DNA from: Metallyticus violacea
Taxonomy: Eukaryota; Arthropoda; Insecta; Mantodea; Metallyticidae
DNA: 64,000 nt
Assembly (NCBI GenBank): GCA_030762175.1
Contig: CM060831.1
Span: 144,165,501 to 144,229,500 of the forward strand
Direction: 5' to 3'
Shown here: positions 1 to 64,000 of the stretch, piece after piece
How positions within the stretch are numbered: the stretch's first letter is position 1
How the letters are laid out: the number at the start of each line of letters is the position of its first letter
The notes under the pieces: generated by a model
The model's database searches: none
What the model saw: only the letters and a program-made list of their open reading frames with translations
What the model was told of the DNA's origin: nothing
Program-made: the position numbers and the translations under genes

Positions 1-154
1 ACTTCATTCGTTATCTTTGCGCACTACTTAATTACGATAAACTCTGTTACTAATTATGGTTTAGTTCTAGATCACTATAGTTGGAATTACTCCAAATTTT
101 CTCTATTTTTATGCGCAATTGCTTTCTGTTTTTGAAAAATACAGTGATAATAGT

Positions 155-330
155 TTACAAGTTCCGCTCTTTGATCGACCGACCAGCGGACTTCAGCCCC
201 TACAATTATTGAGATTCACAGGTACCTGCGGTGCTATTCTCTCTTCCAGTCAGTTGCGAGCGGGATTTCGACAGAATCAAGTAATTGTGTTGTGCAATCA
301 AGAGCGATATTTCATTAAATGGTACGGTAG
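155..330 (+). repeat. dispersed repeat R1, copy 1
   Basis: This stretch is recognisably the reverse complement of 3095-3250. Shared blocks include GACCAGCGGAC near the start and GCGAGCGGGATTTCGACAGA around 257-276, followed by weaker similarity for about 40 bases. The two copies face each other about 2.8 kb apart. I do not recognise the family. No terminal repeats, poly-A tail or internal Pol III boxes are visible, so its class is unknown. An open frame crosses it but is not shared by the second copy and is probably meaningless. Confidence 0.6.
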
Positions 331-518
331 TGCTGCACACCCTTTCCCAAAAGAGAAAGAGAGTGTGTGTGTTATCCGTAGATGTTACGTATTGATCGGA
401 GAACTTAGGGGACGTTCATAAACGCTGTATTCACAACCAGCATGATGCAGCCACACTACAGTGAGCACGTGATAGTCACAATCATAACCACCTGTAAATA
501 GGATATTACGGTAGAGTA

Positions 519-593
519 GCGGTGGCCGAGCGGTTTGAAGGCATTGTCCTTCTGCATAAGCTCCTGGGTTTAAATCCCACTCAACATTTTTTT
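519..593 (+). repeat. tRNA-like SINE head or tRNA pseudogene
   Basis: A box A match (TGGCCGAGCGG) is followed about 35 bases later by a box B match (GGGTTTAAATCCC), then by a run of eight T that would terminate Pol III. The box A resembles serine/leucine tRNAs and the head of SINE A. The expected acceptor-stem pairing between the two ends is absent, so this is not a working tRNA gene. It is best read as a tRNA pseudogene or a truncated SINE. Confidence 0.6.
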
Positions 594-599
594 TAATAA

Positions 600-3090
600 T
601 TGGTTTTATGAGTGTATATATAGAACACAATGCTGCCTTAATATCATATTATATTTTAACTTATCATTTGAATTTTATGGCATTATCTATGCACACACAA
701 AAACCTAATTACAAACTAACTTATTCTTCACAAATAGCTAAATAATATATGAACAGAAACATTTATCTTCTAAAGTGAAAACACAAAAAAATAAACACAA
801 ATCTTTAGCGGGTCTATGAACCCTCAGCATGTATAGCTGCCTTCAATCTATGGGACAGGGATGATGTCAGATTTCTACAGTAGTGTGGACGAGAGGCTAC
901 AACATCCCAGGATTCTTGAATATTGTTCATAAGTCATCTTATGTTTATATTAAAAACTAATTCATGTAGAGAGGCCAATCTGCGCGGCATCACTGCACAC
1001 TCTGCCACAAGCTAACGGAACACACATACTAGTCAGCATCTTTAGTACATGTTATATAACGCAACTGCTGCAGTGGCTACACCCTTGCTAGTTACCTTGT
1101 GAACCGCGTGCTGTAATGAGTAGGACTTAGAAAAATTTTGCGATAAAGAGGTGACTCATTTTTTTTTTGTCAAAGGGTGTATAAAAGTGACATATTCACC
1201 TTATCGTCGTATATTTATTTTCAAGACATGCATGAGTACAATAAGTCATGTGACAGAACGAGACAGGTATTTAGGCGTAAATTTCGGGTAGCTTATTTCC
1301 AACACGAAAAATAATTTTAAAGTTAGTATAGAATTTTAATGAAACGTTCTGTGACAGACTGGAAAAAAAAAATCGAAGATGCTCAGCATCAATGAGCCAT
1401 TTACCTGTATATCTGGTCCCAAAATCACTGGCCCTGGTTTATGGCTTCCTGTTCCCCAGATCTTATGATTTGTGAATTTTCCTTTTGGGTGGCTTTGAAA
1501 AATATAGTGTATTGAATTCACAGACTGGAGGGCTTTAAAACAAACATTCAAAACGAAGTTAAATCCATTACTAATGGGGAACTGATTAATGTCAATGTAC
1601 TTTCCTAAGATGAGAATTTTGCGCCAGGGAAAATGGGCAGCATTTTCAGCACCTATTGTAGCGAAAATGAGTATAAACTTCCGTTATTTAATACGTTGTA
1701 CCAAAGTTTTAAAATGATGAAGCGCCGAAAGAAAGTACTGCCAACAACACGGGGTCTAACCTCCGATCGGCTGAACTTGTAACTGCTTTCACTGTATACA
1801 TACATTTTAAATTTATACAGTGATTTTATATCAAGCACATGTTGAAATATAGTAAAAAGGAAAATAATATAATACATGTAACATTTTAGATACCTACAAT
1901 CAAACAAAGATTTATACCTAGGGCTATAATTAACAGTATTTCTTTGAGAGAGCAATTTCTCAATATGACAACGAAGAAAAAATGTGGATAGTTAAAAGTC
2001 TGCAACGTTCTTTTTCAACGGCTCAGAATTTGAATGCACAGGCTGAAAACCCCCTACCTCTAACCTTGCCACTTTGTAGACTGTGTAATCCAACAACTCA
2101 AGCTGAAGAAATTTTCCGCCTAGATGAAGCCAACAGGTGGTCATAACGCCATTTTGGCCAACAGGCACCCATGTGAATTCCACTTGTGTAATTGTGCTAG
2201 GGGCCACCTGTGCCCATCCCGCATGTCAACAGAAGCACTCGATATTTGCTCTGCGAGAGGGCGAGGGCCACTAGAACAAGACTGAAGTATGACGGATGGA
2301 GGGACCTGCTCTGGAGCTTCATTAGCTCACTGGGGGGCAGCACTTGACGGAGAGGGGTGGCAACTCAAAAGTTCTCTCGCGGGGTGAGGGGAAACGCTGA
2401 TTAATGACCTCGGGCATGCGACTCGGCAATGACGGAAGAGCCTGAGTCCTTACATTAATACGTTTGGTATATACCTGAAGCAACGCCCGTCACCTGGCCG
2501 ACTTCTGCAGATAAATTCTTGCTAAGGGAGAAGCACACACCGTTTACTATATCATAACACTGGTATGCATAAGTTCATGATCGTTTCTTAGGTGGTTTGT
2601 TGCGCCCAATTCAGAAATGCTGCATCACCATCAACGTTTCCAAATTTACCAATTTGTGGGTATTTTGGAAAGTTGACAGCTATTTTAAATTAAAATTTAA
2701 AATTTATGAGCTGCCACCCCCATATTTGATTATATTGATTGTAGCAAATACTTTTATGTAACTTTCTCATTATAGCCATGGGTGTAATGTCATTTTCCTG
2801 TATAAGTGGTGAACTACTGTATGTAAAATGTTTTCTTGTCATGGAGCAGCCATAAAATCTGATCTGGAATTTCTGTTGCCTGTAAGTAACAACATTTGTA
2901 AAGATAACCCAAGCAAAACGATGTTTTCTGGGAAAATTTTCCTAAGCTGGGTAGGCACACTAACACATATGGAGGCAATTACAGGGATGAAAAGACAGGC
3001 CGATAACCTCTTCAAGGGAAGAAGCCAACCATCTGAGTTGATTCTACATGTAAAAAGTCACGTAGGCAATGTTTATTTAGTTTGCAATAT
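600..3090. other. no recognised gene
   Basis: AT-rich sequence with no recognised coding region. Two short minus-strand frames (1336-1551 and 1992-2207) and one plus-strand frame (2828-3175) are open but match nothing I know. A GC-richer patch at about 2200-2500 has no identifiable content. Confidence 0.5.
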
Positions 3091-3094
3091 TGCG

Positions 3095-3250
3095 GCCCGC
3101 AGTCAGGTTAGGAAACTACACTCTCGACTGCAAAATACAACCGCCCAACTCTGTCGAAATCCCGCTCGCAGCTGACTTGAATAGAGAATGTGGCCGTTTG
3201 GGGAATCGTCAGCAATTGATGGGAGGTAGGTCCGCTGGTCGCCAATCTTA
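3095..3250 (-). repeat. dispersed repeat R1, copy 2
   Basis: Reverse-complement partner of 155-330. The best block is TCTGTCGAAATCCCGCTCGC at 3152-3171, and the GACCAGCGG-like block lies near 3235-3245. Spacing between the blocks is similar in both copies, which argues for common descent rather than chance. The family is unknown. Confidence 0.6.
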
Positions 3251-3282
3251 AGTTGCGGGATTTTTAAGTTATTCTCCTTGTA

Positions 3283-3308
3283 TTTATTATTGTTATTATT
3301 ATTATTTA
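3283..3308. repeat. imperfect (TTA)n microsatellite
   Basis: Short ATT/GTT trinucleotide run, interrupted once by a G. Confidence 0.8.
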
Positions 3309-4889
3309 CTTATATATGCTTTAAAACATAAATTAGTTTTTGTTATCAAATGGAGGGTAATGTTAGGAAAAGTCCGGTAATTTTAAAAAATGTTTACTTT
3401 AATTGCACCCTATTGGCAATTTCATGTAATTCACTAAACTTAATTTTTGGCTCTAAAGTAAAATATTAAATAGTATATAGGTATAGAGAAAATTAAAAAT
3501 TAATTAAAGCCCAAGTATAAAATAAAAGTTTCAAGAGCTAAAATATATAATTTGAGCACTAGAATAACCTTAGGATGATTTAATAATCCAATAAGGGGTT
3601 AACTAACATCCCTTATACTTAGGAAGTAAAACAAAATGTTTGAAATGTATGCATATCATTCCTTTTCACTTTTCATCCTGTAATGTCAAACCGTCACCAC
3701 AAACTCAGGGTTTATAAACAACGAGAGAAAGTGAGGTTCGAATCTTCCTTCCATACCCTGCAAAGGCGTCTACAATAAACAGGTGATCAACCAATTAAGT
3801 ACCACTATGCTAATGAAGGGCTGGAGATTTTGTCCACGGATCTCTTTTCCTTCAGGTATGAAGTCCTTTAGTGATTCGCAAAACTGCGACACATGACCCA
3901 AGTTCATTCCGGCAGACTTGGGCTCGAAATGTATACGCCTGGAGACATTTATTGACCTCGCCCTTGGATTCAGAGCAGTACCGTGCGCCTATCGATTGCG
4001 ACACTGGACATTCCCTCTATTATAAATAACAAACTTTTAAGGTTGATTTTTTTTTTTACTCCTCTCGGTATCCAACCCGGCACTTCTTTAGTAACTTTAA
4101 CACTAATTCAACAGGAGTGCCTTCATTTCGTGGACAATGAAACGGAATGTGTCTGTAGTGTGGTGCCAGCCAGCAAATTTCTCTACCTCTGTCTCTTGAT
4201 GCGCCTCTTCACTGGACTCCTTCTTTGTTGTCATTGGGCTGAAGGTGTTTACATAAGGCGTTATTGCTCGTGAGAGTTCGTGTACGTGTGTTTATAGATG
4301 AAGCGAGTTAATTGACATGATATGGAAATTCCCCAACTAAGGAAAGGGAAACAAAATTAATACCTACCAGAAGTGTATTATTAGAAATGCACGGATATGC
4401 AGCTCAAAAGTGCGGTTCCGTTGTATAACATCAAACACAACACATTCAATGCGATTTAGAACTTGGTAAAACATCCTAAGTCGCCCAATGGCAAGAAAAA
4501 GTAAACGGAAGTTTTCAAAACTTACACAAAATAGTAGCAGAAGTCACCAGGGATAGATGTGAACTAGTGCTTAACTTTCATGTTTAATGGAAAACAGAAT
4601 CTATAAAGTCATGCTAACAGAAATTCCTTATTTATAGTTTCAGACATTCTGTAGAAAAATCCAAGAATTCTGAATTACACGTGGTTTAATCTACCAGGAT
4701 GTGTATTCTCAACAAGTAAAATCTTCACGCATTACACGAGGAACCCCATCATATAAAGAAGATCGGTGTTTGGTATTGGAAGTTCCGGCGCCTCGTCTTC
4801 TGCGATACAACCATTACAACAGCTACATATATGCACGGGGTACCCTCCCCTGACCAGCGGTTGTGCACAGAGGTCTGTGCTACCGAGTG
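3309..4889. other. no recognised gene
   Basis: AT-rich sequence. Short open frames such as 3983-4273 show no recognisable domain. I see no repeat family or RNA gene here. Confidence 0.5.
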
Positions 4890-5290
4890 TTTTTTTTTTC
4901 TTCCCCATTTAGAGTCTAAACCAACCCGCCTTTCGGCCGTTGTAGATTAGACCTAATCTCAGGCGGGCTAAGTTAAAACCTAGCCAGGTTCTCACTCGTG
5001 GATAGCATAAGCCTACTCATATTATACAGGTGGCTCATCCGAGCATTAAGGTAGTCACCTCCGTACCACGAGAAGCAGCGCTTGAGAACTTAACTCCTGA
5101 CCCTATGATACACGCCTTAGGCACTCCCTTGGGGTTACACTGCCGCTGCAGGTACTCAGTTTCCCGTGAGTTACGGGTGCACTACCCGGTCGAGTCCAGC
5201 CCGACCTACTTCTAATAATGTTAGAAGTACCACGGGTACTTACGGTACCAGAGCCCGCACCAGGGGTATCTGAAAGGCAAGCTCCCCCAC
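4890..5290. other. GC-rich block of unknown nature
   Basis: The block stands out from its AT-rich surroundings. It opens with a run of T followed by pyrimidines and a TTTAG, which would pass as a 3' splice acceptor. It then holds several short inverted motifs, such as TTCTAATAATGTTAGAA at 5210-5226. A GGTCGAGTCC at 5189-5198 resembles a Pol III box B, but no matching box A was found. It could be an exon, an old SINE or an unknown repeat. I cannot decide. Confidence 0.35.
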
Positions 5291-8200
5291 TTACAACTTT
5301 ACAACTTTAGTAATGAAAACCTTCAATACCTTTATAAATCAATAGAACGACGAAGAACTTACAGCAGGATGGAATAACATCACACGCCAGCTGGGCAACC
5401 ACGCCATTTCGAAGAGACTTCGACAACCACGCTTGCCTGATAATGGTTTCATATGGAGATATCTGGAAGGGACATTTTTATAGTAACAAACCCGAAACAC
5501 AGACTCTTTGAATGCAAACATTACCGTAAAAATTCTACCATAAAGTGGATGTCCTGGCAAGAACTTTCTAAAAATATGTTAACCCGGTTCAATTCTGTCT
5601 GGAAGCAAATGACGGCCACTTCTAATATATGTCAGGATGTCAATACATTTCTTACAAAATGGGGTAAGTTTGCTTCAAATATCTTCATTAGTATTACAAT
5701 TATTAAATAAATTCCAGATGCGGTAGTCAATGGGATACCTTTTTCCACATGCATAGTACACTTTTGAATACTTTTAGAGAAAAGAATTTACTCAAATTTT
5801 CATGCTACGGTCTACGGAAATCAAAATTAAAAACAAAATGTTTTGTTATGTTGCACATTGATATAAGTCTCAAAGCTAAACAAAATAAAGAAATTCAAAG
5901 TGTGTAAATACAATTTCTGTTAGGCGTTGTCTTCAATTGTATAAATAAAACGTTTTTTCTTTTCTTTATGAATTGTATAGAAACACCTTTCTGAATTTTT
6001 GTACTAACTTATAACCTCAGTCTTAAATTAAATTAAATTTTATTTTGTATTCTTTTCTAAAACTTATTTCTCTTCCTAAATTTCTCGGAAACCTATCTAC
6101 CACGTAATAAACGCGACAGAAATCCAGCGTTGCCAACATCGAGCCCTATGCTCTTACCTCCGTACTTGCAGCTTATCCAATTTGGACACACTAACAAGGT
6201 GAAACAATTATTAATATTGCAGTCATCAGTCATTTTCTCCTGCAGATGTAGAGAGATATGAAGTACGGAGGGAGGAGATGGTAGCCATCTTCACGAACTA
6301 CGGCGCCCCTTGCGCTTATTCTTTTAAATTACTACGGCGTGCAAGGAGTGAGGGAATGCAACGGCAAATGAGCAATTGCGTTAATGAAATGTGCCCCTTG
6401 AAGGTTAGCAATGCGACCCTCATCCCAACAACAACGTTAGGGAGGAAGACTTTTCTTTTTAAGAAGTTGAAAAAAGTGGCTGCTGTGAATGGGGAAGTGT
6501 CGCATGTAAGTGGTTATTATAGAAATGCAGAGAAGGGAACCATGCGCCATCTTCCTTCATGCGTCTCTGGTACACAGCGAGGCTTAACATAACGCAACGT
6601 TCTAAGACACATTTCTTGCGGCAATCGTGTTTATGGCTCTACCGCTTAACTGCAGTGTTATCTGGCTATAACATTTAAATATAATAAAATGCCGTTGTTT
6701 TAACTCTAAGGGTAGACTATTCTAGCTTTATACTCAAACTGAATATCAAAATACATTTTGAAATGCAAGTTCACGTGTTATAAAAAGGCAAATCATTGAA
6801 ATTCCTTTATACAGACACTAAAGTGTTCAATGTGTTGATTATAAAATATGAAGAAGTCCGTAAAAATTATTATTTTTCAAACGAAAAGGTAACAAAAGTC
6901 TCTATTATGAGCTTGAAGGCATTCAGTCTACTATTGGGGAAGCCGTTATATGTTCTCAAAGAAGTACTTCGTAATCTTTCTTCAGAATGATGATCACAAA
7001 ACGATAGCTTGGACAATATGTACGGAGGATTTTCCGATTATCTCCCAGTTGCATTAGTACAGAAGAATTTTTGTTCATTCAACATACTCGTATGTTATTG
7101 AGCAACAACAGAAGACCAGATTTCTTGATAGTCTGCGAGAGTACACGCACCGTTGACGGTGAGTCATATTCGAAGAATTCAATTGGCGATATTTCCTGGA
7201 CAGAAATACAAACGATTGTGTTCGTTATAAACGTTAACTTCACAAATATCAATATAATCGTTTCTAAATCTGGTTCTATTCCAGGACAATCTTTTAAATC
7301 TTTCTGATACAAAAAAGTAATTAAATACTTAATTTTCATTATTCAACTAACTATATTTAACAGTGTTTGCTAAGCCCTAGTCTTAGTGGCATGCTACTGG
7401 TATATCCAGAGGACTTTGGCACATCCCCTTCTACTAAACAAACACACACCATAGTAACACAAACTACATTTTATTCAATTCAATAATCATCCAAAATTAG
7501 CAAAAAGCCGTTCTCATTTGTAAGGCCCCTGCCCTAAACTAGCTTACATCCACATATAATATTTAAAATTTTAATCTACTACACATATAATCACAATACC
7601 ACTACAGGCCAATTACACAATGCCACCACATTCAAACTCACATATCGTCCCTCCCCACTGATACAACCATTGTACTTAACTCTCTATACTAATATTCCCC
7701 AAGATTCTAACTTGTTTTTGATCACCAAACATTTTCTTTGCCTGAATTTGCCTATTTAACTATTGCTTACACGAAATTTCGCACGTGAAGTCAATATCAA
7801 ACAAATATTTTAATGACGCTTTCTTTTTCATTTTACATTTATATCTGGATGGAGAACTTTTACAACCTTAGCACACTCTTATCACACATTAATGAATAAG
7901 TGGGTCACTGGCGTGGGAGAATGTAGGCTTTTTTTTTGCTATGGGACACTTCCAACTTCAACCTTGCAGAGATTGCAGGATTTGAGGAGTCTTCCTTCAC
8001 AAAAGGGTTCTGTATAGGTCACAGAAAATAGACAGACCCAAATATGGGAGTAAATGCCTTCCAGTTCCAGTGTCTGGATCGGCTTAACTAGGCTGGTAAC
8101 CGGAACACTTTCGGGGGCTCCTGCGCTGTCTAAGCTTTTACATTCTCGTATGATTATTAGGAAGCACTAGTCAATTTAGGAAGGTTTGCTGTAGCCGCTG

Positions 8201-10630
8201 CGTCCAAGTTATTCAGCTTCGGCATAGCCTGTACTGAGCACCTTCAGGATATGAAAAAATTTACGGTGAGAAAGATGACAGAACATTATATGGTTAAGGT
8301 TGATAATGAACGTAATGAATTTGCTGTCTCTTGATCTTTATCATCTAGTGTTATATACTGGTTCCTTACCTTCAAGTTTTAGAACTTATGAATAGAATTG
8401 AAACTGATTCATTGTAAACTGACGATGTGCATATTCTGCACCTTTTCTTCATTACAAAGTTTAATTAACTTAGGTTGGGTCGTCATTGTTCGCTGAGCTG
8501 TGTCTTCTACTGCTCTTTTCAATGCACTTGCTCTTTTAACTGCCCCTATGCTTGGAGTATTGAAAATGACTTTCCAACTTCAGTATATTTTCACATTTTT
8601 TTTTTATTTTAGGACATTGAAACCATTTAAACTTAAGTTTTTGTGTATATTTATCAATTTAGAAATAAATAAGTTCAATGTTGGTAAAGAAAATTCGGGA
8701 GGGGGGAGAAGATTCGTCCAATAGGAAATGAAAAACATTGGAATAAGCCCCATGTAATGGCATGCAGACCATCTTCTATTTTTTTGAGTAGCTACTGCAC
8801 AAAACATGTTTTGTAATATTTCCATTTTACATTTTCTTCTTTAACACTCTTTTGTAGCAGACAGTACCTACAAAGTGGGTTACATAGCTAATGTATTCTT
8901 ATTTCAGTTGTTGTGCCAACTGAAAAGAGCGGAAATGTAATTAATATGAAGCAAAAGAGACGTAGAAAAAGGAAAGCTATGGGTACATGACACACGCATA
9001 GGCAAAGATATTCCAGTTGCAGAAAACAATTGTCAGATGAAGTGTTTTGAAGCTGTGCTTACGTTACCAACATTTTAATAACTAATTTTATGAACTGGCA
9101 GATGTGTTATCTGACATCTGAAACGGTGGAAGCAAGAGTTAATGACAACATTGAAATGTAGCATGGGAGGAATTATAGTAAGTAAGTTTGATGCTTACAA
9201 GAAAAAAGTTGTAATCATGTCAGGAATCGACAAGAACAAATTATAACGGCTTACAAAATATACTTTGAAGAAAATTGGAATATAAAATTTATAAGAAACA
9301 CATAACAACAAACAATAAAATATTAATAAAAATGTAAACTATATTTAAAATCATATGTATGATAGTCTTATTAATAAAAATAAGTTTGTTTTTACAGACA
9401 AATAAACAAAGGGAATAAGTTCAAGAGATTGTGTCTCTTAATTCCACACGCAGTTCGCAAAAGTTAATGTTTATATTCGAAACAGCTTAAAAGAAAAGAA
9501 AATATGGTTAATATTACTTTATTTGCGTATAGAAACATTTTTAATATTTTGAACTAAATATTATTACAGCATAAATATAAAAACTGCGTTATTTGTTTTT
9601 TTTTTTGTGCTTAAACTATTATCCTGAAAAATTATAATAAAAAAATGTTCCTCTTCATTTGAGAGCTTGGCTGTAGTGGAAAATTCTGAATCAAATTGTT
9701 TTACTATTTACATTTCAAAGTAAATTATTTCAGTAATACATTTACATAAGTGTGTTGAAGTATGGAGTGAAACAAATCGCTGATTTTAAAGGGCTTACCT
9801 CAGTTGAACGTCAGAATGGTATGAGAAGCAGCACGAAATCGACAATGAAACTTGACAGGAAAATCATTAGCTGCAGTATTCGATCCGTGCATGAATAACC
9901 GAAGCGGTTACGTTATGTTACCTTACGCCCGCATGTGACCATACCATCTCTGGAGTAGCAATGCACCGAGGCCGCGTGCCACACTAACAATCTGACGTTG
10001 TGCTACTAGGTGTTAACAGTGTGTCGAGACGATGAGCGAGGGGACTTAATGTGTTCATACAGTTATAGCTACCTTAAAGGTCGTAAACCCAACGTAATGT
10101 CGCCCAGGCTCCATGGTTTGCATCTCAGTACTGGGTGCAACAACTGGATTCACATCCGGCAATCTAGTGAAGCATTTTGGAGTCATTAATGCATAACTGA
10201 GTGGAAAATATTTTGAAAACTAATTTAATGAAATGTTACACTGGTATTGTAATTATATTTCTATTTTATATTTTAACAGTAAAGAAAGTTGTTGATTTCC
10301 TTTCCATGGGCTGCAGTGTGCGAATTGAAAATTGTGTAAAGGTTAGCACTGATTTTAAACTTCACGTTTTTACAAATACATATTTCAGCACATAAAGGTT
10401 TACACATGGTGCAGTTTTTAATGCAAATCTCTGAAATATTTAGCAAACATGTGACTAAAACGACAAACTTTACTATAAAATAAAGAATAAACACCTTAAA
10501 AAATTCTAAAAAACTAGGGTATTTAAGAGCAATTGATACTTTGTATTAGAACAAGGCATTCAGAGCAAACATTAATTAAAATAGATTGTTTTATTCACAA
10601 TATGGACTTATGCTGGGTGAGACAGCGATT
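5291..10630. other. long AT-rich stretch, nothing identified
   Basis: More than 5 kb without a recognisable gene, transposon or RNA. All open frames are under about 110 codons and look like chance. A short inverted pair around ACCTCCGTACTT (6158-6169) and AAGTACGGAGGGAGG (6259-6273) is noted. The GC-richer segments at 7900-8250 and 9900-10160 match no family I know. Confidence 0.5.
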
Positions 10631-10637
10631 CTATATT

Positions 10638-11135
10638 TTATAATTTCTGTATTTTGTGTTGATTCCATCTTGAGCGTTCGGTAGGAGTATTGCCTTGTTT
10701 CTGTATAGCCCGCTTTCTATTTATTAAAGCCGAACAGCGTAGCTTTAAAACTCTGAAAATTCTATTCAATTGCCCACAGTACAACTCAGCATCAACTACA
10801 CGACAGTTTGGGACCAGCTTGAAATTCCACCTTATGCAAAGCATCACCTTTTGCCCAAAACAACTTTTGACGAACCGTTGATTGGGGTCCAATACTTGTA
10901 AGAAATTGTTAACAACTATCAACTCGTTCCTGGGCCTGAGCTTCGGTAAGTTCCTATGGAATACTTTTCTACTTTTACACATTACGAGCATGTTAAATAG
11001 ATGCAGTTGTGCAGTTACTAATGCTTCGGGAGCACCAACTCTTCCTGTACTGGCAAGTAGTTCTTCCAGCGCAGTGCTATAGCTGTAGGTCGTCCAGAGC
11101 GTGGCTTATCTTCAAGGCTAGTACGAGAGTCACTG
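10638..11135 (-). pseudogene. mariner transposase remnant (M3, SETMAR-like)
   Basis: Read on the minus strand, the 5' part (about 11080-11130) encodes SLEDKPRSGRP, the conserved linker after the paired helix-turn-helix of SETMAR-type mariner transposases. After frameshifts, a longer frame (10638-10991) carries a block resembling the catalytic-core strand KVMLCIWWD (here KVMLCIRWNF). It is followed by a block like DLYCQQLDR and by ALINRK, which normally sits just before the second catalytic aspartate. The sequence ends before that aspartate. Stops, frameshifts and the missing 5' and 3' ends make this a dead fragment. It lies back to back with the plus-strand mariner M4 that starts about 15 bp away. 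Confidence 0.78.
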
Positions 11136-11149
11136 CTAATAAAGATCTA

Positions 11150-11865
11150 AAATAACAGTTTTCCACTGGTTTGCGGAATTGAAAAGGGGCCGAATTTCAG
11201 TGCAAGATGAGGAGAAAAGTGGATGTCCTGCAGTGTAAAAAATGTAACAATCGCGTTACATTTAAGGCCATCGAGACAGCTTTCCAGATTGGATCGCCAG
11301 TAATATAAAAAATCCTGCATGATCATCTTCGTGTCAGGAAGGTTTCCTCCCATTGGGTCTTCCACAATTTGACAGAGGCACAAAAGCTCACCCGCGTCGA
11401 ATAGTGTGAAGAAATGCTGCAGAGATTCGACAGGGTAACTTAAGGCGTGTTTTATTTGACCCGGAGTTGTCAGTTTGGATCATTCCAGATGACGATCCAC
11501 CTACAAAAGTGAAAAGGGGCCGAAGTGTTGGGAAGGAAATGGTGGCCACAATTCCTCTGGAAAAGGAAAAGACGTTTACTGCTCAGTGAAACACCACAAT
11601 CTGCGGATCCACAAGCTCCGAGAACGCCGTCCAAATAGTGAGTGTCCTGTTTCACCACGATAACGCCTCCGTTTACACCGTTCATTACCTGGAGTCCACA
11701 GAGGTCAAACTGATAACTCATTCTTCCTACAGTCCTGATGAGGCACCATGCGATTATTTTCTCTTCCCAGTGGTAAAAAGTCGCATGCTAGGAAAGTGAT
11801 TTTCCAGCACTGAAGCGACTAGGCCCCATGTGAAAACGAACGATTCATTCTTGAGGAAAATGAGT
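11150..11865 (+). pseudogene. mariner transposase remnant (M4)
   Basis: Three reading-frame pieces line up in mariner order. The first, near 11310-11400, reads HDHLRVRKVSSHWVFHNLTE and then QKLTRVE-CEEML, the block that precedes the first catalytic aspartate. The second, near 11475-11560, reads DDDPPTKVKRGRSVGKEMVA. The third, near 11650-11790, holds LFHHDNASVYT (second aspartate) and THSSYSPDEAPCDYFLF (third aspartate, in the CDYF block). The segment with the first aspartate (TGDE block) appears deleted, so the element has lost a catalytic residue as well as its frame. Terminal inverted repeats were not found. Confidence 0.8.
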
Positions 11866-11867
11866 GC

Positions 11868-11934
11868 TGATACAGGATATAGAGGATGATACAGGATACA
11901 GGATGATACAGGATACAGGATATAGAGTGTGGTT
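11868..11934. repeat. short tandem repeat GATACAG-rich
   Basis: GATACAGGATACAG-type units repeat imperfectly with 9-16 base spacing directly after the M4 transposase remnant. This is probably local slippage in the element's old 3' end. Confidence 0.7.
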
Positions 11935-12218
11935 GAGAGTTACTTTGAAGTGATGCAATGGTCTATCCACTCCCATTTTGAAGTTTCTCCAACCTTTCGT
12001 AATTGACCCTCGTATCTCCATCATTGAATTGTGTCACTCAGTTCGATGCAGTTCGTATACTGAGTAAATTCTCACAATCTATCAGCCATATTCTTCAGCT
12101 TGTGACTTGGCACTCAAAACCTTTTCTTTCAAAGAATATTTGAAGAACGTTGCTATTTTATCGTTACACATTCTTCGTTGCATTTGGAGAATATACATAA
12201 TGTAAAAGATATGTTTAA

Positions 12219-12606
12219 ACGTGAAACGACCAACAAATTTGCTCAGAGGCCTGTTCTTTCATGCTTGAAGTCCTTTTTTCGTGCCGTAAATGTACGACAC
12301 GGTACCCACGGCTTTACTTCTCTTCCGAAGGAAGTCATACTTGGGATTTTACGACAGAAAATCCATCGGGATAAGTCAATTTCCAAAACCACCAATTATG
12401 ATTGGTATAACTATGAAAAAGATTATAATGAATGAAAAATATAGATGCCTCATTTGAATGAGGCGTTCGAAGAAATCAACCATAATTTACATTAGGTATT
12501 TATTCTTTCTAATTATTTCGGTATTAGGTGGTCTTGGCCGGGATCGAACACGCGATCTTAAGTTTAGGAGTCAAGTATGATTACCACTACACCTCCAGGA
12601 TCGACA
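12219..12606 (-). mobile_element. SINE B copy 1, interrupted
   Basis: tRNA-derived SINE in minus orientation. The tRNA-like head is at the right end (12529-12605) and includes a box B-like TGGCCGGGATCGAACACGCG read on plus. The body (12219-12372) matches the other copies through the GTGCCGTAAATGTACGACAC and CTTCCGAAGGAAG blocks. About 156 bp of unrelated AT-rich sequence (12373-12528) separates body and head. The far left end of the SINE is missing. Confidence 0.85.
12373..12528. other. foreign insert within SINE B copy 1
   Basis: All other SINE B copies in the window run straight from CCATCGATCC into TGGCCGGG. Here about 156 extra bases intervene. The insert contains a small inverted repeat, GCCTCATTTGAATGAGGC at 12449-12466. 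No target-site duplication is evident. It may be a small MITE, filler DNA, or a structural variant of the SINE. Confidence 0.55.
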
Positions 12607-14130
12607 TGCACAAGTATGAATCATATAACTTAACTGTAGCTTACTAGTATTTTTATGTGTGAACAAGGCTCTATGTCGGCGAGACAAAATTTTATCTCCT
12701 CTAGCCCTTGCTCTCTGACGTGTTACGTCGCTACCTTTAGTTAGATTTTTTCCAGCTCTCCACATTATTGAGTGCACTTTGAACTTTCATTCGATTGAAG
12801 CCTCAAGGTACTCGCCCAATTTTTTGTGCTTTTTATTACAGTAACTTTTAACTGAATTGAACCATTTTTCAATATAATCAATTATAATGTATTACTTGGA
12901 ATTCAACAACTTTTTGAAAGAAATCTGAGAATATAAAGCTATTAATTTTGTCATAAAACATGTATTCAATATGAATAGCCTGCGGAAATACTGAAATTTG
13001 ATTTCAGTCACATTTTGTTGTAATACTTAGAAACATCCTAAGCAACATAAGTAGAGCTTTTAATGCAAAAATGGCACATCTTTTCCTTAATAATGAATCT
13101 GTGATCAACAGATGTACATAGATACTGAGTATATTAACTTTTGTAACTTAATTATGTTGTTATAGAGCATACGTTAATTATGCAATTAAAATAATTATGG
13201 AACTGACGAGCTCATGACGTATTTGACAAATTCGCAAGCTTTGAACTTAATCTGCCATGAATGCTGCTAACTTTTGGCATGACGACAACACAGTTGCAAT
13301 GGGCACTGCAAACTCTAGGTAAGTTTGCTTGGAACCTTACCGTTGATATCATTTTAATGATCGCTTCAGCATTACTTAGGCATTTAAGATACAGTTGCAT
13401 ATTCATTATAAAAGACCAGTTCATTGAAAACGAAACGATAGTTTTATATTTGCTCCACCAGGGTAGCTGGAATAATAAAGACGCCCTTTCCCTACCTTTA
13501 TATGCAACACAGAAAAAAAAAAAAAAAAAAGAACGGTCCCTAATTTTAACATTTGGTTCACGCCATTCTCATAAATATTCACACGCAATTTTCCATACTT
13601 CCTGCCTCCCTTCATGATCAGCAGCGGCTCTGAAATGCGATCCATGTACCTATTAACGGTAACTCTCAAAGGAGCAGTGGGTAGGAGGGTGAGAATGCTA
13701 CCCCATCCCCTAACGGAGCACACGAGATCTCGCACACCGCGAGACGTGTATCACGCAACTCCTCCGTAAACACTACACGTCCATTGATCAATCAGATCAA
13801 AGCCTCAAATAATAACATTAGACGTTCTTGCCACGGATCACTTCAGAGCGTGAGGAACACGCATTTAAGTACTCTAAGCCTTGGTCAAAACCAAAAGACA
13901 ACCCCAATTAAATTTACCCCATACTCCCAATCATAACACGTCGACAAATGTGGCAGTAAACGTTACCATTTCAATAAATTCTTTTTTGGGAAAGTAACAT
14001 GTGTGGTATTGCATATCATTATTGGAATGACTCTAGAAGCATCAGTACATGCAGGAAAAGTATCCCAGTCTCGAATCGTCCTTTCGTCCTACATTTCGAA
14101 GTGTTCCTCTATAATACTTCGGTTGGGCTG
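12607..14130. other. no recognised gene
   Basis: AT-rich sequence with a poly-A run at 13512-13529. A GC-richer patch at about 13620-13870 has no identifiable content. Open frames are short and without domains. Confidence 0.5.
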
Positions 14131-14135
14131 TCTAG

Positions 14136-14169
14136 GCTAGGTTAGGTTAGGTTAGGTTAGGTTAGGTTA
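14136..14169 (+). repeat. interstitial (TTAGG)n telomere-like tract
   Basis: Six near-perfect TTAGG units in a row, the canonical telomere repeat of most insects. The tract is too short for a telomere and lies within ordinary sequence, so it is an interstitial site. It could come from repair of a double-strand break with telomerase or a telomere-like filler, or from chance expansion. Confidence 0.85.
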
Positions 14170-14606
14170 AAAGGTGTGTGTGCTGCTACAATAAGAGGTA
14201 AACGTAAACATATGTGCCTTTATCTTGTTTATGGGGGAGAGCTGAACATATAAATAAAATTCAGTCGCTTTTTGGAACACATTTCTCGGGCTCACCAAAG
14301 AAACAACTGGGAGGGAGTTGGATTCCTATAAAGATATGGTTTAGTAAAACAATGGCGGTGAAATAGTGGCTTAGACTAACGCAGAGAGACCAGTCCACAC
14401 TTCATGCTAAATACTATAGATACCATATGCAAAATATAACACCAAAGTTTTGGGCTGCAGAGGTGGAAGAACGTTCAACATGGCAACGAAGCAATGCAAA
14501 TAATTAGATCAAGGCTAGAGGATATCAACAGGCAGGAAAACGAGGCAGAATGTTATACTAAAGTCTCCTTTAGCCTATCGAATGAAATTAAATTAACCTG
14601 GATTAA

Positions 14607-14608
<2 letters not shown>

Positions 14609-14642
<34 letters not shown>
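14609..14642. repeat. (AT)n microsatellite
   Basis: Perfect AT dinucleotide run of about 17 units. Confidence 0.95.
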
Positions 14643-14645
<3 letters not shown>

Positions 14646-15329
14646 CGTTCTATGAAGAAAGGCGATATCAGGAATTGCCTGGTTGACTGGGAAGTTGAAA
14701 AGCTCAAAAAATAACGGATAGATATAGTAGGAGAATGGGCCCATTTTGTGGAGGGGATGAAAAATGGGTACATATTCTGGCCGAATATACTCACTGAGAA
14801 CATCTGAGAAAAATGCTGTTCCTAGGAAACTTTTTAAACGCAATTAGAGACCGACTAACTGGCATACTGGGACCTTTTTATGAATGAAGCTAAAAGCAAT
14901 TTATTTTTTGGTTAGAATGCAATAACTAGTGTAATTATAAATAACATATCTGTAAACATCATTCTTCCTATTTTTATCGTTTATTTGTTTATTATTACTG
15001 TTATTATTAATATTGTTTTATATTGCATCATTATTTGATCCTTTTCCTAATTGTATATCAACTTAAGCATGTACGGTCTACAGCCTATGCATAAAATATA
15101 TTTGTAATGTGTATATAAAACTTTATAACAATAAAGATACACCTACTATATCTGCTCCAATATCCCTATTATAGATTGGTGATTGCTAAATTGAGGTGCA
15201 TTTATGTATTTTCAGAGATGCGCGCATTTTTCTTGGGGACTATTTATCCTGGAATCATCGGCGTATGACTAAAATGAGCAAAGAAAAGCTGTATAGTATT
15301 TAATTAAACAAAATGCAAAACTTTTAGTT

Positions 15330-15925
15330 GATAAGCAAAGAGAATTGTTTCGAGCAAGCCTACAATATAGTCTTGATAGGAACAAAGCAGCAGGCTTTTT
15401 CCTTGGCGAGAGCGGTGCACTTTGTCCGGTAAACATTACCTCTTACAGATAACGGTCCATTTAATCATTGCTTCAGTTAAAATCGGATGAGAAACAACTC
15501 ATTTGCACATGTCAGGGACAAGGCATTACAGAATACACATAGTAAAGTGAACAAAAAGTCCTATCTGTTTCAGATCAGATCTTCTGCTGACGTGATCACA
15601 ATGCAAACATGCGTCAGTTTTTGTTACTTTCTGAGCCATTGTTCAACTCGTGCGGAATCAAGTAATATCTTTTTCCTAGTTGATGTAGATGAAGCACTGA
15701 CGTTGAATTACTGTAGCACGTCCTCACAAGTTTACCTGTTGTTTTCTTCAATAGTAGCTAAGAGAATCTCGTTATCTATTGACGTTGGTCTTCTTGTCCG
15801 CTCAGCCTTGAGTTCCTGGAACTTCCTTAAACCGCCCGTTCATTCACTGCATCAGCATCCAAAGAATATCCTGTTTTACAGTTGCATTGCTCCCCAGTTT
15901 AAATTCATCGAGCATATAAGCTAAT
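15330..15925 (-). pseudogene. probable mariner remnant (M3-like)
   Basis: The minus strand, read across frameshifts, contains a block like the mariner linker and second helix-turn-helix: FQELKAERTRRPTSIDNEIL followed by LATIEENN. It compares with FKxGDxSLxDxxRxGRPxxxDxxxLxxLIEENP of SETMAR-like transposases. Further along (about 15330-15410), SLLLCSYQDYIVG may be the decayed core strand normally written KxLLCVWWDYxG. A 145-codon plus-strand frame over the same bases (15487-15924) is then only an antisense frame. The degradation is heavy and the assignment is tentative. Confidence 0.5.
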
Positions 15926-15937
15926 TAGTCACCTTTA

Positions 15938-15949
15938 AGGGGGGGGGGG
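15938..15949. repeat. G homopolymer run
   Basis: About 12 consecutive G, unusual in this AT-rich setting. Confidence 0.8.
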
Positions 15950-16084
15950 ACTAATGCTTGACCGTGCTTCTCGGAATAATGGAAAACTCTAGAAAAATTA
16001 TGTATACCATCAGCTTATCAGTCTTACTATTGGCTACAGTTAGTTTCTGTTTTATCTTTGCGGCGGATTTAACTGTGCCACCGA

Positions 16085-16627
16085 TTGAAATTTGAGTTTC
16101 GGGAAAAATCGGACTAACTTTTTTGGTTAACTACGGTTATCTCATTTTCAGATATTCAAGGATAATTTATCGACATGTCGTGTCATTTCTGCATATACAA
16201 CTCTAACTGGGAAAAACTACAGAGTCGTCTGAAAACTCTGCGAGGCTATATCACATGCAAAGGCCACAGTTTCGCGTAACTAACTGGACTAATGCACATC
16301 ACATCATAAATGTTGTTACTGAATATCTGACATGTGTCAGATATGTGTCCTTCACTCTCCCGATATAAAGGTTTAGCTTCGTGTTACTATTTCCTTATCA
16401 TCAAGTTTAAAAGCACCTTCTTGGGAGGCAGTTTCCATCATCAGAAGCAGCGGTGAAGGCCGCGGAGGTCTTTCTGAAAATCCTGCCAAAAATGATTTCT
16501 AGCATTCTTTGAAGACTGGCAAAAACGCTGGGAGAGGTGCATTGCATCCAACGGGAACTAGTTTAAGAAAGGCCCTCAACATTAAAGGGTAAGTAAGCGG
16601 AAAATATGACCATTCCCTATTGAACAG
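16085..16627 (+). pseudogene. mariner remnant (M2 family), 3' half
   Basis: Aligns by eye with the last part of the 43.0-44.2 kb element: a shared segment around CTAACTGGGAAAAACTACAG, then the CACATCA block. Near 16509-16545 the frame reads FEDWQKRWERCIASNGN, the C-terminal signature of SETMAR/mos1-like transposases. A decayed right terminal repeat TATTGAACAG lies at 16618-16627. The 5' half of the transposase is absent. The fragment carries several stops. Confidence 0.75.
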
Positions 16628-17774
16628 AGGGGCTAGAACTGAAGGAAAAGCGAATGCAATATTGCCTTTCTCACGTCAAGTCCAGATATTCTTTCCGTGA
16701 CATGGGTTTACAAGTGAGGCTAGTTCCATCTTTAAGGCTACAAGAACACTTAAAAAAAGCAGATAATTGATTGACAAAACTCCTAACTAGTGTAGAGAGT
16801 CGGCCTTAAGAATGCTTGACTTCATCAGCGAAATTGTCAACGTTAAGATTTATAGTTACATACTCTTAGAATTCATGAAACAAATTGAAAACTTCGAGTT
16901 GACCAATGTCTAACTTCAGGAAGATGTTGCTATAACAAAACACATGAGTGATTCCAAATTTAACATTCAATCAATGATAGTATTTCTTACTATTGTATGA
17001 CAGCAGGTTCCAAATAATATTAATTTACTGCATTTGTTCAACCAATGATGAGACTAGAAGGTACTTGAGACTGTTTAGTAAATAGAAAAACAGATATACA
17101 AGCTGCTGGCTACAAACATTGCTCATTACTTTTAATATAACCCTCCGATTCCCATTTGCAGTTAAGTTCGAACGTTGACAGCACTTGATCCCTTAATGCA
17201 AGCAAATATAGCTGAGGGCTTAGTTTGGCAAGATTCAAAGGAGTAGCATAAATAATTTTCACTCCATTCTCTGTAAGTACTCGAGTCCGGCGTATTTTAT
17301 TTCCACAAAGGCCAGCCATTTCTGTCTGACTGTGTGTATTGTAAACACAGAACGTTTCTTTTCCCTACAGCATAACGAGCAGGCTCTTTGTAGAACACGC
17401 AAATAGCATCTCGGGCGGGCAATTTCTCTCTCAAACGTTACTAATCCTGCTAGCAGATGAAAGGCAGGAGAAAGCCCAGTGGCCGCTCAGAGAGAGACAG
17501 AGAGAGAAAGAGAGAACACGTAGATCCGTCTGTTTTATCCGCAGGTGCCTGAAATACCCAAATCATATGTTGCAGTTTGCTGCTATTCGGTATTTATGAT
17601 AAAAAATAAATAAAATAAATTAGGGACGCATTCTATTGGTTACATCATAGTTTATATTGACTTATTCCACAATCACTTTATAAATTTCTGAAGATTTCTT
17701 TGGCAGCCAGGGGCTACTTTAAGTAGCAATTATGAGTGGCAAGCGATGATTCACAAATAAAACAAAGTGTAAAT
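16628..17774. other. no recognised gene; (AG)-rich run
   Basis: AT-rich sequence without identifiable genes. An imperfect (AG)n tract lies at 17488-17516. Confidence 0.5.
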
Positions 17775-18002
17775 AGTATTTAGTGCCAGTTTTCACTTCT
17801 GAGTCATAAAGTCGGCGGACACTGATGAAATGGTAAGTTAGGAAGCGATTTATTTAACTGCAAAGGCCTACGTTTAGAATAAATCTCCGGCATTTGTTGT
17901 TATTAGGGAAAACCTTGGATAAAACCTCAGTTGATAGAACGATTAAGGCAGACCTCACGCTCAGGAATTCCTGTCTTAGCGACCTCGGCCACTTATGTTG
18001 GT
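17775..18002 (-). mobile_element. SINE A copy 1, degraded
   Basis: The oldest-looking copy of SINE A. Minus orientation: the tail end is at the left (GTTTTCACTTCTGAG..., then GCGGACACTGATGAAATG) and the tRNA-like head is at the right (GCGACCTCGGCCAC). Many substitutions and small deletions separate it from the better copies at 26.4 and 56.9 kb. Confidence 0.7.
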
Positions 18003-19510
18003 ATAAATAAAATGCTATACTTTTGAACAGTTACACAACTTTTAGTGGTTTGCCTTGTGGAGTAAGTCAAAACATGGTCATTTGCTATCTGCTTGACAAG
18101 AGCTCATACAGTCAACAAGACCTTTACAGCAAACTAACAACTTTAAACTTGAAATATGAGAGTTGCTTTAAGGTCTGGTAAATTTTGAAGGGGAGTAATA
18201 ATTTCTTCTGTAACGATCTAAGACAAAAGTTTCAGCAGATGAGATTCATTAATGTTTGACAGCATCATCTAGTCGGATCGAGTTTATATGAACTTTGCAT
18301 CAGTGTTGAAGTCAATTTATTTTTATATAAATGAATTTAAACACAGCTATGCATACAACCACGAGAACAGACCTGTGAAAAGCAACCTAAGATAATGTAC
18401 AACTCAGGTTTGAACATGACTAGACCTTGCTATCCGCTCTGTGACTGTCTGTTGTTTCTGTCTAGATTCTTCATAAGTCAGTATTAGGACTCTGACATTT
18501 AGACCCATTCAGAATATACTACAACACACTTCACTAAATTGTAGTAGAGCAGATATGTACTGATTTCGCCTAACAATCAAAGGAATGTATCCTTTTTGCC
18601 AAATGATCACAGGAATTCTCTAAAACGGGCTTGAAAGTGCGAGTTTTACACATTTTATTAATATTCTCTTTATTACCACGCAAACTTCATTATAAACAGT
18701 TCTACTATTCTTACCACCAGATATTGCTAACAAACTAACGCCATATAGGTGTATTATTATTTTTATTAATTTTTTATTTTATTGTCTGCAATACAGCCTG
18801 ATTTCTGGTACATGTATCAGGGCGTATTATTCCAGTTTCTTTATTATTTTATTTTACATTTTATATCCATCTTTTAATTAGTTGAATGTACAGAACTACA
18901 TTACTAAATAGCTAAATTATCTAAAACTACTACAACAAATTTACGTAATATATTTTATAAAACTTTATCAACATACTACAACTATTGCTAACCAGTAGTA
19001 GTTTGAATACATTGTTCAGTATTTAATGATATTTTAAAATGTTCCAAATTGTGTTTCATAATATTCAATGTGCATGTGCATTCTTCTCCTATATGCACTT
19101 GCTGTTGCTCGGCTTCCTGGCTGCTCCCACACTGGACACCAGAGAGGTAGCTGCCGGTCTCAAGCGTCAGCTGGTTGTTTGAGGTTAAGGTTATAAAGTT
19201 ACATACGTCGCTTCTTGTTCCTAGTAGTGCAGAGTTCTGTGTATTCTTCATTTACTTCCTTCGTTGTGTCTTTCGTTGTTAATTGCTTCTTTAACTGTTG
19301 CACTTAGATGTTGTGTGTTCTGATAATGTTCTCCTTCAATTCTTTTCGTACAGTCTTTGTATCATATTCCCTCTCTATTTTTCCTCTGTACTATTCTTTT
19401 TTCGACCTCTTCCTACCTATCAGTGATCTGCCAATTTATTTTCCTCTGCTGGTTGTTATTTCTTCATTCTGCTCAGTTTTGATGTTGCTAATCACTTGTC
19501 ATTTCGTTTG
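18003..19510. other. no recognised gene
   Basis: AT-rich sequence. A minus-strand 87-codon frame at 18988-19251 shows no recognisable domain. Confidence 0.45.
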
Positions 19511-19513
19511 GGG

Positions 19514-19514
<1 letters not shown>

Positions 19515-19549
<35 letters not shown>
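19515..19549. repeat. (TTA)n microsatellite
   Basis: Near-perfect trinucleotide run of about 11 units. It generates artificial poly-Ile and poly-Asn frames on the two strands. Confidence 0.95.
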
Positions 19550-19550
<1 letters not shown>

Positions 19551-19554
19551 ATAG

Positions 19555-19690
19555 TCCATATCAGATCTTCGTTTTATTTTTCCCCACATACTGACCTGGC
19601 CGGCAGCAGGAAGCACACAGTACTGTTGCCCACCCCCAGCCCGCCGCGCGATAGGGAAAGTACTGAAAATGTGGTTACATTTTTTCACAG
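19555..19690 (+). repeat. dispersed repeat R2, copy 1
   Basis: Similar to the reverse complement of 20075-20230. The clearest shared block is the TCTTCGTTTT(A/G)TTTTTC segment followed by CACA and GACC. In translation both give SSF-FSPHTD before diverging. The class is unknown. Confidence 0.5.
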
Positions 19691-20074
19691 AAGATGACAT
19701 TTTCTTTCCCGGTTCGGCAGGCTGTAAGGTAAGCATTTCAGTAATATGTAGCAGTATGTGCTGATATACAGGTAAATCTCACTTGTTGTGCTAATTTCGC
19801 AGTGACTGTTCTAATCGAGCAGCTATATCGACCAGTTTTTCCTGTGTTTCCACATGAAACCTGCCCCTTATTTTCTTTCCATCACTGATACTGTTTTGAA
19901 TTTAAGCACTAATTATGCGAACTGTGGATCTATCAGGAAATGCACATTCTTTAAATTATGCACACAATGAGAACAAAAGTTACAGCGAATAAAAATACAT
20001 TGTTCTGTATTAAATCTTCGAACAGAGAAGTTAAATGCAATAACACAGTAATACCTCACTCTTCCGAACCTAAT

Positions 20075-20230
20075 TACTCATTAATTGGCCTTTTCAGCGA
20101 ATGAGTATACCCGTTCTTGACTCTGGGTGTGTGCAGCTGTGAGCTGTCAGCTTCGGACTGGTCCGTGTGCGGAGAAAAACAAAACGAAGACTCGATATAT
20201 AACACCTTTTCAACCAATAGGAACACACGT
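20075..20230 (-). repeat. dispersed repeat R2, copy 2
   Basis: Inverted partner of 19555-19690, about 0.5 kb away. Read on minus, the region upstream of the shared block has ATTGG and TTATATAT motifs spaced like a Pol II promoter, which would suit an old LTR. No second LTR, primer-binding site or gag/pol frame is present to confirm that. Confidence 0.45.
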
Positions 20231-20787
20231 GTCCCGTGCGAGATATACGGGTTGGTGTGTGACAAAATACATATCTTTTCAAGTTTTTTTTTAAATTTAT
20301 ATATTTTTAAATGACATGCAGGTATTCCTGTACAATGATGAAGATGCTATAAGCCTTTCTCATATATTGATATTAAATTCGAAATATGGCATTCGCCTTG
20401 AAATTGAAGTTGGTCAGCAAGTACACGAGTATCAACCATTGTTTTCAATTGAAATAACGTATTTACGCAAATCTAATGAGCACTTTTTTGAACCAATACA
20501 GTTTTCAAAATTATGGTGCGCATTAGATTAGATCGCGTACTAGATTCGATTGCAAATTCGCTACGTAATTCGCGAGTAACTTCATTCGAATTTATTGTTT
20601 ATTACGTCATAATGCATTGCTGCAATTCTCGATTTCGCTGCCATTATTGTTGGCATGTTGTCGTATAGAGAGAGCTCTTTGAATAGTACGTAGTGCGCAA
20701 TGAAGGGCAAACAGAGAAGAACATCTTGTGATGCTACTTTCAAGCTGGAAAAAATAATAATAGCAGAAAGACAGGAAGAGAGTTCAA

Positions 20788-21042
20788 TGTAGCTGAGAGT
20801 AACGTTCACTTGAGGTCTGGGGTTCGAATTCTATCAGGACCGTTTTTCCTGATTGAGGTTTTTTCCAGGTTTTCCTCAGTCCTCATAAAAGTCAAATGCC
20901 GAGGAGGTACCCTAAACTTAGGCCTGGAACGTTTCCTTCCTTAAAAAATCCTTTCCCAATATATCATTTCATTTCCCGTATCATCAGTGTCCACCGCCAA
21001 TTGTACCTCAGTAGTAAAAACGGGCGTCAAACACCATTAAAA
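20788..21042 (+). mobile_element. SINE A copy 2
   Basis: Plus orientation. Box B GGGGTTCGAATTC near 20819, then the conserved CAGGTTTTCCTCAGTCCTCA (20870-20889), CTTAGGCCTGGAACGTTTCC (20917-20936) and, near the end, AGTAGTAAAAACGGGCGT. The head upstream of box B is degraded. The sequence ends with a short A-rich tail at about 21036-21042. Confidence 0.85.
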
Positions 21043-22270
21043 GTAGGAATTGACATAATTTGCAATTAAAACTAGTAGAAAGAAATTCAATGGTCCTCTC
21101 AAAGGAAGACATCTTGACATTGAAGAAAAAGTTTTGAAATTCGTACATGAAAGGAGGAAGAACGGGCAACCTGTGACTAGTGACACCATAAGAAATAACT
21201 TTTTCTTCTTCGACCTACCCCACCTGTCCTGGTAACAGCAAGAGTTGGATTTTGTCCTATGCGCTACAAGATGTAACAATATTCCACTTACACATTCTGT
21301 GCTCTGATCGTTTTATGAAGCGGGCGGACTTATCTCTAAGATGCCGTACAACAATATGCAAAAATTTTTTTTTATGATTTTAAGTTTCAAATTTGGAGTA
21401 CACATTACATTCAATGTCGCATTAGATTCGCGTAAATACGATATATTTGTTAATATACTTAGCAATGAGAAGTGGGAACTAGTTTTATTTTTCATTCGAG
21501 GGAGACAATAAAGGAAGATAGATGCACGGGACTATATTATTTTCGATCAAAAGTGAACGCGAGTTTTGTTTTTTTCAATTTCACCGCTTCACTTACAAAG
21601 TGTACGTATAGTGGAATAAAGATTTATGTCATTTAATTATAGCTATTTATGCATTACTTCTCCAGTTTTTGCTTGAGTCGCGCAATATCGCTGCGACAAA
21701 TTATATAATTGAATTTTTCTTTGCAATTTTTCTCCATTGTTCCAATTTCCTTCAGAGCAAAATTACTTTGGATTATACAGAAACGAAGATATATAGTTCA
21801 CACTTTTTCCTTCTGAACCTAGCAGTCAAATTTTAATGTCCTTAAAAATAGTTCACTGAGCAAATTGGCTTAAGGGTGGCGTTCAAAACTCCCATTTAGG
21901 TAACGGAACTCAAACTTCTGCAGAATTAGTAATAAAATTTGAACTAAAATTAAAATAGGGAGGATGTAAAATGTTGAGGCTCTTCTTGTACCAATTCCTA
22001 GTCGCGAAAGCAAATGGGTTGGATTCCTCCTTAACAAAGGTCCCTCAGAGAACTGATATCTTTCAAAAAGTAAACAAAAATAATAGAGAAGGGCCATGAG
22101 ACAACGCAGACGATGGACAATTTGTGCAAAAAACAGACCGAAAGTTTGTACACAAATTACCATTTGGACAATCACAGACAAAGATCCATATTGAAGACTG
22201 AACTTAGATTTAAATGGTCACACGTTACAGTGCTAAAGCATAACATATAGATATAAATGTCGATTTTTTA
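21043..22270. other. no recognised gene
   Basis: AT-rich sequence with no identifiable gene or repeat. A 103-codon minus frame at 21870-22181 shows no domain I recognise. Confidence 0.5.
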
Positions 22271-22562
22271 TTGATTTGGTTTATTTATGGACACTCTTTA
22301 ACAGCTCAGGTCATCAGCGTCCCATTCAATTCAGGGCGTGAAACATCCGACAAATTTTGCTCAGAGGCCTCTTCTTTCAGGCTTGAAGTTCTTTTACGTG
22401 CCGTAAATGTACGACACGGGACCCACGGTTTTACTTACTTTCCGAAGGAAGCCATACTTAGGATTTTTACGTCCGAAAAAATCCATCGACCCTGGCCGGG
22501 TTTGAACCCGCGATCTTGACTTTAGGAGGCAAGTATGGTTACCACTACACCACCAGAACCGA
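22271..22562 (-). mobile_element. SINE B copy 2
   Basis: A nearly full-length, well-preserved copy. On minus it starts with the 73-nt tRNA-like head (22490-22562: box A region around GTGTAGTGGTAACCAT, box B GGGTTTGAACCCG as read on plus), then the body, then a T-rich (A-rich on minus) tail at 22271. The head resembles a glycine-type tRNA in length and in the D-loop sequence. The open plus-strand frame across it is antisense and non-coding. Confidence 0.9.
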
Positions 22563-23049
22563 GAAGACTGCTTGGATAATATACAGTAAACTATTAAATT
22601 AAATTTTTAAATCCATTTTGTTATAGCAGGATGATGATGCTAGGAAAATGGAAAGGGAAATGCACGTTTTTGACAGTCTGGTATCATTCATACATAGAAA
22701 TACAAGTTAAAATAATGTAGATCTAAGGCAAACTGCTCAAATATCGCTATTTTAACACTTACTGCTATAGTGAATCGTTTTAGCTACTACCATGGATATC
22801 TCTGAAATGAAAGGTGCTATTGATGCGCTTTTTTCACCGAATTGAAATTCAGGCATGCGTATATCACGTACTCCATACAATTTCAACAATTATTAGAATG
22901 TGTATTTACAGTTATCGTTATTTAATTTTTTATGCTTTTATTTATAAGTTTACTGTTATAAGGAGCTATGCAATAGCAATTGTTACTGTTCTTGTGTATA
23001 ACATCTCTCCCATGTAAATAGGACGGGATCAGCATGCACGGCCACCAGG

Positions 23050-23452
23050 CCCAAACGAAGAGCGATATTTTCAGGAATGAGCACCTCCAAGGGCCGGCCT
23101 GCACGCTCTTCGTCTTCAATGCTTTCTCGACCCATTCGAAAAAGTTGGCACATTCTTTTACGGTAGAATATGAGGAGGATGCTTCCCCATATACATCGTG
23201 CAATCGCTGTTTAATTTCATTTGGAGTAAGTCTTTCTTTTGTAAAGAACTTAATAATAGCTCGAAACTTCATTTTGAACATGTCACAATCTTCTACACAT
23301 GCCTTTTTTATGCAACTATATGTGAACAACTGAACTCAGTGGAGCAGAAGTTACAGTTGCAAGTATTTACTTAACAGATAAGGTATGACACCAGATAAGG
23401 CTTTTGTGAAGGCGTTAACCCATATTGGCAAGTCCGGAAACTTATGGACCTA
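23050..23452 (-). mobile_element. mariner M1 fragment (5' end only)
   Basis: 5' third of the same element as 57991-59280. The right end at 23432-23452 is the terminal inverted repeat (GGAAACTTATGGACCTA). Then comes an untranslated leader, and a minus frame whose conserved part (about 23080-23270) contains FFTKERLTPNEIKQRL and SYSTVKECANFFEWVEKAL, the first helix-turn-helix and following linker of a mariner transposase. Similarity stops near 23050, so the catalytic domain and second terminal repeat are missing. Confidence 0.85.
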
Positions 23453-24503
23453 CCCTTGAATGATTACATTACCATACCTCTAAGAATGCTGCACAGGGTC
23501 ACGGAAAGTGTCTGCTAACTGTTGTGTTAGCACTATCTTTTGTTCGATAATTCAGTTTCTAAGACAACTACTGTGTAGAAATAAAAACAAATGCACAGCA
23601 GAAGGACGCCTGACAATGTGATAATCACATTGAGCACTTTCTATTGTGAATATTTAAAGCAAAGTTGAGAAGTACACAGTACAAAATGTGATTTTTTCCT
23701 GACATACGCTCATAGGAACTTTTTACTAGTTTTGACTAGCTCTACCTGCAGTTAGGTGATACTTTCTTGTGCATTGGCAGATCGTGTATTTCCAAAATAA
23801 GTATCCTTATAAATACTTAGATAGAACATTATATTTGCTTATAAATTTGAATGTCTATATCATTGGTTGCAGACTTGAACTGGAATATGAAGTGCAATGG
23901 TTTCAGGACATGAAAGCTATTCTCAAAACGCCCCAAATAACAGCGTTAGGCCACAGAGACTGGGAGATTCAGTGTTACTTATAGGAAATGCAACCAAGAC
24001 GACCCCAAGAGATCCAAGGCTTTGTGATAACCAAAATCTGAGAGAGCTCTATTCTCAAAACGACTGCCTCTTTCTGAATCAAAGAAAAGCTTTGCCTTCT
24101 GTGTATTGAATCTTCTTGCTCTGCCTCTGGAGAGAATCCTCTTTATTTTTGTATGATTGATTATTGATTCTCCTGTCGATCGCCTCCACGTGGGTTATGA
24201 CCCGCTTTTTCATTGGTCACCTCTACATATTCACAGTTCCACACGTGTAACCTTACTGTGCCCACAGCATGTATGCAATTGTGTTTCTCTGAAAGTTTGT
24301 AAAATAAATTAACTTCGCAGTGAAGTGCCTTTTTTATACCGTTTGACTGTAGAAAAAAAGTTACACTTGAATTCAGAAATAACCCCTTGGTTATTCGCAT
24401 TAATTATAAAGTATCTAAAATTTATTTGTTATTAAAATAATATGATTTAATGTACATTATATATTTTAAGAAAATAAGGTATGAATTACGGATATTATAG
24501 ATA

Positions 24504-24582
24504 GGCGTCGGCTTCGGTAGTACGGAGTAACAGCTGTTATCGAAAACCAACATTCAGGGGTTCAAACCCAGTTGAAGTGGCC
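24504..24582 (+). repeat. tRNA-like SINE head or tRNA pseudogene
   Basis: A good box B (GGGGTTCAAACCC at 24557-24569) is preceded about 45 bases upstream by a box A-like GGCTTCGGTAG. No recognisable SINE body follows. The M1 mariner begins about 70 bp downstream. Confidence 0.45.
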
Positions 24583-24652
24583 CTTAGAATAAGAAATAGT
24601 ATTTTGTTGTACGATATAACTACGAATAGTAGTTTTAAGGGACGCACAAGGG

Positions 24653-25797
24653 TAGGGCCATAAGTTTCCGGCCTCGCCTTCACAAAACCGTTATCTGGTG
24701 TCATATTTTATCTGTTAAGTAAATCATTGCAACTGTAACTTTCGCTCCGCTGCGTTCACTTGTTCAGATATAGTTGCATATAGAAGGTTATGTGTAGAAG
24801 ATTGTGATATGTTCAAAATGGAGTATCCAGCTGTTATTACGTTCTTCACAAAAGAACAACTTGCTCCAAATGAAATCAAATAATGATAGGTCATGCATAT
24901 GGGGAAGCACCCCCCTCATTTTCGAAAGCATTGAAGTTGAGGAGGATGCAGGTCGGCCCTTGGAGGTGCTCACTCCTGAAAACATTACGAAAGGAGAAAT
25001 TATGGAAGAATAGCAGCAAGGTTGGGCCTCTCTAAACAACAGTCCTTCCAGTTATTCATGGACATTTAAACATGAATAAGGTTAGTGCAAAATGGGTGCA
25101 TAGACTTCTTTCCTCAGTCCAAAAGCAGCAACGAGTCATCTGTTGTCAGGTATTTTTGGAGCTCTGCCGTGGCAATGAGAGAGAAGTTCTGCAAACCATT
25201 CTTACAGGAGATGAAATGATGGTCCTCTACTATGATCCTTGTCCAAAAAAGAATCAATGGAGTGGCGTAAAAATGGAGAAGCCTCGTCTCTAAAGGCCAA
25301 GGTCACTCAGTTAACCAAGATGATCATGGCCACAATCTTTTGCTACTGTGAAGGAATACTCTTCATTGACCTCAAGGAGAGGAACACCACAGTACTGGCC
25401 TACTATACAGACTACGTGCTTCCATCAAAGAGAAAAGGCGAGGAAAGCTGAGTGGTGGTGTGTCCTTCTTCACGACAACGCGCCTGTGCACATTTCTTGC
25501 TGCAAAGGAAGCTGTAAACAAATGTGGCTTCAGGAAATGGACCTTCCACTCTACAGCCCATATCTAGCTCCCAGTGTCTATTTCCGCTTCTCTCAAAAGT
25601 CAAGAAGAACCTTCGAGGAAGGAAATTTAACTATGACGAACAAGTGATGGATGCGGTTTATGCCCAGTTTACAGACAAGACTTTTGAAATGTTAATTCAA
25701 AAATGAGAGATGTGTATTGCAATAAAGTTAAAGTTGAAATATAGTTTTGGTCTTTATCATACCTAGAAACTGACTAGGCCGGAAACTTATGAACCTA
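24653..25797 (+). mobile_element. mariner M1 element, complete ends
   Basis: Cut-and-paste DNA transposon of about 1.14 kb. Inverted ends: GGGCCATAAGTTTCCGGCC at 24655-24673 and GGCCGGAAACTTATGAACC at 25777-25795. Each is flanked by the TA dinucleotide that mariner insertion duplicates. It matches the 57991-59280 copy (opposite strand) along its length but is about 150 bp shorter. The internal transposase is broken. Confidence 0.92.
24809..25706 (+). pseudogene. M1 mariner transposase, inactivated
   Basis: It would bind the terminal repeats and catalyse excision and insertion. The start is placed at the ATG before KMEYPAVITFFTKEQLAPNE. A stop follows shortly, and a deletion removes part of the first helix-turn-helix. 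Later frames show MNKVSAKWVHRLLSSVQKQQ, ILTGDEMMVLYYD (first catalytic Asp, near 25208), LLHDNAPVH (second, near 25472) and YSPYLAPSVYF. The last block should read SPDLAPSDYF, so both its Asp residues are replaced, including the third catalytic one. There are at least two frameshifts. The family is the D,D34D mariner group. It is not functional. Confidence 0.9.
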
Positions 25798-26420
25798 CTA
25801 TCCTCGTACTTAAGTAGATTCCAAAAATACTTCAATCATGTGAGTCTGATATCAACAACAGTAACACACCGCGAACCACATTACACAAATGCTGCTGTAA
25901 GATAAACTTGTTACTAAAAGAAAGCCAAATCATGTAGCATTGCGCGACACATTCGGGAGCATCCCTGGCTATGTACCAGCTGGCTGTAGATATGCAATGC
26001 GGCTTGCTTGTTCGTAGACAATAGATATCTTTCAATTCTTAGTTCTCACTATGTGTACAGATATATTACTGAACTAACATGAATGTACGCTACCAGTTAG
26101 GGTCAGCGAAAAATGTTTAAATAGTTCTTTTTCTTTTCTCTATGCATTCACGGCTTCTCCAGAGTGAGTCACATAATTTTACCTTGTAATGGAGCATATT
26201 GACAGTAAAATAAATTAAAGTATGAAAACTGTAAATAAAGATTGAAAAAATTACTTTTGTCTCACTTCCAAAAGTCCTTTTATTAAATTAATCGTTAATT
26301 AATGTTGTTATACTCTTTTAATGAACGAAAGTTGGGGATATTTAAAAAAAATATTTAATTTCTGAGTTGAAATTTTCATGTTTTATTACATATAGTTTAT
26401 TAGTATAGGGGTTTTCTTAT
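25798..26420. other. no recognised gene
   Basis: AT-rich sequence between the M1 mariner and SINE A copy 3. Confidence 0.5.
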
Positions 26421-26672
26421 ATAGTGTTTAACGCCCGTTTTTTACTACTGAGGCACCACAGGCGGTGAACACTGATGATACATGAGATGAAATTGGGAAA
26501 GGATTTTTTCAAGGAAGGAGACGTTCCAGGCCTAAGTTTAGGGTACCTCCCCGGCATTTGCCATTTATGAAAATTAAGGAAAATCTGGAAAAAACCTCAG
26601 CCAGGGACGACAGCCCAGGCGGGATTCGAACTCCAGTCCGCTCCTTAACGACCTCGGCCACCCGTGGCGGTG
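26421..26672 (-). mobile_element. SINE A copy 3
   Basis: Full-length, minus orientation. The tail is at the left (ATAGTGTTTAACGCCCG) and the tRNA-like head at the right (GGATTCGAACTCC box B; GACCTCGGCCACCCGTGGCG, box A side, as read on plus). The head resembles serine/leucine tRNAs. Confidence 0.9.
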
Positions 26673-27710
26673 GTATATGTAATCTTATACTAAAGTATTT
26701 ATATTAAATACGGCATTTATTTCCAAATCTTAATTATATGTTCTAAAATATTGTTACTATTTTCTAGCTGGGTTAAATGTAAGCGTGATATGCATTACCA
26801 ACATAATTGCAGAATTTTTTAACTAAAATTGATTACGGTAAGAGGAAAATAAAAATTTCATAACTTTAACTCTGGTAGTCACAAAAGATATGGCAAATTT
26901 CATGGAGAATATAAAGTGCTGTGCAAAAAAGGGCCGGTTACTATTAACTAGAGGAACTTTTCCACGGCTCACATACAAACACACCACAATCACTTAGTCA
27001 TCTTGTTTTACTGCTACTTTATCGCCTAGCCCCCTCTTTTTTTTTTATTCCGCACGCACTTGTGTGTTTTACAAGCCTTGCTTTAAACAGTTTACTACCG
27101 CCAAAGCCTACTGCACTCCGCCTTGTATAGAGGTGGCTTTGAGAGACCGCCATTCCCAATGGACGAGCTTGCATGTCACACCGTGGATTATCTTTATGGC
27201 GTCCACATAAAGGTGACATTAAAAAGGTTAAACCCGGACATAAATATTCCTGCACTGTTACCGCAAACTGCCACACTGTGCGGCGGTTTTGGAATGATAC
27301 CTACCTTGGAGGATTCACTTGTTGCCCCAGCTTTAACCATCTGCTTGCGTGTTTCTTTGTTTGAAAACCTAATAAATCAGCCTTTCTGTGAAAGCATAAG
27401 TCTGCAGGTTTTTGTTCAAGTGTTACAGTGTTTCTGTGGCAGCGTTTTAAAAGCCTTTTTCATATTTACCAAAAATATTTTATGTTTCTGGCTCATTCTA
27501 ATTTCATTATTCAGGTTTAATTTATGTTAATATGACATATAAGTAAAATATAACCTATCATGTATCAAAAAGAAATTTCTGGATGTATATAGTGTTCCAT
27601 GCCAGGCTTGGTGATATTACCATAGTTTTGCCTATCTAGCTATTCGCCATAATTATTTACTACTTGCGAATACAAATGCACAAAAAAGGGGTCGAAAAAT
27701 ACTTGTTTTT
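26673..27710. other. no recognised gene
   Basis: Mostly AT-rich. A somewhat GC-richer part at 27000-27330 is open for 135 codons on plus (27123-27530) and 85 on minus, but neither product is recognisable. Confidence 0.45.
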
Positions 27711-27978
27711 AATAGTGTTTAACGCCCGTTTTAGACACCACAGGCGGTGGATTCTGATGATACATGAGATGAAATATATTGGGAAAGGTTTGATTTTTAT
27801 TTATTTTTTTAAGAAAGGAAGCATTCGAGGTTTAGGACAGCATTTGCATTTAAGAGGACTGAGGAAAAACTGAAGAAGAAAAAAACTCAGTAATGGAGGA
27901 CGGTCCTGGTGGAAATCGAACTCCAGACCTCCCGCTCACGAGCCCGTTCTTTAACGACCTCAGGCACCCGTGGCGGTC
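27711..27978 (-). mobile_element. SINE A copy 4
   Basis: Minus orientation, full length. It has a T-rich expansion near 27793-27812 and a small deletion near the left end. The head at the right ends CACCCGTGGCGGTC. AAAAATA at 27695-27701 and again just outside the right end is a possible short target-site duplication. Confidence 0.87.
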
Positions 27979-28796
27979 CAAAAATAGATACCTAAAGAAC
28001 AGTAGCATTTGCTCTCGGACGCTTTAGACCTTAGCCTCAAAGCTATAAATGTGTTTACGAATGGTCAAGAGGACTGAAAACTCAAAAACCTTAAACATTT
28101 TAAGTTATTCTGTCAAATTCAGAACGTTATTTCAGTGCTGCTGAAACGAGTGCTGAAGGTAGAGAGGGGGTGCTTAAAGAATTCGGCATTTTTAACCAAA
28201 GTATACATTTGAAAATAAGGTCAATTGAATCAATTAAGAATCATAAGGAGTTTCAAGCAGCTCTTCTATCAGCGAGCCTAGGGGAGCAAATAACGTAAGT
28301 TGGGGTATGTGTTGAGAATCTTAAGAAAGGAAAGTCTTAGAAGAATTATTTGGACTGCGATATATTTGGTTAAGGAGACTTGTGGAAGATAGTTCATAGA
28401 TGGTTGCGTGATGTCGATAGCAGAAAACGGAGGCACAATCAGCTAAATTAAATTTCTACTAACCTGCACTCTGGAATAGTTCCGATTTGGAGAAGAGTGA
28501 AGAGAAGGAAGAAGTGGGTCGCATGGTTCAGAATATTAGGTGCTTGGAAAGGCAATAAAATAGTTTATGTTGCAAGGGAAAGCATTTGCTCGCTGTGTAT
28601 CTTGAGGGACAGAGCTTTTAGGGAAAGTATATTTGTCACCACCAAGTCCGGTCTCCAACAGAAATTTAAACGCCTGCCTTAAGTGATGATCCATGAGGTA
28701 TATATAAAGAAGCAAATAAAAAACTTTGTTAACGTAACAAAATTGAATTCACACAAACAGAAAATGATGAGCACTATTCATTTTAGACTTTATAGT
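27979..28796. other. no recognised gene
   Basis: Purine-rich and AT-rich sequence without identifiable features. Confidence 0.45.
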
Positions 28797-29265
28797 TACA
28801 ACAGTTGCTCAAAATGCCCATCATCGGCGTCGTTACACTTCTGAGTACGTTCAACTACTGATTGAGCAACGTTTGCGAAAGTGTCCTCAGCGGTTGCAAG
28901 CACATGCCGTTTCAATTTCTTCCCCAAGTTCTGTCAGTGTAGCTGGTTTTCTACGGTATACAACAGCCTTAAGAGTTCCCCACAGGTAGAAGTCCAACGG
29001 AGTTAGATCCGGAGAACGCGGTGGAAATTCAATCAGACCTATTCGTCCTATCCAGTGCCTTGGAATGTACGCACGTATATGTCGGTGGTAATGTGGTGTA
29101 GCACCATCTTGTTGGAAGTAAAATTCTTCGCTTTCATAGAGTGTATGAATGGCGAGTAAGATGGATGTGCATATCATGTCTAGGTACACTGGGTCAGTTA
29201 CTGTTCCTTCAATAAAGAATGGTATAATGCATGTTCTGTTTACAGAACATCATACTACACATACC
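28797..29265 (-). pseudogene. DDE transposase remnant (M5, IS630/Tc1/mariner type)
   Basis: Catalytic half of a DDE transposase. On minus, the frame at 28887-29189 reads YLDMICTSI, then FYFQQDGATPHYHRHIRAYI (second catalytic Asp), GRIGLIEFPPRSPDLTPLDF (third Asp in the PLDF block) and YLWGTLKAVVYRRKP. Upstream in another frame PFFIEGTVT precedes it. A frameshift near 28886 leads to the terminal block DDGHFEQLL and a stop at about 28797, the usual C-terminal ending of this family. The N-terminal DNA-binding half and both terminal repeats are missing. It is the best-preserved catalytic core in the window. Confidence 0.85.
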
Positions 29266-30044
29266 ATTGTTTTTCGACCCAACTTTGAAATGTATTAAAC
29301 AGATATGCCTGTTAATTCGACATGCAACGGATGCGGCCTTGGCTCAGTTGCGAATGCAGGACAAAAATAACCATCGGCATCATTACATTACACGCAAAAT
29401 GATAAGGTACGCAGAAATATCAACACTGCTGTGCAAGCAGACAATAGAACTGCTCTCTTTCTCTCTGGGCAGCAGTAACCACAAGTGTCGGACGACACCT
29501 CCACATAGCGCCTTGCTCAGACATCAGGGAGGTGTCACATGGTTGGAATCAGGACATAATTATACCCATATGTAAGCTTCACAGTCAGTGTATGACGTGC
29601 AATGTACAGAACCCGCCTCTATGACTCAGGGGTATACAGCAATATGAGTAAGAATTGAGAAATGGAAGGTATATTAAAATGTAACCAATAATGAAGTTGT
29701 AATGAACTAACAGAACAAAAAACATAAATATTTATTATTTATATAGATGCTATTTTTCTATCTTTCCAGGATAAGGAAATTTGCCTGTTTCTGCACTATT
29801 TCCTCTCTGTGCTCTTCCAATATTTCTTTTATCCACATATATATGCAGATATATTGTCACGACTAGTAAAGGAAGCGGGATCGAGACCATACTCCTGTAA
29901 AAGAATACAAAACAGTCAGTGCGTCCACCAACAATGTCACGACTCCAGTCGGATTAAGAAGGGGCAAGGTGCTTCAGAGGTAAAAGAGCACTAAACCATA
30001 AACTATGTATCGCTGAATTTATTAGTTAAAGAGAGAACATCCCA
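29266..30044. other. no recognised gene
   Basis: No identified feature. GTGCTTCAGAGGTAAAAGAG at 29970-29989 resembles a Pol III box A region but has no box B partner. Confidence 0.4.
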
Positions 30045-30183
30045 TCATGGACCCGAAACTTACCTTAGTCGATGTTGACTGAGCTAAGCCGAGTAGGGGC
30101 CATGGCAGAACGTCTGGTTTGAACTCCGACCAGCGAGGGTCCAGTCTGACAACGCTACATCTGACCATTTCCGCTGAGCCACC
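30045..30183 (-). repeat. tRNA-derived SINE (type C), short
   Basis: On minus, a strong box A (TGGCTCAGCGG at 30171-30181) and a box B-like GAGTTCAAACC (30117-30127) sit about 45 bp apart. A GC-richer body follows. It borders the tandem array directly, so the array may have grown from its flank. No second copy of the body was seen in the window. Confidence 0.55.
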
Positions 30184-30772
30184 CTTATGTTTTACACACT
30201 TTCAATATCCGGTTAAATCTTAGAATATTCCAAACGATTTGATCATTTACGTCACGAAAGCTTCTAGAATATTCGACCACCCTTATGTTTTATACTATTT
30301 CAATATCCGGTTAAATCTTTGAATATTAAACGATTTGATAATTTACGTGACGAAAGATTCTAGAATATTCTACCACCCTTAATTTATACCATTTCAATAT
30401 CCGGTTAAATCTTAGAATATTGCAAACGATTTGACAATTTACGTCATGAAAGTTTTTAGAATATTCGACCAACCTTATTTATACTATTTCAATACTATTT
30501 CAATATCCGGTTAAATCTTAGAATATTAAACGATTTGATAATTTACGTCACGAAAGCTTTTAGAATATTCTACCACCCTTAATTTATACCATTTCAATAT
30601 CCGGTTAAATCTTAGAATATTACAAACGATTTGATAGTTTACGTCACGAAAGCTTCTAGAATATTCTACCAACCTTATGTTATATACCATTTCAATATCC
30701 GGTTAAATCTTAGAATATTCCAAACGGATTTGATAATTTACGTCACAAAAACTTCTAAAAGGTTCTACAGGA
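30184..30772. repeat. 96-bp tandem array with HSE-like and CRE-like motifs
   Basis: Six head-to-tail units. The same internal position recurs at 30262, 30358, 30454, 30558, 30654 and 30753, so spacings are 96, 96, 104, 96 and 99. The longer fourth unit contains a small internal duplication (CTATTTCAATA). Units 1, 2 and 5 contain TTCTAGAATATTC, a perfect three-pentamer heat-shock element pattern (TTCnnGAAnnTTC). Units 3 and 4 differ from it by one base, and unit 6 is eroded. A second GAATATTC lies about 35 bp upstream in most units. TTACGTCA, a CRE/ATF-type octamer, lies just before the HSE in five of six units. Conserved blocks also include TTCAATATCCGGTTAAATCT. Confidence 0.93.
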
Positions 30773-31410
30773 TTTCTCTAACGGAAGTGTCTTAACCAAA
30801 GGGGATGTTACTTGACATTAAAAATGGTAGCCCAACAGGAGAATGTGGGTTTAACCAAAGGTTAGTCTGCAAAACTACTGTGCACAAAGGCTTGATACAA
30901 CTTCCCCAATTTATGCAGCATCCTCATAGCAACACATTCTCTTATGTTTAACTTATAATTTGAAATATTGACAAATATACTGAATTGCGGACACCGAATT
31001 ACTTAGCTCGTCACAATATTAGGGTGATTTCGTTTTGGGAACAACACACGACATGTTCTGTTCATCAGTGCTGCTAATTCTGTATCAGGGTGCATGTTTA
31101 ACACTTACCTGATATCGTCGTTTTTATATGATCTATTCTTGAATAACGACCATTGTTCTGTCAAATTTTATCTGATAATTTTTCTTCTATTCTTTTACTG
31201 TCATATACAGGATGCGGAAAATACGTGAAAAAGAAATTCATTAACAGAAAGAGAATCGCAAAGCAGACACCTCAAGAATAGGAACAAAATTCTTGCAACT
31301 GAAGGCTTTAAATCCAAAGACACAAATGCTTTCATATAGATAAAAGACTGCAAACACAATAGATTTACTTAGATAATTGTTAATCTGTCAAATACATGAT
31401 GCAATACACG
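30773..31410. other. no recognised gene
   Basis: Sequence to the right of the tandem array. No known family and no open frame of interest. Confidence 0.45.
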
Positions 31411-32340
31411 GGCAGTTCAATAAAGAAAGATTTAAAGTATTTTACCAGCATAATTTTCGCGCTAAAATTTAACTTTACAAGATTTTGTTAGCTTAGTGCG
31501 TAATGTACACGTGACACTAGTTTCATTGTTGTCACTTCCGGAACTTGGCGTTAAGAGGCGTGTTCCTCCTACAGAAAAAAGATAGCGACACCCGATGAGC
31601 AACACGCTGTTCTGAAATTCTGCTTTCGTCTCAACAAACCTTCAGCTGAGGCCTATGAAAAGTTTGCTGTTCCCTATAGCACACCTCGAAGATGGTTTAC
31701 AATGTTTAAAGAGGGGAGGCAATCAATTTAACAGAAGGAAACAAATAGCGCTACTGTCATTGTGAGATATAATCTTGATTAATATTGATATGTTTTTCAA
31801 AAATACTGAAAATTTCACTGGTTGCCGCCCACACGTTGTTAACTGAAAAGTTGCACATGAGAGGTGTTTGTGCTCGGTTGTGCTCGTACTTCTGATTCCC
31901 GAATAAAAGGAAGTTCGCGTGCAGATTTCTATACAGTTGAAGATGATGTTAAAGCGAGAAGACATGGGGTTTCTTTCAAACGTAATCACTGCTACATCAT
32001 TTCAATCCTGAGAGTAAACAGCAAATCTCTGTATGGAAATCTCCATCATCACTAGCAGCAAAAGAAGCAAACTTGCTTGCTTCAAGGGAAAATTATGATC
32101 GTCTCATTTTTGGATATATAAGAAATAGTATCCCAGCATGTCGTGCCTTCACACACCACTGTAACTGGGCGTATTACACAGACGTTCTGAAAATTCTGCA
32201 AGGCAGGCGATTCTTAAGGACCTGTCAAAAAATGCTTTCCATTTGAAGACTAACAGAAATGCTAAGATAGGTGCATTGCATCCAATGAAACTACATTGAG
32301 AAATATCAAAATTATGAGAACGAGTAAAGGGATATTGTCA
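31411..32340 (+). mobile_element. mariner M2 copy, internally deleted
   Basis: Begins with a terminal-repeat-like GGCAGTTCAATAAAG (31411-31425) and runs parallel to the 42993-44164 element. Shared landmarks are the early HAVLKFCF-type frame (near 31605-31635), the GTTGAAGATGATGTTA segment, TCACTGCTACAT, CCACTGTAACTGG and GGTGCATTGCATCCAATG. The right terminal repeat and several internal parts, including most of the region with the catalytic aspartates, are missing. Stops occur throughout. Confidence 0.8.
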
Positions 32341-33972
32341 AGAGAGAAAGAGAGAGTGCGTGCATGCGTGTAAAACCTTACATGACAAAAGAAGACGATT
32401 AAAATTATAACTAGTTTAGTCAAAAAACATATTGTAAATTATTGTCTACGAATTGTACATAGGGAAGTTTTACCATTAGCACAGTTCAAGGAAATGTAAA
32501 CATATTAATATTCCTAGAAAGAGATCAGATAAAAGAAAAATCTTAAGCAACCCTATCTATAACACTGATGATTTTTGTAGTTCAGAGTATAATTATTAAT
32601 TTTTACTGTATTCACGGTCATATTACATAATTATAGAAATAAACTGAATTGAATTTTTTCTCTTTTATGTGAATTTCTCTTATAAATGCTGTTTTTATTG
32701 CTATGTAAGGTGAAACAATACGAGTATAAAGTGATTTAAAAGCATGCAACAGCTGAATCTTGATAAAATGAAAGTTTGTATAACGACAATTCACAGGATA
32801 TATTCACCAGTGTTTTTAATTTTAGGACAGAGTTTTCGTAAATAATTATGAATACATTTTTTACGGATTCAGAAATAGTGTGGCGTCTATTCATCCAAGT
32901 TTAGCACAGATATATTATAAACATATGCTTTAACAATATTTAAAACACGTTTCAGTTCAATTTACCAGTGGCGAACACATTAACTACTTCATATTCTGTA
33001 CAGTCGCTATAGGATGAACAGTTCAATAAAGCAAGTACTTAATTACGGTTCTTGTTTCATTCGGCGCGTTTAAAAGCCGATACAAAGATTATAACTATTA
33101 ATGCATCCTAATTGTTATGTAATGTTTATTGTACGTTGCTAATTACTCATGTAATTATTCGAGTTTATAAATTGAGCCTCGTCTCTCGTCTTTTTCCCGC
33201 AATCATTCAGTTTTCTTGTAAAAAACTACACTAGCGGCCAAATATTCATTAGTAAAGTTAACTTGTTAATAATGTTACTATTGCAGACTTTCTGTCGTGC
33301 TACAACACCAATAAGGTACAAACATGTAATTGTTGTATTGACTTTCAAAATACAAATGTAATTACAAATAGGCACTGTCAAGACGAGGCAATTGTTGAAA
33401 CAATGGGCAGTTATTTGAAGTGGTAGTTCTGTATAAATCACTGATAATAAAATATTTCTATTTTTTCTAATAATGATACAACATTGTAAACAAGTGTTTG
33501 TGCAACCCTGTTCACGTCTCCAAACAAGCCCGTAGAGGAGGGATGGTCCAACCTTATCCTACGGCCAATTAACCAGGAACACTGAGAGCAGCCATGTTGC
33601 CCCCTCCCGTTACTAGAGGGGAAATCCCAAGGGCTGTATGTACGTGGTAGGGTTGCTGGGCAGCCACGTTACCGCGTCCCAAACAGATCTGAACCCAGTT
33701 CAACAAGTGAGTCAAATACACATGCCCTGCTGGCAACTCATTAACTAATATCAAGGTCAGGTATGCTAATATTTATTTCATACATAACTACCATGGTCAT
33801 TTTCACTTCAATATAAAGTAATACCTAATAGAAAATTTAATAAAAAAAGTTGTTGAATAGTGTAATGCAGTTTTGAAAGGCAGAAGTATTTCATTGCTGC
33901 ATTCCATACGCCATCAAGAGAATTAATTCCATTTAACCTTATAAAATGTTATTCGCAACGTTCATGAATGTT
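32341..33972. other. no recognised gene
   Basis: AT-rich sequence. A GC-richer patch at 33500-33730 is unidentified. Confidence 0.45.
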
Positions 33973-34222
33973 AGTCCTGGCGGTCTAGTGATAACCATAA
34001 ACCTCTGAACCCAAGATCGCGGGTTCAATCCCGGCCACGGCCGATGGATTTTTTCGGGCTAAAGCCGTGGGTCCCGTTTGTAGATTTACGGCACGTAAAA
34101 GAACCTCAAGCTTGAAAGAAGAGGCTGCTGAATAACATTTGTCGGCCGTTTCACGCACGGAATGGAATGGGACGCTGATGACCTGAAATGTTAAATAGAG
34201 TCCGTAAATAAAACAAAGGAAT
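33973..34222 (+). mobile_element. SINE B copy 3 (plus orientation)
   Basis: The only SINE B copy in plus orientation. It starts with the tRNA-like head (AGTCCTGGCGGTCTAGTGAT, then box B GCGGGTTCAATCCC), followed by the body (ATTTACGGCACGTAAAAGAA) and GTCCGTAAATAAAAC at the end. TTCATGA occurs just before (33961-33967) and again at 34229-34235, which could be a short target-site duplication. Confidence 0.9.
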
Positions 34223-37200
34223 AAAATCTTCATGACAGTTCCTCGTTCATGTTCTAGGTCAACCTTGAGTGAGATATTACGGCACATATGTCCGTTCTTC
34301 GTCACTTTCCGTATCAGCTTTCATTTTCTTACTAATTCTTCACACAACCCCTGGAACACTATCTAATAATGCCAGACGTTATTACATTTTTAAATTAAGC
34401 TTTAATATTACATTTGATCATGCGCAGGGTAATTTAATAAGTTTGTTTATTAACGCAAACAGAGAACCATGGCATTGTTCTGTGTGATATTTTAGTTCGG
34501 AAAAATATACCAAGAACTGTTGGCCACGAGGTTTCCGGGATATCAACACATATCTCTTTATCAAAAGAACAATCATAATAACCTAGATACACGAAGCAAG
34601 AGTATAATTGAACCAGAAACTTCAACGTATCCGCCAAGCACATCAAACCAATGGAGACATTCAAATCCGACATAACATAAAATCTGATACTTGTCAAAAA
34701 GACAAATATGTTATAGTAAGTATTGCTATATATTTATATCAAGTAAAACCTGGACAGTTGGCAATGCTATCTACTACGAGTAATACCAATAAGCTATAAT
34801 TCAGCATTCCATTGAGGATGCTGACCGCAGTTGTAAGCGAGAGCTTTGATTTTGAAGCAAACCTTAGATTATAGCCTAGCAGCCCGGAGGTTTTAAATTT
34901 TGACAATATAAATGTCAGCCGTGAAGCCTTAGAAATAGTAATATATATTTTTTTTTGTTCCGAACATTAAATTATAACTAATTTCCTGTGTTAGGGTATA
35001 CAATTGTGACTGTATTTTAATTGGGAACTACTAAATATATTAGGTATACTGTTTATTTTCTGTTCGCTTTTGTCCTTTAATCTGTTTCCTGACGGCATTG
35101 AAGAAAAATCCGGACAAATGCGTCATATAGGATATGTTTGTGTTCTGTGATGCGTTTGCAAATAAAAAAAAATCACGGAAGTACGTCATGGAGCAGCCAG
35201 GGGGAGCTGCGAGCATACAAATCTCCTAACAAAAGCTGAAATGCAATTCCAACAAATTCCTGTGGTTGTTTACCTCAGCACTTACATCATATTTTTCCTA
35301 TTTTGTAAATAGTTTACAAAATACACTGTTCAGCCTATTATTTTGGTTGATAGCCAATAAAATGATCAATAAATAGATATAAGAGCCTTTGAAAGTCATA
35401 ATGTTTTAATTGTACATCATACTGCTGTATTGGTAGCACTGTGGCCATTGTGTGATTAATATAGAAGGGTTAGCTTCAATGCACAAGTCTTACTCCTTCC
35501 ACTTCTGTCCATGTCCAGTCAATTGTGCCTTTTCTTTTCCTCTTCCCCACCGTTCCATTTCTGCCTAATTACGGAAGTATATTATTGTTTACTACAGCGC
35601 AAATCAGGTTTAGATACACAGGAGATAGTTGATTGAAAGGAAAATGCAAGGATTATGGAAGATAGTGTATACAGGGGTGGAAGGGGAATAAGGCTTAAAA
35701 GGAATAAATAATGCACATTTAAATTTGCAACACATTGTTATTTCTGTTTATGAGATAATGTCTGTTTTCTCATTCAGTTTTTTTGACGGATTTGCTGGAA
35801 TCCTTCACATCCGTGTATTCGTCCTACCCAATGATTTCGTATTCTTTTCGCTGTGGACGTATTTCCTCTACACGAACAGCAATTTCTCGGAGTGCAATTC
35901 GCAACTTCCCCCTTAATCAAATACAGATGACTCTGGTATCGCTGTCATATTTTCGATAAATCATTTTGTTCCCTTGGATAAAATGTGGGGTCGGTTTAAC
36001 ACGTTTCTTATGGGTGCCGTAATGCTCAGCAATGTAATTTAACGAAAAAGAAAAATCTTACGAAAATATCGATTACAAGGGGTATGAAAATCACCAATTA
36101 CTTCAACCGTTAGGAATGACTGTTGTAGGTTCATAATTGTGAATTATCACAAGTATCAGACCCTCGAGTGATATTTATTAAGATTATTTCACGAATAAAG
36201 CGAAAATTTAATTATAATTCCTCTAAACTTGGCTTACACAATTGTAATATTGTATATCTGCACTTAAACTTTTCAAGCAATCTTGCGGCAGAAGAATGCC
36301 GATTGTCAGTAATGCCAATAGAGAAGAGCAAAATGCGGGTTTAGAGCTATCATGAATAGAATCAGAATAAAAGTAATATATATATTGAAATTCGCGCACA
36401 GAATATCAACACTTATTATACTTATGAATATCTATTCTATTCAGAAGCCGTGAGATTAAAATGGACAAAAGTCGACTTTTACAATCGCTACCGTTCAATT
36501 TTCTAATACCAAATGAGAGAGAGAGAGAGAGAAGATAACATACAGTGTCCCTATTTTCCTTTGTGTTCTGTGGTTTGGAATTCCTGATGATAAGATCAAT
36601 TTGCACATTTGACGCGTCACCAAAACGCTTTAAAGAACCCTCCATTTTGCGTTATGATTGTCGATTGTCCATGCTTTTGTTGCTATCAATAGCTTCCCAC
36701 CGCCTCTAGCAAAAGTGGTCAGTGATGCATATCAAGAATTATATAGTGGAGGTATATAGCTGGGGCTACACTGACCACAAGCAGATGCACGTCGCGTGAT
36801 AAAAAGGATTTGATAATTTTTTTCTGGATAATTTTACTCTATAATCCGCTGTGATTGGTCAAAATTCAAAAATTTGTTTCGTTTCATTGGTTAATTTTAA
36901 GATGACGTTACACGAGTGAAATAATCTGTTTAATCACAAGAAATAATATATATATATATATATATATATATCAAAACAGTAGTTGTGTTAATTAGTTAAT
37001 ATTTATACATTTCAAAATTTATAATGTTAGAAAGGCATTAACTTAGAAATTAAACATGAATTTCTAACATAATGGTTAAATTGCATTAGCGCACCTCAGA
37101 AGGCAGAGCTAGTGGGCTTGATAGAGGGGATATTTTGATATATTTTAAATTTTAACATTTGTTGTTTATTACACTAGTAAACAAATTTCAACTTTTTTTT

Positions 37201-38130
37201 TCTGTATCTGGTTTAAAATATAATGATACTTCCTAAATTTGGGGTGAATCCAGTGTAAAAAAGGTCGTTCTTTATCGCGTCATGTTTCCTAGATACCCAG
37301 TACTAACACACAGGAATGCAATACTATGTGTGCCCCGTTAATGATTTCAAATTCATCAAAAAAATTACACTTAGAACTAATAAATAAGTGAATCTACCCA
37401 ATTTTGAGATGCAGAATTCAATGGAATAATCAGTTTTTCCCAAATGGTCACACTTAGATACACAGTATAATTAAAAAAAAAACTTTACTAGCGAAATTTG
37501 ACATAGTTAAATCAAATAAGAAATGCAGACTCAGAAGGGAGTAGTGTTTTTCTGCTTGAATATATATGTGGACATGATGCAGAAAGATCTAAAATTTAGT
37601 TCACAATATACCTAGTTGCACTTTTTATTTTTATTTTGTTTTGAAAAGTGTGCCGATGATGCTCTTCTTTTTATCACACTCCTAACGAAGGGTTCCTGTA
37701 CCCTTGATAACACAGGATGTCAAGGTGAAAGTGCTCGCCATGCTCATCGCTTACGGCGCCCAAATTTTCCAGCTAGACGTCAAGGGGTGAATGTAAAAAG
37801 TGAATTTTAAGTGACATTTTACATTCCTTGTTATTGTGGTTCTCCAACAGATCATTCACTAAAGAAACAAAGTTGTCTCTTTTGCTTCCCAGAAATCCAT
37901 TGACAGTTTCTTTGAAAAAGGATCAAGTAGCCAATTCGAGATTTGTGAGCTTAGTATCAAAGATTGGACCTTTAAATTGTTTCCTGATATGTGATTTAAC
38001 ACATAAGTCTTATCATTTAGTGATTACTTTTAGAACTTCTACCAATATAATACTTATTTACATTTATTTAAGTCTATTAGGCGTTCTCTTCCGCTCTACC
38101 AATCTAACAATAATTACCTAAATGAAGTTA
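34223..38130. other. no recognised gene; microsatellites
   Basis: AT-rich stretch of nearly 4 kb. It holds a (GA)n run at 36514-36533 and an (AT)n run at about 36945-36971. A plus frame at 37616-37810 contains CADDALLF, reminiscent of a reverse transcriptase YADD box. Nothing around it supports a retroelement. Confidence 0.5.
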
Positions 38131-39005
38131 TAGGGACAATATTACAATCACAACGTTCACAGTAAAGCTGACAATACTCCTACATATGTAAATCAATGTA
38201 AAACATTGTGTATATAAATAAACGTATGCTAATACATAAATATTGATAATGAAAATTAGAAAAACTGAACTTAAGAAGAAGAAAAAATAAGAAAACAAAA
38301 GAATGATAATATACAATAAGCACCTGCAATAAGCACGTAAATTCTGAAAGTGGAAATAAAGATACAAGCAAAACATAAAATTAAAAACCCTAACAATACT
38401 ATGAAGAAGATGGGAACATTTATGGTAGTAATAAAAATAATAAAACGAATAATTCTACAGCAGGGTAAAACAAATAAACACATGCATTGTAACACAAGGA
38501 ATCTAAATCTAGGTAATCGATGATTTCTAATAATATTAAACAGTTTCATACGAAATGCTCCTAAAGTTCGGCAATCTCTGACATCCCGTGGCAATACATT
38601 CTAGAGACCGGAAGTAGTTACTGTGAATGATGAAGAGTAGAGTGAGGTTCGGTGCAATGTAACAATAGTTCGTGCTGGGATTCAGAACGTGTGTTAAGAT
38701 TATTAGAGGAAGATAGATTTTGAAAACGAGATGATAATAAAATGGAGAAGATGTGCGGATAATTTTGAAAAGTAGTGTGAATTAATGACAATGAGTGATC
38801 AAGATAGCATATTGAGGGAGTGTGTTATATGATCGAAAAGACGCTGTAACGTATGCACATATTATGAACATGCTGTAGTTATTGTGTTAGGTTAGAGTTT
38901 AAGTCTGTAAACGGAAAATCACAGTAGTCGAAGTGAGGCATCACCAGGGATTGCACCAGGATCTTTTTCAAGGTTCTGGGTAGGGACACGTGTGGATTAG
39001 AGAAC
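38131..39005 (-). mobile_element. LINE 3' end (5'-truncated non-LTR retrotransposon)
   Basis: Read on minus from 39005, the sequence gives LPRTLKKILVQSLVMPHFDY followed by CDFPFTDLN. After frame changes come SSRFQNLSSSNNLNTRS, QHELLLHCTEPHSTLHHS, LPVSRM and PRDVRDCRTLGAFRMKLFNI (38525-38594). This is the order of the region after the reverse transcriptase domain in jockey/CR1-like elements, ending in the familiar 'LPxxVRxxxTLxxFRxKL' motif. An AT-rich 3' untranslated part follows to about 38131. The reverse transcriptase and endonuclease domains are absent, as expected for a 5'-truncated insertion. The exact clade is not determined. Confidence 0.82.
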
Positions 39006-40941
39006 TCCTGCAGATTTCAGCAATAAAAAGTTACAAAAAAGAACAAATAGACAAATAAAACACGTAAACAAAAGAACAGAGAATAGCGAAATACTTAAAA
39101 TTAAGTCTAAAAATCTAAATTACTGAAAAACGTTATATGCAGGCACGTTTTAAAAGCCAGATTTGGATTGCGAACAAATTGATATATAACATGTCAGATG
39201 CAAAATGGCTGTTGACTAGTGCTATTACTCTGATAAAGATATTGTTATGTTCTTTTTTCTTTGTCTCGTTAAATTCAATGCAATATTCTACTTATATAAA
39301 TTGTATCATTGAGCTTATTTCTTAAGTAATTTCTATATTTTAACCATATTGTTATAATTGCTAGTACGCTCTCTTCTGAACCCCAGATTTTCTGGTTCAA
39401 CCCCTGTCGAGATCGATGAATTTGTTAGTCCTATGGGAAGAATCGTAATATTTATGGTATTTAAAGAACCCCATATCTGAAAAAAAGGTCTCTGGACAAA
39501 ATTATTGACATCAAGCAATACTTTAGTTTTCAATTACATGACGATGGAGGCGATGAGCTTATTACCTGTCACTCTGCCCTCTGTAGGAAAAAAAAAAATA
39601 ACTAAAATTCTCCTTGGCAATCGAAGCATCCCTCATAGGTGACCTTATGTTTCAAAATGGAACAAAAGTTATCATAGATGGCATTCTGCAAACTCTAGAG
39701 TTCGTTTTAGTAAATTAAAAATGAACTATATTTTTCTTTTATAGCTAAATGCTGCTTTCACACTGGTTCAGGTACGAACATTCTAGATGAAAGTATAATG
39801 AGAATTAATGCAATGAGATCACTGCTGGAAATCCTCAAAAGTAATAGGAACAATTAAAATTTCCACATCTCATATTTAGCACTAACGGATATAAATATTA
39901 GCTGCAAGACTGCTTGGAGCTTTACTGTCGTAATGTTTGTATGTCGCATGCATATTGTTTGAGATGCAAACTTTAAATATTTTCAATTACTATTTAATGT
40001 TAACTATAAAACTAAAAATTGACAACAATGACGACAATCGGGCCAAATCCCTCGCGGTTGCAAGCGCGAGGTTTAATTGGTTACATAGAACTGTAACTCA
40101 CTCATAAGTTTCGTTACCAACCCAGATATACCGCTGCAAATAGCAACAATTAATCTCGCTTTCCATGAAATTGCCGAACAAATCTAATTAAAAGTGTAGC
40201 TTTAAACATTAACTTAACGCAATACCCATGCACATATTTGCTTCGTATGGTGCATTTTCCAACCAGTAGCAAGGCTGTTTGATTTATGATATTGTTTGTA
40301 TGACGTAAACAGCCACGAATAATAATGATGATGGCGATGATGGCCGTAAAGCAGCATTTCACACGGCCCGAGGCATATTCAACTCGGGTTATAAACCAAT
40401 GCGGAGGGATACATTACTCTATCCTTACGCCATATCATTGATGTTTTTTATCAGACTCACAGCATGTTTGCAGTATATACTCAACTTTCGTATAGTTTTT
40501 ACTTTTATAATATTACCAAATTATAAACACCATAGCAAATTGGTTTATAGATAATGATTGATAAACACAAGGTTTACTTTTTGAGCGCGCATTAACATCC
40601 GCTATTCTATTCATACCTGCCAGCCATATTTTAGAAACGCCTGCAGTCAATTTCTATAGTAAATTTATTGACGCATCGTTGACACATTATTTGCAGCATT
40701 TTGTATTTTTCTAGGCTCCATAAATGTGCCAAAGAGTATTTTTTTTTGATTGCATGAATGTAAATAATAATTTATTATGAAAAATGGTGATATATGAGCC
40801 AGATTCGCTTTTATACTCAGTGTATATTGATATATTACTGTATTTATCAATATTTTCAGTTGGTTATTAACAATTAATAATATAAATTCACTAATGAAAT
40901 AAATAATAAAAGAAGGACTGGGTTGTATCTGAGATATAATC
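39006..40941. other. no recognised gene
   Basis: AT-rich sequence. At about 39355-39410, TAGTACGCTC followed by CTGGTTCAACCCC resembles a decayed tRNA-derived sequence, but box A is poor. Nothing else was identified. Confidence 0.4.
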
Positions 40942-40953
40942 ACGCCTTTTATA

Positions 40954-41249
40954 GTTTGGTTTGGTTTATTTACGAACGCTATTTAATATCTCAGGTCATC
41001 AGCTTCCCATTGTATTCAGGGCGTGAAACGGCCGACAATGTTTGCTCAGAGACCTCTTCTTTCAGGCTTGAGGTTCTTTATCGTGCCGTAAATGTATCAC
41101 ACAGGATCCACGGCTTTACTTCCCTTCCGAAGGAAGCCATACTTAGAATTTTTACGCCCGAAAAAATCCATCGATCCTGGCCGGGTTTGAACCCGCGATC
41201 TTGGGTTTAGGAGGCAAGTATGGTTACCACTACATCACCAGGACCGACT
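40954..41249 (-). mobile_element. SINE B copy 4 with perfect 12-bp TSD
   Basis: A full-length, well-preserved copy in minus orientation. Flanking direct repeats ACGCCTTTTATA at 40942-40953 and 41250-41261 are identical, so this is a comparatively young insertion made by LINE-type target-primed retrotransposition. The tRNA-like head is at 41177-41249. Confidence 0.95.
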
Positions 41250-41261
41250 ACGCCTTTTATA

Positions 41262-41862
41262 CGTATTTGCTAGAAATACGCAATATATTAATGATAGAAA
41301 TTCTCTTCAGTTCTACAATTATATGTATCCCACTGCATAAAATAAAGTACATTCTAATATTCTAGCCCGTTACAGCCATAAATGAAAAGTCTTTAATTAA
41401 TAATGCTACAGCTTTAATTAAAGTACTAATATGTCAGCCTCCTGAGCAGAATATTATATTATTTTGCAATATAATGAAAGAAATATAATTTACTTTAAAA
41501 TAATTGTGCTCATATCTATTTCTTAACATTAATTAAAAGTTTTAAATACACATCATTTTGTAATGTTAAATACCACATTTCTAAATACAAAATAAATATC
41601 ACATTTTTTACCTTTATCGGCACAAAATTCATGTTGGGAAATCCTTACCTGAAAAGAAAAGAGAGCAATTATAATAATTTACTTACGTTAGAAGTCTTTA
41701 AAAATGCTCCTTTTTTAAGCTTTTCAACAATATAGATTATGATACCAATATTTATGATAATAATTGAAAATCGTACTTTGTTCAGCTTTGTTATCAATAA
41801 ATTGGGTCGACTACCTTAAATATATACTTATAACAATAAACAGAAGAAACAGTAAATAAAAT
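41262..41862. other. no recognised gene
   Basis: Very AT-rich sequence, nothing identified. Confidence 0.5.
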
Positions 41863-42052
41863 ATTAAAACAATTAAATTCTCCCGGGCTGTTTTGCCGTG
41901 GTCCATGGTTTAAATTACTACCATAGCTTTCACCAACTACTCCGGTTGGCATCTTCAGTGGATGAAGAGTAATACCTAACTGTTAACACGACGACAGCCC
42001 GGGAGAATTTAATTGTTTTAATGACAACACCGGCCGTGAAAGCCTAAGTAGT
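41863..42052. mobile_element. 190-bp inverted-repeat element with 12-bp flanking repeat
   Basis: Perfect 29-bp inverted repeats at 41863-41891 and 41994-42022 (core TTCTCCCGGGCTGT and its complement) are separated by about 102 bp, with 30 further bases to the right (CACCGGCCGTGAAAGCC...). The direct repeat AGTAAATAAAAT occurs at 41851-41862 and 42053-42064 and looks like a target-site duplication. The spacer holds more pairing, for example CCATGGT with ACCATAG. It could be a non-autonomous element or the terminal part of a Penelope-like or other retroelement. The class is not settled. Confidence 0.75.
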
Positions 42053-42064
42053 AGTAAATAAAAT

Positions 42065-42992
42065 GTTTAATCTTTTCTTAAAATAACAACGAACACAGAC
42101 AACATTCTCTTCAAGTTATAAATCTTGTCTCTAATGCGGTGTTTTACCTCTAGTCTTCTAAAGTGACTTCCATTCCGCTTATATAAATTAATTTTTCCTT
42201 CGGCAAAACGAACATTCTATCAGGAATCACATTCGTTTGATTCAATTAAGTGTTTCCGATTGCATTGTTAATGTTTTCCTTTGCATGTCAAACTTACAGC
42301 CTAGGGCTAATTTCGGAAGTGATTTTCCTGGCGAATGTATAAGATTTGTGCCAATGTAGTTTAGTTTTTCTTCCGTTAAAGCTGTGCGTTTTCATTCGTG
42401 TTTTTTGTTTTGCGTTGAACCAGTAGATTCAAATGTGTGTATAGTACTGTAAATTGCAGTCCTGGAAGACGAAATTTACTGATCAGGAAAATTCAGAATA
42501 AATTGAAGACACACACGACTTGAACTAATTCGGTTACATACGAAAATAGAGTCAGTTGTCTCATTTTCATGTATACTGTCGTGAGAGTGACAGAAATGTC
42601 ATAAAGCGATGTTTGAGGGCATGATAAAGGGAGGCGAGGTACACGTGATATTTAATATTTAGTTTTACCAGCGGTCGGGAATACTGTCCATAAGAGCAAG
42701 GCAGCACTATTGTAAAATTGCCAAGCCTAAAAAAAAAGCACCAATTAAGGACACTGCCGTTCATTAGCATTGCCGATACTGAGGACTTTAGGAAATATGG
42801 GGAGATTTATATTAAGACTAATTCTTTTAAAAAATATAAATACCATTTGTATTAGCATTTTACATTTATTGTTTTATTTGAATTTCTTTTAAAATATTCA
42901 CGCACTTTTATTTTCTTACATCAATAAAATTTATTATGCCAAAAACTGTGTTCCCATTTCTTTAGACGGATTTTGCATCTCATTTATATGGG
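42065..42992. other. no recognised gene
   Basis: AT-rich sequence, nothing identified. Confidence 0.5.
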
Positions 42993-44164
42993 GGCTGTTC
43001 AATAAAAAATTATGATTCTTACAGGAATAGTTTCTCTGGCTAAAATTTAGCATTACAGTATTCTGTATAATTTACACTATATACATTTCATTGTCACTTG
43101 CAGTTACCACCCGTGAGAAGTGTGTAAATTGAGACAAGTTCAGTTCCGCCTACAGCAAAATGGAGGTGATATGCAAAGAACAATATGCTGCTCTGAAGTT
43201 CTGCTTTTGTCTCAGTATTCGTCAGCTGGGATACAAAGTTACAGAAGGTTTGTAGAAAGTTTGTTCTTCTTTAAAGCTTAGCTCGAAGATAGTTTAAAAC
43301 TTCAAAGGAAGGTGCACCCGGCACAGTTTTCCAATTTAAGCTTTAATGGAAGAAAACATAATCAGCTGCTGTCATTGTGAGAGAGGATTGTCGAATAATT
43401 AAAGAACACTTTCAGAAATTATGAAAATGTCATTGGGTATCACCTACCCGTTGGTAAATGAAAAGATGCATATGAGAGGTGTTTCTGCACGGTGGGTTCA
43501 AAGACCGCTGATTCCCGAACGTCTGCATGCAGCTGAAGATGATGTTACAGGAAGATGCGGTGTAAGGTAATCACTGCTGATGAAACTTGGCTACATTATT
43601 TCTATCTTGAGAGCAAACAGCATAGCTCTGTTTGGAAACCTCCATCGTCACCCCCCCCACCAAAAAAGTTACTTTTTCTGGGAAAGTTATCGTAATTTCG
43701 TTTTCAATATCCAAGAAATGTTTTACCAACAAGTACTACCTGTACACACAACTGTAACTGGGGAATACTACAGAGATGTCCTGAAAACATATCACATGCT
43801 GAAGGCCACACTTACAACTAGCTAAATGCTACACCACGATAATGCACGGCCGCACATCACAAATAATGTTCCTGAATATCTCAAAAAGTATGTCTGTTAC
43901 CCTCCTTTAAGTCCAGATTTAACCCCGTGTGACCAATTTCAAGAAACACCTTTCTGAGAAGCATTTTCCATCATCAAAAGCATGATGAAGGCTGTGGATG
44001 ACATTCTAAAGGCAATCTAAAATGGTTTCAACATGTCTTTAAAGACTGGCAGAAACGCTGAAACAGGTGCATTGCAACCAATGGGCACTACTTTCGGAAA
44101 TAATTATAAGGATGATAAAAGTATGTTATCAAAAAAAATTATGATCAATTTTTATTGAACAACC
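42993..44164 (+). mobile_element. mariner M2 element with both ends
   Basis: About 1.17 kb. Inverted ends GGCTGTTCAATAAAAA (42993-43008) and TTTTTATTGAACAACC (44149-44164). The broken transposase starts at 43159 with MEVICKEQYAALKFCF, the N-terminal helix-turn-helix of a SETMAR/mos1-like mariner. It continues with ITADETWLHYF (first catalytic Asp, near 43573), VWKPPS, HHDNARPHIT (second Asp, near 43837) and PPLSPDLTPCDQF (third Asp, near 43925). It ends with FKDWQKR-type residues near 44040. All three aspartates are recognisable, but frameshifts and stops separate them. Confidence 0.9.
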
Positions 44165-44267
44165 AGCTTCCCACATAAACCCGCATGCCATTTCTTACTT
44201 GTAAGGCATGGCCTTTTCTAAAATGTATAGTTTTCGAAAGCACACAAACAATCTTTCTTTTTTCTTA

Positions 44268-44516
44268 ATAATGTTAAACGTCCGTTTTTACTAGTGAGGC
44301 ACCACATGCGATGAACATTGATGATAAATGAAATGATATGATAAACTGGGAAAGGATTTTCATTTTTAAAAGAAGGAAGCGTTGCAGGTTTAACTTAAGG
44401 CATTTCCCATTTATGAGGACTGAGGAAAACCTGGAAAAAATCAAACAGGAATGACGGACTTGGCGGGAATCGAACCACAGGCCAGCCGCTTATGAATTCG
44501 CGCCTTAACGACCTCA
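44268..44516 (-). mobile_element. SINE A copy 5, head truncated
   Basis: Minus orientation. The tail side at the left reads ATGTTAAACGTCCGTTTTTA, and box B is GGGAATCGAACCACAGG as read on plus. The copy stops at GACCTCA near 44516, so the outer end of the tRNA-like head is lost. Confidence 0.85.
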
Positions 44517-46570
44517 TACAATCTGAATGATGTTGCGATAACACAGCAATATTACAGTTTATATACAATGCTTTCTGTATTTCGTTATGTCTTTTATTTC
44601 CTAGGCCAAGACTTCGTAAAATGATAATATTTCAAGTCGATAAGAACTTTGACTCAGCAACAAAACTAAACTCACTTCGCTGCGCGTACGTTCAGGATAG
44701 AAGTATTCCTGCTACTGGAAAAGCGTCACTGGCTGTTTTATCTCTCGTAATGCGATTTTAAAAAATGCGTAAGCGGATAAGGTTTATAAATAAAGGTTTA
44801 CAAGGGTGGTAATACTTTTTAATTAACATCGTTTACTAATGTAGTATCGGGTATTTTACTTATTCTAGGATTTCAAATAATTAAAAAAAATTCTGTTGCA
44901 GGATAGTAAGTATATCTTAATTTTGAAACACTTTCAACGTGCTTAACTTTAAACATAAAACGGTTAGTATTAAAATAAATAATTCGCTATTACTGCACAG
45001 AAGATATTGGTAGTAAATATATAATTTAATTGCAGTGCATTTCTCAGTCTTTATTGTAACATTATTTCAAATACGTTTTACACAATTTAAGAGTAACTTT
45101 AGGTAGTTTAAATCGTGTTCAGTGTCGCCAGATGAAAATGATAACGTAAATAAATAGCCCTTTTATATTATAACGAGATAACACGAAAGAACTCCGCTGT
45201 CCTATAAACAAAATTATCAAAGTGCATTTTTCGATTTCCCTCACAATGAAACAAATCTCCCGAATGGGTGATTGGCAAAAATGTTACTAGGAACATAACT
45301 CAGCATGATTCATAAAGAACCGAATACAAGTATTGTGTGTTTTGTTAACAGATCTGCAAGGATACTCTTGAAACACTCGTACATCATCGGGTACTTTCGG
45401 GCGATGTCGTTTCAAGCAATTCGAACGCTAAATGGCAGTCATTCGTTTATGTTGAGCTTTCTGGTATTCCAATGACATTCGCAACAAAAATGTTGGATAA
45501 AAGTTAGAACTGAAACTGGAGAGAACAAAGTCTATTTTGAAAAATGTTTTATTTTTTTTAAAATTATATTTCTTCGTTTCTGTATAAGATAATATAATTA
45601 AATTTTGCATGCTTAATGTTTAAAACTTGCTCTTTGTTATAAAATAAAATTATTCACATATGTTACGAAATTTTAAAATTATTTATTTTCAAAATACTTA
45701 TTCCAAGATATGTATTAAAAGACATTAGAAAATGATTCCAAAGATTTTCAAACTTCATGAATACTTATTTCTTTATTCCAAATGTAATATCTAAATTTAC
45801 AGGCTGAAAATCAATAGTTTACATGTGTATACTACAGATATAGGTAATACATTTTTTTTAAATTGAACTTTAAACACAAATTTTGATTTCTTTTTAACAT
45901 ATGTAAGATAATTAATGATATTTAGGTCGTTTACCCACATAAAAATGACTATGCAAAGTTTCATTCAGTTATTTGAATATTCTTTCATTGGTCTGGAAAT
46001 TAGGTTTGTAACTGGAATGCTATGTTAGTGGTTTTAAGATGAACTTTATATTTGAGTATATAATAAGATGTAAACAGTTTTGAAAAATAAATACATATAT
46101 CCCCAGCAGTTTTCTAATTTGTAATTGGTGAGAAATGGTCTATGTTTACCTTTGATGTACTTTATTTTGCTGAAAGTCATTTAAAAAATATATGTTGATT
46201 CAAAAAGGCAGAAAAAGTTATATACACATGGCCCCAAGTTTGGAACTGTTATTCTGGGAGTATATTTCAAAACTCTGAATTACTTTTTCGTTTCTGTTGA
46301 AAAAACATCTAGATCTGAAGATCAGTAAGTTCATTTTTCATATTTGCAATCTCAGGTCAAATTGATAACCCAGTTACATCTGTTATCGTTACAAATGTAG
46401 CAGTATTCATCATCGGCGCCCAGACAGTAATTTAATATTTATATATTTATAAATACCATGTTAATTTCGTTGTTTTCAGCAAGGACTAATGATACTTTAA
46501 ATAATTGTGTAAATAGCAAGTAGTAGAGATAGGTTAAGCTCTTTAGATTGGAATCGGGAAATAAATGTTA
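44517..46570. other. no recognised gene
   Basis: Very AT-rich stretch of 2 kb without identifiable features. Confidence 0.5.
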
Positions 46571-47180
46571 ATATAACACTGGCAGACTTTTGCATTGTGT
46601 TAAGCTGTGGACGTTAGCACGCTAAATTTTTGCGGCTTTCCAGAACGTTATATATGAACCGGCCAATCAGCCGTGGGCATTTTAAATTTTTGAAGCCTGG
46701 CGATGCTAATGGGCATACGCGTGCGGATTCCGGAGGCTTGACGTTGACATTTGGCATACAAGCCGAGAGGTCGTATATAAAGAAGCAATTGGCCTAATTT
46801 CAGACACTTTTAGACATTTTTAATTCATTCTCAGACACTCTTCATTCATTCAGTCGACGGAGGAGATTTTGATCAAATATAAGGGCGTAACTTATCTGCA
46901 TGGACAGCCGCATGATGCTCGAGTAAAAACAAGTAATAATCGACTGCAAGCGTTAATTCCAACGAGAAACTCGTACGGTAGATCAATATTTAGCAAAGCC
47001 TTGCCGCTGCGTGTGAATCAGGGGATAAAGTGTTTGTTTACAAAACCCGGAAGCTCGCGGTCATCAGAAGTACTTAGCTTGCCAGCGCGCGAGTCAATTA
47101 CTACTAGTCTAAGGGTTACGGAGCATTCATTTCCAGTTACTAACAATAGTTTCTTTGTAAGGTGGAATCAGGTCAAGAAA
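46571..47180 (+). other. possible solo LTR or orphan promoter region
   Basis: GC-richer than its surroundings and organised like an LTR: an upstream region, then TATA box and initiator (see 46774-46805), then a transcribed-type region with repeated CAGACACT motifs, and an AATAAA at 47178-47183. A 104-codon frame (46869-47183) spans it but has no recognised domain. I found no partner LTR, primer-binding site or pol gene, so a host promoter cannot be excluded. Confidence 0.35.
46774..46805 (+). promoter_or_regulatory. TATA box with initiator-like motif
   Basis: TATATAAA at 46774-46781 is followed by TCAGAC at 46800-46805. The first T of the TATA box lies 28 bases before the A of TCA, close to normal arthropod Pol II spacing. 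A second TCAGTC lies at 46850-46855. Confidence 0.4.
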
Positions 47181-47398
47181 TAAACTTGTTTCACCGCATG
47201 TGTATACGAACCTCCTGTCCCCTCCCATTGTGTGAAGGCAACGAAGACGGCAAAATTCCTGCGATTAGGTAATCGGTGAAAGCGACGATTACCTGCTACA
47301 CCAACGCAGCAATTACTGACGTCGAGATTGGGCCACTTTCGTCGGAGACCCCAAAGGAAACCCAATTTCCACAACAAAGCTTTTACAGACCAGAAACC

Positions 47399-47557
47399 GC
47401 CACGAGTGGACGGGGTCGTTAAGGCGCGGACTCGTGCGCGGGGAGTCTGTGATTCGATTACTACCGTCCTTCCTGACTGACGTTTTTTTTTTTTTTTTCA
47501 GATTTTCCTCAGTCCTCATAAATGGCAAATGCCGGGGAGATACTTACGTCTGGAATC
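47399..47557 (+). mobile_element. SINE A copy 6, 3' truncated
   Basis: Plus orientation with an intact head (GCCACGAGTGG, GTCGTTAAGGCGCGGACTCG, box B GTGATTCGATTAC), a T-rich expansion at 47484-47499 and the CCTCAGTCCTCATAAATGGC block. It stops near 47557, lacking the distal half. Confidence 0.87.
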
Positions 47558-48600
47558 GCCTGTATCAGCGGAACTTAAATTCCAGTCTTAACGGGAATCG
47601 CGCATTCATTGAAGGTCGCACTAGTGTAATATATAATTCTGATTGCGTAACAGATAAGAGCACAGCATTTAACCATGTACACTAAGTTGCTTGTTTTCAC
47701 TGGATCTCTTTCCTCCACTAACTTAACTCCTGATCTATCTAAGCATTATGTAATGATCAAATGTTTGACTATATATATATTGTTAAACTGCAGCTGGGAG
47801 CAAAGAAATTTAGAAGCCCCAGACTTAAACATCTCTCGATAAGATCCCTCAAGAAATCTTCTCGACACATCCTGCGTGAATCCGAAACTTTAGGGAAATT
47901 GGGAACATTTGCAGTAACGAATCAGCAAAGTAGACATATATCCAGCAAAGAGATGTGTAACATTAATTAATAAGGAGCACGATCTAAGGCAAGATGCATT
48001 ATTTGCGAATCGTCTGCATTGAGTTACAATACCCCATCGTTGGCCAAACTGAGAATCAAACCTGAGCCTGCGAAGTGCGAGGCAGGCACGTTGCAGCCAA
48101 AATACAACAGAGATTCTGTAAACCAACTATCCGTTCGTATTTCAATGTGCAATAAAGCCGGGAGATTTAACGCGAAGCACGCTGTAATATTGTATATTAA
48201 CCATGCTATTAAAATGCGCAATGAAATACTTCCAAGGGCTGTAACATGTTGATGTTTTCTCCCCTATGGTCATCATTTTTGGTGACGTGCTGCGTACGTT
48301 TATAATTAAGCTCATTTTATATGAAAATTGCTGCAAATAATTTGCAAAGCATTTGGATACAAATGTGCGTGCTTCCAATACATATCAGTAGATATAGCAA
48401 TTAAATTTATAATTCCTACTTTCCTGTTCCCTTCCACTCTCCGAATTTACTCCTACTATTTTATGCATTACAATTCAATGCAGAAATCCACAATAGAAAT
48501 AAGCTGTAACTTAAATGACAGTCGAAGATATAATATGAAATAGTTCGTTTGTTTTACTTCGATGTCGACCATTGTATTTTCTAGGGATGCAATACCATTA
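47558..48600. other. no recognised gene
   Basis: Several overlapping short frames on both strands near 47890-48250, none recognisable. Confidence 0.45.
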
Positions 48601-48660
48601 CCCCACAGTTCTCAAACTGTGGTGCGTGGTCTGCGATACCCTCCAAGGGGTCCACGAAAT
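48601..48660. repeat. possible hAT transposon end
   Basis: CAGTTCTCAAACTGTGGTGC at 48605, then a palindromic CCCTCCAAGGGG, resembles the terminal inverted repeat of hAT elements (CAGTGGTTCTCAAACTG followed by ...CCCCAAGGGG). The opposite end was not found nearby. CCACAGTT/AACTGTGG also forms a perfect small hairpin here. Confidence 0.45.
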
Positions 48661-49019
48661 TTTACAGTACTGTAATATTTAATTTTGGATGAATAAATAA
48701 ACAAATATGAGGAAAAAAGAGCAAGATTCAAAATAAACCAGCTGGTTATTGAGGTAAGGTATGGTCACTAGAGCCACGCATTTCTGCAGCTTCTCGATTT
48801 CTTTCTTTCTCTAACATGGCTCGCATAATCTTTCCAAATCTCCATCGATCGTACCTACTAGGCACCGAAAAAGATAAGAAAAATTATATAAAAAGGTATA
48901 TAATATGTCTTTTAAAGCTCTAGTGTTCGCAATTTTTTTGTTTTTTTCCCAACGAAACTCGGCATATAAACATCTATTAACCAAGTTCGATAACCAATTA
49001 AATTGGACAATTAAGGGAT

Positions 49020-49640
49020 AGGTCAACCTAAAGAATTTCATTAAAAATTGAAAAATCGCTCTAGCGGCCGCATATTTTCTTTCTCTTAAAGAAACTATTT
49101 AGATTTCTTTAAAATGAATTACAAAATTAATTTCCGAAAATCAGGACAATCGAGTCATTAGGAGCGGGGGGTATACCTGAAATACAAGTGGGGGTAAAAC
49201 CGAAATTTAAAAATCTCCCTAGCGGCCGCAATTTTAACAATTTTTTAAAGGATATTCGGTATATGGTCATTGAAATAAAATAAGAAAAATTTGTTAAAAA
49301 TCAGTGAAATGGAATCAATAGGAGAGGGGTTTACCTGAAACCCAAAACTTAAAAATCGCTCTAGCGGCATTAATACTTGATTTTTTCATAATGAAACTTC
49401 ATATTTACCAAGTAAATAAAACAAAGATTATAGTTTCTGAAAATCAGGGAAATCAGGCCATTAGAAGTGTGGGTTTACCTGAAACTCATAATTTAAAAAT
49501 TACTTAAGCAGCATCAAAATTGTTTCTTCATAACAATATTCAAATTAAGAAAAATAGCTTCCGAAAATTAGAGAAATTGGTTCATTAGGAATAGGGGTAT
49601 GCTTGAAAATCGAAATTTCACAAGCGCTCTTACGTTCAAT
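49020..49640. repeat. decaying tandem array, about 140-158 bp unit
   Basis: The phrase AAAAATCGCTCTAGCGGC, or a close variant, recurs at about 49051, 49211, 49351 and, decayed, 49496. The AGCGGC/AGCAGC positions are 49063, 49221, 49363 and 49507, giving spacings of 158, 142 and 144. Each is preceded by a GGGGTTTACCTGAAACYCA block and, further upstream, by GAAAATCAGGAAATC. A fifth, poorly preserved unit follows. The array is not similar to the 96-bp array at 30 kb. Confidence 0.85.
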
Positions 49641-50192
49641 ATTCTCTACAGTGTTTTAAAATAAAAGGAAAAAGTCATTCAGCATATTAACTGCATTTAC
49701 AATGATAAGCGTGTTTTATATTTAACAAAAGCATCGTCGTGAAAATAGCAAATGTGAAATATTAATCTAACATGCGTTGGAGAATCATATTTGTATATAA
49801 GAGGGCTCTGTAATAACCTTCAGAAAACGTTTAGTTACATGTTTTTACTACAAGAACATTTAAATTAAATTTCAAAGTCAATGAAAATCGATGTAACTTT
49901 CGATTGTGTATATTTGCTTGGTACATTGTAAATGTTTCTGAATAGTAACATATTTTTGTTTTTATTGAAACATATGAAAGTCATCTTAAATACACAATGT
50001 AACTCGAAACTTTCTGTCATTTCTCTATTTTAATGAATGTAAAGATGATATCAAGAACTCAGCACATAAACATGGCTATATTTAAAAATGTTTAAAAATA
50101 CTCACACAATATAGCTTTGTCTATCCATGGTGATACATTTCATTTAATTAATAGTATACCGTTAATTTTTGTGGTTTAATCTCAACAATATC

Positions 50193-50243
<51 letters not shown>

Positions 50244-52512
50244 TCTAAAAATGTGGTGTCTCTTTTGTGATACTCATAGATTGCAAAAATTCTAATTCTG
50301 TTCCCTTAATATCATACAGTAATGTCATATCTTATTTCATATAATTAATTAATAAGGCATAGTTTGGAGTTTGTATTTATTTTTATTAAAAGTTATTCTA
50401 CTAGGTGAGGAATTCGCTTAGTTTATGCAGTTCGTGCGTGGAGGACTTTTGTTATAAGAAAGTTGCACCCTGTAAAATAAATATAACTGAAGCAATGCAC
50501 TGCAGAAAAACAAATTAATATTATACATTAACTCATTTTTGAAAGTTTCTTAATGGGGCACAACAAATATTTATTTATTTAACTAAAGGGTTGGTTTTTT
50601 TATTATAACGTATTTTAAAGATCTGCATTCACTTTAAATTATACGTGTTAAAATGTTGTACTTTAAAAATTGAATCATTATAAATTTTCAGAAATATAAT
50701 CCGATTTTTGAAACAGCTCACAGCCATTAAAACTTTTTATAAAAATTTATCGCCCGGTAGAGGGATTGGGATACAGCGCACATGCGGTCTTTTTTTGTTG
50801 AGACGTGGACTCGCACTGTTTAGCAAACTCCTGCTGCATGATCACACACCATTACGTTCACTGGAGAAACGCGTGCGAGTGGAAGTGAATTGAAACAACC
50901 TCCGTTTCCTTCCGAATTTATTTTCTTGCTTCCTATTAAAGATACTAATAACCTGAAATAATCTTAGTTTACATTAAGTAAGGGGTCAAAATGGAATCTG
51001 AAACTATTTTTAAGTTACTGCAAGATGATGAAACTAAAGCAACACCTCAGGATGAAACAATATTCAATAAGGAAGCAATTTAGAAAACAGTTTATCAAAT
51101 GCTTTCGCTTAATATTAATTTGGTTTATAAACCCGAAACATTTTAGAGATATTGATTTCGAAAGTTAAAAAAAATATTTTAATACTTTTTAATATTCTTC
51201 TAGCCGAGTTAACTATTAGTATAAAATAACCCTTTCCGTTTAACGTCACAAATTCTCGGTTAAATATACACATAAAAGGAATTATGCTGTACGATTTTAC
51301 ATAGACTAGCGTCATATTGTGGCATATGGGGGGACATAATAATGAGAATTGTGGGATTTAATAATTAAAATACTAATAATGAGACCATCATTATTGTAAC
51401 AGTAAAGTGTATTTGAAGTCAACAATCGCGAGCTAATTACGCACTTGTCTAGGGTATGTGAAACAGGAAAAAGGCGAGCTCTGCGCATGCGTATAGCTGC
51501 AATGTTTTGGTGGTTCTGGTAAGGAAAAAGCGTCAGTTTTCGAGAGATGTGAGCGGGTCAAGTTGTGCAAATTTTTCCCTAGCCATCGTAACAGCGTCAA
51601 GTAACAGATTATTTTTGTAATACCATGAAATAAGATCATTAAAAAGTTGTATGTATTCCTCGTCCCTTAACTTAAGTAGATGTTAATTTATTTTTAGGAA
51701 TTAAAGCCAGGAGCGCGCCTCTAGTGTTCACCTTCGTGCGAAGCTAATTGAAAAGAATAAATGTAAAAAGGAGGATTCTACCGGGGGTTGCGACAATATA
51801 GAATACCCAAAATTGTTGTAGGACAGGGCTGTCCAAGATTCGTTTCTACTCGGATACATTTGCATGATAACTAGGGATACGCGGGCGCCAGATTACGATT
51901 ACAATTTAAAGTTTAAAAAGTAGTGAAAAATCATCCAACACATGTTGAATGTACAATTTATAACCACTGAACCATCAGGCACTGAAAACGAATTTCACAA
52001 GTAATACTGAATGTTCGTATGAAAGCAAGGAACTTGGAACATTCTTAGTGTAAGACTGTCATAAATCGTTTGTTCATTGTTTACGGCACAACTTTGTTGG
52101 GATAAAAGTTACTTTGAGGACAAATTGGGCGTCCCAATGTCTTTTGGGTGAAAATCTGTACTATAAAGAGATTCATAAGGAAGAGGCCGGTTTTACAGAA
52201 TAAAAATGGCTATATAACAAATTTCCTAAGCTTGAGGAAAGTGCTTTTATAACCAAAAAAGAATATTCAAGATTGATCGCAACGCGTTGGACAGGGTTCT
52301 TGTAGGGTATACATCTATTGGAAAAAAATCGATCAGCAAAACAATTGATACAGCAATTAAAGGAGCCGCAACAGATTTGAAAACCTATAGTTTGAAAAAG
52401 AAAAGGAAGAGAAAAAGTTATATTTCTTCAGTATTTGGCAGAGATATAATTATTATTGATGAATTATTAAACGGAACTTTTTTAAAATCTAATGAAATTT
52501 GGCAACATGTTG
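49641..52512. other. no recognised gene; (TAA)n at 50193-50243
   Basis: AT-rich stretch of almost 3 kb. A long (TAA)n microsatellite lies at 50193-50243. CAGGGCTGTCCAA at 51822-51834 has the flavour of a hAT end, but no partner was seen. Confidence 0.5.
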
Positions 52513-52523
52513 CCAACCATTAG
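52287..52523 (+). CDS. short lysine-rich open frame, doubtful
   Basis: A 78-codon frame with a cluster of basic residues (KKKRKRKS) and a hydrophobic stretch (RDIIIIDELL). It is compositionally more protein-like than most frames in the window, and a related frame seems to continue upstream before its ATG. No family is recognised. The SINE B insertion at 52525 follows its stop directly. It may be an old retroelement fragment or pure chance. Confidence 0.2.
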   Translation: MDRVLVGYTSIGKKSISKTIDTAIKGAATDLKTYSLKKKRKRKSYISSVFGRDIIIIDELLNGTFLKSNEIWQHVANH

Positions 52524-52524
52524 T

Positions 52525-53081
52525 TTTTTTTAATTGTTTTATTTACGCTCTTTAACATCTCATGTCCCATTCTATTCAGGCCATGAAACGGCCAAAAATG
52601 TTTGCTCAGAGGCTTCTTCTTTCAGGCTTGAGGTTCCTATACGTTTTTTTTTTTGATTGATTTTTTTATTTATGGACGCTCTTTAACATCTCAGATCATC
52701 AGCGTCCCATTCAAATCAGGGCGTGAAACGGCCGACAAATTTTGCTCAGAGGCCTCTCTTTCAGGCTTGAGGTTATTTTTCGTGCCGTAAATGTACGACA
52801 CGGGACCCACGGCTTTACTTCCCTCCCGAAGGAAGCCATACTTAGGATTTTTACGCCCGAAAAAATCCATCGGTCCTGGTCGGGTTCGAACCCGCGATCT
52901 TGGGTTCCTTTACGTGCCGTAAATGTACGACACATGACCCACTACTTTACTTCCTTTCCGAAGGAAACCATACTTAGGATTTTTACCCCCGAAAAAATCC
53001 ATCCATCCTGGCCGGGTTCGAACTCGCGATCTTGGGTTTAGAAGGCAAGTATGGTTACCACTACACCACCAGGACCGACTA
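52525..53081 (-). mobile_element. SINE B copy 5 (outer), interrupted by a second SINE B
   Basis: Minus orientation. The tail and body lie at 52525-52643, and the rest of the body and tRNA-like head at 52903-53081. Flanking direct repeats CCAACCATTAGT (52513-52524) and CCGACCATTAGT (53082-53093) differ at one base and mark the outer insertion. Another SINE B sits in the middle (52644-52902). Confidence 0.93.
52644..52902 (-). mobile_element. SINE B copy 6 (inner), 5'-truncated
   Basis: Minus orientation. A T-rich (A-rich on minus) tail lies at the left and the body is complete. The copy stops at CCCGCGATCTTG, lacking about 45 bases of the tRNA-like head. Outer-copy sequence GGTTCCTATACG (52632-52643) and GGTTCCTTTACG (52903-52914) flanks it as a target-site duplication with one mismatch. 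Confidence 0.92.
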
Positions 53082-53093
53082 CCGACCATTAGT

Positions 53094-54343
53094 GAATTGC
53101 TTATACCTACTTAATGAGTTCGTAATGGTATTATAATTATTTGTTTTTACTATTTCACTCATATAAAATGGAGTAACAAAGGTTACGTACAATGAGCTGA
53201 TACAGAAGCGTTTGAAAATGTTCTTGATTTTGGTCTGGCATTAATTTCTGAAATGTCTTACCTTTTTTTACGGGCAGAAATTTATTAATACCTGACATAT
53301 TGGTCATGCTTTCGCTTATCGTAGTCTTTTTACATGAAAGTATTTTATAAAACGACTTTTATGCATATAGTAAACCTACAAACATAGTAAGTTATGAGCT
53401 AAAATTGTCCTTAATGAAGAGCACAGTCTGGTGTTTTCAGCGATTGCTTATGTTGTGTATGTTGCAGTTTGTGCCTTTCGTAACACATTCTGCATACACA
53501 ACTTTAATCAAGTTTTACTTTATAATGTATTTACCTACTGGATATTTATCGTTTCACAGTGAGAAACAGTCCAGATGAAATAGTAACATTGGATGTTTGC
53601 CTATCGAGCACTGTGATATTTCGCTGCATATGGTACACGTGCTTGAGGGCGAACTGGTGACCATTTCCTTACAGCTGAAGCGAAAGAAGCATACAGGCTA
53701 AATCAGTTTACTCGCCGTGGTGGACAAATAGAACGCAGTTCGCAACTCTCCCACTGCACGCAGCTGCGAAACGCACAAAAGTTTCTCCCTACTGCGGTAA
53801 CCTATGCATGCCCACCAAAACAACCGACAGAAACTCGACCAGTGGCGTAGCTGCCAAAGCGGTTTCGGTCCTCTGTCACACTGCAGTAGTACTTAGGACC
53901 TGGTCGGAGGTATGATCTTGTTACATAGGATTCCAGCATGATGGAGCCGCACCGCACTTCAATGCTAATATATTTGCACATTAAAGCACAGAAATCGGGG
54001 AATAGTGAATAGGACCTTTTGATTAACATAAACTGTCTTCTCTAGAAGTTAAGGTAGATTAGACATTGGACATGGTCGAAGCAGAGGAGGATGCTTCGAT
54101 ACTTCATCCTAACTCATGCTTATGCTACATGAGGAGCCCCGGGGGGAAGGAATGAGGTGAGGGAAACACCAGACGGTCAGGATCCACGGCTAGCGACTAC
54201 ACGCATGCAGATGGAGTCCCTAACAAATTTCCAGACAGAGCACCCCGACGAGTTGTTGGAACCCCTCATAAGGTCCGCTTCAGCTCCAGATGTCGGGACA
54301 AAAACCTTTCTAAAGCCAAGCCGCCAACCCACAGCACATGACT
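53094..54343. other. no recognised gene
   Basis: The right part (54080-54343) is GC-richer. A plus frame there reads MQMESLTNFQTEHPDELLEP and onward, which looks protein-like, but it runs straight into SINE A and matches nothing I know. Confidence 0.4.
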
Positions 54344-54580
54344 GCCACGGGTGGGCGAGGTCGTTATGGCGTGGACTCATGAGCGGGAGGTTTGGGGTTT
54401 TTTTCAGGTTTTCCTCAGTCCTCATAACTGCAAATGCCGGGAAGGCACCCTAAACTTAGGCCTGAAACATTTCCTTCCTTAAAAAATATCTTTTCCCATT
54501 CTATCATTTCATGTATTATAAATTTCCACGGCCTGTGGTGCCTCAGCAGTAAAAACGGCGTTAAACACCATTAAAAAAAA
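54344..54580 (+). mobile_element. SINE A copy 7, box B region deleted
   Basis: Plus orientation. Head GCCACGGGTGGGCGAGGTCG and an intact distal half with TAAAAACGGCGTTAAACACC and a short A tail. About 40 bases around box B are deleted (GTTTGGGG runs directly into TTTTTTCAGG), so this copy could no longer drive its own Pol III transcription. Confidence 0.88.
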
Positions 54581-54589
54581 TTACACCGC

Positions 54590-54797
54590 CATAGCCCCCG
54601 CCCTCGCCCTGACACTTTCGGCCCTATAAGAGAATTAAGGAATAACATACGAAATGGGAGAGAATTAAATTGTGGAATATGAATATCCTTCCCAGCATTC
54701 GCCCAGGTGACTAGGGAAGGAGGCGAGAGCAAGGTTAGGATGGAAGGCCAATTGAATCGAATCTGGGAATGCGTTACCGCCTGAGCCACTCCGTTTG
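54590..54797 (-). mobile_element. SINE D copy 1
   Basis: Minus orientation. Box A TGGCTCAGGCGGTAACGC and box B-like AGATTCGATTC lie at the right end (54741-54792). The body includes a TAGTCACCTGGGCGAATGCT block (54692-54711) that matches GGTCACTTAGGTGAATCCT of the 61.4 kb copy. It abuts the tail of SINE A copy 7. Confidence 0.75.
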
Positions 54798-55489
54798 GTA
54801 TGTAGGTCAGAAATGCAATGACTTCTGCCTGAAAATACTATAGCAAAGTTCCTAACAATTACAAAGATCTTTATTTGTGAAGAGTTTCCAAACTCTTAAG
54901 TCATCTGCAAAGAAGACCAGAAATCATAATACTGGAAACTCCTTAATAACAACCATCAAGTTGCCAAGCATGTGTTGAATACATCTCTTCAACTGCCCAC
55001 AGTATTAATTCTTTGAGCTACCACTCTGGCTCTGCTTTAATCTATAGGTCCAAGGGCCGGACTGCGTGTAGCGTTTGTAGTGCAGCTAGCTGTTGGTGTG
55101 CTGCAAAATGTACCAGATGCAAAGACAACTCTTAACATTAAATAATCACCACGCCATGTGTTGGTCAGACGAGTAATTAAAATAAAAACTAAACGCAAAC
55201 TTAATGGCACATAATGATCAGCTAAATTCTGTGCGTAGCAGCATTGCCCCACTAAGTGGGTGTGTGCGGACGAGAACTCGATACCCCCATGAGCAATTGT
55301 TCGGTTTTAAAAAGGATAATTGTTCTGAAGTTGTTATTTTTCTACTTTGACCACGAAACGAGTGGTACCAGATACACGGAAATGTTACTGCTTATATTTC
55401 TGACGCTTAGCTCAGCCATATGCTGTCATTCTTTGTATAATTCGCTGATGCTACAAGGTGGGAGATGCTGCCAGCTTAGAGGCAGAATA
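54798..55489. other. no recognised gene
   Basis: Mixed composition. A 71-codon minus frame at 55037-55252 and a 106-codon plus frame at 55256-55576 (which runs into the transposon end) are unrecognised. Confidence 0.4.
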
Positions 55490-55880
55490 TACAGGTGTCC
55501 CATAATGAACGCAATTTTTGCTTTAATAATAAAATACTTCATTTGTATGAAAAGTGATATTATTAAGTCAATATAAAGCATAAACACTGTCATTAAACTG
55601 AAACTAAACATCAGGCCAATGTCCGCTACGGCTTTGTTGGCATATCTTCATTCCGTTGGCAAAATTTTCAATGTTTATAGAGCAACATTCCGGCTAAATG
55701 TCACCCAATTTCTGCTTTGAGTTCGTAGATTGCCCACATAAACACAAGATTTTACATGCCCAAAAAAAAAAAAAGTTGTCCCATGGTATCCAATCACACG
55801 ATTTCGGTGTCTAATTTTGACCGCTTATGCTAGAGAGGTAAATGTTCGACGTAGGAAATGGTCCGTGGGTTTCAGCTCAT

Positions 55881-56171
55881 GTTTTTTGTTTTAATTTTAT
55901 TTTTTTAACGGACGCTTTAACATCTCAGGTCATCAGCGTCCCATTCAATTCAGAGCGTGAAACGGCATGTAAATTTTGCTCAGAGGCCTCTTCTTTCAGG
56001 CTTGGGGTTCTTTTCAGTGGCGTAAATGTGCGACACGGAACCCACGGCTTTACTTTCCTTCCGAAGGAAGTCATACTTAGGATTTTTATGCTCGAAAAAA
56101 TTGACCATAATTGAACCTGCGATCTTGGGTCTACGAGGCAGTTGTGGTTACCATTAGATCACCAGGACCAT
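55881..56171 (-). mobile_element. SINE B copy 7, inside M5 element
   Basis: Minus orientation, full length but more diverged than most: CTTTAACATCTCAGGTCATC at the left, CCTTCCGAAGGAAG in the middle, tRNA-like head ending ATCACCAGGACC at the right. Box B is damaged (ATTGAACCTGCG where the others have GGGTTTGAACCCGCG). It post-dates the M5 insertion. Confidence 0.9.
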
Positions 56172-56403
56172 CAATGTGTTAGTTCCACCTTAAAAGAATG
56201 CTAATGCAGATCTTTTGTTAAAATTCGCTGTAAATTGCTTCTCGGATTGGTTAAATGTTGAAAACGCTGGCGAATTGACCTAATTCGGCCGGTAGCAACG
56301 CTCGTCTGACGGGGGCAACATTCTCTACCGATCGACGAGAAAATCCAGTTGATTTTGTTCTCTACCGATCCTTTATTTTCAAATTGCCTTACCAGGCTTT
56401 ACA
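56172..56403. other. unassigned interior of M5 element
   Basis: Sequence between SINE B copy 7 and the transposase HTH. No transposase motif was recognised. It contains a repeated TCTACCGATC (56323-56332 and 56361-56370). Confidence 0.4.
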
Positions 56404-56920
56404 CTATTGACACGTTAGACGCATTTCGTCTACAAAAACTACACGAAGTTTTCGAACGGCCTCTGCATAGCATTCATCGTACTTAAAATACATTCTCAGA
56501 ATTTGGACGCGTTGATTTTTCGTGTATCGCTCCATTTTAGATGGTTGCAATGCATACAAATGACAATCGTTAATTGTAATACAAACACATGACAATCTGT
56601 TAAATTTCAGGTCCAGCAACGTAACAAACCGACAACAGTGCTCAATTTAAAAACTGTGTTCATTATAGGACCCTGTATAATAATTCCTTTGTCAAGTGCT
56701 CTGGATATAATCCGTTGCTTTATTTTTGATGATCCACAATGCAAATGTATAAAACAAATATTCTGAAGCGCTCATACAGCAGAAAGTGCCGGAACTTGTG
56801 AACCTTTTGTGATCTTGGGCTGCTTTTGCTGGCTTGTTGTTTAGGATATCAGTTAAACATTTGAAAATTACCTGCCTATTACAGTTTTATTTCTTACATT
56901 CTCTCAATGACAAGAATTTT

Positions 56921-57167
56921 TTAATAGTGTTTCACGCCTGATTTTACTACTGAGGCACCAAAGGCAGTGGACACTGATGATACATGAGACGAAATGATAT
57001 ATTGGGAAAGGATTTTTAAGGAAGGAAGTTTAGGCATTTGCCATTTATAAGGACTGAGAAAAACCTGGAATAAACCCCAGTCAGGGAGGACGGTCCTAGA
57101 GGGAATCGAACCCCAGACCTCCTGCACACGAGTCCGCGCCTTAACGACCTCGGTCACCCGTGGCGGT
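56921..57167 (-). mobile_element. SINE A copy 8 with TSD
   Basis: Minus orientation. Flanking direct repeats AATGACAAGAA (56906-56916) and AATGACGAGAA (57173-57183) differ at one base. Box B as read on plus is GGGAATCGAACCCCAGACC. The segment with CCTAAACTTAGG is shortened. The head ends CACCCGTGGCGG. Confidence 0.92.
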
Positions 57168-57990
57168 AAATGAATGACGAGAAACACAGGACTACATGGT
57201 TATCTTTAATATTACCCAGAGGTAGATGCAGTTTCTAAGCAAATGAATCTCTTACTATTTATCCATGCACGTTTAGTTGACCATTACAATCTGTGCTGTA
57301 TTGACGTAATTAGGAATAATTATCCATTATAAATGTTTTGTAAATATTTCGAGTGTGACGATATGCTGGGTAAAGACAGTGTGATCTTAAAAGTTTTGAA
57401 GTCGTTTAAATTTTCAATGGCCAATGCATCGATATCTAAAAAAATATTCCACGGTAATCAAGTGTAATAGTATGTTCTCAGCATGGTTAGGCTCATAAAA
57501 ATTGTATATCTTATGCAATATTTAATATTTATTTTAAAAAGTCATATAACGTTATTAATTCAGCTAGCATGGCTCTGGTAGGGATACTATCTAAACAAAG
57601 GACGTTTAAATTTTTCTAAATTGATGAAAAAGAAAAGGATAGAGGTAGATGAATATAAGAAGTAAAATCATACGTTTAATTCACGAATTGTACACCGTTA
57701 GGAAGACAGCAAGATCACCAAAGGTACTTAAAGAAAGAGAAAAAATTGAATGTGGAAGACAATATCTCAAATTCCTCCACAGTGTGCAGCAACCAGCTCC
57801 TTAATGAACATTATGCAATATTCAGTAGCCCGGACCACTGCACATAACATAAGTACAGTGTAATTCAGTCTGTTAGCTTCTTGCGACTTTTTAATTACAA
57901 GCGACACAAACACAAACATATACATACATCAACATATACGCATCTAAGCTATTTCGTAATACATGGTTGTTTTATTTACATATACGCGGA
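57168..57990. other. no recognised gene
   Basis: AT-rich sequence between SINE A copy 8 and the M1 mariner. Confidence 0.5.
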
Positions 57991-59280
57991 TAGGTCCATA
58001 AGTTTCCGGCCCTACATGTTCTGGGTATGATAAAGGAAAAAACTATACTTCACTTTTCAATATTGTTTTCATTTATTACAATACATTTCTAACATCTTTC
58101 AATTAACATTTCAATCACCCTCCCCCCCAAAAATAGTCAGAAATCTTGTCTGCAAAATGGGCATAAACAGCATCCATCACTTCTTTGTCATACTTAAATT
58201 TCCTTTCTGGAAGGTTCATCTTGAGTTTTTGAGAAGAGGAAATAGTCACTAGGAGCTAGATCAGACCTGTAGGTGGATGGTCGATAACCTTGAAGTCACA
58301 TTTCTTCACAGCTTCCTTTGTAGCATGGGGTGTGTGCACAGACGCGTAGTCGTGCAGAAGCCGCATATCACCATTCAATTTTCCTTGCCTTATCTCTTTG
58401 ATGGAAGCACGTAATCTGTGCAGTAGGCCAGCATATTACTCCCCATTTACTGTGGTGTTTCTCTCCTTGAGGTGAATGCAGAGTATTCCTTCACAGTTCC
58501 AAAAGATTATGGCCATGATCTTCTTGGTCGACTGAGTGACTTTGGCCTTTAGAGGCAGTGCTCGCCAGGTTTACACTCCCTCCCCCCATTGATTGTCTTT
58601 TGGAGAAGGAATCATAGTAGAGGACTATAGTTTCATCTTCTGTAACAATGGTTCGCAGAACTTCTCTCATGTTGCCACGGCACAGCTCCAAAAATACCTG
58701 ACTAAAGATGACTCGTTGCTGCTTTTGGACTGAGGAAAGAAGTCTAGGCACTCATCTTGCACTAACCTTATTCATGTTTAAATGTTCATGAACATTTCGA
58801 AAGACTGTTGTTTTAGAAAGGCCCACGCTTGCTGCTATTTGTGTAACTTTGAGCCGCCGATCTTCCATAATTTCTCCTTCCACAAGAGCGAGGTTTTCAG
58901 GAGTGAGCAACTCCAAGGGCCGACTTGCACGCTGTTAGTCTTCAACGCTTTCTCGACCCATTCGAAAAAGTTTGCCCCATTTGTTACTGTAGAATATGAG
59001 GGGGATACTTCCCCATACACACTGTCCAATCGCTGTGTAATTTCATTTGGAGTATGTCCTTCTTTTGTGAAGAAATTAATAACAGCTCGAAACCCCATTT
59101 TGAACACGTTACAATCTTTTACACATAGCCTTCTTTGTGCAACTATATTTGAACAGCTGAACACAGCGGAGTGGAAGTTATGGCGGCAATTATTTACTTA
59201 ACAGATAAGATATGACACCAGATAAGGGTTTTGTGAAGGCGATAATCCTTTATCGGCGAGGCCGGAAACTTAAGAACCCA
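57991..59280 (-). mobile_element. mariner M1 element, full-length
   Basis: 1.29 kb, the usual size of an autonomous mariner. Ends: TAGGTCCATAAGTTTCCGGC at 57991-58010 and GGCCGGAAACTTAAGAACCCA at 59260-59280, whose outer CA probably derives from the TA target. It has the same leader as the 23.05-23.45 kb fragment. It is the longest M1 copy in the window, so it is the best reference for this family. Confidence 0.93.
58089..59098 (-). pseudogene. M1 mariner transposase, frameshifted
   Basis: Start taken at 59098 (MGFRAVINFFTKEGHTPNEI), in line with the other copies. It continues with SPSYSTV (HTH), WVEKALKTNS, then, after frame changes, RLLSSVQKQQRV and IVTEDETIVLYYD (first catalytic Asp; the usual TGDE is TEDE), LLHDYASVHT (second Asp; the usual HDNA is HDYA) and DLAPSDYFLFS (third Asp, intact). 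The stop is at about 58089 after an EMLIERC-like end. Unlike the 24.65 kb copy all three aspartates survive, but several frameshifts and at least one stop kill the gene. It is about 330 residues if read through, normal for mariner. Confidence 0.88.
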
Positions 59281-59553
59281 CTCTCGTAACACATTTGGAC
59301 GCAGCCTGAAGCATGCATCTCTCGCATATGCCTTTAAGATTTCAGTCTACTTTATACGTGTGCTTGTAGGCCACGTTTCAATAGTTGGTACTATCGTCAC
59401 CAACGGTATTATAAGTAGATCTAAATTTTATAATACTCGTAACATAAGAATGCTTTTCACTTCCTACAGGATAATCCCCAACCAGAAACCACAGTTTTCA
59501 CGACACAGATATATGAAACCTGTGTGCCATGTCCTTCATCCTCCATATAAGAA

Positions 59554-60629
59554 GGCTGTTCAATACTTTTTTTCATATCTTGATAATTTTGATGAATTTC
59601 CTCAAATAGGAAATAGTCCCCTGTGTGATGCTAAGCATCTGTTCCAGCGTTTTTGCCAGTGTTCAAAGACATGCTGGAAACAATTTTTGGAAGACCCTTC
59701 AGTATTGCAGAATTTTCTTAAATTTGGGAAAGAGAGAGAGAAAAAAGGGCCACTGGGGGCTAAAAATGGACTTTAGGGAGGGTGTGTAAAACACTTCACA
59801 TTTCTTTTTGTAAGATTGTGTCCGTACATTATCATAGAGCAGCATCCAACTCGTGGCATGGAAGCGAAGTTTTTTGCTTGTAAAATGACCTTGCAGTTGT
59901 GGGGATATCTCTGTATCGCGCCCAGTTAGTAAGCAGGTACGACATGCTGGTAAACAATTCCTTGAATATCAGAAAATGAGACTTTTCTATCAGAAGCAAC
60001 CACTTTGCTTTCTTTTGTTGCTGACCACACAGAACTTTGTTCGCTCTCGTGACGTGATCAAGTTTCATAGCAGCTGAAAGAAACTCGGCACCTTCCTGTA
60101 ATGTCATCTTCAACTGCATACAAGTCTGCACATGAACGTTCTTCGCTCCCATACGTCTCATGTACAACGTTTCAGTCATCAATGCGTGGGGGTAGGCACT
60201 GAGCTTTTCAGGATTTCTGAAAGTGTTCTTAAAGTTATTCGACGATCCTCTCTCAAAATGACAGCAACGGTGTTAATGTTTTCTTGCGGGTCCACCTTTC
60301 TTCGAAATGATGTCTCTCCTCTTTTAAACATTTCAACCATCTTCGAGCTGTGCTATACAATTGTCCATTCTCCTGTAACATGCCTCAGCTGAAGATACGT
60401 TGAAACAAAAGCCGAACTTCACAGCTGCATATGGTTCGTCGTGTGTCACCTCCATTTTGCTGTAGGTGGATATCAACATGTCTCAACTTGTACACCTTTC
60501 ACAGACGGGAACAGGAAATAAAAACAATGAAACTAGTACTGCGTGTACATTAAGCTAAAATATATTGAAAGTTAACTTTTAGAGCGAGATATTGTTTGTA
60601 CATAAGGATAATATTTTATTGAACAGTCC
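59554..60629 (-). mobile_element. mariner M2 copy, minus orientation
   Basis: About 1.08 kb. The inverted ends contain GGCTGTTCAATA (59554-59565) and TATTGAACAGTCC (60617-60629). The transposase start lies near 60453 (MEVTHDEPYAAVKFGF). At the other end, near 59640-59700, a frame contains LAKTLEQML, a decayed form of the C-terminal DWQKRWxxC block. A 116-codon minus frame (59832-60182) is an internal part without clear motifs. It is heavily mutated. Confidence 0.83.
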
Positions 60630-61396
60630 TCAAGGTCAAAGTTTAACATTAACGACAATTAAAGAATAGGTTCCCTGCAGCCAAAAAATTAATTTACAGG
60701 AAATCTAGAAACTACAGTGCATAGAGACAATATATTGCTACGGAGATTGTAATGAAAAATGAGATACGTTAAAGAGTTGCCCTTATTTATTTCAATAAAC
60801 TGCTGCAAGTGTGGATGACGTTTTCCAACGCCACTGCAGGGAGAGCAAACTGGCGGTGTAATATAGAGTGCATGTCCGCTTTCCCAGGCCGGGCTTCTCC
60901 ACTAAACAATCCAATTAATAATGAGAAAGCCGCAGGAACAACGGGGCACCACCTGGGAGCTGGCCGCAGCACAACACGGCCCCTATTGGACGGCAACTTC
61001 TGCACATCAACTTCTCTCACTATGGTCACCGTTCATCGGATGCTTCCTGAAATAAGTTTGCTTCACCAGCACCGCGTGTTCCTACTCTGCTACTTGCAGG
61101 GTGTGTTTCAACCGAGGTACCTGTTCTGCGATATGCAGGGTGTGTCTCAAAGGCTACTGAACAATGTCTGAAAATGTGCCAACCATTGGTGTTTGATGTT
61201 TCATCAGCAATAACGCTCATCTAATGATATTTTTTATTGTTTACCTAATTTAATTATTATATTTTCATCATGCTTTCTATGATGTGAGTTCAACAAATTG
61301 TTTTACCGCAATGTGTTCCTTTACTCCTCGATTTACTCTGAACTTCTAGTTGGTTCCTTGGATTAGTACTGCCATGAACTAACTGGCATGAATCAA
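60630..61396. other. GC-rich unrecognised block
   Basis: Between 60800 and 61170 the sequence is GC-richer and open on both strands (120 codons plus, 80 and 64 minus). None of the products is recognised. GCAGGGTGTGTYTCAA is repeated at about 61097 and 61136. It may be an unknown retroelement piece. Confidence 0.35.
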
Positions 61397-61660
61397 TTGC
61401 CTTAGCGGGGCGGTAACACTTGGGGTTCAAATCTCTTGGGGCCGGCTTGGATCTTTTTCGTGGTTTCCCTTGGTCACTTAGGTGAATCCTGGGATGGATG
61501 TTTATTTTCCATGAAATTTCCGCTTCTCCATTTGGTTCTTTCATTCCGTTGGTTCTGTTACAGTGTGACGAAGGCTAGTACAGCGTGACGGTGACTTGCG
61601 CTTTGGAAATATTTCTCTCCCATCATCATTAAAGTCGCTCTTCTAAGGGGCTCGACTTTA
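61397..61660 (+). mobile_element. SINE D copy 2
   Basis: tRNA-like head with a box A-like TTAGCGGGGCGGTAACAC and box B-like GGGGTTCAAATCTC (61403-61434), then a body with TCACTTAGGTGAATCCTGGG (61474-61493) and GATGGATG. The body matches the reverse complement of 54590-54797. The 3' boundary is uncertain. Confidence 0.7.
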
Positions 61661-62640
61661 CAAAATTCTATATTGTGTTTTTTTAATTGTACTTTATTCA
61701 TTATTATGTTGCGAAAAAAATCATAATTGATCTGCAATAGCTTATTGGAGAAAAAAAAAACAATGCATTTATATTTTCTATTCGTTTTATATATATTATC
61801 TAGTTTTTTAATATAATGTTATATATAAGTGTACTTAAATTATTATTTGTTTGGGTATAACTTTCCGAGCTACAGTGGTCCCGCTAGACATTGCCTGCGT
61901 GAAATAGGTCTGGAAAGTCAAGGTCATGTAAGGTAAATTTGCTCTGGCTAAATGGCTGCTGAGTCTTTGGTTTTTATTTTTGTGGTTACTGTTAGCAACG
62001 TAGTGAAAAAAAAAGCACCTATTGAAAGCATGCCCCACAAGCTACATAATAATCTATTCAAATATACATACTTTATACAAAAAAAAAAACGATTTATAAT
62101 CTTTATACACTTTTTTATATTTGCTACTGCCACTCAATCTACTGAAATTCGCAGAGACTAGAGCCCAGTTATTCTAATAAAACATTCTATTTACTAATGC
62201 ACTATTACACTCATTTATATTCAAACTTATTTCAACAACCATCGTTCGATTATATTTGCATACTATTCAATATGATACAAAATAAGATCAAAACTAAAAT
62301 AATATTAAAACTACTCATCTATTTTAGATACTTTCATTTTGAAGTTATTTGCCTACATTCTGGACTGAATGCACACAATTCCAGTGTGCATTCAGTATTA
62401 CCATGATTTATTACTGTATTACGATCTCCTATTCATATTTATCTAGTCTATTATACTCCTAGATTATGTACATTTTCTTCCATCTTCCTTTTAACCATTC
62501 TTATCCATTTCTCTCTAACTTTGCCAAATAGTTCCCTACAATTTTTATATTCTTTTCCTCTTTTACAATTAAACTCTTTTTAATAAATATTTTCCCATCT
62601 AAATTATTCCACTTTGGTTGCATTATCTTGTTCTCTCCAT
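61661..62640. other. no recognised gene
   Basis: Very AT-rich sequence, nothing identified. Confidence 0.5.
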
Positions 62641-62939
62641 TGCTGGTTTGTTTTATTTACGAACACTCTTTAACATCTCAGGTCATCAGCGACCCATTCA
62701 ATTTAAGGTGTGAAACGGCCGATACATTTTGCTCAGAGGTCCCTTTTTTTTCAGGCTTGAGGTTCATTTACATGCCGTAAATGTACGACATGGGACCCAC
62801 GGCTTTACTCCCCTTCCGAAGGAAGCCATACTTACAATTTTTACGCCCGATAAAAATTCAACGATCCTGGCGGGATTGAACTCACGATTTTGGTCTACGA
62901 GGCAAGTATGGTTACCACTATACCACCAGGACTGACAAA
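62641..62939 (-). mobile_element. SINE B copy 8 with perfect 10-bp TSD
   Basis: Minus orientation, full length. Flanking direct repeats TTCTCTCCAT at 62631-62640 and 62940-62949. The body is well conserved. The box B region carries changes (GGGATTGAACTCACG). Confidence 0.93.
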
Positions 62940-63225
62940 TTCTCTCCATAACTTTGTTCACTTATAGTATAAACAAAGAAAATCCTTACTAATTTCTCCA
63001 AACATTGGAAGTTTTTCTACATCTTTATCATATTTTATACCTTTTTAAATTCATAGCTCCAGTTCTAGCCCAAGTAAGCCCCAACCTGTGATACAAGAAC
63101 TCATTTCCCCCCCTATTCCCTACTGTTTTTATTTGTCTATTAAGGCTCAATAATGACCCTAGAAGTTCCAAGTTTATACTTTTTCACCACTGAAAAATCT
63201 TAAAAATACTGGAAAATGTTCTACC

Positions 63226-63227
<2 letters not shown>

Positions 63228-63264
<37 letters not shown>

Positions 63265-63272
63265 CAACAACA
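63228..63272. repeat. (TAA)n then (CAA)n microsatellite
   Basis: About 11 TAA/ATA units running into about four CAA units. Confidence 0.95.
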
Positions 63273-63292
63273 AATCACGTTATCCTTTCTTC

Positions 63293-63349
<57 letters not shown>
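63293..63349. repeat. (TTA)n microsatellite
   Basis: About 19 perfect units. Complementary to the TAA run just upstream. Confidence 0.95.
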
Positions 63350-63655
63350 GGTTGTTTTATGTGGTAAATTCATCAAGGTGGTATTTGTAAAAGTTTCTCT
63401 CGGATAAAGAATTATTTTTTTTATATAGTAATTTTGCAGAACACACTCATATCTTTTACGATATTCTTCTCTCTTCTCCTTATTGATTATCGGATATCAT
63501 ATGGTTACGCTGCAGTTTATTAGTTGTGTTGTAAAGTGCGTAAAACACAAGCTCGCTAGCTCTATAAATTATTATTTTTTTGTCAAAAATGTTATAATTC
63601 AGAAACTTTCTCAGCCAAACACAAAATTAGAATTTAGGAGAAAAATTAAAGTAAT

Positions 63656-63656
63656 G

Positions 63657-63688
<32 letters not shown>
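63656..63688. repeat. (TAA)n microsatellite
   Basis: About 11 units. It gives a false poly-Ile stretch in the overlapping frame. Confidence 0.95.
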
Positions 63689-63693
<5 letters not shown>

Positions 63694-64000
63694 AAATGCT
63701 TGACTGTAATTCAGAAATAACTAATAAATAAAAACCGAAAACCATAATGAATAAGCACGATTTACCCACCTTAATTAGATAATGTGCATAATTTTATTTT
63801 ATCTCTGTGACAAATATCTTCTAAAATCATGTCTATTTTGAAAAAAAATCAGTATTCATGGTTAACGTTTCAATTGATGAAACTACAACTTTTCGTTTAA
63901 CAGCGCTCGTTAAATAAATGCCTTGGCTTTGGCGATAGGCACGTCTTCAGATAAATTCACCCGGTTCGGAGCAGGTTTTTGGAAAAATGACATCAAAGGT

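Follow-up and report, generated by a model that had tools for sequence, protein, structure and literature searches.

The six 96-bp units that stand in tandem in the window, the 64-kb stretch of Metallyticus violacea DNA analysed here, are best explained, with moderate confidence, as the promoter module of an old LTR retroelement of a putative stress-promoter type, duplicated in place within one of its solo LTRs. In the source elements, HSF trimers would have bound an HSE whose distance upstream from the TATA box is ~65-80 bp. Bound HSF would then have driven stress-coupled transcription from that box in full-length elements, tying their spread to stress. Recombination would have left solo LTRs, and slippage or unequal exchange may have enlarged the promoter module in one of them. 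The array is probably neutral today.

The repeat array and its HSE, CRE-like and TATA sites

By using Tandem Repeats Finder, we found one array of ~590 bp with a period of 96 and six copies, at 30179-30768 (Table 1), which bears out the six units of about 96 bp described in an earlier note on this DNA with bounds of 30184-30772. In LTR order, the unit runs from an HSE (GAAccTTCtaGAA) through a CRE-like site to a TATA box. The HSF-type pattern that the earlier note had recognised qualifies, as judged from its sequence, as a real three-pentamer HSE, and its count of three perfect sites and two that are one base off is correct: the only exact TTCTAGAATATTC sites of the 64-kb window lie at 30262, 30358 and 30654, TTTTAGAATATTC is found in two units, and the sixth unit carries TTCTAAAAGGTTC. 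Compared with the HSE form of the dispersed copies, five window units have the spacer TA instead of CC, and two of these five also lack a contact base. HSE density in the window exceeds chance: base composition predicts 0.8 three-pentamer cores, and there are four, of which the array contains three. A further three-pentamer HSE core, TTCTGGAAGGTTC, lies outside the LTR at 58205-58217.

The CRE-like TTACGTCA, claimed for five units, is indeed exact in 5/6 (30247, 30439, 30543, 30639 and 30738). The "second GAATATTC" said to lie upstream is exact in two units (30223 and 30713) and is replaced elsewhere by GAATATTA or GAATATTG. TATA-like boxes are present in five units: besides the TATAAA of u2, matches start at 30388, 30483, 30588 and 30686 (TATATA), and the box of u1 is degenerate (TGTAAAA).

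Table 1. Features of the solo LTR and of its tandem units, in window coordinates
Feature	Position	Strand	Remark
Solo LTR, TG...CA	29855-31015	minus	both ends recur in relatives; two-LTR copy L063 matches
ATAT, 5' flank of LTR	31016-31019		candidate 4-bp target duplication
ATAT, 3' flank of LTR	29851-29854		candidate 4-bp target duplication
Six tandem promoter units	30179-30768	minus	u6 is first in LTR order
u6	30669-30768	minus
u5	30573-30668	minus
u4	30469-30572	minus
u3	30373-30468	minus
u2	30277-30372	minus
u1	30179-30276	minus	nearest to the downstream part of the LTR
HSE of u6	30753-30765	minus	dispersed-copy form, one contact base lost
HSE of u5	30654-30666	minus	perfect, three pentamers
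HSE of u4	30558-30570	minus	one contact base lost
HSE of u3	30454-30466	minus	one contact base lost
HSE of u2	30358-30370	minus	perfect, three pentamers
HSE of u1	30262-30274	minus	perfect, three pentamers
TATAAA of u2	30289-30294	minus
Splice-donor-like AGGTAAGT	30058-30065	minus	AAG/GTAAGT, downstream of the TATA boxes
AATAAA	30018-30023	minus	candidate polyadenylation signal, intact in 19/31 relatives
Inner GTCGTGACA	29935-29943	minus	repeat of the LTR end, ~80 bp before the end

An expanded segment within a dispersed repeat

We searched the species' own genome (2.32 Gb, 310 contigs). Among the matches listed for the whole-array query (40 scored) were the window itself, one copy with two units (L002) and 38 matches of single-unit length. 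In the fetched loci, alignment to the window continues on one or both sides of the unit, as far as 29851 and 31019, and the array is therefore an expanded segment of a dispersed element. Queries with the unit, the U5 part and the U3 part each found at least ~40 places, together at least ~90 different places by hand count, and 36 of the 39 other matches listed for the U3 query stop between query positions 243 and 250 (31015-31022 in the window). Of the 86 other unit-bearing loci examined, 85 carry one unit and one (L002) carries two; the 86 combine a set of 53 distinct loci, in which only L002 has two units, with further stretches selected by the U3 part, 33/34 of which matched the unit, none of them with two. 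Thus, the likeness to human satellite III drawn in the earlier note does not hold: satellite III forms large pericentromeric arrays, whereas here a single array of 590 bp sits in one solo LTR, and 85/86 other loci have one unit. We reject a satellite reading: no long satellite array was among the matches listed, and the amplification is local, inside a dispersed repeat.

On the minus strand, the element starts with TGTGACGAG and ends with TCGTGACA in many copies as well as in the window, with the TG...CA ends expected of an LTR, and ATAT-like flanks are frequent. The window LTR measures 1161 bp because it holds six units; its relatives are mostly ~620-690 bp long. A target-site duplication at the LTR ends is weakly supported: in the 31 of 46 loci in which both ends were found, 77/124 flanking letters match against a shuffle mean of 68.8, a value reached by 439 of 20,000 shuffles, and the single exact pair other than ATAT is TCAG/TCAG at L049. 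In one locus (L004, C8:59976628 region), a 13-bp inverted repeat (ATAATTACCTTTT / AAAAGGTAATTAT) borders the LTR copy, as though insertion had taken place mid-palindrome.

Along the majority sequence of 31 copies, the start falls at column 5, the HSE at 255, the CRE-like site at 275, the TATA box at 334, the splice-donor-like AAGGTAAGT at 465, AATAAA at 517 and the end motif at 599 and 679. AGGTAAG is present in 19/31 relatives, the splice-donor-like site falling within the region used for retrieving those copies. The inner GTCGTGACA precedes sequence resembling that after the LTR end in longer copies (29855-29943; L010, L060, L062, L064-L066), and tail length varies from copy to copy, as if the LTR end had been duplicated together with the adjacent internal start. 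A tRNA-derived stretch after the TATA box, considered for its tRNA-promoter-like words, was rejected, Rfam giving no hit in 29500-31300 and ARAGORN none within the LTR.

Elsewhere in the window, three mariner-type transposase-like fragments lie on the minus strand at 28887-29249, 22922-23335 and 58835-59197, with matches to DDE_3 (E 0.0013) and Mos1-type HTH_48 (E 0.0021 and 8.2e-05), all below the Pfam curated cut-offs. At 52777-53038, two 132-bp tandem units that are 90% alike include a tRNA-like GGGTTCGAACCCGCG stretch.

A copy with two LTRs

One locus, L063, holds two LTR copies in the same orientation, 76.8% identical and with ~6 kb between them, which are sisters in a tree of 42 rows (support 100/95). 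It thus has the direct repeat at both ends of an internal region expected of an LTR retrotransposon. Parts of the L063 internal region, two of them 2.3 kb long, match L066 at 70% and 76%; of the second LTR of L066 only the last 60 bp are kept. The sequence just beyond the LTR end is common to L063-L066, and the sequence just before the LTR start is common to L063, L068 and L069, the last of these without the first LTR bases. Since the window holds one LTR and two internal pieces of L063 have no match in it, we consider the window copy a solo LTR.

We called the element non-autonomous or decayed, because 14 open pieces from the internal regions of L063 and L066 gave no Pfam match at E 0.1 and gag-pol was not found. 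After the LTR end, copies share TTATTGGCGGAGGCGCCGGT, in which TGG begins after four bases; as a candidate primer-binding site, it matched none of the insect tRNA ends compared. Before the LTR start, they share a purine-rich, GGCGGAAA-like end.

Short terminal inverted repeats (TGTGACGA ... TCGTGACA), frequent ATAT flanks and long copies in which no coding domain was detected would also fit a non-autonomous inverted-repeat DNA element rather than an LTR. We regard this as highly unlikely, given that L063 contains a direct pair of complete copies that are sisters in the tree, that other copies continue into common internal sequence at the same boundary, and that a TATA box and AATAAA follow each other in LTR order.

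Retention of the HSE across copies

Retention was measured in copies picked with the U5 query, so that the unit itself did not select them: 24/29 copies were kept in a first set, five being dropped for length or a missing half, and seven were added later, which gave 31 copies. In the first set of 24, the 9-column HSE core came first of 682 windows in retention. Among the 31 copies, the HSE GAAnnTTCnnGAA is intact in 23 (rank 1 of 677 offsets, median 8), TATAAAA in 18 (rank 35 of 684), AATAAA in 19 (rank 45 of 685) and the CRE TGACGTAA in 6 (rank 537 of 683). Of these 31 copies, 19 were never among those that the unit query listed, and 13 of the 19 have an intact HSE (rank 1 of 677 with one tie, median 4). 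A second sample was chosen by the U3 part, with 34 copies fetched and two dropped for a foreign insertion. In these 32 copies, the HSE is intact in 20 (rank 4 of 117, 7 tied, median 12), TATAAAA in 24 (rank 5 of 123) and the CRE TGACGTGAA in 7 (rank 97 of 121).

A check attached to the earlier note asked whether HSE and CRE positions vary as freely as their flanks. In the copies sampled, the HSE does not, as few patterns of the element are better kept, whereas the CRE does. We therefore rejected a CRE or bZIP site as a conserved feature on these counts (6/31 and 7/32); its loss may in part be CpG decay. Of the proposed heat-shock and CRE enhancer array, what stands is a real three-pentamer HSE that is well kept genome-wide, and what falls is the kept CRE and the satellite nature.

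The dispersed form of the HSE is GAAccTTCtaGAAgcTTt, with three perfect pentamers and an imperfect fourth, so that the HSE of at least three pentamers expected in a heat-responsive LTR is present. The three-pentamer core occurs in 43/54 unit copies from all retrieval routes, a count that includes copies found with the unit itself, and the fourth pentamer is perfect in 2/54.

Part of this retention could be mutational, because the HSE, once corrected for base and CpG, takes rank 10 among the 677 windows of the whole LTR, with the nine higher windows in the region used for retrieval, and because the second sample shows spacers almost as well kept as contact bases (mean identity 0.937 and 0.947, against 0.901 for the rest). 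The latter also indicates that the whole HSE block, not the contact bases alone, is kept. One may thus ask whether the resemblance to an HSE is functionless, the LTR promoter block mutating slowly and a neutral tandem array having grown from it. Better retention of A and T columns than of G and C, spacers that nearly equal contacts and unit distances that place array growth after insertion (see below) all fit this explanation. However, the corrected HSE ranks 1 of 332 within U3 (2 of 332 for the 19 copies), retention also peaks at the TATA box, and three perfect pentamers stand at canonical spacing with a partial fourth; we hold it to be rather unlikely.

Growth and present state of the array

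We return to the duplicated promoter module of a solo LTR. The unit tree pairs u2 with u4 and u3 with u5 (support 100/91 and 99/96, on few columns), which points to duplication of a two-unit block. Distances between units are 0.077-0.202 (mean 0.127). Doubling the end branch of the window LTR gives 0.22, a larger value, so that growth of the array probably followed insertion, as judged from few sites. The window copy and L002 were grouped in 0% of bootstrap trees, and the promoter was therefore duplicated at least twice, independently, as far as a bootstrap that had not settled indicates. Both duplications span the HSE to the TATA box.

Inside the array, the earlier view of sites that persist in an otherwise drifting unit does not hold. 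The HSE is invariant at 9/13 columns and ranks 40th among 96 13-column windows, behind 39 with better retention, and the best-kept, invariant stretch is AAGATTTAACCGGATATTGAAA. The HSE thus gets no special retention there.

Could the units recruit HSF now and be transcribed, or regulate their neighbours, under stress? Three perfect HSEs within 405 bp, which could still be able to bind HSF, and five units with TATA-like boxes would suit such a functional heat-shock enhancer or satellite array. We find it quite improbable, considering that the HSE is not specially kept within the array, that 3/6 HSEs lack a contact base, that the TATA box of u1 is degenerate, and that the array is small, single and set in a solo LTR. 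For the first three of these reasons, present function of the window copy appears doubtful.

Relation to known heat-responsive elements

From its sequence, we propose to place the element in the class of heat-responsive LTRs. Like ONSEN/COPIA78 and other heat-responsive COPIA LTRs of Brassicaceae, the element carries an HSE of at least three pentamers within a retroelement LTR; COPIA37 and ROMANIAT5 have 3P HREs, and ONSEN has a 4P HRE derived from a duplicated proto-HRE (PMC3907296, PMC5059998). For ONSEN, HSF binding and heat induction were demonstrated (PMC3907296), whereas here they are proposed; host and element differ, no coding domains were seen, and in one copy the complete HSE-to-TATA module stands six times in a row.

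Helitrons of Caenorhabditis that bear HSEs are likewise dispersed animal mobile elements with HSEs of the NGAANNTTCNNGAAN form, and some copies hold dense clusters; they are, however, rolling-circle DNA elements with up to >100 HSEs, whereas a normal copy of the LTR here has a single HSE (PMC6927752). By analogy, we propose that the two may be comparable in effect (PMC6927752). The growth of the array resembles that of the U3 repeats of human ERV-9/LTR12 solo LTRs. In many of their copies the U3 enhancer is likewise tandemly repeated, and variable repeats near the LTR end are a further likeness; their enhancer units, however, measure ~41 bp, number 5-17 and have NF-Y, GATA-2 and MZF1 sites, whereas the unit here is 96 bp long, reaches from HSE to TATA and normally occurs once (PMC11853044). 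With human satellite III, the array shares a tandem repeat with HSF-site-like motifs.

HSF-wired LTRs are on record for plants, as are Helitrons with HSEs for nematodes; a heat-shock LTR in an insect or other animal was not among the literature matches listed, a scope that left subscription papers mostly outside. As a tentative and unlikely extension, an animal LTR family with an HSF-driven promoter (HSE, TATA box, splice donor) would have seeded heat-inducible promoters, able to splice into neighbours, over a 2.3-Gb genome, and the six-module window copy would be the most strongly inducible seen. If the HSE works, the family would test whether animal retroelements, too, exploit the host stress response to spread, and, with copies of one, two and six units, how stepwise promoter duplication affects inducibility.
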